Of a stretch of DNA of 44,125 bases, positions 1 through 44,125 are shown in pieces. The translations under genes were made by a program, and so were the position numbers. The stretch's first letter is position 1, and each line of letters starts with the position of its first letter. Source of the stretch: Methanobrevibacter olleyae (GTDB lineage: Archaea > Methanobacteriota > Methanobacteria > Methanobacteriales > Methanobacteriaceae); contig NZ_FOTL01000019.1 in NCBI RefSeq assembly GCF_900114585.1, positions 1 to 44,125 on the forward strand, written 5' to 3'. The notes under the pieces are model-generated. The model ran no database searches, was not told the origin of the DNA, and saw only the letters and a program-made list of their open reading frames with translations.

Positions 1-678
1 ACCATTGGTTGAAGAATTTATAAAACTAGAACCATTAACACTACCACTACCACCAGAATATATAGCTCCACCAGCAGAAGTAGGACCATTAGTTGAAGAA
101 TTTATAAAACTAGAATTAATAACGTTAGTACTCTTACCAGAATATATAACTCCACCATGAGAAAAATTACTCTTAGTTGAAGAATTTATAAAACTAGAAC
201 CATTAACATTAACATTACCACTAGAATGTATAGCTCCACCAGGAGAATTAGGACCATTAGTTGAAGAATTTATGAAAGTACAATTTATGAAATAAAGATT
301 ACTATTATAATGACTACTATGAACTGCACCACCAACATTATTATTACCAGTCGTTTTACCATTAATTAGAACTAAATTAATAAATGAAACATTATTGTTA
401 CCTGTAACATTGAATATACGGCTTGATTTTTGTGCATCTAAAGTAGATTTTTTACTTGAATTAGTACTACCATGAATCCTAAGAGTCTTATTAATGCTAA
501 TTTCATTACCACTACCAACATAGGTCTTATTATCTAAATAAACATCATCACCACTACTAGTATTATCAATCTTATCTTGAACATCATCAAAACTATCAGC
601 AGCAACACACATCATACTCATATAAAATATAAGTATAAATAAAGCTAAGATTATTAATTTACGATTTAACTTAACCAA
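1..678 (-). CDS. Adhesin-like secreted beta-helix protein, N-terminal part (runs off the window)
   Basis: The frame is open from a TTG at 678 to the window edge (226 codons, no stop), so the 3' end is missing. The TTG start is chosen because AGGGGTG lies 5 nt upstream and it is followed by a typical signal peptide: basic residues, a hydrophobic run, then CVAAD. After that come FINCTF- and GGAIYSGG-type motifs, as in the parallel beta-helix adhesin-like proteins of Methanobrevibacter. Three full 28-residue units with the core FINSST...GGAI are encoded by an exact 84-bp period. The product is probably exported and displayed at the cell surface; the target is unknown. A (TA)13 tract sits where its promoter should be. 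Confidence 0.85.
   Translation of the reverse strand, partial: MVKLNRKLIILALFILIFYMSMMCVAADSFDDVQDKIDNTSSGDDVYLDNKTYVGSGNEISINKTLRIHGSTNSSKKSTLDAQKSSRIFNVTGNNNVSFINLVLINGKTTGNNNVGGAVHSSHYNSNLYFINCTFINSSTNGPNSPGGAIHSSGNVNVNGSSFINSSTKSNFSHGGVIYSGKSTNVINSSFINSSTNGPTSAGGAIYSGGSGSVNGSSFINSSTNG
8..343 (-). repeat. 84-bp in-frame tandem repeats in the adhesin-like gene
   Basis: The motif GTTGAAGAATTTAT (plus strand) begins at 8, 92, 176 and 260, an exact 84-bp spacing. Each unit encodes 28 residues, so gain or loss of a unit keeps the frame. The last unit (from 260) is more diverged, and the array may continue left of the window. Confidence 0.9.
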
Positions 679-705
679 TTACACACCCCTCACTATTTAA
701 CTTTT

Positions 706-731
706 TATATATATATATATATATATATATA
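706..731 (-). promoter_or_regulatory. (TA)13 dinucleotide tract in the adhesin promoter region
   Basis: Thirteen TA units lie 28-53 nt upstream of the TTG start at 678. That is where an archaeal TATA box would be expected if the transcript has a short leader. Slippage would change promoter spacing, so length-dependent expression is possible. The tract is seen directly; its role as a promoter is inferred. Confidence 0.55.
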
Positions 732-886
732 ATAACTATTAATAATATAATATATTGTATATATAGAATTCCCAAAACTATAATTTTTCTTTTTTTTGGG
801 AACAAGCAATAATATCATTTGATATATTTTTTTTATATATAAAAATATTAAAACATAGACCAAGATATTTTTTTTCTCTATTTTTT

Positions 887-990
887 GGGTGTCCTCCAAA
901 AATATATATTTTTTAAAATCTCTTTCTTTATTTTCTAAATAAATACATTAGAGCTTATTAAAATAATTTTTGTACTTTTGGCTGACACTC
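887..990. mobile_element. MITE-like inverted-repeat element, copy 1 (104 bp)
   Basis: The left end reads GGGTGTCCTCCAAAAATA. The reverse complement of the right end reads GAGTGTCAGCCAAAAGTA. The arms remain partly complementary for about 35 nt, so the strand could fold into a long hairpin. It carries no coding capacity. Runs of T flank both sides, so a short target duplication cannot be judged. A copy about 90% identical lies at 2139-2244. Confidence 0.6.
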
Positions 991-2138
991 TTTTTAATTA
1001 ACTAAATACAAGAGTATTTTAACGTTTTATTAATAATTTTCTATTTAAACAGTATTATATCAGACTTATTTAGTAATTTATTATACTTATATCAAAACAA
1101 AACAAAACAAAAAAAACCAATTTTTTTTATAATATTAACTAAACTAAAATGACTAGTAATTGATACTTTATAAAATATAATAATGACTTATTTTTTTTCT
1201 ATTTTGAAATATAAAAAAAGTTATAATAAATCAAAATTAGCCACAAAAAACTCTAAATAGCCATATAATAATATGCTTGCTATTTAATTTAAAGCATTAT
1301 AAATCCTATTAGCTAAATTATATTCATCTTTAAGATAAGCAGTAACATTAATGTTTTTCCACCTATTCTCCTAAAATATTAAATCTTAGGATTAGACTTT
1401 GATAAAAAAAATAAGCCCTTGGTTGGATCTTCATTAAAATTACTCTTTAGATTAATAGCTAAATCACCTAGAATTATAATTAAAAATACTTTAAGTGTTT
1501 TTTTTAATACTGTATTAATAAATATTCCACCATCCTCCTTTTCAAGTTTCTCAGTATTTTTATATAAAAATAGCATAAATATTCTTAAATATTAATATAA
1601 TAAATATAAAATCGAATTTATTTTATTTTATTCATATTGAACTATTAAATATGATTTAACACAATATTAAATTAAAAAAAATAGGAGTTTTATTTTTAGT
1701 TATTTAATAATATAAAAGAAATAGATGTATCATATTAAACAGTACAACTAAATTCAATTAACCACCATTAATACTAATTTTTTTTTAACAAACTCCATTT
1801 TAAACTATTTTTTAATATAAAAACATTTAAAAAAAAACTATATCTAGTTTTTATACTTAACTATATGAACTTTCATAATATAAATAAATTACTCTTTTTT
1901 TATAGGAGATTTTAATAAAATAGTAACCTTTTACAAAAAAATATAAAACAAACCAATATAACTTTAAACACAAAATAAATAAAAAAAAATCTAAAAAAAT
2001 TAAATTAAAAACAATTCAGTTAGTATAGGAATAAAAAAAAAAGATAAAAACTAAACATAAATAATAAAATTAATGACTTTTCTTGAAATCCTATTTTTGC
2101 AGTTGAAATTTCACATCGAGTTTATTTTTTTTACTATT
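991..2138. other. Long AT-rich non-coding gap
   Basis: Apart from the decayed frame at 1284-1576, this stretch shows only A/T homopolymer runs. No RNA gene, intact reading frame with a ribosome-binding site, or array was seen. Confidence 0.6.
1284..1576 (-). pseudogene. Decayed coding sequence, unknown family
   Basis: A 65-codon frame (1379-1576) with protein-like composition ends in a stop. Translation then continues plausibly in another frame to a stop at 1284 (reading WKNINVTAYLKDEYN then NLANRIYNAL). No ribosome-binding site precedes it. This looks like the remains of a frameshifted gene. The family was not recognised, and it could be chance coding. Confidence 0.35.
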
Positions 2139-2244
2139 GGGTGTTCGCCAAAAATATATTTTTTTTAAAATTTCTTTCTTTATTTTGTAAATAAATACAT
2201 TTTAGAGCTTTTTAAAATAATTTTTATACTTTTGGCAGACACTC
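2139..2244. mobile_element. MITE-like inverted-repeat element, copy 2 (106 bp)
   Basis: Same orientation as copy 1, with left end GGGTGTTCGCCAAAAATA and right end (reverse complement) GAGTGTCTGCCAAAAGTA. It differs from copy 1 by a few substitutions and two small indels. No clear target duplication is seen. It abuts the 3' end of a decayed frame on the minus strand. Confidence 0.6.
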
Positions 2245-2248
2245 TAAA

Positions 2249-2532
2249 TCAATAACTTTTCAATCTTTCCTTTAAAATTCCTTTAGCATCAGCTTGTTTT
2301 ATAAAGAAAAGGGATAAACTTTATTGTAATTAAATCCACTCCCTTTCTAATTATCTCACCTGCCCTTTTTAAGCTCTGATCTACATCAAATTCACCTATA
2401 ATTAATTTATGAACATCCTTTTCTTGATAATTAGCCTTATTAATAAATTTTATGATAATATTTATATCCTTTAACTAAACCTTCTATTTCTTCAATGCTT
2501 AAATATTTTTCTAAATGTATTTCTTCCAGCCA
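2249..2532 (-). pseudogene. Decayed coding sequence, unknown family
   Basis: Three consecutive pieces in different frames read as protein: WLEEIHLEKYLSIEEIEG; then GEFDVDQSLKRAGEIIRKG; then QADAKGILKERLKSY ending in TGA at 2249. At least two frameshifts separate them. The gene would have encoded roughly 90 residues or more. The family was not recognised. It ends 5 bp from MITE-like copy 2. Confidence 0.4.
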
Positions 2533-2649
2533 TAAATATTATTTTATAATATTATTATTTAAAAAAAAGTTTCGTAGCTTACTATAAAACTGAAAATAAT
2601 AAGAAATAGAAAAAGATAAATAAGTTTTAAAACCAAAGATAGACTTATT

Positions 2650-3462
2650 ATGAAAAAAATCAATCCCTATTATAAAGAATATATTAACATTGAAGAAACA
2701 CATATTAGACTAAAAACTGATATAGAAAATAACAAGCTAAAAAATTTTATTTACAAAACAAGAGAAGATCTAAAAAATTATATTGAAATAAACCCTTATT
2801 TTAAGACATCATTAGAAAAAGTTAATATAAACAATTCCAATAATAACTTTGACAAGAATAATAATGATTATAAAAATCTTAATTTTTTAAATTATGAAAG
2901 CAATTCAAAAAATAAAGTTCCAGAAATTATAAGATTAATGTGTGAAAGTTCAAATATAAGTGAAACCGGCCCTATGGCATCTGTAGCAGGATCTATTTCA
3001 GAATTATCTCTAAACTACTTAATAAAAAAAGGCACAAAATATTCAATAATCGAAAATGGTGGAGATATAGCTTTAATAAATAATAAAAAACTTATATGTG
3101 GAATCTATTCAAATAATAAAATATTAAAAAATAGAATTGGATTTAAAATAAAAGAAAATAAAAAACCAATTGGCATTTGTACTTCTTCAGGAAAAATAGG
3201 TCATTCAATAAGTTTTGGAGATTCTGAATCAGTAACAGTGATAAGTAATTCAGCATCTATTTCTGATGGGCTAGCTACAAGAATAGCTAATGATGTATGT
3301 GGAAATAACTCTGAAGATAGTGTAATAAATGCTTTGGAAACTTGTGAAAAATATAAAGATTATTTAAAAGGTGTTTTAATAATCTCAGGAGAATCGATTG
3401 GAAGATTTGGAAAATTACCTAAAATAATTGAAACTCCTGATTTCAAGCAAAACATGATATAA
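2650..3462 (+). CDS. UPF0280 family protein (ApbE-like fold)
   Basis: The protein has 270 residues. The C-terminal two thirds carry the conserved blocks of UPF0280, a family with a predicted ApbE/FAD-transferase-like fold common in methanogens: ETGPMASVAGSISE near residue 105, ENGGDIAL near 137, and GICTSSGKIGHS near 177. Residues about 60-85 are an Asn-rich low-complexity insertion that looks lineage-specific. It lies 64 bp upstream of comD on the same strand and may be cotranscribed. No biochemical function is established for UPF0280; a role linked to coenzyme M synthesis is only suggested by position. No strong ribosome-binding site precedes the ATG. Confidence 0.75.
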   Translation: MKKINPYYKEYINIEETHIRLKTDIENNKLKNFIYKTREDLKNYIEINPYFKTSLEKVNINNSNNNFDKNNNDYKNLNFLNYESNSKNKVPEIIRLMCESSNISETGPMASVAGSISELSLNYLIKKGTKYSIIENGGDIALINNKKLICGIYSNNKILKNRIGFKIKENKKPIGICTSSGKIGHSISFGDSESVTVISNSASISDGLATRIANDVCGNNSEDSVINALETCEKYKDYLKGVLIISGESIGRFGKLPKIIETPDFKQNMI

Positions 3463-3526
3463 ATAAAAAAGTCTTTTAAACATTATAAAAGAAAAGAAAC
3501 TTAAAAAGATATAGTGTTGATTAAAA

Positions 3527-4018
3527 ATGGATACTAGTGAATCAATATATAAAGGATTAAAAGATGCGGGAATTGACTTTATTGTAAGTGTTCCTTGTGC
3601 TAATTTATCCAAATTATTAAATAAAATAGATAATGATGAAAATATTAAACATGTCCCAGTTAATAGAGAGGAGGAAGGAATAGGAATATGTGCTGGAGCT
3701 TATTTAGGAGGGGCGAAAACAGCGATTTTAATGCAAAATTCAGGACTGGGAAACTCTATCAATGCATTAAAATCATTAACAGAGCTATATGGATTTCCAT
3801 TAATTATGATCATTAGTCATAGAGGAACTGAAGGTGAATCAATTTGTGGACAAATCCCAATGGGAAAATCAACAACTAAACTTTTAGATGGAATGGAGTA
3901 TCCTTACTTTAAGATAAATAATAAAAAAGATACATATAATCTTGTTAGAAAATCATGGAATTTAAGTTGCAAAAAGAAAAAGCCAATTTCCATATTAATA
4001 GAAATAAACTATTGGTAA
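3527..4018 (+). CDS. comD: Sulfopyruvate decarboxylase, alpha subunit
   Basis: This 163-residue protein is the N-terminal (pyrimidine-binding) half of a thiamine-diphosphate decarboxylase. The conserved Glu that activates the cofactor lies in VNREEEGIGICAGAYLGG near residue 45, followed by LMQNSGLGNSINAL. ComD and ComE together convert sulfopyruvate to sulfoacetaldehyde and CO2 in coenzyme M biosynthesis, in the cytoplasm. Length fits the split-subunit form. comE follows after 134 bp, an unusually long gap for two subunits of one enzyme. Confidence 0.93.
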   Translation: MDTSESIYKGLKDAGIDFIVSVPCANLSKLLNKIDNDENIKHVPVNREEEGIGICAGAYLGGAKTAILMQNSGLGNSINALKSLTELYGFPLIMIISHRGTEGESICGQIPMGKSTTKLLDGMEYPYFKINNKKDTYNLVRKSWNLSCKKKKPISILIEINYW

Positions 4019-4152
4019 AAGTATTAAAATAATAAATTAAAGAATAAAAATACTTTAACGAATCTATAAATAAAGAAATGCTGGCATTAAAACCACTAAA
4101 ATAAAAAATAATAAAATAAAAAAACAATACGAAATGCTATTGGAGAATTTAA

Positions 4153-4710
4153 ATGAATAGAACATCAGATAAAAAGAGAAAAGATGCCTTAGAAGAGATA
4201 ATGAAAAGTATTGATGATGAAATTATGATTGTTAATATTGGTTTTCCTTCAAGAGAATTATATGATATTAAAGATAGAGATGAAACATTTTATATGATTG
4301 GATCAATGGGCATGGTATCTTCAATTGGATTAGGATTAGCATTAACTAAAAAAGATAAAAAAATAATTATTATTGACGGAGATGGCTCTTTTTTAATGAA
4401 CTTAAGTTCTATTGTTACTATATTTTCCCAAAATCCTAAAAATTTAACATGGATTGTTTTAAACAATCAATCATATGGTTCAACAGGTAATCAAGAAACA
4501 TATGCTAAAAATTTAAATTTAATTAATATTGCAAAGGGAGTGGGATTTAAAAACACATATGAATTTGAAGATATTGATTTAAAGGAAATCATTAATAAAG
4601 AAGAGCTTAGCTTTATTAATTATAATATTAAACCTGGAAATGCAAAAGCATCTATAATCCCTTTAAGCCCTATTGAAATAAAAGAAAGATTTATGGCTAA
4701 ATTAGATTGA
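4153..4710 (+). CDS. comE: Sulfopyruvate decarboxylase, beta subunit
   Basis: This 185-residue protein is the diphosphate-binding half of the ComDE thiamine-diphosphate enzyme. The TPP motif is visible: GDGSF near residue 76 and LNNQSYGSTGNQ about 25-30 residues later, the GDG-x(~26)-NN pattern that binds Mg2+ and the cofactor diphosphate. The GSMGMVSSIGLGLAL segment precedes it, as in the family. GGAG 7 nt upstream supports the ATG. The last codons (FMAKLD-stop) are part of a 35-bp tandem duplication that continues past the stop. Confidence 0.93.
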   Translation: MNRTSDKKRKDALEEIMKSIDDEIMIVNIGFPSRELYDIKDRDETFYMIGSMGMVSSIGLGLALTKKDKKIIIIDGDGSFLMNLSSIVTIFSQNPKNLTWIVLNNQSYGSTGNQETYAKNLNLINIAKGVGFKNTYEFEDIDLKEIINKEELSFINYNIKPGNAKASIIPLSPIEIKERFMAKLD

Positions 4711-4881
4711 TCTAATTATTATGATTTATGGCTAAATTAGATTGATTTAATTATTATAAAAATAAAAAATATATAATTCAAATTATAAAAAAAGAAATAA
4801 AAATAAAAAATACATAATCAAATTATAAAAAAAAGAAATAAAAATAAAAAATACATAATCAAATTATAAAAAAAGAAATTA
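4688..4881. repeat. Tandem repeats after comE (35 bp, then about 41 bp)
   Basis: GATTTATGGCTAAATTAGAT occurs at 4688 (inside the last codons of comE) and at 4723, a 35-bp tandem copy. About three imperfect copies of an A-rich 40-42 bp unit containing AAATACATAATCAAATTATA follow to about 4881. Confidence 0.85.
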
Positions 4882-4945
4882 AAAACCGACTGATAAAATA
4901 ATGAAAAAACCTAATCAACAAATAATAAAAAAAGAATAGTTAAAA

Positions 4946-6172
4946 CTATTCTTCTTTAATAGATTTAGCTAATGCTTTACCTCTTTTAAAACATTCTTCT
5001 AAAACATCTTCATCAGGAACAAAAGTAGTTTCATAACTATCAATTACATCAAAGCCAGCATTTTCAAGTTCACTTTGAAGTTTTTTAGCAGCTCCTCCTG
5101 CCCATCCTTTACTACTAAATACAAGAGCTTTTTTAAAGCTTGTTGTTGTTTTAAAATTTAAACAATCTAACCAATACATAGTAGTACCGATACGTGGAAA
5201 TGGTTTATTCATCATAGTAGGTGCACCTACAGCAATACCCTTACTATCCAAAACATCATTAACTACATCATCAGCTCCGTCTTCTTCCATAAAATACATT
5301 ACACATTCTACATCTTCACTAATTATACCTTCAGCAATGGCATGAGCCATTTTTTGAGTACTATGGTGCATAGTATCATAAATTAAAGTGATCTTGTCTT
5401 TACAAACACCACTTGCCCATTCTTTATATGCTTTAATAATAGGTTCTGGATTTTTCCAAATTTGACCATGACATGGAGCAATCATTTTAATTTTTTGGAT
5501 AATTCCTAAATCTTCTAATTCATCAAACTTCCTAATTAACGATGTAGAACCAAATACTACTAAGTTAGCATAATATTTTTGTGCAGCATTTAATACAAAA
5601 CTCAAGTCATAATCTTCAACATATCTTTTAGATAAACATAAATGTTGCCCAAATGCATCATTAGAGAATAAAATACCTTCTTCCATATACATAGTAAACA
5701 TACTATCAGGCCAATGTAACATTGGAGCTTGTACAAATGCTAAAGTTTTTCCACCTAAATCTAAAGTATCACCTGTTTTAACAGTTTTTAGCTCACGATT
5801 TTTAAATTCATGATATTGTGCCTTAATAAAACTTGAACATTTTGCATTTGTATAAATTTCTGCCTCAGGGAATTTTTCAACAGTTTCCCATAAACATAGA
5901 GTATGATCCATTTCAGAATGATTTTGAATAAATACATCTATTTTTACTTCATCTCTTCCTTCTTTTTCAAATGCATCTTTGATTCTTGCATTTAATTGAG
6001 AAGACATACCTTCATATACATTATCGATTAATGCTACTTTCTCATCACCAAATACTAAATAACAATTATAAGTTGTTCCTGGAATAGAAAAACCATGGAA
6101 GCTACGAGTATCCCAATGTAATGCTCCTACCCAATAAACACCTTCAGCAATTTTTAAAGACTCTGCTTTCAT
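4946..6172 (-). CDS. fprA: F420H2 oxidase (A-type flavoprotein)
   Basis: This di-iron flavoprotein reduces O2 to water with F420H2, an oxygen-detoxifying enzyme characterised in Methanobrevibacter and Methanothermobacter. The beta-lactamase-like domain shows the metal ligands HSEMDH near residue 84, the His of MLHWPDSM, the Asp of FSNDAFG and the His of APCHGQ. The C-terminal flavodoxin domain starts at about residue 250 with LIYDTMHHSTQKMA. I place the start at 6172 (408 residues) because GCAGGTG precedes that ATG; a start 27 nt further upstream lacks a site. Two small CMD-family genes lie upstream. Confidence 0.93.
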   Translation of the reverse strand: MKAESLKIAEGVYWVGALHWDTRSFHGFSIPGTTYNCYLVFGDEKVALIDNVYEGMSSQLNARIKDAFEKEGRDEVKIDVFIQNHSEMDHTLCLWETVEKFPEAEIYTNAKCSSFIKAQYHEFKNRELKTVKTGDTLDLGGKTLAFVQAPMLHWPDSMFTMYMEEGILFSNDAFGQHLCLSKRYVEDYDLSFVLNAAQKYYANLVVFGSTSLIRKFDELEDLGIIQKIKMIAPCHGQIWKNPEPIIKAYKEWASGVCKDKITLIYDTMHHSTQKMAHAIAEGIISEDVECVMYFMEEDGADDVVNDVLDSKGIAVGAPTMMNKPFPRIGTTMYWLDCLNFKTTTSFKKALVFSSKGWAGGAAKKLQSELENAGFDVIDSYETTFVPDEDVLEECFKRGKALAKSIKEE

Positions 6173-6324
6173 TATTACACCTGCGTTAAATATTTTCATA
6201 AAAATATGATTATAAAACTTATTTAGACTTAATTTGATTTTCTATTATTATTTTAAATAAATACTACTCTAAAAAACAAGCTTATAGATTTAAAACCTTT
6301 TTATAATTACAATCATTAAAAAAA

Positions 6325-6645
6325 TTAATCATATAACTTATTTATAATATCCAATGATTTATTATATGAAATCATACCTGATGTCAATAAGACAACTTTT
6401 AAAACATCCATCATTTCATCACGACTAATATTTAATTCTTTTTTAGACTTAGATATCTGTTTTAAAAGAGAGGAAGCCTCGCTGTTAGTTGCAGAAATAG
6501 CTATTGCAATTAACTTTTGAGTTTTATAATCAAGAACATTTGAATTCCATATATTTTTATCTAAATTTACAATAGATTCATATAGTTCCAAATCTTCCTT
6601 TTTAATTTTACGAACTCCCTTTCCATAAAAAACTTTCTCTGACAT
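6325..6645 (-). CDS. Carboxymuconolactone decarboxylase (AhpD-like) family protein, copy 1
   Basis: The 106-residue helical protein has the CMD/AhpD fold pattern: LYESIVNLDKNIWN, LDYKTQKLIAIAISA, and DVLKVVLLTSG at the C-terminal side. It is a close paralogue (more than half the residues identical by eye) of the gene at 6832-7152. It contains no cysteine, so it lacks the CxxC redox pair of true AhpD peroxidases. Because it sits upstream of fprA, a stress or redox role is tempting but not shown. The ribosome-binding site is GGAAT. Confidence 0.8.
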   Translation of the reverse strand: MSEKVFYGKGVRKIKKEDLELYESIVNLDKNIWNSNVLDYKTQKLIAIAISATNSEASSLLKQISKSKKELNISRDEMMDVLKVVLLTSGMISYNKSLDIINKLYD

Positions 6646-6831
6646 AAATATAATTCCTTAAAATAAAATAAATAAAACTTGGCTTTTGAAATCCTATTTT
6701 TTATATTCATTAAAAATTATAATTTTATTAATAAACTATAAACTAATGTCTAATAGGAATAATTAGATTAATAGAAAACTAATTAAATTCTTATTTAAAC
6801 TAATTCAATATAAATAAAATATTTAATTTAT

Positions 6832-7152
6832 TTATTCAAAAATTTTATTTGTAATTTGTAATGCCTTATTAAATGGTTGCATACCAGAAGTTAATAAAAC
6901 AACTTTTAAAACATCAAGTACTTCATAACGACTTACATCTAATTCTTCTTTTGAACTTTTAATTTGTTTTTCAGTAGCACGACTATCAGCATTAGCTGCT
7001 GCAATTCCAATAGCAATTAATTTTTGAGTTTTATAATCAAGAACTCTACCATTCCATACAGCTTCATTTAAGCCAACAATAGCTTTATACAATTCAGGGT
7101 CTTCTGATTTAACTGTAGACATACCTTTTCCATAAAATACTTCTTCTTTCAT
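6832..7152 (-). CDS. Carboxymuconolactone decarboxylase (AhpD-like) family protein, copy 2
   Basis: The protein has 106 residues and the same length and layout as its neighbour at 6325-6645, suggesting a tandem duplication: EVFYGKG, LYKAIVGLNEAVWN, LDYKTQKLIAIGIAAAN and LKVVLLTSGMQ. It too has no cysteine. Where AhpD has its CxxC and proton-relay His, this protein reads ADSRATEKQIKSS. The ribosome-binding site is GGGATG, 5 nt before the ATG. The catalytic role is unknown. Confidence 0.8.
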   Translation of the reverse strand: MKEEVFYGKGMSTVKSEDPELYKAIVGLNEAVWNGRVLDYKTQKLIAIGIAAANADSRATEKQIKSSKEELDVSRYEVLDVLKVVLLTSGMQPFNKALQITNKIFE

Positions 7153-7537
7153 AAAAACATCCCAAAAATATTTTTAAAAAATAAATTAATTAAATACTGA
7201 TTAAATTAATTTATTTATCATTTATTTATATGAATATAAATAATATATAAAAATTTTGTTCTATTTTAATGGTAAAAAGTAATAATTATTAGTACTACTA
7301 CTGATAACAGTCTTATTAGTATGCAATCATTTTAATGGTAAAAAGTAATAATTATTAGAGTAAGCATTTAAAAAAATAAGTGAAAACAAGCCCTAAAAAA
7401 TATTAAAGATAGACTCGTTAAAAGGTATTATTTACAAATTTATTCTTTAAATGAAAAATAAAACTAATACTATAATTAAGCTAATTATAAACTAAAAAAA
7501 TAAATATAAAAGAAATTAATATAAAATAAAAGAACAA
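7153..7537. other. Intergenic gap with a 30-bp direct repeat
   Basis: ATTTTAATGGTAAAAAGTAA and the next 10 bases occur at 7263 and again at 7329 (66-bp spacing). The gap is otherwise AT-rich with no reading frame of note. Confidence 0.7.
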
Positions 7538-8293
7538 TTAAGGTTGGCAAACCTTACAAGGTTCATAATCCTGATTAATTGCCTCAGAACGACTATTAAA
7601 ACTTATTTTATTACTATCATAAATCTTTTTAGCCCATCTGCAATTTGGTTTGTGAAATTTATTAGAATTGGAACTAGCTACAAATAAACCAAGATCATTA
7701 GAACTACTTGAAAAACTATCAAAGCTACTAGAATAAGTATTTTTAGAACTTGAAGAAGAAATATAATTTAATCCACTTGTTGATGAATTTCTCCAATCAT
7801 ATGGATAGAATTCAGTTGGAGGAATATACATAACTTCAGCTAAACCTTCTTTTAAAAGCACCTCATTTAAATTTTTTCCATCAACAATGATAACCGCTAA
7901 AGATCTGCCATACCTATCAGTTCCTTTAGAATCATCAATATCCAAACTAATTTCTTTATTTAAACATAATTTTTGAACAAAACGTTTAGATGTTATATAG
8001 CCATTCGCACCTCTTTCAGGAGTGTTTACCCCTACCAAACGTATTCTTCCAATGCCATCAACATCAATAGTATCTCCATCTACAACATAGGTACATTTTC
8101 CACTAAACTCTTTAGTACAGTTTGTATCATTATAATTATCCAAAATCTCATCTACTGATTTATCAGAGTATTTAGAAAAAGAAATATTATGGTTAAAACC
8201 AGTACCAGTATAGGCAGTACTAATTGCAACTGCACTTAAGCCTAAAATCAAAACAAAAGATAAAACTATAAAAAATCTCTTTTTAAATTTCAT
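7538..8293 (-). CDS. Secreted staphylococcal-nuclease-like protein with C-terminal Ada-type metal-binding domain
   Basis: The protein has 251 residues. A signal peptide or anchor covers about residues 1-27. An SNase domain (about 63-165) shows VDGDTIDV, RLVGVNTPE and DRYGRSLA, which supply the Asp, the Arg/Glu pair and second Arg expected for a Ca2+-dependent nuclease; the usual DTPE is NTPE here. A Ser-rich linker follows. The end (about 200-251) reads FHKPNCRWAKKI and later CKVCQP, the arrangement of an Ada-like zinc-binding domain often fused to secreted nucleases. It probably degrades nucleic acid outside the cell or at the membrane. GGGGG before the ATG supports the start. Confidence 0.85.
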   Translation of the reverse strand: MKFKKRFFIVLSFVLILGLSAVAISTAYTGTGFNHNISFSKYSDKSVDEILDNYNDTNCTKEFSGKCTYVVDGDTIDVDGIGRIRLVGVNTPERGANGYITSKRFVQKLCLNKEISLDIDDSKGTDRYGRSLAVIIVDGKNLNEVLLKEGLAEVMYIPPTEFYPYDWRNSSTSGLNYISSSSSKNTYSSSFDSFSSSSNDLGLFVASSNSNKFHKPNCRWAKKIYDSNKISFNSRSEAINQDYEPCKVCQP

Positions 8294-8563
8294 AATTAAC
8301 CCCCAATAATGAAAAACAATTGTTTTAACATATCATTTATATTAATATGATAATTAATTTAATTAATCTAATATTAATACTTTAAGATTTATTTTAAAAA
8401 ATAAGTTTATTATAAAAATTACATAAAAAGAACTAAAATAGCAAATTATAATTTATATAATGGTATCATTAAAAAAAGAAATAGCATCCTTAAAAAGGTT
8501 TAAAAAAATAAAGATGAATTATAATTATAATTAATTTAATAATTATAAAAATGATTTAATAAT

Positions 8564-9043
8564 CTAAATACCGAATAAACTAGACATATTACTCATATTT
8601 GTTAAATTAGAAACTTGAGTTGTATTAAATGGATTTAATAAAACATTCATATCCATTTGTCCAGTTAATATTAAAACAGATATCATAAGCAAGTAAGCTA
8701 ATAAAACTAGTAATTGAACCAAACCATGTTTTTTAGCAACAGAATCATCTCTTGTTAATAGATAAATCGCAAAAACAAATCCTAAAAGTCCACCTAATAT
8801 TGCAAAAATATAACCTAAAATTATTGCAAGAGTATGTTTATTTTTAGGTTTATTAGGAATCTGATTAAAATCATCATTTTTTTGCCTAAATGCCCCATTT
8901 TCAAATGGAATCATAGATTTAACAGATAATAAATCAGAATTTTCCTCAGGTTTATACTCATCATAAATAGTTCCACAATATATGCAAAAATCTAAAGAAT
9001 CATCATTAATTTTACCACATTTAGGACACTGTATCCTTGTCAT
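8564..9043 (-). CDS. Zinc-ribbon membrane protein of unknown function
   Basis: The protein has 159 residues. The N-terminus carries a zinc ribbon, CPKCGKINDDSLDFCIYCG (two CxxC knuckles, residues 5-23). A charged linker and two hydrophobic segments follow (about 75-95 and 107-127). The tail is rich in Asn, Ser and Thr. Such proteins are common in Methanobrevibacter. Nothing here points to a substrate or pathway, and the nearest neighbours do not suggest one. Confidence 0.8.
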   Translation of the reverse strand: MTRIQCPKCGKINDDSLDFCIYCGTIYDEYKPEENSDLLSVKSMIPFENGAFRQKNDDFNQIPNKPKNKHTLAIILGYIFAILGGLLGFVFAIYLLTRDDSVAKKHGLVQLLVLLAYLLMISVLILTGQMDMNVLLNPFNTTQVSNLTNMSNMSSLFGI

Positions 9044-9339
9044 TATATCGCCATTTAAATTCCAGTTTATTAAATTTTAATTATTTAAAATTATGTCTCT
9101 ATTTAAGTCATTTATTAAAAACATTATTTTATAATTCAAAAGAATTTTATATTTTTTAAAAAAAATATAAAAATAGCCTTTCAAGAAATCTAAGATATAT
9201 AAAAAAATTTATTTTTATAATTAAAGATATTTATAAAAAATTTAGCATTAATACTAAACATCATAGTACAACTTTAGTTTTTATTTAATTTAAAGTTTTT
9301 TATTTAAATCCAATACTATCAAGTTAACGTTTTCAGATT

Positions 9340-9903
9340 TTAGAATCCTTGACTTTTGCTTGTTTTGCAATTTTTATTCCAATTTCTTTCTTTATCTCTT
9401 TCTGCATTTGTTCGTGCAGGTATTTTCGTTGCTACTAATTCTTTGTAGCCGATTTCCATTATTTCTTTTATTACTTTTTGTATTTCGTCTTGGTTGTCCG
9501 TTAGGAGTCTTGGCAGTTGATCTTTGATTTCTCCGATGAGTATGTTGATGTTGGAGTGGTATTCATAGGTGTATTTTGCTGTTTCTTTTGGTTTTCGTGT
9601 TATTTTTAGTTCTGCATCGTGTTTTATTCCTATTAGTAGGTTTAGTAGGAATATGTGGCTGTAGAAGTCTTGTTCGATTATGGTTCGTCTTCTTCCACTG
9701 AATTTTTCGATGTATAATTTGTTTTTTAATCTATCGTAATCTGTTTCTATTTTCCATCTTTCACCATATAATTGCTTTAATTCTTCTGATGTTGCAATTT
9801 CTTTTGGTAAATTGGTAAATAGTATTTCTGTTTCTCCAGTTTTTAATTTTACTTTAACTATTCTGACTTGGATGCTTTTTTGTTTTCTTGCGATTTTTTT
9901 CAA
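9340..9903 (-). CDS. IS4-like transposase, C-terminal part (second frame)
   Basis: The part has 187 residues and contains the IS4 YREK signature, YGERWKIETDYDRLK: Y-x2-R-x3-E-x6-K, where E is the third catalytic acid. It starts at a TTG (9903) that overlaps the TGA of the first frame, but reading upstream in this frame continues sensibly as FHDEELKKIARKQK. The two parts therefore belong to one protein interrupted by a -1 shift. Either programmed frameshifting joins them or an indel inactivated the gene. Confidence 0.85.
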   Translation of the reverse strand: MKKIARKQKSIQVRIVKVKLKTGETEILFTNLPKEIATSEELKQLYGERWKIETDYDRLKNKLYIEKFSGRRRTIIEQDFYSHIFLLNLLIGIKHDAELKITRKPKETAKYTYEYHSNINILIGEIKDQLPRLLTDNQDEIQKVIKEIMEIGYKELVATKIPARTNAERDKERNWNKNCKTSKSQGF

Positions 9904-10682
9904 TTCTTCGTCGTGAAATTTTTTATTTTTGCGTTATTTAAGTTTATGTCGAATGTATCATCGGTTTTCTTATCGTTGTCCATTTTTTGTTGTTGTTTTT
10001 TGAATGTGTTTGTTTTTCCACGGATTAAATAGTATGAATCCAATGTTTCTGTTTTTAACATGATTTCTGTGGAATTATAGTATCTATCATAACAGGTAAT
10101 TACGTTATTCATATTTATTTTGTTTTTCACATCATCTAAATGTCTTAATGCTAGTGTTATTTCGTCTACAGTTTGATTTTCAATTATTGATGATATTACG
10201 AAGTCCATTTTTGTATCTACTGTGCAGGAGATTCTTGCATTTGCAGCAAATGTTTCAACTGGATTGTCTGGTGGAACACCCATTTCTTCACGTGCTTGAG
10301 GATGATTCGGAATTTCAACATAAGATCCATCAATTGTAAAAACGTGAAATCCTTTAAAAGTTTCCATTTCTTTCACGTTGTTGTATATTTCTTCTATAAC
10401 TCCATCATTCATGTCTATATAGACTTTAGGGTTGATATATTGCATTCTATCGCAAACACCAGAACCAGTTATTTTCATAGAATAATCACCTGTTTGACTC
10501 CTTAAATACCTGTTAACTTCATTAAATTTTGTTTTCTTACGATTAAATAAAGGAAATTTAATTGCAGTTTCTAAACTCCATTTACCGTTACGAACAAAAG
10601 CATTATCACTTAATATATATTTTTCATCAACAAAGTTATTAAAATTTGCTAAAAAATTTGAAAACACATTTTCAAAAACCAT
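9900..10682 (-). CDS. IS4-like transposase, N-terminal part (first frame)
   Basis: The part has 260 residues from the ATG at 10682, chosen over a TTG 3 nt upstream because GGGTGAT is then well spaced. It carries the first catalytic Asp (FTIDGSYVEIPN, near residue 117) and the second (ITCYDRYYNS, near residue 196). The frame ends in TGA just after an A-rich AAATAAAAAATTT stretch, where a -1 shift would restore the rest of the enzyme. It acts on the inverted repeats at 9311 and 10932. Confidence 0.88.
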   Translation of the reverse strand: MVFENVFSNFLANFNNFVDEKYILSDNAFVRNGKWSLETAIKFPLFNRKKTKFNEVNRYLRSQTGDYSMKITGSGVCDRMQYINPKVYIDMNDGVIEEIYNNVKEMETFKGFHVFTIDGSYVEIPNHPQAREEMGVPPDNPVETFAANARISCTVDTKMDFVISSIIENQTVDEITLALRHLDDVKNKINMNNVITCYDRYYNSTEIMLKTETLDSYYLIRGKTNTFKKQQQKMDNDKKTDDTFDINLNNAKIKNFTTKN

Positions 10683-10932
10683 CAAAAATCACCCTAAAAA
10701 CAACAATTCTCAAATAAAAAACTAATATTATTAAATAATAATACTTTATAATTAATAATATATAATATTAACTATATATAATACTTAAAAATAGATATGA
10801 ATAAATTAACACTTAATAAAATAAAATTAAAATAATAACACGCTGATATAAGTAAAATAAACAAAAATTAACAAAATAAAAATAAAAATAAAAATTAAAA
10901 ATCAGAAAAAATCTCTTAACTTGATAGTACTG

Positions 10933-11100
10933 ATTTAAATCAAATAAACTCACATCAAAAGTATAGGTATTATCCTTAGACAGATTGATTCTGACTTTAG
11001 AAGAGTCATTCTCATAATTGCCCTCTTGTAGATTTCATCCTTAAATCCTATTTAAATAGCTTTACCCTTTAAAATATAGCTTGCTATCTTTAATAGTATC
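10933..11100 (-). pseudogene. Relic coding sequence split by the insertion sequence
   Basis: On the minus strand, codons run into the target site as SKDNTYTFDVSLFDLN (GAT TTA AAT is the duplicated site). On the other side of the element the same frame continues as DLNKKL and a stop at 9290-9292. Excision of the element would therefore restore a protein end. Upstream of 11030 the frame already holds several stops, so the gene was probably dead or frameshifted. The family is unknown. Confidence 0.45.
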
Positions 11101-11288
11101 AATAATCAAAAATAGCTAAAAAATAAGAAATATAAACAAACAGGCTTTTAAATTAGATTATAGAAACCCATTATTTAAGTTATTAGAATAACTTGACCTG
11201 ATAAGTTTATTATATCAAATAGATAATAAAAAATTAGTTAAATTTTAAAACTAATATTAAGTATGCAAAATAAATAATAAAAAATCAA
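11101..11288. other. Non-coding spacer
   Basis: AT-rich sequence between the relic frame and the end of the epimerase gene. No RNA gene or convincing frame was seen. Confidence 0.5.
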
Positions 11289-12284
11289 TTAAAATTCTGC
11301 ATCTCTTTCGATATTTTCCCAGTTATCGCTAAACCAATTATAAACTTCTTCTAAGCCATCATCAAAAGATACAGTAGGTTTATAAGCAAGAATATCCTTT
11401 GCTTTATCAATAGAAGACAATAATTGAGTTTTAGCATCCCAATTTCTTCTTGCTACATAAGCAATGCCCTTTTCATTGCCAGTTAATTCATTAACTTTAT
11501 TTGCCATATCAATAACTCTATGATCTTTACCAGAACCAAGATTTATCGCTTCACCAATAGCTTCTTCTTCAATACCCATTGATAAAAGACCATTTACAAT
11601 ATCACCAACAAAAGTCCAATCCCTTGTTTCAGTTCCATCACCTGTAATTGGTAATGCTTGTTTAGTCATAGACCAGTAGAAAAAGTTAGGAATTACATTT
11701 CTGTATTTACCTGGAACTTCCCCAGGACCAAATACATTAAAGAATCTTGCATTTACAATAGGCATATCATATAAATTATGGAAGTAATTGGTATATAATT
11801 CACCAAGTAATTTTGTAACTTGATAAGGTGTGTGTAATGAAATAGAAATATCATGTTCTTCAAAAGGCATTTTAGAATCAAGGCCATACACTCCACAACC
11901 AGAAGATGAATATACAAAACGTTCTACTCCAGTGAGCTGAGCATACTGAAGCACTTTTAATATTCCAATACCATTAACCATTAAATCAGTTTCAGGATTA
12001 TCAACACTATTTTGATTTGCAAAGTGTGCAGCTAAATGAAATACATAATCTGGTTTCATTTTAAATACACGTTTAAGCTCTTCATCATCTAGGATATCTC
12101 CTTGAATAAGCTCAACATTTTCATTTGTAGGTACATTCCATTCATAAGCAGAAGACATATTGTCAAGTATTATTACCTTTTCTGCACCAAGTTCTGCTAA
12201 TTTTCTAGTTAAATTACTACCAACACAACCTGCTCCACCAGTTACTAAAATAGTTTTATCTTGATATTCATTATATTTAGACAT
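11289..12284 (-). CDS. NAD-dependent epimerase/dehydratase (sugar nucleotide, extended SDR)
   Basis: The protein has 331 residues. The N-terminal Rossmann motif is GGAGCVGSN (near residue 16). The catalytic Ser region is YSSSGCGVYG and the YxxxK pair is in PYQVTKLLGE (near residue 155), followed by FNVFGPGEVPGKYRN. This fits UDP-glucose 4-epimerase or dTDP-glucose 4,6-dehydratase relatives acting on nucleotide sugars for surface polysaccharide or glycoprotein. The exact substrate cannot be read from sequence. It shares the family with the gene at 29850 but is not closely similar. GTGAT precedes the ATG. Confidence 0.85.
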   Translation of the reverse strand: MSKYNEYQDKTILVTGGAGCVGSNLTRKLAELGAEKVIILDNMSSAYEWNVPTNENVELIQGDILDDEELKRVFKMKPDYVFHLAAHFANQNSVDNPETDLMVNGIGILKVLQYAQLTGVERFVYSSSGCGVYGLDSKMPFEEHDISISLHTPYQVTKLLGELYTNYFHNLYDMPIVNARFFNVFGPGEVPGKYRNVIPNFFYWSMTKQALPITGDGTETRDWTFVGDIVNGLLSMGIEEEAIGEAINLGSGKDHRVIDMANKVNELTGNEKGIAYVARRNWDAKTQLLSSIDKAKDILAYKPTVSFDDGLEEVYNWFSDNWENIERDAEF

Positions 12285-12448
12285 AAAATCACTTTAAATA
12301 GTTAATAAATAGTTGAAAATTAATTAAAAAATTATTTTAATTGTTTATATGTTATAAGGTATGTTTTTATTATTAATAAAATTAATTAAAAAAAGAACAA
12401 CTACACTAAAATAATTAATAAAAAAGACAATATAGTAGAATAATAAAG

Positions 12449-12722
12449 AAGCTTTTTTATAAAGGCCATCAATTTCCAGTTTGTGCAAGATTTAAAGGAT
12501 TTTATATTAGTGGAATAACTAGTATATTTCTTTTAAAATTCTATCCAGTTCCTTATACTTTAACAGCATTAATCATAGGAATAAACATATTAATACATTG
12601 TACAATTGATGGATTTAGTTAATTATTTGAAATGAGAGAAAGTAATAATATTCTTATACTAATTACAGGGCTTCTTGGAGGATTAGTTTAATTCTAATCT
12701 ATGAAATCATGATAAATTTTTT
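12449..12722 (+). pseudogene. Broken DUF2085-type membrane protein gene
   Basis: One frame reads FYKGHQFPVCARFKGFYISG, the conserved start of DUF2085 membrane proteins (in which CARCTG is usual; Cys is replaced by Phe here). Two hydrophobic segments follow. An in-frame TAA at 12620 interrupts GFS-LFEMRES. After GLLGGL near 12690 a frameshift leads to ILIYEIMINF. The 5' end is missing. It is a clear relic on the strand opposite its neighbours. Confidence 0.6.
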
Positions 12723-12789
12723 CTATTAAATTTTCTCTAATAAAACAAAGATATAGCTTAAAAATGTAGAATAAGTAAAAAAAGATTAA

Positions 12790-12893
12790 AAATTAAAAAA
12801 GTAAAGAATTATAAATATTTAAAATAAAAAAAGGAGAAATTAAAAAAGTAAAAAATTACAAAATATTTAAAATAAAAAAAGGAGAAATTAAAA
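12790..12893. repeat. Tandem repeat (about 48 bp, two copies) after the CBS-protein gene
   Basis: Two copies of an A-rich unit ending in TTTAAAATAAAAAAAGGAGA occur just downstream of the stop of the minus-strand CBS-domain gene. Confidence 0.75.
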
Positions 12894-12914
12894 AACCTAA
12901 AGAGATTTAAAATA

Positions 12915-13550
12915 TTAACGTCTTGCACGACCTACTTTACGTGCAATTACAATTTCTCCAACTGAAATAAGACCTGCAAAGAACTTTTCAAGTCCGCCAG
13001 TTGCCCAAATAGCTTCACCAAAAGTAGATTTTTGAATATTTTTCTCATATTCTTCAGCAGTAATTTTAACACCAGTAGTTCTTGTACTAATTTTAGCAGA
13101 AGCTTCCATTAATTCATCCCAGCTAACTCCTCTAAGTTCTTTTTCCATAGCTTTATAAATCTTACTTACTTTAATATCATATAAAGAAGACATTGAATCA
13201 ACAACATCTACAGATCTACTTACACCAATTACTTGATTATCATCATTTATAATAGGAACACTAATTAACTTATGTTTTGAAATTTCAATAACCGTATTCT
13301 TTGCTGCTTCATCCTCTTTTATAGATAAAATATTTTCAACAGGATCCATTACTTCAGAAATTAATGTTTTACCTTCACGTAAACCTTTTGTAATATTAAA
13401 TGATGTAATCCAGCCTTCTAATTTCATATTTTCATCTAAAACAGGAGCAGTAAATCTTTTAGACTCTTCCATTTTTATAGAAACTTTTTCTATTGAATCA
13501 TCTTTTGATACATAAATAAATTCTTTATCCATCATCTCTTTAGCTTTCAT
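12915..13550 (-). CDS. CBS-domain protein at the end of the eha cluster
   Basis: The protein has 211 residues from the ATG at 13550; a GTG 9 nt upstream is too close to the GGAG site. Two CBS modules are seen in tandem: MKAKEMMDKEFIYVSKDDSI (about 1-60), then ISEVMDPVENILSIKEDEAA (about 65-125) ending in GVSRSVDVVDSM. A C-terminal region of about 75 residues has no recognised fold. CBS pairs often bind adenosyl nucleotides, so an energy-sensing role is possible. It follows the polyferredoxin gene by 85 bp on the same strand. Confidence 0.8.
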   Translation of the reverse strand: MKAKEMMDKEFIYVSKDDSIEKVSIKMEESKRFTAPVLDENMKLEGWITSFNITKGLREGKTLISEVMDPVENILSIKEDEAAKNTVIEISKHKLISVPIINDDNQVIGVSRSVDVVDSMSSLYDIKVSKIYKAMEKELRGVSWDELMEASAKISTRTTGVKITAEEYEKNIQKSTFGEAIWATGGLEKFFAGLISVGEIVIARKVGRARR

Positions 13551-13635
13551 TTTAAACACTTCTCCATTAAATAGATTATAAAAATCTGTAAGTATTATAT
13601 TAAAATTTTATAATGTTTTTACTGCATTATAATTG

Positions 13636-14463
13636 TTATTCATCTAGTACTAAATTTAAAGCACCTACAGGGCACCTGCTACTGCATTCTTTACATCTAA
13701 TACATTTATCATTATCTAAAATAACCTCACCATCAACTACTTTAATAGCTTCAACAGGACAGTTATCTTCACATAATTCACATCCTACACAAATATCTTG
13801 ATTGACATCGATATGACTGTATATTACTACAGGACCTAAGTCTCTTTTAAGACTAATAGCTCCTTGAATACATAAATTAACACAAGATCCGCAACCACAA
13901 CAACGGTCTTTATCAATATATGAATACATATGTCCATCTTCAGAATCAATAGCTCCAATTTCTGGACATTTCTCGCCATGTGCTTCAATAAATTCTTTAT
14001 TCCTAAGAGAAATTGCATTAGTTGGACAATATTTTAAACAAGACCCACAACCAACACAGACTTCACGATTTATAGAAATATCTTCCATTTTAAGATTTCT
14101 ATGGGGAACTTTTGCTTCATTTAATGTATATTCAACTGAATCATCTTTTTTAATAATAACTTCTGCATCCCATACATAAATACATGAAACAGGACAAGTT
14201 TGAGCACAAATTTCACATTGTACACAACCTTCACCTATTTTAGCTCTTTTAAGCCAAGTAGAAGAACTGATTACATTTATAGGACATTCTTCAACACAAA
14301 GATTACATCTAACACAACGAGATGAGATAGTTATAAGTTTTTCTTCATCTTTGAAATTATGAATATCTACACTAAAATCTTCAATATCTTCATCTAAATC
14401 TACAGATTTAAGAGTGATTTCCCTCTCTAAAGTTTCAATCTGCTTTTTTAGTTTAATTTCCAT
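13636..14463 (-). CDS. Polyferredoxin, 6x[4Fe-4S], in the eha cluster
   Basis: The protein has 275 residues. After a charged N-terminus of about 45 residues there are six CxxCxxCxxxC motifs: CVRCNLCVEEC, CVQCEICAQTC, CVGCGSCLKYC, CCGCGSCVNLC, CVGCELCEDNC and CIRCKECSSRC. Five are followed by Pro and the fourth by Ile. This is enough for six [4Fe-4S] clusters, suited to multi-electron transfer. Its place behind the Eha operon suggests a redox partner of the hydrogenase or of the formate/formyl-methanofuran system; the partner is not shown. Confidence 0.88.
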   Translation of the reverse strand: MEIKLKKQIETLEREITLKSVDLDEDIEDFSVDIHNFKDEEKLITISSRCVRCNLCVEECPINVISSSTWLKRAKIGEGCVQCEICAQTCPVSCIYVWDAEVIIKKDDSVEYTLNEAKVPHRNLKMEDISINREVCVGCGSCLKYCPTNAISLRNKEFIEAHGEKCPEIGAIDSEDGHMYSYIDKDRCCGCGSCVNLCIQGAISLKRDLGPVVIYSHIDVNQDICVGCELCEDNCPVEAIKVVDGEVILDNDKCIRCKECSSRCPVGALNLVLDE

Positions 14464-14566
14464 AGTAATTCCCCATTAGATAAAGTTAATTTTTAATCCA
14501 TTAAATCAACTAGTTTTTTTACAAAACATCAACATATAATTATATCTTTTAAATAATTTAAATAAT

Positions 14567-14735
14567 TTATTATAATTTTCTTTTATTAAACATAATTCAA
14601 TATTATTAAATTCTAAATAAATTATTATAATTTTCTTTTATTAAGCAGAATATTTTAGATTATATCAATCAAATAAATTATTATAATTTTCTTTTATTAA
14701 GCAGAATATTTTAGATTATATCAATCAAATAATCT
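14567..14735. repeat. 56-bp tandem repeat upstream of the polyferredoxin gene
   Basis: Two near-exact 56-bp copies and one diverged copy contain TTATAATTTTCTTTTATTAA; two of them continue with GCAGAATATTTTAGATTATA. They fill the gap between the kinase stop and the polyferredoxin start (311 bp). No reading frame is seen there. Confidence 0.85.
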
Positions 14736-14774
14736 AATACCTCATTCTAAAATATTAAATCATCTTTTAATTTA

Positions 14775-15809
14775 TTACAATGACTCCAAAAATTCTTCCA
14801 GTTCTTCTAAACTAGGTAGTCCGGAAATTCCAATCGATTGAACAGAACGAGAAGCTACCCAGTTAGCAATTGTACAAGATTTAGCTAAGTCATAGCCTTT
14901 AAGATAAGAGTATAAGAAACCAGAGTTAAAGGAATCTCCTGCTGCAGTTGTATCTACTGCTTCACATTTAAAGGCAGGTATTTTAACCTCTTCATCCTCT
15001 TTATTTATTGCATAAACGCCATTATCTCCTCTTTTAACAACAACAGTATCAATACCATCATCCCGAACCAAAATAGCTAAATCTCTAAAACTCAATTCTT
15101 TATCATTAGAATGATTTAATTTATTTTTATAATAGCCTTCAAAGAGCAATTTAAGTTCATTTTCATTAATAAGTAAAATATTAGTTCTCTCAAGGATTTC
15201 TTTAAGTTCATCTACTCCCTTTTTAACATATAAGATTCCAGGGTCAAAACTTAAAAGAATTTCATCATTTAATATTTTTAATAATTCTTTTTGAGCATTA
15301 AATGAATCTCCAACAAAGGAAGTATAATGAAGTATTTTACAACTATTGACATTTAATGGATTAATTTCATCAATAGTTATCTCATCATTTACACCAGGAT
15401 CAACATAAAGTGCCCTATCTCCCTTATTAGAAACAAATCCTAAAACCTTACCAGAATTACCCTCATCAGAATATATTAAATTTGTAAGGTAAACATTATT
15501 AATCATTAAATTATACTCTAAAAGATCTCCTTCATCATCATTAGCTATTTTACCTATATAAGATGTAGAACATCCAAGTTTTGAAAGACCAATAATTGTA
15601 TTAGCTGCTGAACCACCAGGAGATTCTTCTTCACCTTTAATAAAACTTTCTCCATCAATTTCTGCAATATGTGCTACATGATAAAGCTTATCTACATTTA
15701 ACGCACCAAAGCCTATAACATCAACATTAATAGCATCATAAACTATTTCATCTACACCTAAATCTTCAGCAGTAATATTATGTGATGATTTTAAATTATT
15801 TTCTTCCAT
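14775..15809 (-). CDS. PfkB-family (ribokinase-like) sugar/nucleoside kinase in the eha cluster
   Basis: The protein has 344 residues. Features of the family are GFGALNVDKLYHV (near residue 33), GGSAANTIIGLSKLG (near 66) and the C-terminal signature DTTAAGDSFNSGF (near 289), with the catalytic Asp in AAGD. An N-terminal extension of about 30 residues precedes the fold. The substrate is unknown. It follows the formyltransferase gene by 22 bp, so the two are probably cotranslated. A kinase of this type occupies the same place in the eha cluster of Methanothermobacter, where the trailing hydrophilic genes were counted in the operon. Confidence 0.85.
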   Translation of the reverse strand: MEENNLKSSHNITAEDLGVDEIVYDAINVDVIGFGALNVDKLYHVAHIAEIDGESFIKGEEESPGGSAANTIIGLSKLGCSTSYIGKIANDDEGDLLEYNLMINNVYLTNLIYSDEGNSGKVLGFVSNKGDRALYVDPGVNDEITIDEINPLNVNSCKILHYTSFVGDSFNAQKELLKILNDEILLSFDPGILYVKKGVDELKEILERTNILLINENELKLLFEGYYKNKLNHSNDKELSFRDLAILVRDDGIDTVVVKRGDNGVYAINKEDEEVKIPAFKCEAVDTTAAGDSFNSGFLYSYLKGYDLAKSCTIANWVASRSVQSIGISGLPSLEELEEFLESL

Positions 15810-15831
15810 TTAAGTCACATCTTATAAAGAA

Positions 15832-16722
15832 TTATTCTCTCAAAATATCTAATAAATTAGTTTTATGTTCACCTAATTGACCTTCGAAGTTACCTGCAGA
15901 TATTCTTTCTACACCCTCTATATCAATTATAGCATCAATAGCTTCTTTAATAGCTAAATTCATTGACTTCTCATCAGTTGCATTTAATACAATTTCTGGA
16001 ATATAATTAATGCCTTTAGGAACTTTTGACTCAACACCAAGTTTTTCTTTTAAAGAAGGGCAATAAGGGTGATTGGTACTTGGGCCAATCTCAGGAAAAC
16101 TAGTTTCAGGTTTACTTGCAGCAGAACAAATACCAAATGGAGTACAAACCCCATCAATTTCCATTATAGTATCAATAATTATCCTACCTGCTTTTAAAAC
16201 AGCTTCTTTAGTAGAACACATATACCAAAAGTTTCCACCCATAATACCTTTTGCATAAGATAATTCAGATTCTATTTGAAAATCAGGAACTGCAATAGGA
16301 ACATTAATCATTTTTCGACCGTATTTTTCAATTTCCCATTCATAACCATCCCCACAATGACCTACACTATCCATCATAGGAATTGAACCAACTGGATTTT
16401 CAGTTATACTAAATACTCTTGTAAATGGTTTTACAAGAATATCTTGACGAATTCTATAGGATAACTCTTTTTCAAACTTCTCTAAATCATCTGTTAACCA
16501 AAATTGAACAATTGCCCCCGGTCTGCCATCAGGAGTTTTATCTCCGCTAAGAAATGATTCTACACCTGCTTCTACCCTACCAATAACAGCACTTGGTGTA
16601 GCTGTAGCATCATAAGCTGCTTCTTTTACAGTTAATTCATCTTCTGCTGTAATTAATGCTCTTATATACATTCCATCAAATGATTCAAAGAATGTATCTT
16701 CAACTTTATCATAATTTACCAT
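15832..16722 (-). CDS. ftr: Formylmethanofuran:tetrahydromethanopterin formyltransferase (second-copy type, eha-linked)
   Basis: The 296 residues match the Ftr family length. Family hallmarks are [20 protein letters not shown] near residue 48, the block [20 protein letters not shown], and [14 protein letters not shown]. Ftr moves the formyl group from formylmethanofuran to tetrahydromethanopterin, the second step of CO2 reduction to methane. Methanobacteriales carry a paralogue linked to eha, and this appears to be that copy; it may or may not be catalytically equivalent to the main Ftr. The gene sits between the EhaR-like gene and the kinase. Confidence 0.88.
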
Positions 16723-16740
16723 AATCTCATCTCAATAATT

Positions 16741-16915
16741 AAATATATTGAATAAAGCCTGAATTAATCTAAAAACTATATAAACTAATCTAAAAATTAA
16801 TATAAATTAATCTAGAAATTATATGAACTAATCTAAAAATTAATATAAATTAATCTAGAAATTATATGAACTAATCTAAAAATTAATATAAATTAATCTA
16901 AAAATAATATAAATA
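16741..16915. repeat. 43-bp tandem repeat between ftr and ehaR
   Basis: Units containing TAATCTAAAAATTAATATAA and then TAATCTAGAAATTATATGAA alternate with a 43-bp period for about four copies, filling the gap downstream of the EhaR-like gene. Confidence 0.85.
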
Positions 16916-16932
16916 GATTAAATTAATCAATA

Positions 16933-18072
16933 TTAACCTAAACCACCAATATCCTTACCCCGAATTGTATTTCTCATTTTTTTACTTAATTTAACTAAAT
17001 AATCTCTATTCTCATCTGTAATAATCTCAATAATAGGAATAAGTTTATTATAAAATTTATTCTCAAACTCTTCAACAAGTGAATAATCAACCTCAAAATC
17101 TTTAAATGCATCATCTGGCCCTTTTTCAGAGTATAGTCTAATAAAATCTAAAACATAATCTTTATCAAATCTTGAATAGAGATCAATTAAAATAGAACTT
17201 ACGATTGTATTATCTGAAATAACCGCAATTTCCGCTACATTTAAAGGATATTCATTACCATTGAATGAAATGGATAAACCACCATTATCTCTTGCATATT
17301 TTAATGGTTCTACATCAGTGATACTATCACCTATATAAATTATGGATCCATAGTCAAGACCTAATTTATCAACAATATCTTCAACTGCTATTTGTTTACC
17401 TTTTCCACCAACAGTTTTCACACTTTCAATATATTTATTAATTTCAAGTTTAGGAAATTCATTAAAGAAAATATCATATAATATATTAAAGTCCTCCTCA
17501 CTTTCTTCACCATGTTCAAGTATGATTTTTCTAAAGTCCTCAACTTTTTTAAACTCTTCAATAAACTTAGGTGATTTTGTACCTATAGCTGTTTGAGAAT
17601 TGTTTGTATTAACTGAAACATTATCTATTTTTTTATCGAATTGATTAAAATTGGTAGCTCCATCCAGATCTAGTTGTGTGTGATAAGTATTTTGAAATGG
17701 AAAATCCATATAATTACATAGAGCTTCAATATACTGGCCATAACTAGTACTAACTATAAAAGAATCAATGAGTTTATTTGCAAATCTAAGAGTGTCATCA
17801 GATCCATCAACAAGATAAATGTTTTCCCTTGAAAACTTAATCATTTTCTCATTCGTAAGTCTAGCTAATTTATAAAATGGAACAATTAATTTAAGTGTAT
17901 CACCAGCATGATAATTTTCTAACTTAAGCTCATCAACAAGATAATCATCAAAACGACTAATGATTTTAAATAATTTATCCCCATCTTCAATAAATTCAGA
18001 TGCTAATTCATAAGCATTATCATTTAAAGTTAAGGGACCTTCACAATCTGTGATAAAAACTTTTTTTACCAT
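16933..18072 (-). CDS. ehaR: Energy-converting hydrogenase A subunit R-like HAD protein
   Basis: The protein has 379 residues. HAD-fold motifs are TDCEGPLTLND at the N-terminus (Asp9; second acidic residue is Glu11, so DxE rather than the usual DxD) and YIGDSITDVEP (GDSITD at 248-253). A helical region lies between. It follows the Eha polyferredoxin gene, as EhaR does in Methanobacteriales. A phosphatase activity is possible from the motifs but no substrate is known. AGGAAG upstream of the ATG supports the start. Confidence 0.8.
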   Translation of the reverse strand: MVKKVFITDCEGPLTLNDNAYELASEFIEDGDKLFKIISRFDDYLVDELKLENYHAGDTLKLIVPFYKLARLTNEKMIKFSRENIYLVDGSDDTLRFANKLIDSFIVSTSYGQYIEALCNYMDFPFQNTYHTQLDLDGATNFNQFDKKIDNVSVNTNNSQTAIGTKSPKFIEEFKKVEDFRKIILEHGEESEEDFNILYDIFFNEFPKLEINKYIESVKTVGGKGKQIAVEDIVDKLGLDYGSIIYIGDSITDVEPLKYARDNGGLSISFNGNEYPLNVAEIAVISDNTIVSSILIDLYSRFDKDYVLDFIRLYSEKGPDDAFKDFEVDYSLVEEFENKFYNKLIPIIEIITDENRDYLVKLSKKMRNTIRGKDIGGLG

Positions 18073-18129
18073 AATAAACTTCCTATCATTGGATAATTGT
18101 TTTAATGAATGAAAATTTTAAATAATTAA

Positions 18130-18240
18130 GAAAAATCTTTAATTAAATAATATTCAAAGTTAATATAAATAATAAAATATTCAAATTAATACAGATAATA
18201 AACATTCAAAGTTAATATAAATAATAAAATAATAAAAATA
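18130..18240. repeat. Tandem repeat between ehaQ and ehaR
   Basis: Imperfect copies of a unit with TATTCAAAGTTAATATAAAT and TAATAAAATA occur two to three times after the ehaQ stop. Confidence 0.65.
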
Positions 18241-18253
18241 AAATAAGTTTAAT

Positions 18254-19705
18254 TTATAAGAACTGCCAAATTGTAGAAACCTTAATTGCATTTACCGGAC
18301 AAATTCCCTCACAGTTTCTACAAGAAATACAATCATCATGATTTACAAGAACTTTCCCATCTTCAATTGATAGTGCATCAACTGGACAATTTTTAACACA
18401 TACCTCACATAATTGGCAAGCATGATGATTTACTTCTACAGTACCATTTCTTCTTCCTCTAAGATCTCTTTTAATAAAGAAAATCTCATGATTTCTATTT
18501 GTAAAGAACTCTTCTTTAAGCTTAATAGCTTCAAAATCACATACTTCAGCACATAAACCACAGTAGACACAGGAATTATCAGTATTAATTATAATTGGAT
18601 TAGGACCATCTAAACTAATAGAGTCAGTTGGACAAACATCTTTACATAAGCCACAAGCAATACAATTCTCATTTATCACTTCAATACCTAAACTAGGAGG
18701 GAAGAATTCTACAAGGTCTAGAACTTTAATAACATCTAAATCTTCTTTAAGCTGAGAATTTAAACGTTGGTTTAAGAATTCTGTAACATTTACTACAATA
18801 GATTTACAATTAGTACAAGTGAATATTTCAACATCTGAAAATTCCATCCCTCTTGGAACATCTCTAATGTCCATTGAGTTTTCATAATCAAAGTCATCAA
18901 AATGATAATCTTTAGAAATATCTTCAAGTAGTTTTACTAAAACATTATCAATATTAGTAAGACCTTTAGAGATATTATAAACATCCATATCTATAATTTC
19001 AGATGCAATTTCTAATGTTTTAATTTTATTAAATGATTCAAAGGCTTCTTCTCTTTCAACATAATCAATTGCATAAGTAGGACAAGCATGCATACATTCT
19101 TCACATCTTGCACAATAAGCAGGGTCAATGAATGGTAATTTATTAGTTTTACCAACGTTAATTGCTCCTTTAGAGGGACATATTCTTGTACAAGTCATAC
19201 AACCAATACATTGATCTTGGTCAATACAGAGAGTTTTACCTTCTTTAACAGTTTTAGGAAGAATTTCTCCATATTTAATAGCATCAGTAGGGCAATATCT
19301 AAAACAATATCCGCAGCGAATACATTTATCTTCATCAATTTCACTATGCACCTCCTCTCCACCAGAGGATGCTAAATGAATAGCTCCAGATTTACATGCA
19401 TCAACACATGCTCCACAAGCTCTACAAAGCTTTTTATTTATATTAGGAACATTTTCACGAATTGGATCGGATAAAGTCTTTTTAATATGAATAGCATCAT
19501 AAGGACATGCATTAGTACAGAGAACACAACCAAAACAATGTTCATCTAATTTAATAAATTTAGTATTAGAATCTTGATAAACTGCATCAATTGGACAAAC
19601 TTTCAGGCAAGGTTTATCTATACAATTAATACATTTTTCATCATCAATTTCATATTCAATATAAACATCACGTAATGGTCTTGGAATAGAGTCAACACTT
19701 ACCAT
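18254..19705 (-). CDS. ehaQ: Eha polyferredoxin, 10x[4Fe-4S]
   Basis: The protein has 483 residues. Ten four-Cys motifs can be counted. The first is a variant, CINCIDKPCLKVCP from residue 25; then CFGCVLCTNAC, CRACGACVDAC, CIRCGYCFRYC, CIGCMTCTRIC and CARCEECMHAC. After a Cys-poor stretch (about 210-330, with a lone CTNC) come CIACGLCKDVC, CVYCGLCAEVC, CQLCEVCVKNC and CISCRNCEGIC. This agrees with the 10-cluster polyferredoxin known for Eha. It should carry electrons between the hydrogenase module and ferredoxin-dependent partners. GAAGGAGG lies 9 nt before the ATG. Confidence 0.93.
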   Translation of the reverse strand: MVSVDSIPRPLRDVYIEYEIDDEKCINCIDKPCLKVCPIDAVYQDSNTKFIKLDEHCFGCVLCTNACPYDAIHIKKTLSDPIRENVPNINKKLCRACGACVDACKSGAIHLASSGGEEVHSEIDEDKCIRCGYCFRYCPTDAIKYGEILPKTVKEGKTLCIDQDQCIGCMTCTRICPSKGAINVGKTNKLPFIDPAYCARCEECMHACPTYAIDYVEREEAFESFNKIKTLEIASEIIDMDVYNISKGLTNIDNVLVKLLEDISKDYHFDDFDYENSMDIRDVPRGMEFSDVEIFTCTNCKSIVVNVTEFLNQRLNSQLKEDLDVIKVLDLVEFFPPSLGIEVINENCIACGLCKDVCPTDSISLDGPNPIIINTDNSCVYCGLCAEVCDFEAIKLKEEFFTNRNHEIFFIKRDLRGRRNGTVEVNHHACQLCEVCVKNCPVDALSIEDGKVLVNHDDCISCRNCEGICPVNAIKVSTIWQFL

Positions 19706-19706
19706 A

Positions 19707-19844
19707 TTAAATGCCTCCTTCTATTAATTGAAGAGTGATAAAACCTCTTTCCACTAAATGAGAACCAAACATATTAAGCTCTCTTCCCACTAAATGAGAA
19801 CCAAACATATTAAGCTCTCTTCCCACTAAATAAGAACCAAACAT
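19707..19844 (-). CDS. Possible 45-residue repeat peptide between ehaP and ehaQ
   Basis: The ATG lies one base after the ehaP stop (GCT TAA T ATG), and the stop TAA lies one base before the ehaQ ATG. The frame is three copies of a 36-bp unit (MFGSHLVGRELN, first copy with Tyr for His), the last diverging to ERGFITLQLIEGGI. AGGAGG in the end of ehaP is well placed as a ribosome-binding site, and the last codons contain the ehaQ site. It could be a real coupling peptide or only a tandem expansion of the junction that happens to stay open. Confidence 0.45.
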   Translation of the reverse strand: MFGSYLVGRELNMFGSHLVGRELNMFGSHLVERGFITLQLIEGGI

Positions 19845-19850
19845 ATTAAG
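19711..19850. repeat. 36-bp tandem repeat at the ehaP-ehaQ junction
   Basis: CACTAAATGAGAACCAAACA and its flanks recur three times at 36-bp spacing. The ehaP end and the ehaQ leader are themselves alike (CAATTA-AGAAAGGAGG and CAATTA-AGAAGGAGG, each ending in TTAATATG), so the segment looks like repeated copying of the gene junction. Confidence 0.85.
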
Positions 19851-20880
19851 CCCTCCTTTCTGCTAATTGAGAAGCTTTTACAGAAATGTGAATAACTTTC
19901 TCATTATTATCATTTGTATCTAAATTAAATTTAGCTAAGAAATATTTTATAACTCCAAATGGACAGGTTTGATAACAAATACTGCATCTTAAACATTTTT
20001 CTTTATCTCTTACAATAGTATCCTTATCATAATCAAAGGATATAGCTCCAGTTGGACAATCTGGAATACACATTTGACATTTTTTACAGCTGTCTTCATC
20101 CCAAGTGATAATTCTAATTTTTAATCTATTGATAGCATCTTCTAAAACTTCATTAACTACTTCTTCATCATTTAAAATAGTTAAAGACTTATCAAAGATA
20201 GGTTTAAATTCTAACTCATCTAAAAAGAGCTTATCAGTACCTAGTTTAATCAATTCATCTTGTTTAGATCCAATATATTCTTCTAAGGTTTTAACTACAA
20301 AATTAATAATTTTCTTTTGTTCTTCAAGATTATTAACAAATACTCCTTTCATAGCTCCTTTAACAGGGCATGCGTCTAGACATTTTCCACAAGATATACA
20401 TTTAGATTGATTTACAACAACCTTATCTCCAATTTCCTCAATAGCACCAACTTCACAAGCATCCATACACTTATGACATCTAATACACAAATAATCATCT
20501 ACAATGTATTTTCTTTTAGAAGGAATAATATTAAATTCTTCATGAATAAAATGATTTTCCCCACATTCTAATGTTTTTGGAGTGGAAGGGCAAACTTCAG
20601 CACAGAAACCACATCTAATACAAGCTGCTTTATTAATAACCGGATAGATTAAGCCGATAGATTCTTCATTATCTGAATCTCTAATTAATTTGATTGCATT
20701 TGGAGATGGACAAGAAGCAGTACAAGAGCCACAACCAATACAATATTCCTTAATCACTTTAGGAAAATCTCTAAACCTGTCTGGTTTTTGTACTAAGTCT
20801 TCTTTTGATTTTGCATCGAAAAAACCATCTATCCAAGCTTTTCTTGCAAATTCATAAATATACCATATAATTGAAGACAT
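19846..20880 (-). CDS. ehaP: Eha polyferredoxin, 6x[4Fe-4S]
   Basis: The protein has 344 residues. There are six CxxCxxCxxxC motifs: CIGCGSCTASC (from residue 47), CIRCGFCAEVC, CIRCHKCMDAC, CISCGKCLDAC, then after a Cys-free helical stretch (about 180-265) CKKCQMCIPDC and CLRCSICYQTC. This fits the 6-cluster Eha polyferredoxin. It is expected at the cytoplasmic face as part of the electron path to the [NiFe] site in EhaO. GGAGGTG, 8 nt before the ATG, is the strongest ribosome-binding site in the operon. Confidence 0.93.
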   Translation of the reverse strand: MSSIIWYIYEFARKAWIDGFFDAKSKEDLVQKPDRFRDFPKVIKEYCIGCGSCTASCPSPNAIKLIRDSDNEESIGLIYPVINKAACIRCGFCAEVCPSTPKTLECGENHFIHEEFNIIPSKRKYIVDDYLCIRCHKCMDACEVGAIEEIGDKVVVNQSKCISCGKCLDACPVKGAMKGVFVNNLEEQKKIINFVVKTLEEYIGSKQDELIKLGTDKLFLDELEFKPIFDKSLTILNDEEVVNEVLEDAINRLKIRIITWDEDSCKKCQMCIPDCPTGAISFDYDKDTIVRDKEKCLRCSICYQTCPFGVIKYFLAKFNLDTNDNNEKVIHISVKASQLAERRA

Positions 20881-20940
20881 TTTTATTTCACCTCCTCAAG
20901 AGGAAAAGAGAAAATAGAATAAAAAGAATTTAAAAAAACT

Positions 20941-22077
20941 TTATTCATTTAATTTCACCTCAAAGAAGTCTTTTATAGCATATTTACCAGTATCAATATC
21001 TGTTATAGCTACTCTTTCAGTACAAGCAATACAAGGATCTGAAGATGCATATGTTGAAACTGCATCAGAAACCGTAGCTACATCTTTAAGCATATATCTT
21101 GCACAAGAATCAATATTCATAATACTTGGAGTTCTAATAGAAATACGCTTGATTAAATCCCCGTTAGTTTCTACCATATAAGTTACTTCTCCACGTGGAG
21201 CTTCATTTCTCCATTCACCATAACCAGAAGCAATCTCTACAGGAATTCTAATATCCCCTTTAGGCATATTGTCAATAGCTTGTTTAATTAAATCAATAGA
21301 TTGTTCAACTTCATAAAGCCTATTTAAAGTACGGGCATAATTATCTCCTTCTTTTCTCCAAATAGGTTTAAAGTCAAATCCATCTTGATAAGTGTAATGA
21401 TCTTCTCTTAAATCATGTTTAATACCAGAAGCTCTTCCAATAGGTCCAACTGCATGACCTTTAATAGCTTCCTCTTTAGTCATTACTCCAACACCTTTTG
21501 CCCTTAAAGCAACGATAGGTGCTTCTTCAAATAGTGCAATATGCCTATCGAATCCATCCTCAATCTTCTTTAAGTTTGCAAGTATTTCATCAAAATGTCT
21601 TTCGTTTGCATCCATACGGACACCGCCAACAACATTCCAACCTAAATTAACCCTATTACCAGTTAATAATTCAAGGGAATCCATTGCATATTCTCTTAAA
21701 GCTAAAACATGCATAAATAAGGTTTCATGATCAAGAGTTTTAAAGAATGTTGAATTTGCAAGTAAGTGAGATTGAATTCTATCTAATTCATTTGTAATAA
21801 CTCTTAAATATTGTGCTCTAAGTGGAGCACGAACTCCAGAAATTATTTCCAAAGTCTCAGCAAATGATTGTGTATGCTCATATGAACAAATACCACATAC
21901 TCTTTCAGCTAAGTAAATACATTTCTGCCAAGTTTTACCTTCCATAATCTTTTCAATACCTCTATGAACATAACCATAATCAATTTCGGCTTTAATAACC
22001 TTTTCACCTTGAGTTTGAAGTTTAAGTCTTAAAGGTTCCTTTAAACCTGGATGAATTGGGCCTATTGGTAATATCAT
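20941..22077 (-). CDS. ehaO: Eha [NiFe]-hydrogenase large subunit
   Basis: The 378-residue protein holds the Ni-Fe centre. The two ligand motifs are [12 protein letters not shown] (Cys61, Cys64) and DPCIACTER (Cys349, Cys352). The second motif is followed by Arg, not the His cleaved by maturation proteases, and the protein ends 26 residues later, so no classical C-terminal processing is expected, as in Ech-type enzymes. Similarity to NuoD-like complex I subunits is typical of the group. It binds EhaN and reacts with H2. Confidence 0.95.
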
Positions 22078-22124
22078 AATATCGTAACTCCTTATTTACT
22101 TATCTGATAAAATTTATAATTTTA

Positions 22125-22305
22125 ATAAACTTAACAATTTTAGAAATACTAATAATTTTAAAAATATTAATAATTTCAAGGATATTAATAATTTTAAAAA
22201 TATTAATAATTTTAATAAATTAATAATTTTAAAAATATTAATAATTTTAATAAATTAATAATTTTAAAAATATTAATAAATTTTAATAATACTAATAATA
22301 TTAAT
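22125..22305. repeat. Short tandem repeats between ehaN and ehaO
   Basis: An 18-34 bp unit of the form AATAATTTTAAAAATATT is repeated many times and fills most of the 261-bp gap. No frame is seen. Confidence 0.75.
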
Positions 22306-22338
22306 AATCTATGTTTTAATTCAATATATTACTTATAA

Positions 22339-22800
22339 CTAATCTTTTCTACTATCTTGAGCTCTTCCTTTAGCTGCAAGTGCTCCAGGAGCAACAGTTA
22401 AAACTGCTTCTAAAATTTCACTTGGTCTTGGAGGGCAACCTGGAATAGCTGCATCTACTGGAATAAAGTCAGAAACTGGAGCAAGAACTCTTCCTCCTTC
22501 TTGTGCAAATACATCTCCAGATTGTGGACAGTTTCCAACAGTTACAACAATTTTAGGTTCAGGAGTTTTCGCATAAATCCTTCTTAAATTCTCTCTCCAT
22601 TGTTCTGTAACTGCACCAGTTACTAAAAGAACATCAGCTTCACGGGGATTATTGTGAACATAAATCCCATACTGTTCAAGATCGTATCTTGGAGAAAGAA
22701 GAGCGACTAATTCCACGTCACAGCCATTGCATCCTCCACAATTTACAATACAAACATGAATTGAACTTTTTCTCACAATATCTTTAAGTCTTTTAAGCAT
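22339..22800 (-). CDS. ehaN: Eha [NiFe]-hydrogenase small subunit
   Basis: The 153-residue protein is NuoB-like. It carries the Cys ligands of the proximal [4Fe-4S] cluster: [11 protein letters not shown] (Cys21, 24, 27), [10 protein letters not shown] near residue 95 and IPGCPPRP near residue 120. It passes electrons between the Ni-Fe site in EhaO and the polyferredoxins. Length matches group 4 small subunits. The ribosome-binding site is GGT, 7 nt before the ATG. The last 15 residues are hydrophilic and probably disordered. Confidence 0.95.
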
Positions 22801-22886
22801 TTTAATTACCTTTAAGTTCTTGTTCTTTTAATAATGATTTAATAAATATAAATTTCTAATTCTATAATTAAAATATCTCTAATTAA

Positions 22887-23273
22887 TTATTTTTCTTTAA
22901 CCAAGTCAATAATTTCAGCTCTACCTTCTTCAAGAGCATCTTCATATTTTTTACCATTTTTAACAATATCTTTAGTTAAATTATGAGTAATTCTATCTGC
23001 ATCTTCCTCAGATACAAGTTTAATAACATCACTTAACCAGTAAAGTCTTAAATCAATATGTAATTGTCTTTTTATTTTTTCTCTATTTGCTATTTCATAT
23101 GTAGCATGCATATTTTCTAAATCACTCATATCAAAATGATTCATAAGAATATCTTCAAATTCTTCTTTAGAAATATTAAATTCTTCAGATAATGGAATAG
23201 TAATATCATTTTCCCAATAAAAACTATGAAGAACTCTCAATTTCATCATTTCTAATTTTTCTTCATTACTCAT
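22887..23273 (-). CDS. ehaM: Eha hydrophilic subunit M
   Basis: The 128-residue helical protein has no membrane segment or Cys motif. It is assigned from its place between ehaL and ehaN and its length. The start at 23273 (MSNEEKLEMMK) is preferred because GGTGAT lies just upstream; a TTG 12 nt earlier overlaps that site. The role in the complex is unknown. It is probably a peripheral cytoplasmic subunit. Confidence 0.8.
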   Translation of the reverse strand: MSNEEKLEMMKLRVLHSFYWENDITIPLSEEFNISKEEFEDILMNHFDMSDLENMHATYEIANREKIKRQLHIDLRLYWLSDVIKLVSEEDADRITHNLTKDIVKNGKKYEDALEEGRAEIIDLVKEK

Positions 23274-23299
23274 ATAAATCACCAAATGAGTTCATTTAG

Positions 23300-23632
23300 T
23301 TAGAATTTAAACAAAAATCCTGATGTTAAAATCCAAACAACTACTGCAATAAAAATAGCAACTGCAGTTTCCATACGGCCATAACCTGGCCTTCTTCCTA
23401 TTGTAAGGCCAATAAAGAAGAATGCTAAGCTAAGTAAAATTACAGAACTGATAAATCCTATTAGTCCATGATTTAATAATAAAAACCATCCAACAATAGC
23501 TAAAACCAAGGTTAAGACATCTATTTCAGATATTATAAAAGGTTCCATATGCTTCTTATAGCTTAACAGCAAACCAGCAATTGATCCTATTATAAAAACT
23601 AAAATATAAATCATAATATACAATTCTTCCAT
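23300..23632 (-). CDS. ehaL: Eha membrane subunit L
   Basis: The 110-residue protein has four predicted membrane helices (about 4-22, 35-51, 55-75 and 85-106). It is assigned by position between ehaK and ehaM. GGTG precedes the ATG. The gap to ehaM is short and holds ehaM's own ribosome-binding site. The function within the membrane arm is unknown. Confidence 0.82.
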   Translation of the reverse strand: MEELYIMIYILVFIIGSIAGLLLSYKKHMEPFIISEIDVLTLVLAIVGWFLLLNHGLIGFISSVILLSLAFFFIGLTIGRRPGYGRMETAVAIFIAVVVWILTSGFLFKF

Positions 23633-23654
23633 AATTTCACCTTGATTTTATAAA

Positions 23655-23800
23655 CTTCTGATTTTTAACTATAAATTCTAATTAACAATTTTGAAATAAA
23701 TATAAAACTTTAACTCTAAATTCTAATTAACAATTTTGAAATAAATATAAAACTTTAACTCTAAATTCTAATTAACAATTTTGAAATAAATATAAAACTT
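23655..23800. repeat. 45-bp tandem repeat between ehaK and ehaL
   Basis: Three copies of a 45-bp unit with TAAATTCTAATTAACAATTT followed by TGAAATAAATATAAAACTTT begin right at the ehaK stop codon, with the first junction overlapping it. Confidence 0.9.
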
Positions 23801-23804
23801 TAAC

Positions 23805-24062
23805 TTAAATTGCTTTATATAAACAAATAAATGCTATACAAATGATTAAAAATGTAATAATGAAAGCTAATCTTTCTAAATTCTCAGCTAAATGAGCTGA
23901 TTTTTCATCCTTTTGCATCAATATAAATGAAACAAAGATAATTCCAATTATAGCTAAAGGAAGGGCTAAAATACTTTGGAAGTAAGTAGCTAAAGCTGCC
24001 ACTATAAATATTCCTAAAGCTACTAATGAAGTTAATACTCTCATTCCTTTTTCATTACTCAT
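23805..24062 (-). CDS. ehaK: Eha membrane subunit K
   Basis: The 85-residue protein has three hydrophobic segments (about 8-26, 30-47 and 63-84). It is assigned by order and size after ehaJ. GAAGG lies upstream of the ATG. It has no catalytic motif and is a small accessory part of the membrane arm. Confidence 0.8.
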   Translation of the reverse strand: MSNEKGMRVLTSLVALGIFIVAALATYFQSILALPLAIIGIIFVSFILMQKDEKSAHLAENLERLAFIITFLIICIAFICLYKAI

Positions 24063-24145
24063 TTTAAAGCCTTCTTTATTAGTTTAAGTTAATTAAACTT
24101 TAATTAAGTTTATTTTTAATTTTTTAATAAATTTCATTTTTAAAT

Positions 24146-25006
24146 CTAAATAATAATCATAATAATTGAACCAAGTGTACAAATAACTGCAATTGATATT
24201 TGGGCCATTACAGAATGGTTTGGATTTAACATAGGAGTTGTAGCATTAATAAATCCAGTTATAATACAAATTACAATCATTCCAATAAGATATCCAAGTA
24301 CTGAAATTGGTCCAAAGAATACAGTTAAGAATATCCATAATAAGATATACCAAGCAATTGACTCTGAAAACATTATGTATCCTTTAAGTAAACCAAAATG
24401 CTCAGTTTCAAATCCAGATATAATTTCTTTTCCTTTTGTAATTCCAAAAGGAGAATATGGGGATTTTGTAACTATTAATGTAAAGAACATAATTGCTGCA
24501 AGAGGTAATTTAAATATTAAAGGCCCGTTTGCTGCTTGATAATCTATAATTCCACTGATATCCATAGTTCCAGTTAAAATAAAGATTATAGCAATTATAG
24601 CAAATAATGGTAATTCTCCTGCTGCTGAGAATACAGCTCTTACACAACTTACTTTACCATATGGAGAACCTGAAGAAGATCCTGCATTATGTTCTACAAT
24701 CTTATGGATTGCATAAATACCAAATAATATCATTAAAGAACCTTTGGTAACTGGACCTACAATAACTCCAGTAACCCAGATCCCTGCTAAAATAACTGTA
24801 ATACCTACATAAAAGGGCATTGCAGCTGTTTTTGGAAATGAAGTTTCTTTAAAGAAAAATTTCAAAGAATGCAACAAATATTGTATAATAGGAGGTCCAG
24901 GTCTTAATTGAACTCTCGCCATAACTTTTCTATGGAAACCTAATAAAAGACTACCTGCAAGGAAGGCTATAATTACGTTGATTAAAATTTGAGCCATTAA
25001 ATTCAT
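24146..25006 (-). CDS. ehaJ: Eha membrane subunit J (NuoH/EchB-like)
   Basis: The protein has 286 residues and about eight membrane helices. [14 protein letters not shown] near residue 28 is the conserved loop of the NuoH/EchB/HycD family, which contacts the hydrogenase module and helps couple electron transfer to ion movement. The ATG at 25006 is chosen because GAAGG is 6 nt upstream; a TTG 12 nt earlier lies on that site. It is one of the two membrane subunits conserved across energy-converting hydrogenases. Confidence 0.93.
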
Positions 25007-25077
25007 AATATCCTTCAAAGAGATTTATAATTAGTTTAAATTAGAGAATAATTGTAAAAATTTAAATTATTATCTAA

Positions 25078-25293
25078 CTAATAACCAGTAAATGGTTCTT
25101 CTCTTCTTTCCTCCTCTTCATCTTTTATAGGTTTAGACATAGTAAGTAGTCCAAATGAAAGTATTAAAAATGGTATACAAACAATAGCTATTGCAAAAAC
25201 TATCCAATCAGCTGGATTAAATATTAAAGCATAAAGTATAGCTAATAGAGATACAGCAAAGATAATATAACTAGCTATTTTCATTTTATTCAT
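25078..25293 (-). CDS. ehaI: Eha membrane subunit I
   Basis: The 71-residue protein has two hydrophobic helices (about 5-24 and 28-52) and an acidic/basic tail rich in Glu and Arg. It is assigned by position between ehaH and ehaJ. AAGGTTGAT precedes the ATG. No motif suggests a specific activity. Confidence 0.8.
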   Translation of the reverse strand: MNKMKIASYIIFAVSLLAILYALIFNPADWIVFAIAIVCIPFLILSFGLLTMSKPIKDEEEERREEPFTGY

Positions 25294-25314
25294 TTTATCA
25301 ACCTTCTATTTTAA

Positions 25315-25435
25315 TAATAAATAAATTTAATCTTTAATAAATATAAATTTTAATAAATTATAATTTTTAATAAACATAATCTTTAATAAATATAACTTTT
25401 AATAAATGTAACTTTTAATAAGTATGGTTTTTTAT
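25315..25435. repeat. Short tandem repeats between ehaH and ehaI
   Basis: A unit of about 19-20 bp of the form TTTTAATAAATATAA recurs about six times in the 172-bp gap. Confidence 0.7.
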
Positions 25436-25465
25436 TTTAATTTATTTAAACTTTTAAAACCATAT

Positions 25466-26134
25466 TTACAATATAGTTAATAAGATTTCAACAAATCTTA
25501 CAATAATAAACAATGAACTTAAGTGAATAATTAATATAAATGGAGATCCAGGAGTTCTAAACATTTCCGCTTTACTTGCAAAGAATGGTGCTATACCACT
25601 TTCACCACAAACTCCAATTAGCATTACAAGTGCACCAAATATCATCATTGGACTTGCAGGAATTGTAGCTAACTCAAATAAGCTTAAAGTACCAGTAGCT
25701 GCTAAAATCATAGCTGCTCCACCAAATAATGGCAAACCACACATCATAGCAATTAAGCCATATTGATAAGCAGAATTTAAAACATCTACCTGCTTTACAG
25801 CAGAAACAATCCCAATGTTAACAATACCGATTAAAGCCATAAATAAGGTAAAGTTAAATAAATCTCCAGTAATCATAGCTCCAGCAGTAGCTATGCCACA
25901 AATAATAGCTAAGAATCTCCTATGTTTAAATTCTTTTATGCCAACTGAAACTTTATTTTCATCAAGTGATCCAAACATAGATTCTACCTGAGTTTCAGTA
26001 CGGCTGATAGCTATTAAAGCTGTAAATAAAAGCATAGTTACAAACAAGAATATGTGTAGAGGGTTTAAATAAAGAACAATATCACCTAATGGAATTGTTC
26101 CAAATAAGTTTCCACCTAAATTCTCTATAAGCAT
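25466..26134 (-). CDS. ehaH: Eha membrane subunit H (antiporter-like, NuoN/MrpD-related)
   Basis: The protein has 222 residues and about six helices. The segment [18 protein letters not shown] and the later [13 protein letters not shown] match conserved parts of MrpD/NuoN-type ion-translocating subunits, but the protein is far shorter than those (450 or more residues) and holds only part of the fold. It is expected to take part in the H+ or Na+ movement that drives ferredoxin reduction. AAGGAGA precedes the ATG; 29 bp separate it from ehaG. Confidence 0.9.
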
Positions 26135-26163
26135 TTAACAGTCTCCTTTTCTAATTTCAATAA

Positions 26164-26841
26164 TCATTTTCTACCGTATTCTTCTCTCATTAAGATTCCG
26201 ATTAATCCAATCTTAGAAGCTACTTTTAAGAGTAAACCAAGAGCTGCTAAGAATAAACTTAATAACCAATATTGCGGTAATAGGAAGAAGGATATAAAAC
26301 CAACTATCCATAAACACCAAGAGATACCAGAAATTGCTCCTACACCATCAAGAACAACAATTGGTAAACCTCTAACTTTTCTACTTAATACATAAATTAC
26401 AATACCTCCACCAGCTACTGCACCACCAGTAAAACCAGATAAGAATACACCATAAGCAATTAATATTAATGCAATGAAATTAGGAGAGCTTGTCATAATT
26501 TCCATATTGATATCTAAAGGCATTGGTGTAAATGAGGTATCTTTGTCAGCTTTTCTCATTTCACGAGATATTAAAATCTCAGATATAGCCATGATCTCTG
26601 CTAATTCTACTACTAAACCTGGAAGAATTAAAGCTTCAGATAAATCAGTTCCAACAGCAGCTACAACTATAAGCATAGCTAAACCTACAATATCAGTTAA
26701 GATAAGAATTTGAATATCTCTTTTCTCTATTGAAATTCCAATTAAGCCAATGAAAGCTACAATTAAACCACCATATAAAGCTGTGGTATACATTGAACTA
26801 TAGAAAGCAGAAACAAATTGAGGAATTACACTTACTACCAT
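26164..26841 (-). CDS. ehaG: Eha membrane subunit G
   Basis: The 225-residue protein has six or seven membrane helices. A charged loop around residues 93-113 includes [20 protein letters not shown]. The start at 26841 is preferred because AGGTG is 7 nt upstream; the TTG 3 nt earlier is less well spaced. It is assigned by order and size. It is probably part of the ion-translocating arm. Confidence 0.85.
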
Positions 26842-26916
26842 CAATATACACCTCTATTAAAAGTGATTTTATTTATAGTACTAATCATAAAATCATTTAA
26901 ATTACTAATCATAAAA

Positions 26917-27516
26917 TCACCTAAACTCCTTTTTAGCTTGTTTTTGGCGAGCTTGACGATTGCTTTCTTCAACTTCACTAGCTATTCTATCAGAACTTGC
27001 AATAGCACTTTTTACATCCTCTTTAATATCCTTTTTAGCTTTTTTTCTATCCATAGTAAAGTTAATAGCTAACCATGATGCAATAATAAATGCCATCATA
27101 AGAATAGAAGATTCTAAGATAGTATCAAAACCTCTTGTATAGTAAAGGATTTCATCTATTACTCCTCCAGGAGATGAACATATACTTGTTCCAAAGTATG
27201 GAGAAATATCCTTTAGCATTTCAGCTATTGGAGTCATGTATGAATTAATCCAACCTAGATTTCTAGAATTTTCAGGATATTGGGCTTCTGTAAGACCAGG
27301 ACTTTCTAAAATCTCACCACCTCTATCATATGGAGCAATAGCAAGTCCTGCATCCATTTGACTTTGAGGAGCTGGACGAGTATAAATTTGGTTGGTATTT
27401 AACTCTACAGGAATCAAAAATCCAGCAATCAATAGTAAACCTAAAATTAGAGCAAATAATCTAGGAATATTCTTTGGATTTGCTAATTTATTCCATATTT
27501 TTGCTATTTTAGGCAT
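26917..27516 (-). CDS. ehaF: Eha membrane subunit F
   Basis: The 199-residue protein has an N-terminal helix (about 18-36), a hydrophilic stretch of about 100 residues probably outside the membrane, a second helix (about 138-155) and a highly charged Lys/Glu-rich C-terminal tail of about 40 residues, perhaps coiled coil. It is assigned by order between ehaE and ehaG. GGAGG precedes the ATG. The function is unknown. Confidence 0.83.
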   Translation of the reverse strand: MPKIAKIWNKLANPKNIPRLFALILGLLLIAGFLIPVELNTNQIYTRPAPQSQMDAGLAIAPYDRGGEILESPGLTEAQYPENSRNLGWINSYMTPIAEMLKDISPYFGTSICSSPGGVIDEILYYTRGFDTILESSILMMAFIIASWLAINFTMDRKKAKKDIKEDVKSAIASSDRIASEVEESNRQARQKQAKKEFR

Positions 27517-27558
27517 TTAGAAAACCTCCAGCATTAATTTTAAATAAATTGATAAACA

Positions 27559-27819
27559 TTATACATCAGCTCCAATCTCTTCTAAACGAGCAATAGCTCT
27601 AAATAAGATTAAAGTTACAATGATAGTAGTTGCAATTAATGTCAAAAGAGCTAATGTAGAATTATAAGTAAGCAAAATTAATGAAACTCCTACAGATGCT
27701 ACTTCTGTATTTATTGTTCTTATAACAGGGTCTTTTACACCAGGACCCCAAACAGTAGCAATGCTTCCAAAAATAGCTAATGCTAAACCTACATAAACCC
27801 AAAGTGCAAGATTAAACAT
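27559..27819 (-). CDS. ehaE: Eha membrane subunit E
   Basis: The 86-residue protein has three helices (about 5-22, 43-58 and 58-76). Its ATG overlaps the ehaD stop in TAATG, so translation is probably coupled. GGTGG, within the end of ehaD, is the ribosome-binding site. It is assigned by order and size. Confidence 0.83.
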
Positions 27820-28145
27820 TATTTACCACCTTTAGAGTTTCTTTCTTGATTTTCAGCACTATAATTTAATTTATCAAAAGTAGAATAATCTTCTAATTTT
27901 GATTTACGTACTCTGTCAATTTTAATTAAAGCAAGTAAAAATACAATAATAGACAACGGATTAAGAACAGCAGTTAAAAAAGCTACATCTAAATATTTAA
28001 AGCTAACAATAGCTAAGAATAAGCCTGCCTCTAAAATTGAAACCATGATTACCTTATCTAATGGTTTCTTAAGAAGAACAACCCCAATAGCGCCAATTAT
28101 CATCAAAGCAATTGATATTGTTGTTAAATCAATGAATTCTAACAT
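27819..28145 (-). CDS. ehaD: Eha membrane subunit D (MrpC/NuoK-like size)
   Basis: The 108-residue protein has three helices and a basic, hydrophilic tail from about residue 78. The layout recalls NuoK/MrpC-type subunits, but homology cannot be confirmed by eye. It overlaps ehaE by one base (TAATG). Confidence 0.82.
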
Positions 28146-28200
28146 TTAAATCCCATTTCTATTATTTCAAATAAATAAAAAAAACAATAAATCAGTATAA

Positions 28201-28476
28201 TTAATTCTCTTTATGCTCTTGCATATTCTCATCATAAGTGATTTCACCTTCCAAATCTTTTAAACTATAGGCAATTGCATTTGCCCCAATCGTTGATGAG
28301 ATAAAGAAAGTTGCAGCTAATACAAGACCAAATGCACTTTGAATATATAATGCAATTAATGCAGAAACACAGAATCCTATTACATTTATATAAAGTAATT
28401 TTTCTGCCATATTTTTAGTTATTAAAGCTCTCAATGCCATTAAAACTGTAATAACTCCAATAATTTCAATATACAT
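28201..28476 (-). CDS. ehaC: Eha membrane subunit C
   Basis: The 91-residue protein has three helices (about 3-19, 28-48 and 51-70) and an acidic tail. AAGG lies upstream of the ATG. It is assigned by order in the operon between ehaB and ehaD. Confidence 0.82.
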   Translation of the reverse strand: MYIEIIGVITVLMALRALITKNMAEKLLYINVIGFCVSALIALYIQSAFGLVLAATFFISSTIGANAIAYSLKDLEGEITYDENMQEHKEN

Positions 28477-28560
28477 AATTTAACCTTGCATTTTTATTTA
28501 AATTCATCATATAAGTTAATTTTTGATATTTAGCTTTATTTATATTGATTTTTAAATCAA

Positions 28561-29061
28561 TTATTTATATTTAGTATATCTACCAAAGGATTTTGCTATT
28601 TTTCCAATCAATCTAGAAATTGTTGGATGGTGGATTCCTTGAATTGTAAATATTGCAATTGTCATTCCGCAAATAAACATCTCTGGGGTGATTCCAATAA
28701 AAGAAAATATAGCTATTAATGAGGTCATAGTTAACGCACCACAAGTTCCAGCATAACCAGAATCGGCACATAATCTATTTCCAATATAAACTATCAATGC
28801 TGCTATTAATCCTCCCTGAATTCCTAAAACATAAACTCCAATTGATGCAATTAATGTTCCTGCTGAAGCATCTGGAGAACATAAAATGTTTCCTTGGAAG
28901 AAACCTCCTGCTAAATCCCCTTTCCTATTTTTTATAGAATAAGCTACAGTTTCAGCACCTTTAACTCCTGGAGCTTCAGCTAGGCCTAAGAAGGTATCAA
29001 CTATAACAAAATTAAGCCAAGAGATAATAGTTGCTAAAATTAAGCCAATGATTAAATCCAT
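28561..29061 (-). CDS. ehaB: Eha membrane subunit B
   Basis: The 166-residue protein has four or five helices. A polar loop with [17 protein letters not shown] near residue 52 and the [14 protein letters not shown] stretch near residue 98 are conserved-looking polar parts. Its ATG overlaps the ehaA stop (TAATG), with GGAGG just upstream. It is assigned by order and length. Confidence 0.85.
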
Positions 29062-29384
29062 TATTTACTACCTCCTTCAATTTCTGGAGGATTTGGAAAA
29101 ATATAATCGAATAAATATTTTACAAAAAGAGCAGAAAATATTCCTACGATTATTGCAATTAATAATCCTTCATAAATCCAAAATATATTTAATGAATAAA
29201 ATATAGCTAAAATCCCTATAGCGAAAATAGGAGTTGGAAATAGTGCACTTTTAGTCTTAGAAAACCTAATTGGCTTTTCTGGAAGAAGAGGTAACTTTAA
29301 AATTAAAGCTAAGACTACTGCAACTATAATAACCACCATATAATTCACAAATAATTGAAATCCATTAGCACCTATACTAATCAT
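29061..29384 (-). CDS. ehaA: Eha membrane subunit A, first gene of the operon
   Basis: The 107-residue protein has three helices (about 8-27, 47-66 and 70-93). No Shine-Dalgarno-like sequence precedes the ATG, unlike nearly all neighbours. A TATA-like stretch lies 17-34 nt upstream, so the transcript is probably leaderless or nearly so. It is assigned from its position at the start of the eha gene order. Confidence 0.82.
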
Positions 29385-29849
29385 ATTTAATAATATGTTA
29401 TTATATAATATATATCTTATTACTTAATGACAAGTCGAAAATTAGGGTAATCTTGTGATTATTCTTAAAACTAAAAAAAGATAATTGAATTAATACAAAA
29501 TAAAGAAAAAATATTAATAAATTTAAAAAAATAACTAATTTAAAGAAGAGAAATTTAGGCATTCCTAAAAATTTATATAAAATTTTATATATAATAACTC
29601 TTTTAAAAAAATGAATTTTTCATAAAAATCATTAATTTATTTAATTTTGTAATTAATTTATTTTTATTGTAAATTATTTAATTTATTATGGTTTTTTATA
29701 AGATTACATAATATTAAAATAGTATTAAAATTATAGATTTATACAATATAGATGATAATTAATATTAATATAAAAAATGATTTTATAAAAAAATAATAAA
29801 TTTAAAGTAAAATTTTAATTTTAGATTATAAAAATAAGGACCTGATGTA
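29385..29849. promoter_or_regulatory. Divergent intergenic region between ehaA and the epimerase gene
   Basis: This 465-bp region holds the eha promoter: TTATATAATATATATCTT at 29401-29418 is a TATA-like element for the minus strand. It must also hold the promoter of the plus-strand epimerase gene, for which AT-rich candidates are too many to choose. No conserved operator or frame was seen. Confidence 0.6.
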
Positions 29850-30788
29850 ATGGAAAATAAAGAAATTGTAGTTACTGGAGGATGTGGATTTATAGGATCA
29901 CATGTAGTTGATGCATTAATTGAAAACAATAAAGTAACAATTATCGATAACTTATCCTCTGGGAAAATAGAAAACTTAGAAAATCATAACCATGAAAATT
30001 TAACTTTGATTAAAGAAGATTTATTAGATGCAGATTTAGAAGAGATTTTAAAAGGAAAAGATTATGTATTCCACCTTGCAGCATTAGCAAGTGTTCCTGG
30101 AAGTGTAGCAGAACCTTTAAATTACAATCAAACAAATATTGATGCTAGTTTAAAATTATTAATTGCATCTAAAAATAATAATATAAAGAAAATTGTCTTT
30201 TCATCATCTTCTGCAGTTTATGGAGAGAATCTAAATATGCCACTTAAAGAAAGTGAGCTATTTATGCCTTGCTCTCCTTATGCAGCTCAAAAAGCAAGTT
30301 GTGAATTATATTTAAAATCATTTTATGAAAGTTATGGCTTAAACTATGTAGCATTAAGATATTTCAATGTCTTTGGTCCTAGACAGGATGAAAATTCCCA
30401 ATATGCGGCAGTCATTCCTAAGTTTATTTCTGCAATACTTAAAGGAGAAAGTCCAGTTATTTATGGTGATGGGGAACAAAGTAGAGATTTTATTTTTGTT
30501 AAAGAAATTGCAAAAGCAAATATTGCAGCATGTGAATCTGACTATAATGGTGTTGTAAATGTTGCATTAGGTAAATCAATGACTATCAATAAATTATTTG
30601 AAGTAGTTAGAGATGCACTTAAATCAGATATAGAGGTTAAATACCTTGATGAACGTCCGGGAGATATTAAACACTCATTAGCAGATATTTCAAATTTAAA
30701 AAATATTAGCTTTAATGTAGAAGAGGATAAATTTGAAGAGCAGTTAAGAGAAACTGTAGAATGGTTTAAAAAAGAAATGGAATCTTAA
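29850..30788 (+). CDS. UDP-glucose 4-epimerase-like NAD-dependent epimerase
   Basis: The protein has 312 residues and an extended SDR fold. GGCGFIGSH at residue 11 binds NAD. Catalytic residues are in FSSSSAVYG (near 117) and the YxxxK pair in SPYAAQKAS (near 143). RYFNVFGPRQDENSQYAAVI and DFIFVKE are typical of GalE/WbpP-like epimerases acting on UDP-sugars. It probably supplies sugar nucleotides for cell-surface glycans. GGACC upstream is only a weak ribosome-binding site. Confidence 0.87.
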   Translation: MENKEIVVTGGCGFIGSHVVDALIENNKVTIIDNLSSGKIENLENHNHENLTLIKEDLLDADLEEILKGKDYVFHLAALASVPGSVAEPLNYNQTNIDASLKLLIASKNNNIKKIVFSSSSAVYGENLNMPLKESELFMPCSPYAAQKASCELYLKSFYESYGLNYVALRYFNVFGPRQDENSQYAAVIPKFISAILKGESPVIYGDGEQSRDFIFVKEIAKANIAACESDYNGVVNVALGKSMTINKLFEVVRDALKSDIEVKYLDERPGDIKHSLADISNLKNISFNVEEDKFEEQLRETVEWFKKEMES

Positions 30789-30889
30789 AATTTTAAAATT
30801 TTTATTTAATGATAAAAATAAAACACACAAAATTTTAAAAAGTTTTTATTATAAAATAAATATTAAATCTAGAAAGTCGAGGTTGTAAA

Positions 30890-32389
30890 ATGAAAATAGA
30901 AGTATTAGATACTACACTTAGAGATGGAGAACAGACTCCAGGAATCTCTTTAAATGCAGTAAAAAAATTAAGAATAGCTACTAAATTAGATGAAATAGGC
31001 ATAAACTCCATTGAAGCAGGATCAGCTATTACCTCAGAAGGCGAAAGAGAAGCTATTAAATTAATTACTTCACAAGGATTAAAAGCTGAAATTCTAAGTT
31101 TTTCAAGAACATTAATTAAAGATGTGGATTACTGCTTAGAATGTGATGTAGATGCAGTAAACCTTGTAGTTCCTACTTCTGATTTACATTTAAAATATAA
31201 ATTAAAAAAATCTCAAAGTGAAATGCTTCAAGATGCTGTAGAAGTAGTGGAATATGCTAAAGATCATGGACTTCTAGTAGAGCTTGCTGCTGAAGATTCA
31301 ACAAGAACTGGTGTAGAATATTTAAGAGAAATATTTAAAGCGACTATTGATGCAGGAGCAGATAGAATCTGTCCATGTGATACTTTAGGAATACTTACCC
31401 CCTTAAAGTCATTTAATTTTTATAAAAGGTTTACAGATTTAGGAGTTCCTGTAAGTGCACACTGTCATAATGACTTCGGTCTTGCAGTAGCTAATACATT
31501 ATCTGCAATAGATGGCGGAGTAAGCAGATTCCATGGAACAATTAATGGAATTGGAGAAAGAGCAGGAAATGCAGCTATTGAAGAAGTAGTAGTTTCTCTA
31601 AACACATTATACAAAAATAATGAAGAAGATGCAGAAAGTAAATATACTACAGATATTAAAATTAATCAGCTGTATAAGACTTCAAAATTAGTTTCAAGAT
31701 TAAGTAATGCCTATTTAGCTCCGAATAAACCAATTGTTGGTGAAAATGCATTTGCACATGAGTCTGGAATTCATACAGATGGAGTTATAAAAAATAGTGC
31801 TACTTATGAACCAATTACACCAGAACTTGTAGGGCATAGACGTAAATTTATTATTGGCAAACATGTAGGAACTAAAGGTTTAGATAATAGACTAAAAGAA
31901 TTAGGTCTAAAGGTAAAAAAAGATCAATTAAATGAAATTTTCTATAAAGTGAAAGACCTTGGTGATAAAGGTAAAACAGTTACTGATACTGATTTAGAAG
32001 CAATTGCTGAGCATGTTCTTAATATTGAACAAGAAAAGAAAATTAAACTTGATGAGCTTACAATTGTCTCAGGTAACAAAATCAGGCCAACTGCATCTAT
32101 TAAGATAAATGTTGAAGATAGAGAATTAATTGAAGCAGATATAGGTATTGGTCCTGTAGATGCAGCTATCAATGCACTTAATAAAGGAATTAAAAACTTT
32201 GCAGACATTAAACTTGAAGAGTACCATGTAGATGCTGTTACAGGAGGTACAAATGCATTGATTGAAGTAATTGTTAAACTTAGTTCAGGTGATAAAATCA
32301 TATCAGCAAGAGCTACTGAGCCTGATATTATTAATGCAAGTGTAGAAGCTTATATTGATGGTGTAAATAGATTATTAGAAAATAAATAA
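30890..32389 (+). CDS. cimA: LeuA/CimA family synthase, probably (R)-citramalate synthase
   Basis: The 499-residue protein has an alpha-IPMS/homocitrate TIM barrel: [12 protein letters not shown] (residue 6), metal-site SAHCHNDFG, and [10 protein letters not shown]. The C-terminal LeuA-type regulatory domain (about 385-495) excludes AksA, which lacks it. The segment [13 protein letters not shown] resembles characterised methanogen CimA more than LeuA as I recall them, but 2-isopropylmalate synthase remains possible. CimA joins pyruvate and acetyl-CoA to start isoleucine synthesis. GAGGTTG precedes the ATG. Confidence 0.65.
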
Positions 32390-32451
32390 TAATTAAAATA
32401 GATATCTCAATATAATAGCTAAAATTAAACAAAATTTAAACATTTATTTTA

Positions 32452-32541
32452 TTATTTTTATTATTTTTATTATTCTTATTTTAACAGAGATAAAATGAAA
32501 AAATAAAATAAAGAAACTAATTTTATTTTAAGAGAGATAAA
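32452..32541 (+). repeat. Duplicated translation-start region of Cgi121
   Basis: TTTTATTTTAA-AGAGATAAA followed by ATGAA occurs twice about 58 bp apart. The upstream copy gives ATG AAA AAA TAA, a three-codon aborted frame; the downstream copy is the real start at 32542. Confidence 0.75.
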
Positions 32542-33069
32542 ATGAAAGAATACAATAAAGAATTAGCTAACTTAGATAATGTTGAAATATTAGGCTTTAC
32601 TGGAACTATTGAAAGTATTCCAAAAACATTAGACAGAATAGATCAAATAAGAAATACTTGTTGTGATGTTGGAATAATTCAACTTATGAATGCAGATGCA
32701 ATAGCTGGTAAAGAACACCTTCAACAAGGAACTATTCATGCAATTAATGCATTTAAAAGAGGAGAAAATTTAGCTAATGATTTAGGTATTGAAATATTAA
32801 TTAGAACATCCGCTCAAAGACAAATATCAAAGGCATTTAATATACTTGGTCTTAAAGAAGGTAAGATGAACATAGCAGTTGTTATGATAGATTGTCCAGA
32901 TTACTTTCTTGATGAATTATCTAATATCTTTACAAGAAATGATGAGGTTTTAGAAGCTGAGGAATCAATATTAATAAACTTATACAATATTCCTGAAAAA
33001 GAATTAAAAACCATACCTATAACAGACATATTAATTGATAAAACAAGTAAATTAATTGTTGAACAATAG
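32542..33069 (+). CDS. KEOPS complex subunit Cgi121 family
   Basis: The protein has 175 residues. The pattern IQLMNADAIAGKEHLQQGTI near residue 50, HAINAFKRGE, and EILIRTSAQRQISKAFNILG near 95 match the Cgi121 family, a subunit of KEOPS that makes the N6-threonylcarbamoyl modification of A37 in tRNA. It acts in the cytoplasm with Kae1, Bud32 and Pcc1, none of which is in this window. GAGAGAT before the ATG is a modest ribosome-binding site. Confidence 0.85.
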   Translation: MKEYNKELANLDNVEILGFTGTIESIPKTLDRIDQIRNTCCDVGIIQLMNADAIAGKEHLQQGTIHAINAFKRGENLANDLGIEILIRTSAQRQISKAFNILGLKEGKMNIAVVMIDCPDYFLDELSNIFTRNDEVLEAEESILINLYNIPEKELKTIPITDILIDKTSKLIVEQ

Positions 33070-33180
33070 AAATTAAAAAATTAAAAAAGAAATAGAAAAT
33101 ATAGAAAGATAAAAAAGAAATAGAAAATATAAAAAACTAAAAAAAGAAATAGAAAATATAGAAAGATAAAAAAGAAAAAA
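33063..33180. repeat. Tandem repeat between convergent genes
   Basis: The unit AAAAGAAATAGAAAATATAG with short A-rich spacers recurs about three times in the space between the Cgi121 stop and the adhesin stop. Confidence 0.7.
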
Positions 33181-33197
33181 ATAAAATTTTAACAAAA

Positions 33198-34943
33198 TTA
33201 ACTTGACCTATCTCTTTTTCTTATTAATCCAAATAGGAATATAAGTAAAACAATAGCAAAAGCCATAATATATCGAATATCAAATGATTTTTGACTGATT
33301 GGATTATCTTCAAACAATTCAACCATCTTTTTATTATTAGAATCCTCACCTACAAAAGTAGAATTTAAATTATCTGATTTTTTTCTAAATATAGTGAACT
33401 TATTATTTAAAGAATTATTTTTAGAACCATTTAATAAATTACTAGACCTATTATTTAATAAGTTACTAGAACCATCTAATAAATTACTAGACCTATTATT
33501 TGATAAATCATTTAAGCTTGATGAATCACTTCTTAAATTATTTGTTTTTCCATCTGAAACATTTAAATCAGCTTTATTATCATCAAATTTTAATCCAGTT
33601 TTATTTGAATTTGGAACTAAATGATTAAAATAGCTTTTATAATTTTCACCATAATATTCATTTAAAACATCAGAATATCTATTTAACAATGAAAAATCTA
33701 AAAGATCAAACAATCCCATGTTTTGATTAGTTCTACTTGGTTTAATCCTATTAGAAACATTATTTGGATCTACAACACTTGGGTCTGTAGGGTCTTCATC
33801 ACCCCAATTATTATCATCAAACATAGGGAATAAGAGTTTTGTATTATTCCATCTAAGAAATATTTCTTTTCCTAAAGGGGAAGAATTATTTGTAATAATA
33901 TTATTTCCTACTTTTATGACAGTTTTAGCATCAAACATAGGTTGTTGTATATAAAATGAACCACCAGTTTTATCAGCTGTATTATTTATAATAATCGAGT
34001 TTGTGAGGTTAATACTACCAGAAACCATTAGAGCACCACCATTAGTACCTGCTGTATTATTAATAAAAATACACCTATCAATACTTGAGTTTCCAGCCCA
34101 GCTATAATAAGCACCAGCCCACTCATCTGCATGATTATACATAAAAATACAGTCTTGAATATTTCCATATCCAAAAACACTGACACGAATAGCTCCACCA
34201 TCACGACCAGCCGAATTATTAATAAATACAGAATTATAAATGTCTGAACGTCCATAACAAGTAGTAACAGCACCACCATCATGATCTGCATGATTACCTA
34301 TAAATAGTGAATTATTTACAAATAAATAACTTCTATCTGTTTCATTGCCATAATTGGAAATAGCTCCTCCATTAGTAACATTTAATGCTGTGTTATTTAT
34401 GAAAATACAATTATCTACATAAACATTACCAGTTTCTATACAGATGCCACCACCAAAATTATCTGTTTTACCGTTGATAATTGTTAAATTATTAAATTTA
34501 GCAGTTATATTGATATTGTTAATAAAAAATATGCTTGATAATTCTTCACCATCTATAATAACTTCTCGTGGATTGGCGTTTCCTTGAAAAGAGATATTTC
34601 TAGTAATATTTATTCCATGAATTTTATATATACCTGGTTCGATTAGAATTGTATCGCCATTATTTGCACTTTCTATTCTATCAATCAATTCTTTAGAAGC
34701 TTCATCGAAATATTGGCTAGAATTAGAGTTTCCATCAGCTAATTCACAATTATAATCATTAGATGATTTAGATAATGATTCAGATATGGAATTTACTTCT
34801 TCAAAACCTAAATCAATATTATCATCATCAGTTATATCTTCCTTAAGAGTATTATCATCAATATTTTCAGCACTAATTGGAGGAACTGTAATCAAAATAA
34901 TTAATAATAATGTAAATGATATCCATTTAAGTTTATCTTTTAT
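33198..34943 (-). CDS. Adhesin-like beta-helix protein with C-terminal anchor, apparent ATA start
   Basis: The frame is open upstream to an ATA at 34943, 7 nt after GGAGG, which gives a clean signal peptide (KDKLKWISFTLLLIILIT then VPPISAEN), 581 residues in all. The first ordinary start (TTG at 34895) would lose that signal. The body (about 85-380) has GGAI/GGAV/GGAL and CIFINNTA-type repeats of a right-handed beta-helix. The tail has short NNRSSNLL repeats, then one helix (about 555-572) and RKRDRSS, a membrane anchor. It is likely a cell-surface adhesin. The gene is either started from AUA or damaged. Confidence 0.8.
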   Translation of the reverse strand: MKDKLKWISFTLLLIILITVPPISAENIDDNTLKEDITDDDNIDLGFEEVNSISESLSKSSNDYNCELADGNSNSSQYFDEASKELIDRIESANNGDTILIEPGIYKIHGINITRNISFQGNANPREVIIDGEELSSIFFINNINITAKFNNLTIINGKTDNFGGGICIETGNVYVDNCIFINNTALNVTNGGAISNYGNETDRSYLFVNNSLFIGNHADHDGGAVTTCYGRSDIYNSVFINNSAGRDGGAIRVSVFGYGNIQDCIFMYNHADEWAGAYYSWAGNSSIDRCIFINNTAGTNGGALMVSGSINLTNSIIINNTADKTGGSFYIQQPMFDAKTVIKVGNNIITNNSSPLGKEIFLRWNNTKLLFPMFDDNNWGDEDPTDPSVVDPNNVSNRIKPSRTNQNMGLFDLLDFSLLNRYSDVLNEYYGENYKSYFNHLVPNSNKTGLKFDDNKADLNVSDGKTNNLRSDSSSLNDLSNNRSSNLLDGSSNLLNNRSSNLLNGSKNNSLNNKFTIFRKKSDNLNSTFVGEDSNNKKMVELFEDNPISQKSFDIRYIMAFAIVLLIFLFGLIRKRDRSS

Positions 34944-34955
34944 TTATATACCTCC

Positions 34956-35260
34956 ATACAAATCGATTATTTAAATTAAAATAAAATTTAATTTATATAA
35001 AATAAATTAGCTTAATTAATCTAAATAAAATATTTAAATTAAAAAAAGCTTCATTTTATTAGATAATTTAATTTTATTTAATAAAATATAAATTTAATAA
35101 TATTATTTATATTTTTTAACAATATATAACATTTTTCATAACGAGAAATAAAAAATTGATAAAAAGAGAAAAAATTAAAAAAATGATAAAAAAAAGTAAA
35201 AAATTGATAAAAAGAGAAAAAATTAAAAAAATGATAAAAAGAGAAAAAAGTAAAAAGTAA
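34956..35260. other. Non-coding gap with tandem repeats
   Basis: The first 190 bp are AT-rich spacer and the probable adhesin promoter region. From about 35145, units of AAAAATTGATAAAAAGAGAA and AAATTAAAAAAATGATAAA repeat about two and a half times up to the stop of the DegT-like gene. Confidence 0.65.
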
Positions 35261-36271
35261 TTAATTATCATATTTTTTTAAAATATTAACCATATTATCT
35301 AAATTATCTATTCCCAAACAGGAAATATCGAGATTCTTGATTTCTAAAGCTACTGCTTTTTCTTTTAATCTATTATAATTAGGACATTTAGTAATCATAC
35401 CATGACTATCTAAAACAAATTCTTGACGTAATTTATAAGATAAGGATTTAGAATCATCTACTTTTATAATTACATTTGTTCCTCTTTTATCTTTATGAAA
35501 TACTTCAAAATTAGTTTTATTTTCAATCCTTTCTTTAAGGTATAGGCAAGCTTCAATAGTTTTATTTAAATTTTCTTCTGTAAAGTCAAGTTCTCTATTT
35601 ATTCCACAAGCAGTTATATTACTTGTTTTACTTGTTTTTAAAAGAAGTTTTGATTTTTCTAATAAAGAATTATCATTAGTTGTAATAAACCCGCCATCTT
35701 CAACATTAACTATTTTTGGAGAACCTGTAGAACCTATTATAATATCTGAGTAATTACCATTTGCTAATTTATTACTAGAATCACCAATAGCTCCTGAAGC
35801 ATCTTCTACTAAAAGCATGTTGTTTTTATGAAGAAATTGGCAGATTTCTTTAATATCTTGTTCAGCAGTATAAGCTGCAAAGCTTGTTAAAAATAGTGCA
35901 GATTTGTTATTTTCATCATCTAAATCTATATCATCAGTTGATGCTAAATCAATACTTTCTTTTAGATAATCTAAATCAACTAAACCTTGATTAGTTTTTA
36001 CACTGATTAAATCTTTATTTAAAAACTTAGCAATTTGTTTAAAACCATTCCATGCTCCCTGATCTGGAATTAAAATGACTCCATCAATTGAATTCATAGC
36101 AGATAAAATAGCGGAATTGCCACTGTTAACTAATTTAGCATATTTATGATTAGTAAAATTAGCTAGTTTGTCCTCAGCAATACCATGATAATCTAAATTA
36201 TCTTCACCATTTGCTAGTTTAGACATAGCTATTTGAGTTTCTCTTGATGGTTTTTTAAATTTAAGATTCAT
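35261..36271 (-). CDS. DegT/DnrJ/EryC1-type PLP-dependent protein
   Basis: The protein has 336 residues and a fold-type I PLP enzyme pattern. KYAKLVNSGNSAIL near residue 43 is the cofactor-phosphate loop. LLVEDASGAIGDSS near 153 holds the PLP-ring Asp (EDA). STGSPKIVNVEDGGFITT near 180 holds the likely Schiff-base Lys. The family makes amino sugars or related compounds; this member is shorter than the usual 370-400 residues and the substrate is unknown. It lies downstream of nreA on the same strand with a repeat-filled gap. Confidence 0.75.
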   Translation of the reverse strand: MNLKFKKPSRETQIAMSKLANGEDNLDYHGIAEDKLANFTNHKYAKLVNSGNSAILSAMNSIDGVILIPDQGAWNGFKQIAKFLNKDLISVKTNQGLVDLDYLKESIDLASTDDIDLDDENNKSALFLTSFAAYTAEQDIKEICQFLHKNNMLLVEDASGAIGDSSNKLANGNYSDIIIGSTGSPKIVNVEDGGFITTNDNSLLEKSKLLLKTSKTSNITACGINRELDFTEENLNKTIEACLYLKERIENKTNFEVFHKDKRGTNVIIKVDDSKSLSYKLRQEFVLDSHGMITKCPNYNRLKEKAVALEIKNLDISCLGIDNLDNMVNILKKYDN

Positions 36272-36284
36272 ATTTTAACCTATA

Positions 36285-36440
36285 ATAAATTTTCTAATCT
36301 ATAATAAATTAGCTAATCATTAAATTAATAGAAATTAATTAAATTTTCTTATAAATAAAAACTATTGTAAATATAGTGATATAAATAGAAATTAATTAAA
36401 TTTTCTTATAAATAAAAACTATTGTAAATCTGGTGATTTT
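36285..36440. repeat. Tandem duplication covering the nreA 3' end (about 62 bp)
   Basis: AATTAAATTTTCTTATAAAT and the next bases AAAAACTATTGTAAAT occur twice. The second copy contains the last codons and stop of nreA, and the first is its copy past the stop. Confidence 0.85.
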
Positions 36441-37612
36441 TTAAAGAAAGAATCCAATGTTGTCTGCTTAGAATGTAATAATTCATTTAATAAATTACTC
36501 TGTTTAACATATTTACTAATAGGAATCTTTAACTTTGTTCCACAATAGACAACAGCATCCTTTAAGGTTTCAAATTCTTTATAATCACCATTCATTGCAT
36601 ATTTAATATTCTCTCTAACATTAAATACACCTAATGGCACATAACCTGAATAAGCTTCTCTAAGAATAATAAGGCCGGACTGAAGTTTAAGTTTAGCTAA
36701 TTTATCAAGCACAGCCATTTTAGCAGTATAATAACATCCCCCCACACATGAGTACTCTGTCTTATCAGAATTTGTTTCATAATCTGAGAAGATCATTTCT
36801 TCTTTCCCCATGATTTTTATAAATGCTTCAAACCATTCATATTGCCATTCAGTAGGAGTTAAAATTATTGCATAATAATTCTTTAAGCTTGAAAACTCAT
36901 AAACCCTATAGCTATCCAGTATAGGATAATGTCTTACTTCTTTTAAAAGATTATCTGCAATTGTACTATCACAAGCTGTAATAGACCATCTTGTAGGAAC
37001 TAATCTTCGATTCTTTTTAAGGCCAAAGGCTCCAACGGAGAAAGCTTTTTGCATAGCTGAAAATGGAATATCTTTATTATGCAAATTCATTACAGCTTCA
37101 CGTGCTTTTAAATCAGTATCATAAAAACTTTTTTCCAGTTGCCTATCCCATTTAACTGCATCGATATCAAATTTTTCTATTAAAGCACTTGGTCCATGAG
37201 GCATACTTTCTTCATTAAACATTGCACCAGTTGGTCTTGATCCAAAAGTAGCTTCACTATCAATTGACTTTGCTGCAAGAGAAATATCCTGAAGCTTTTC
37301 TACAAAAGGATTTTCCAAGTCTTTAATATCCATCAATTGTTTTCCACGAACAAGATTCATACGATATCCAATAATATCTTCTTGAGTTTTATTTTCACCA
37401 ATCCAACTCTCTGGAGAGTCCATAATAGCAGTATCACCAGTTTGTCCAACCATCATAGGTCCAGCATAGACTTTAGGATAACTCCATCGACCTATAAAAA
37501 CAGATGGTGGCGTACTACCATCTAAATCCTTTCCAATATTAACTGATTTCATCTGTATTTTTTCAGTTAATTTAGCTAAATAAGCATTTTTAGTTGATTT
37601 AGATGTTCTCAT
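36419..37612 (-). CDS. nreA: Archaeal DNA repair protein NreA
   Basis: The protein has 397 residues. The Nre family is recognised from [18 protein letters not shown] (near residue 37), [20 protein letters not shown] and [20 protein letters not shown] (near 191). The C-terminus ends with a PCNA-interacting motif, QTTLDSFF at 383-390. In Haloferax, Nre proteins act in DNA-damage repair and bind PCNA through this motif. [17 protein letters not shown] near 290 is also typical. GGTTTT before the ATG is a weak site. Confidence 0.9.
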
Positions 37613-37741
37613 AATAAAACCTATAAATTTAAATAAAAATTAAAAAATAGTTTAAAAAATTAAATTAAAAGTTAAATTAAAAAATAAAAATAAAATAAAA
37701 ATATAAGTTAAATTAGTTATTTATGATTAATTTATCTTTAT

Positions 37742-38668
37742 TTAAGCAAATTCAATGGTGCTTGGTGGTTTATCACTAATAGATAAAGCAACATGAGTAA
37801 CTTCAGAAACTTCAGAGGTGATTCTTTTAGAAATAGTTCTAATTACATCCCAAGGCATCTCAGGAACAGTTGCAGTCATTGCATCAACAGAACTAATTAA
37901 TCTAATTACAACTAAATAACCAAAGTCTCTCTTATCACCTTTTACACCAGTAACTTTAGTATCAGTAAGTACTGCAAAGTATTGCCATAATTGTTTATTT
38001 AAAGCTGCTTTTTCTACTTCTTCCCTTACAATAGCATCAGCAGCTCTACAAATAGCTAAATTTTCTCTTGTAAGAGCTTCAATAACTCTAACACCAAGAC
38101 CAGGACCTGGGAAAGGCTGTCTTTGAATAAGTTTTTCAGGAAGACCTAGTTCACTGCCAACTTCCCTTACTTCATCTTTGTATAAATCTCTAATTGGTTC
38201 AACAAGATTCAAAACCATACCACTTGGTAAAGCAATATTGTGGTGAGATTTAATCTTTCCTTCAGTTTCAATCCAATCTGGTGCTATAGTACCTTGAACT
38301 AAGTATTTAGCTTCAACCTTTTGCGCTTCTCTTTCAAAGACTTCAATAAATACTCTCCCGATGATTTTTCTTTTTTCTTCAGGATCTTTTACTCCTTCAA
38401 GTTCAGATAAAAATTCATCAGAAGCATCGATGTATTTAAAGTTTAATCTTTCTTCAAAAACACCACAAACTTGTTCTGCTTCCCCTTCTCTAAGTAAACC
38501 ATGGTTAACAAATATAGCTGTTAAATTATCACCAATAGCCTCTTGAGCAAGAACAGAACAAACAGAACTATCAACTCCACCAGATAATGCTATAATAGCT
38601 TTTTCATCACCAATTTCATCTTTGATTTTGTTAATAGCCCCTTCAATAAATTCTTTTGGTCTTAACAT
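37742..38668 (-). CDS. guaAB: GMP synthase subunit B (ATP pyrophosphatase)
   Basis: The protein has 308 residues. The PP-loop SGGVDSS is at residues 29-35. [12 protein letters not shown] near residue 180 and the end KPPSTIEFA are GuaA C-terminal hallmarks. It adenylates XMP and aminates it to GMP with ammonia from the amidotransferase subunit. In archaea the two activities are separate proteins; the partner is at 39258-39824 with an 80-residue unknown protein encoded between them. Confidence 0.95.
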
Positions 38669-38759
38669 AAAAATACCTTTAAAAAAAAATAATTTAAAAA
38701 GTTATTATATAATTAAATATAAAATATGAAAAATATTATATTTAAAAATCTTAATTAAT

Positions 38760-39002
38760 TTATTCAAAATCTTCGATAAATTCCATAATGATAGCTTCTA
38801 AGCCTTCATCTTTACCATCCATTACAGCATCCATCATATCTTCATATTTAACATATTTTTCAATTTTTATTGCTTTTTCACCAATACCAGTAATTCTGAA
38901 GTCTTGTTCCCCATCACCAATAGGTATACTAATATTTTTAAATTTTAAGTTAGCTTTATTGTCAAGTGCTTTCTTTTTAAAGTCATCTACATTATCAAAC
39001 AT
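38760..39002 (-). CDS. Small acidic protein of unknown function between the GMP synthase genes
   Basis: The 80-residue protein has no Cys and no membrane segment, and the C-terminal 35 residues are strongly acidic. ISIPIGDGEQDFRITGIGEK and YEDMMDAVMDGKDEG are the most distinctive parts. GGGTTGAT before the ATG supports translation. Its position between the two GMP synthase subunit genes suggests it is cotranscribed and perhaps connected with their interaction or with purine metabolism; no family was recognised. Confidence 0.75.
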   Translation of the reverse strand: MFDNVDDFKKKALDNKANLKFKNISIPIGDGEQDFRITGIGEKAIKIEKYVKYEDMMDAVMDGKDEGLEAIIMEFIEDFE

Positions 39003-39106
39003 TTTATCAACCCTTTTTAAAAAAAATAAAATAAAAAAAATAAATATGATTTAAAATCTTTGTTTTTTAAATTTATCCTTTTAAATTCCTTATTTATTCA
39101 TTATTA

Positions 39107-39280
39107 TAATTTTAATAGATTAAGAAATAAAAAATTAATTATTTTCTATAATTTTAATAGATTAAAAAAATAAAAAAATTAATTATTTTCTATAATTTTA
39201 ATAGATTAAAAAAATAAAAAAATTATTATTTTCTATAATTTTAATAGAAAAAAATTATTATTTTCTATAATTTTGACAAA
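39107..39280. repeat. Tandem repeats copying the guaAA 3' end
   Basis: TTATTTTCTATAATTTTAAT recurs four times from 39136 to 39248 (with an initial truncated copy). The last, TTATTTTCTATAATTTTGAC, is the end of guaAA itself (codons for QNYRK and the stop). Confidence 0.88.
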
Positions 39281-39824
39281 TCTCGTAAAAATTTTTAAAG
39301 ATAAATTCACCTTTAGGGGTATGATGAACCTCTGGATGAAATTGGATTCCATAAATCTCTTTTTCTCTATGTTTCATAGATTCAATATCACAAAGAGAAG
39401 AACTTGCAATTATATCAAACTCTTCAGGAAGAGTGTGAACTTCGTCTTTATGAGAACTCCAAACATCAAGAGGAGATTCAAGACCTTTAAAAAGGTTAGT
39501 AGTATCTAAAAGATTTATTTTTACTTGAGCATAACTTTCAGTATCAGAAGTAGAAACCTCTCCACCAAATGTTTTAGCTATTAATTGATGACCTAAACAA
39601 ATACCAAGAATAGGAATGTCAAAGTGTTTAATATACTCTGCAGCATTTCCTACATCATCAATTGAAGGACCTCCACCTAAAATTAAACCAATAGGTTCTT
39701 TTTCTTTAAGTTCTTCAACAGATAATTCATTACTAACTAGCTCAGAAGGAATTTTAAGATATTGTAGGCTTCTTTGAATCCTGTGGTTGTATTGTCCTTT
39801 GTTATTAATAACTAAGATTGTCAT
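39258..39824 (-). CDS. guaAA: GMP synthase subunit A (glutamine amidotransferase)
   Basis: The 188-residue protein is a class I glutamine amidotransferase. The nucleophile is Cys76 in GICLGHQ, and the catalytic His163 and Glu165 lie in [17 protein letters not shown] near residue 51 forms the oxyanion-side loop. It releases ammonia from glutamine for subunit B. GAGGAT precedes the ATG. Its last codons are copied in a tandem repeat beyond the stop. Confidence 0.95.
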
Positions 39825-40060
39825 ATAATCCTCAAAATTATTTATTTTCGAATAAATACTCTTTATAATATTAATAAATTAAAGCTAAAAACTAAACATA
39901 CTTAATATATTATATAATATTACATAAATTATTATATATTTTATATAATATATAAATTTACTACTTTTTAAAATTTAAAATTAAAAAAATAATAAATAAA
40001 AATTCAATATTAAAAAAAAAGTTAATCTATTTAAATAATAAAAATAACAATTTAAATAAG

Positions 40061-40090
40061 TTTAAATACTATTAAAAGATAAATAAAACT
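40061..40090 (+). promoter_or_regulatory. Probable promoter of the 48-residue membrane peptide
   Basis: TTTAAATACT begins 30 nt before the ATG at 40091, the spacing expected for a TATA box of a leaderless transcript. No ribosome-binding site is present. Confidence 0.5.
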
Positions 40091-40237
40091 ATGAAAATTG
40101 ATGAATTAATTACTTACATAATAATCATATTTATTTTAGCAGTTTTAATTAAATTGTTTGCACACTTATTACCTATTCTTGTTGTATTAGCAGTAGCTTA
40201 TATAATATATCTTTTTATAACTGAAAAAGAATATTAA
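40091..40237 (+). CDS. 48-residue small membrane protein
   Basis: ATG to TAA encodes 48 residues: MKIDELI, then two hydrophobic helices (about 9-24 and 26-43) separated by KLFAHLLP, and a charged end ITEKEY. Composition and the TATA-like element at leaderless distance suggest a true gene. It stands alone between guaAA (divergent) and a secreted peptidase. The function is unknown. Confidence 0.6.
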   Translation: MKIDELITYIIIIFILAVLIKLFAHLLPILVVLAVAYIIYLFITEKEY

Positions 40238-40530
40238 ACTTTTAAACTAATTCTTTTTCTTTTTTCTTTTTTGTAATTTATATAATTTTTTTATAAAAAC
40301 CTTTTTTAAACTTATCAAAAACTATTTATAAACCCTCTTTTAAAAACTTATCAAAAACTATTTTTATCAAAAATCTTTAAAAAAAAAATTAATCTATTTC
40401 TTAATGTAATTAACAATTTTTTAACTTTAAAAAAAAGCATTAAAAAATTAATAGATATACTTAATAATTAATAAATTTAAAAATATCATTAAATTATTTT
40501 TATAAGCTAAAACTTAAATGGAGGAATAAA
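40238..40530. other. Non-coding gap with short repeats
   Basis: AAACTTATCAAAAACTATTT occurs twice (from about 40307 and 40347). The rest is poly-A/T spacer and the promoter of the following gene; no frame is seen. Confidence 0.6.
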
Positions 40531-41988
40531 ATGAATAAAAAAATCTTAGGATTTTTTTTTATTTTAATAATTCTTTTTATTATAATAAACATTAACATCA
40601 TTTCTGCAAGTGAGATAGATTATGGCACAGATACCATTTCAGAAGAAATATTAAAGGATGATAGTGGAATAAATGAAATAAAATCCGTAGAAAATGATAT
40701 AGGCTCTTTAGAAACTGATGATAAAGATCTAAAAATAAGTGAAGATGATACTTCAATATACAATACTCAAACAAATGAGATAGGTGATTCTAATTCAACA
40801 GATGAGGAATCTAATACCTCAACAAATAAAACTACATTAGAAAAAACATCTTTAGACTCTGCAGATTATGTTATAAAATCAAAATATTTAAATGTTTATT
40901 TAAAAGACAGCTCTAAAAAAGCTATTGCTGATCAAAAAGTAAAACTTACAATCGATGGTAAAACTATTTCTGAAACAACAGATGATAATGGAATAGCTAA
41001 ATTTTTAATTAGAAATGTGGCTAAAACATACATAGTAGATTTAAAATTTGATGGTGATTCTGAATATGAGTCTTCAACAAAAACATTGAATTTAAGAGTT
41101 ATTGCAAAGCCTATTTACACAAAATTAACTATTGCTGAAACTGGTATTATAAAAGGCAATTACTTAAAGGTTTACTTAAAAACCACTGCAGCTAAAGCAA
41201 TAGCTAAACAAAGGGTAAAAATAACTATAAATGGAAAAACCTACCTAAAAACTACTAATAAAAATGGCATAGCTAAGTTAAAATTAAATTTAAATGCAAA
41301 AATTTATAATTTAACTATCCAATATGCTGGAAAAGCCAATTATATACCAGCAAATAAAAAAACACAGATTAATATTCTCAATAGGAAACTCATAGGAAAG
41401 ACTAGCTATGGAAGAGTAGATCTTATTAGTGTTATTGGAAACCGTAGTTCTAAAGTAAGAATAGCCTATGTTGTAGGTCTGCATTCTATGGAACATCAAA
41501 TACATGATTCTTTTTATAAATTAATGAAAGATAAAGTAAATATGAAATATAAATATTATATTTATAAGATTACTTTAACCAAAAAAACAGGATCTTATTC
41601 AACTCTTAGAATGAGAGGTCAAAAGCTTGCTAAAAATTATATTGTTCCACATGCAAAGAAACAAAAATATGATTTAGTTGTTGACATTCATTCAACATCT
41701 GGAATTAGATATAAGAAAACTTACTTTATACATGTTCCAAAAAATAAACATGCTGCATCAATGAAATTAGCTAAAAAAACTATTAAAACTATAAAATCAA
41801 TTGAGAAAAACTCTAAAATGTTATATTGGTCTCCTCCAACACAAACCAGTCCTCCTTATATTCATTTACCACTTATTAAGGCAGGAACTCCAACATTTGT
41901 CTTTGAAACTTGGACTTATGAGAAAAAATCTCAAACAAATAAAAGAGCTAAAATCTTAATTCAGTCAGTAGATCAGGTATTTAGTTAA
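40531..41988 (+). CDS. Secreted protein with two Ig-like repeats and an M14-type metallopeptidase domain
   Basis: The protein has 485 residues. The signal peptide ends at about residue 27 (IISASE). An acidic, Ser/Thr-rich linker (28-108) follows. Two Ig-like repeats (about 112-195 and 205-285) share KVKLTIDGKT / RVKITINGKT and NGIAK. The C-terminal domain (about 290-485) shows the M14 zinc-carboxypeptidase pattern: GLHSMEH (His318, Glu321), DIHSTSG (His387) and FVFETWT (Glu459). It is probably a surface or wall-associated peptidase; pseudomurein peptides are a possible substrate but that is inference. GGAGG lies 7 nt before the ATG. Confidence 0.82.
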   Translation: MNKKILGFFFILIILFIIININIISASEIDYGTDTISEEILKDDSGINEIKSVENDIGSLETDDKDLKISEDDTSIYNTQTNEIGDSNSTDEESNTSTNKTTLEKTSLDSADYVIKSKYLNVYLKDSSKKAIADQKVKLTIDGKTISETTDDNGIAKFLIRNVAKTYIVDLKFDGDSEYESSTKTLNLRVIAKPIYTKLTIAETGIIKGNYLKVYLKTTAAKAIAKQRVKITINGKTYLKTTNKNGIAKLKLNLNAKIYNLTIQYAGKANYIPANKKTQINILNRKLIGKTSYGRVDLISVIGNRSSKVRIAYVVGLHSMEHQIHDSFYKLMKDKVNMKYKYYIYKITLTKKTGSYSTLRMRGQKLAKNYIVPHAKKQKYDLVVDIHSTSGIRYKKTYFIHVPKNKHAASMKLAKKTIKTIKSIEKNSKMLYWSPPTQTSPPYIHLPLIKAGTPTFVFETWTYEKKSQTNKRAKILIQSVDQVFS

Positions 41989-42002
41989 AATAACTAAATA
42001 TC

Positions 42003-42255
42003 TTCTTTTTTTAAATTTATTTTATTTTAAAAAACTATTTTTTATCTAAAATTTATAAATTTAAAAAACTATTTTCCTATCTAAAATTTATAAATTTAAA
42101 AAACTTTTTTTTAAATAAAATCCTAAACTGTTAGTGATATTACGAATAAATAAAAATAATTAAAAAAAATAGTAAAAAATAAAGTATTAAAATATAAAAA
42201 TAATTAAAAAAAATAGTAAAAAATAAAGTATTAAAATATAAAAATAATTAAAATT
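42003..42255. repeat. Tandem repeats between convergent genes
   Basis: Two sets are seen: TCTAAAATTTATAAATTTAA twice near 42044-42110, and TAATTAAAAAAAATAGTAAA units with a 45-bp period from about 42155 to 42255, next to the trxB stop. Confidence 0.75.
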
Positions 42256-42266
42256 AAATGATTAAA

Positions 42267-43205
42267 TTATAAATTCAAATCCTTATAAGCAGACATAGCA
42301 GCTACTGCTCCTTCTCCACAAGCTACAACCCACTGTTTTAGTCCTCCAGTAATATCTCCTGCAGAATAAACATGCTCTACATTTGTAGCCTGGTTTTTAT
42401 CAGTTATAATATAATCATCATCATCAAGATTAACTCCTAATTCTTTAGCTAAGTCATTAGAAGGATTATCACCAATAGCAATAAATACAGCATCTGTTTT
42501 ATAATCAAGCTTTTCACCATCTTTTAAAAGACTAACAGAATCAACCATAATTTCTCCTTTAATCTCTTCAATGACAGAATTCCAAAGAACTTCAATGCCA
42601 TTCTCTTCTAAAGCCTTTTGAAGATGATACTCACATCTTAATTGATTACGTCTATGAACTAATTTTACATTACAACCAATATCCTTAAGATATAATGCTT
42701 CTTGAGCAGCACTATTACCTCCTCCAACCATAAGAACATCTTTTCCAATGAAGAACATCCCATCACATGTTGCACAGTAAGCTACTCCACGACCTAAAAA
42801 CTCATTTTCACCAGGTACATTTAAATGTTTATGAGATGCTCCTGTAGCTAAAATAATAGATTTAGTTTTAAATTCTCTAGCTCCAATCTCATTTGAAGTC
42901 ATTAATAAAGGAGAATTTTTAGTTTTTAAGTAAAATCCATCTTCTATTTTTTCGATTGAATCAATAACCCTATTTTCTAAAATTTCACAATAATTTTCAG
43001 TTTGTTCTTTCATTTTTGCAATTAAATCCATTCCAGAAATTAAATTAAATCCTGGATAATTTTGCATTAATGGAACTTCTAAACCTTGTCCACCAACACT
43101 TCCTTTATCAATTATCAAAGTCTTTGAATTTTGTCTACCTGCATACATACCTGCAGTTAAACCAGCAGGCCCTGCTCCTATAACTATAATATCATAATTT
43201 TCCAT
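42267..43205 (-). CDS. trxB: Thioredoxin reductase
   Basis: The protein has 312 residues. The FAD-binding motif [15 protein letters not shown] is at the N-terminus. The redox pair is Cys144/Cys147 in [18 protein letters not shown] and VHRRNQLR mark the second dinucleotide site; HRRxxxR usually indicates NADPH. AGDITGG near the end is the second FAD contact. Some methanogen relatives use F420H2, and the electron donor here is not proven. GGTG precedes the ATG. It reduces thioredoxin in the cytoplasm. Confidence 0.92.
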
Positions 43206-43554
43206 ATAAACACCAAGATATAACCAATAAAATTTAAAATTATGAATATGCTTAGAAATAATAAAAATAATAAAAACTACAAATGAAAATTAATAAAATA
43301 ATTATTATTATATTCTAAATAATAATTAATTATTTTTTATAATTTATATATTTTAATATATTGTTTGTATTTAAAAAATAAAATATTTTAGAGGTTTAAA
43401 AATTTTAGTTTTTTATAATAATTGTTGTATGGCTGTTTTGAGTAAACATTTGATACTATAAATAATCCTAAATGTTTAATTAAACTCTTTGAATAATTTC
43501 ACTAAAAAATCTTCCAGTATTAACTCTTAAAATGGAAACATGAGTTTCATTACC
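43206..43554. other. Non-coding spacer downstream of the trxB start
   Basis: This AT-rich stretch carries the trxB promoter region. No convincing frame or RNA was seen. Confidence 0.5.
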
Positions 43555-43619
43555 AATATTACTAATATTACTAATATTACTAATATTACTAATATTACTA
43601 ATATTACTAATATTACTAA
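43555..43619. repeat. 9-bp microsatellite (AATATTACT)x7
   Basis: Seven units of AATATTACT in tandem. The 9-bp period is open in several frames and reads Asn-Ile-Ser on the minus strand and Ile-Thr-Asn on the plus strand. Confidence 0.92.
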
Positions 43620-43836
43620 CAATTATATGCACTAATGCCTTCAAAAATACCTGTACCTCAATGAGATAGATAAGAAAATACATGAATTTCCCATCAAATA
43701 TTCACTAAACATTCAGAATTAAGAAATTATAATATGCAAAAATCTTGAAATAATACTTAAATATTAAAAAATAAGAAATAATAAACTATATAGCTAAATT
43801 ATTAAATTAACATGAATAAATAAAGAAAATAAAAAA

Positions 43837-43981
43837 GAGGGAGGGTCACAATTTCAAATTTCAAATTTTTGTCTAAATTTTTAATATATTTTTATAAATT
43901 TTTTAATTTAAAATTATAAATTTAAACAATTATAAATATTTGGACTTTTTCTTGAACACAAAATATTTGTGACACACCCTC
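43837..43981. mobile_element. Inverted-repeat element (about 145 bp), MITE-like
   Basis: The left end is GAGGGAGGGTCACAA and the right end read as reverse complement is GAGGGTGTGTCACAA (13 of 15 match). The interior is AT-rich with no coding capacity. AAAAAA borders both sides. The ends differ from those of the elements at 887 and 2139, so it is a second family. Confidence 0.55.
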
Positions 43982-43984
43982 AAA

Positions 43985-44093
43985 AAATAAAAAAAATAAA
44001 GAAAATAAAAAAAATAAAGAAAATAAAAAAAATAAAGAAAATAAAAAAAATAAAAAAATAAAAAAAATAAAGAAAATAAAGATAAATAAAAAA
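43985..44093. repeat. A-rich tandem repeat (about 17-19 bp units)
   Basis: AAAAAATAAAGAAAATAA is repeated about five times immediately right of the inverted-repeat element. A shorter match also lies to its left. Confidence 0.75.
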
Positions 44094-44125
44094 TAAATAT
44101 ATAAAACTAATTTTAGAAACTTTAT

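Follow-up and report, generated by a model that had tools for sequence, protein, structure and literature searches.

In the termination-reinitiation (TeRe) pairs of archaea and bacteria (PMC6728339, PMC10666635), the Shine-Dalgarno (SD) motif of the downstream gene lies within the upstream one, stop and start codons are only a few nucleotides apart, and the two genes encode subunits of one complex. Distance matters greatly: in Haloferax volcanii, reinitiation at one gene pair was down by 60% at 13 nt and gone at 22 nt, and two other pairs showed next to none at 23 nt (PMC10666635). A second class of related elements, the mycobacterial interspersed repetitive units (MIRUs), are described in a later paper as mobile and interspersed, with insertion at start codons and a spacing of −4 nt (PMC12548453, citing Supply et al. 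1997).

The junction between ehaP and ehaQ of Methanobrevibacter olleyae shares the three features of TeRe pairs and differs from them in one respect: between the two genes stands a third, a mini-cistron that is not conserved, and each of its two ends keeps within the distance rule. We propose, with a probability of about 0.7, that this ORF is a relay mini-cistron—i.e. that it would keep ehaP and ehaQ coupled by termination-reinitiation across an insert, its peptide being expendable. Positions below refer to the window, the stretch of 44,125 nucleotides that we analyzed.

Anatomy of the ehaP–ehaQ junction

The minus strand from 29384 down to 18254 carries the eha genes, which correspond, by gene order and NCBIfam matches, to ehaA to ehaQ (Table 1); the single-letter names are those we take to apply from gene order and general knowledge. 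A preliminary description of the locus reported an ORF of 45 residues between ehaP and ehaQ, with AGGAGG upstream and one-base spacing at either end, and the coordinates bear this out: the frame translates to MFGSYLVGRELNMFGSHLVGRELNMFGSHLVERGFITLQLIEGGI (45 aa, then a stop), and 1 nt separates it from the ehaP stop (19848-19846) on one side and from the ehaQ ATG (19705-19703) on the other. At the other candidate relays, the ends lie between −8 and +5 nt from the neighboring codons. AGGAGG occurs twice, each time inside the upstream frame; pairing with the 16S tail is strong at the two outer starts (duplex energies near −10 kcal/mol, Table 1), whereas the two ATGs in between have weak SDs (−4.2 kcal/mol), which is consistent with translation that would begin at the first ATG and read on past the others. 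Of the three frames of the spacer, one is free of internal stops; the other two hold 2 and 5.

Table 1. Positions of the genes, mini-ORFs, SD motifs and repeat discussed in the text
Feature	Position	Strand	Basis or remark
ehaQ-like polyferredoxin gene	18254..19705	minus	NCBIfam
Candidate relay mini-ORF, ehaP–ehaQ	19707..19844	minus	45 codons + stop; +1/+1 nt to neighbors
AGGAGG, SD of ehaQ, within mini-ORF end	19714..19719	minus	duplex energy −10.0 kcal/mol
36-bp in-frame tandem repeat, best read as derived by duplication and divergence from the SD-stop-start junction at the 3′ end of ehaP	19745..19855	minus	TRF + alignment
ehaP-like polyferredoxin gene	19846..20880	minus	NCBIfam; last codons hold the SD of the mini-ORF
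AGGAGG, SD of mini-ORF, within ehaP end	19852..19857	minus	duplex energy −10.5 kcal/mol
Candidate relay mini-ORF, ehaO–ehaP	20883..20948	minus	−8/+2 nt; similar mini-ORF in G002
NuoD-like gene	20941-22077	minus	NCBIfam
NuoB-like gene	22339-22800	minus	NCBIfam
NuoH-like gene	24146-25018	minus	NCBIfam
Candidate relay mini-ORF, ehaF–ehaG	26841..26912	minus	+4/−1 nt; own 24-bp in-frame repeat
Candidate relay mini-ORF, ehaE–ehaF	27509..27559	minus	−1/−8 nt; each of the 13 species with data has a counterpart

The spacer carries a tandem repeat (TRF: period 36 bp, 3.1 copies, 96% match, score 201), and the array extends into the final codons of ehaP. In an alignment, the last codons of ehaP (GCTTCTCAATTAGCAGAAAGGAGGGCTTAATATG) recur in diverged form, less one base, as the repeat unit GGTTCTCATTTAGTGGGAAGAGAGCTTAATATG, so that the copied TAA falls out of frame; the final stretch, CTTCAATTAATAGAAGGAGGCATTTAATATG, is a further diverged copy. 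This alignment makes a tandem duplication of the SD-stop-start junction that closes ehaP the best reading of the unit. We rejected a mobile or interspersed repeat because the repeat is single-copy: a whole-genome DNA search matched only its own locus, apart from a 27-nt match to sequence within ehaP rather than to the repeat.

It had also been claimed that the 36-bp period keeps the frame where most other intergenic repeats do not. The first half of this stands, while the second is weak, as several other arrays of the window have periods divisible by three (18, 24, 27/48, 45, 48 and 57; TRF). Several such arrays come without an ORF of this kind, and we did not accept divisibility by three as an argument on its own; the telling feature is a frame open from end to end. 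Short tandem arrays, mostly of 2–4 copies with AT-rich units of ~18–57 nt, are found in many intergenic regions of the window (examples at 4756-4885, 14560-14732, 16762-16913, 22107-22308, 23664-23811 and 42150-42253), and an 84-bp tandem repeat at the window edge (1-277) probably belongs to a large repetitive gene that is truncated where the contig stops.

The proposed relay could have arisen as follows: ehaP and ehaQ would ancestrally have been coupled by termination-reinitiation, with an SD in the last ehaP codons, a stop, and an ATG 1 nt on; tandem duplication of this SD-stop-start junction would have displaced ehaQ; and the insert would have been kept because the copied ATG opened a frame whose stop once more adjoins the ehaQ ATG. 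A ribosome leaving ehaP would then face a hop of +1 nt, a ride of 45 codons and another hop of +1 nt, as against a single gap of 140 nt. Later expansions by 36 bp would have preserved the frame, and the loss of 1 nt per unit would have merged chained mini-ORFs into one; the peptide of the relay itself is probably irrelevant. By the distance rule of H. volcanii, an insert of 37–140 nt would uncouple ehaQ, whereas a relay at +1/+1 would not.

Inserts at tight junctions across the genus

We compared unit number and frame in 18 congeners (19 species of the genus with that of the window), looking for copy changes that break the frame, and found none. The gap between ehaP and ehaQ is 1–2 nt in 12 of the 19 species. 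Inserts of 37–140 nt, differing in sequence and length, separate the two genes in the other seven, the species of the window among them, and every one of these (7/7) is a single flush ORF that starts 1 nt past the ehaP stop and ends 0–1 nt before the ehaQ ATG. Apart from that of the window, the encoded peptides are MFIGSQIIEEGI, MFIGSQLVGGA, MVLFYSQLWGH (in two close species), MLFLSNYLLRRA and MAFLFNSYLRELKMAFLFNSYLLRRA, each followed by a stop; MAFLFNSYLRELKMAFLFNSYLLRRA represents a second repeat at this junction, expanded separately from that of the window. On a tree of the EhaP and EhaQ proteins, the insert-bearing species are spread over five lineages. MF(I)GSxx is common to three of the peptides, and these three inserts may go back to a single event with losses; we therefore count the gains at this junction as about three independent ones.

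The pattern recurs at other junctions that are tight in the genus. Between ehaO and ehaP (median gap 1), inserts are present in four species and all are flush (4/4): the insert of G002 is MDKSFLENHYSFYFNLPLEEVK, which that of the window resembles, and the GTG-started inserts MSVIKIAKDFFEVK (followed by a stop) and MSVIIIAKDFFEVR (two close species) nearly repeat the ehaO C-terminus KDFFEVK. In the window, the start of this mini-ORF overlaps the end of ehaO by 8 nt, and ehaO ends three codons later than in relatives. Both inserts between ehaF and ehaG (median gap 4) are flush, and the Ehb operon repeats the picture, with 4/4 flush inserts at tight junctions against 1/124 at loose ones. Over the genus, leaving ehaE–ehaF aside, the totals are 17/17 at tight junctions and 8/416 at loose junctions. 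The ribosome coupling from ehaP to ehaQ that had been suggested in the preliminary description is, on comparative grounds, well supported by the uniformly flush inserts and by this recurrence.

At ehaE–ehaF, a flush ORF of 11–31 codons is found in 13 of the 13 species with data, with the frame kept and the sequence not: in the main group, the distances from its ATG to the SD are 29, 35, 41, 47, 50, 53 and 80 nt, every one of them 2 mod 3, while the sister subclade has 25 and 46 nt, both 1 mod 3; stops are nearly always present in the other two frames of these spacers. A flush 10-codon ORF between ehaG and ehaH (26135-26167, minus strand) is confined to the species of the window; relatives have spacers of ~100 nt at this position, with no flush ORF.

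Chance, alternative explanations and scope

How often would such ORFs arise without selection? Shuffled spacers give 0.78 flush ORFs expected among the 13 tight eha inserts and 0.32 among the 4 tight Ehb inserts. Random tandem duplication of the real junction is a fairer null model, and yields a flush ORF in 35% (ehaP–ehaQ), 37% (ehaO–ehaP) and 50% (ehaF–ehaG) of cases. Given these shares, ehaP–ehaQ alone is weak evidence (p ~0.04, i.e. 0.35 cubed, for perhaps 3 independent gains) and the case rests on all junctions jointly: their product is ~8e-5 over ~10 assumed gains, with each Ehb event assigned an assumed 0.4. The number of gains is our estimate, and the species are not independent of one another. 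The constancy of the ehaE–ehaF frame adds a factor of ~5e-4.

It is against this null that a neutral origin has to be judged, in which slippage copies the junction, a flush ORF results by chance, and ehaQ relies on its own SD for translation, irrespective of events upstream. The repeat unit is after all a copy of the junction and carries its own start and stop, a strong SD precedes ehaQ, intergenic tandem arrays are common in the window, and spacers that are not ORFs are tolerated outside the genus. Moreover, every downstream gene retains a good SD and could start independently, which counts against a relay. We nevertheless regard the neutral account as unlikely: duplication alone predicts 35–50% flush inserts where all those at tight junctions within the genus are flush, and the ehaE–ehaF frame was held over nine ATG-to-SD distances. 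The relay reading, for its part, accounts for the flush ends, the kept outer SDs, the weak inner SDs, the free sequence and length of the inserts, and their restriction to tight junctions.

The preliminary description further suggested that the ORF might tune the ratio of the two polyferredoxins; the relay would then lower or set EhaQ relative to EhaP, with repeat number as the dial and ribosomes lost at each reinitiation. Reinitiation falls short of 100% in reporter work on other organisms, and repeat number does vary among species. However, extra copies add no reinitiation step, as the internal starts no longer have their SDs and now belong to a single frame, and the sequence of the insert is not conserved. 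Most relatives couple ehaP and ehaQ directly over 1–2 nt, and the comparison thus suggests that coupling as such is preserved rather than a special polyferredoxin ratio; tuning may occur but is not what the comparison indicates, and we consider it quite improbable. Still less can be said for a functional small protein of 11–45 residues, such as a small Eha subunit. An ORF with a strong SD within an operon would suit one, and small proteins acting on methanogen complexes are known (PMC12774963, PMC13370731); yet the peptide varies among relatives in sequence, length and presence, being absent from this junction in 12 of 19 species, and a Pfam search found no family above its cut-off. A zf-RNPHF match (E 0.0038) was set aside, as it is below the family cut-off and located in the repeat. 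An equally remote candidate is an RNA structure or protein-binding site formed by the repeat, with the ORF incidental: the spacer of the window folds better than its shuffles (z ~−3.4), but tandem repeats tend to self-fold, most candidate relays of relatives and of other junctions are without such an excess, and an Rfam search gave no match.

The pattern has boundaries. Outside the genus, none of nine long ehaP–ehaQ spacers is flush, and of 20 inserts at junctions tight in genus g9 only 3 are, with three genomes from two other genera supplying most of the 20. We thus rejected a universal rule in the family; the non-flush inserts suggest that coupling can be lost and is dispensable over longer times. 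Long tandem arrays with units such as TTGTATTGTTTATGTTTAGTTGTAATAATGATTAATAG and TAGCTAA lie in the ehaP–ehaQ spacer of L084 and L091 (genus g7), and their non-flush state suggests that coupling was lost at that junction. Short flush ORFs (MFIWRCLL and MIFNFMGAHL, each followed by a stop) occur at ehaE–ehaF in L346 and L347 (genus g6), possibly as independent relays at the same junction, and L347 has a further flush ORF, MIACNLLNLLIRIGDY plus stop, at a junction near the operon start.

Within the genus, junctions with gaps of 11–17 nt carry candidate relays, once enlarged, in 1 of 4 cases in Ehb and in 0 of 1 in the mtr region; the tight junctions of mtr and atp hold no inserts. In ~400-kb samples of two genomes, no excess of flush ORFs was found outside eha: G000 has 4 against 1.56 expected, three of them in eha, and G002 has 2 against 1.3, one of them in eha. 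These near-chance levels led us to reject genome-wide generality. What we put forward, tentatively and at somewhat less than even odds, is that relay mini-cistrons form a general class of genes in this Methanobrevibacter lineage: they would arise repeatedly wherever coupling is required, by junction duplication or other insertion, and would be selected for frame and end positions only and not for sequence, so that spacers could lengthen or shorten while the subunits of membrane hydrogenases stayed coupled.

Relation to known coupled systems

If this interpretation is right, the genus offers a natural test of the short-distance coupling rule, in which inserts at coupled junctions persist only as frame-perfect relays. 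The small ORFs concerned would make up a class with selected frame and unselected peptide, which would mislead small-protein annotation, and, for the membrane hydrogenases Eha and Ehb of these rumen methanogens, they would provide a marker, readable from the genome, of the places at which coupling is important.

Literature searches on minicistrons, and on tandem duplication combined with coupling, returned nothing. Short upstream ORFs and bicistronic designs (PMC12548453) are alike in that a short ORF serves solely to deliver the ribosome to the next start; the proposed relay differs in that it is natural, separates two genes instead of standing at the transcript's 5′ end, and recurs at several junctions within one operon. 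The likeness to MIRUs, as these are described (PMC12548453), is that repeat units at a junction carry a short ORF coupled to the neighboring gene, the insert barely harms expression, and the ORF abuts or overlaps the flanking stop and start, at +1/+1 here as compared with −4 in MIRUs. However, the insert of the window occupies a single site in its genome by whole-genome DNA search, is apparently a local copy of the junction, and belongs to an archaeal host; and in Methanobrevibacter different junctions hold unrelated sequences. The proposed relay would work like a MIRU and yet is not one: it is single-copy and apparently made from the junction itself.
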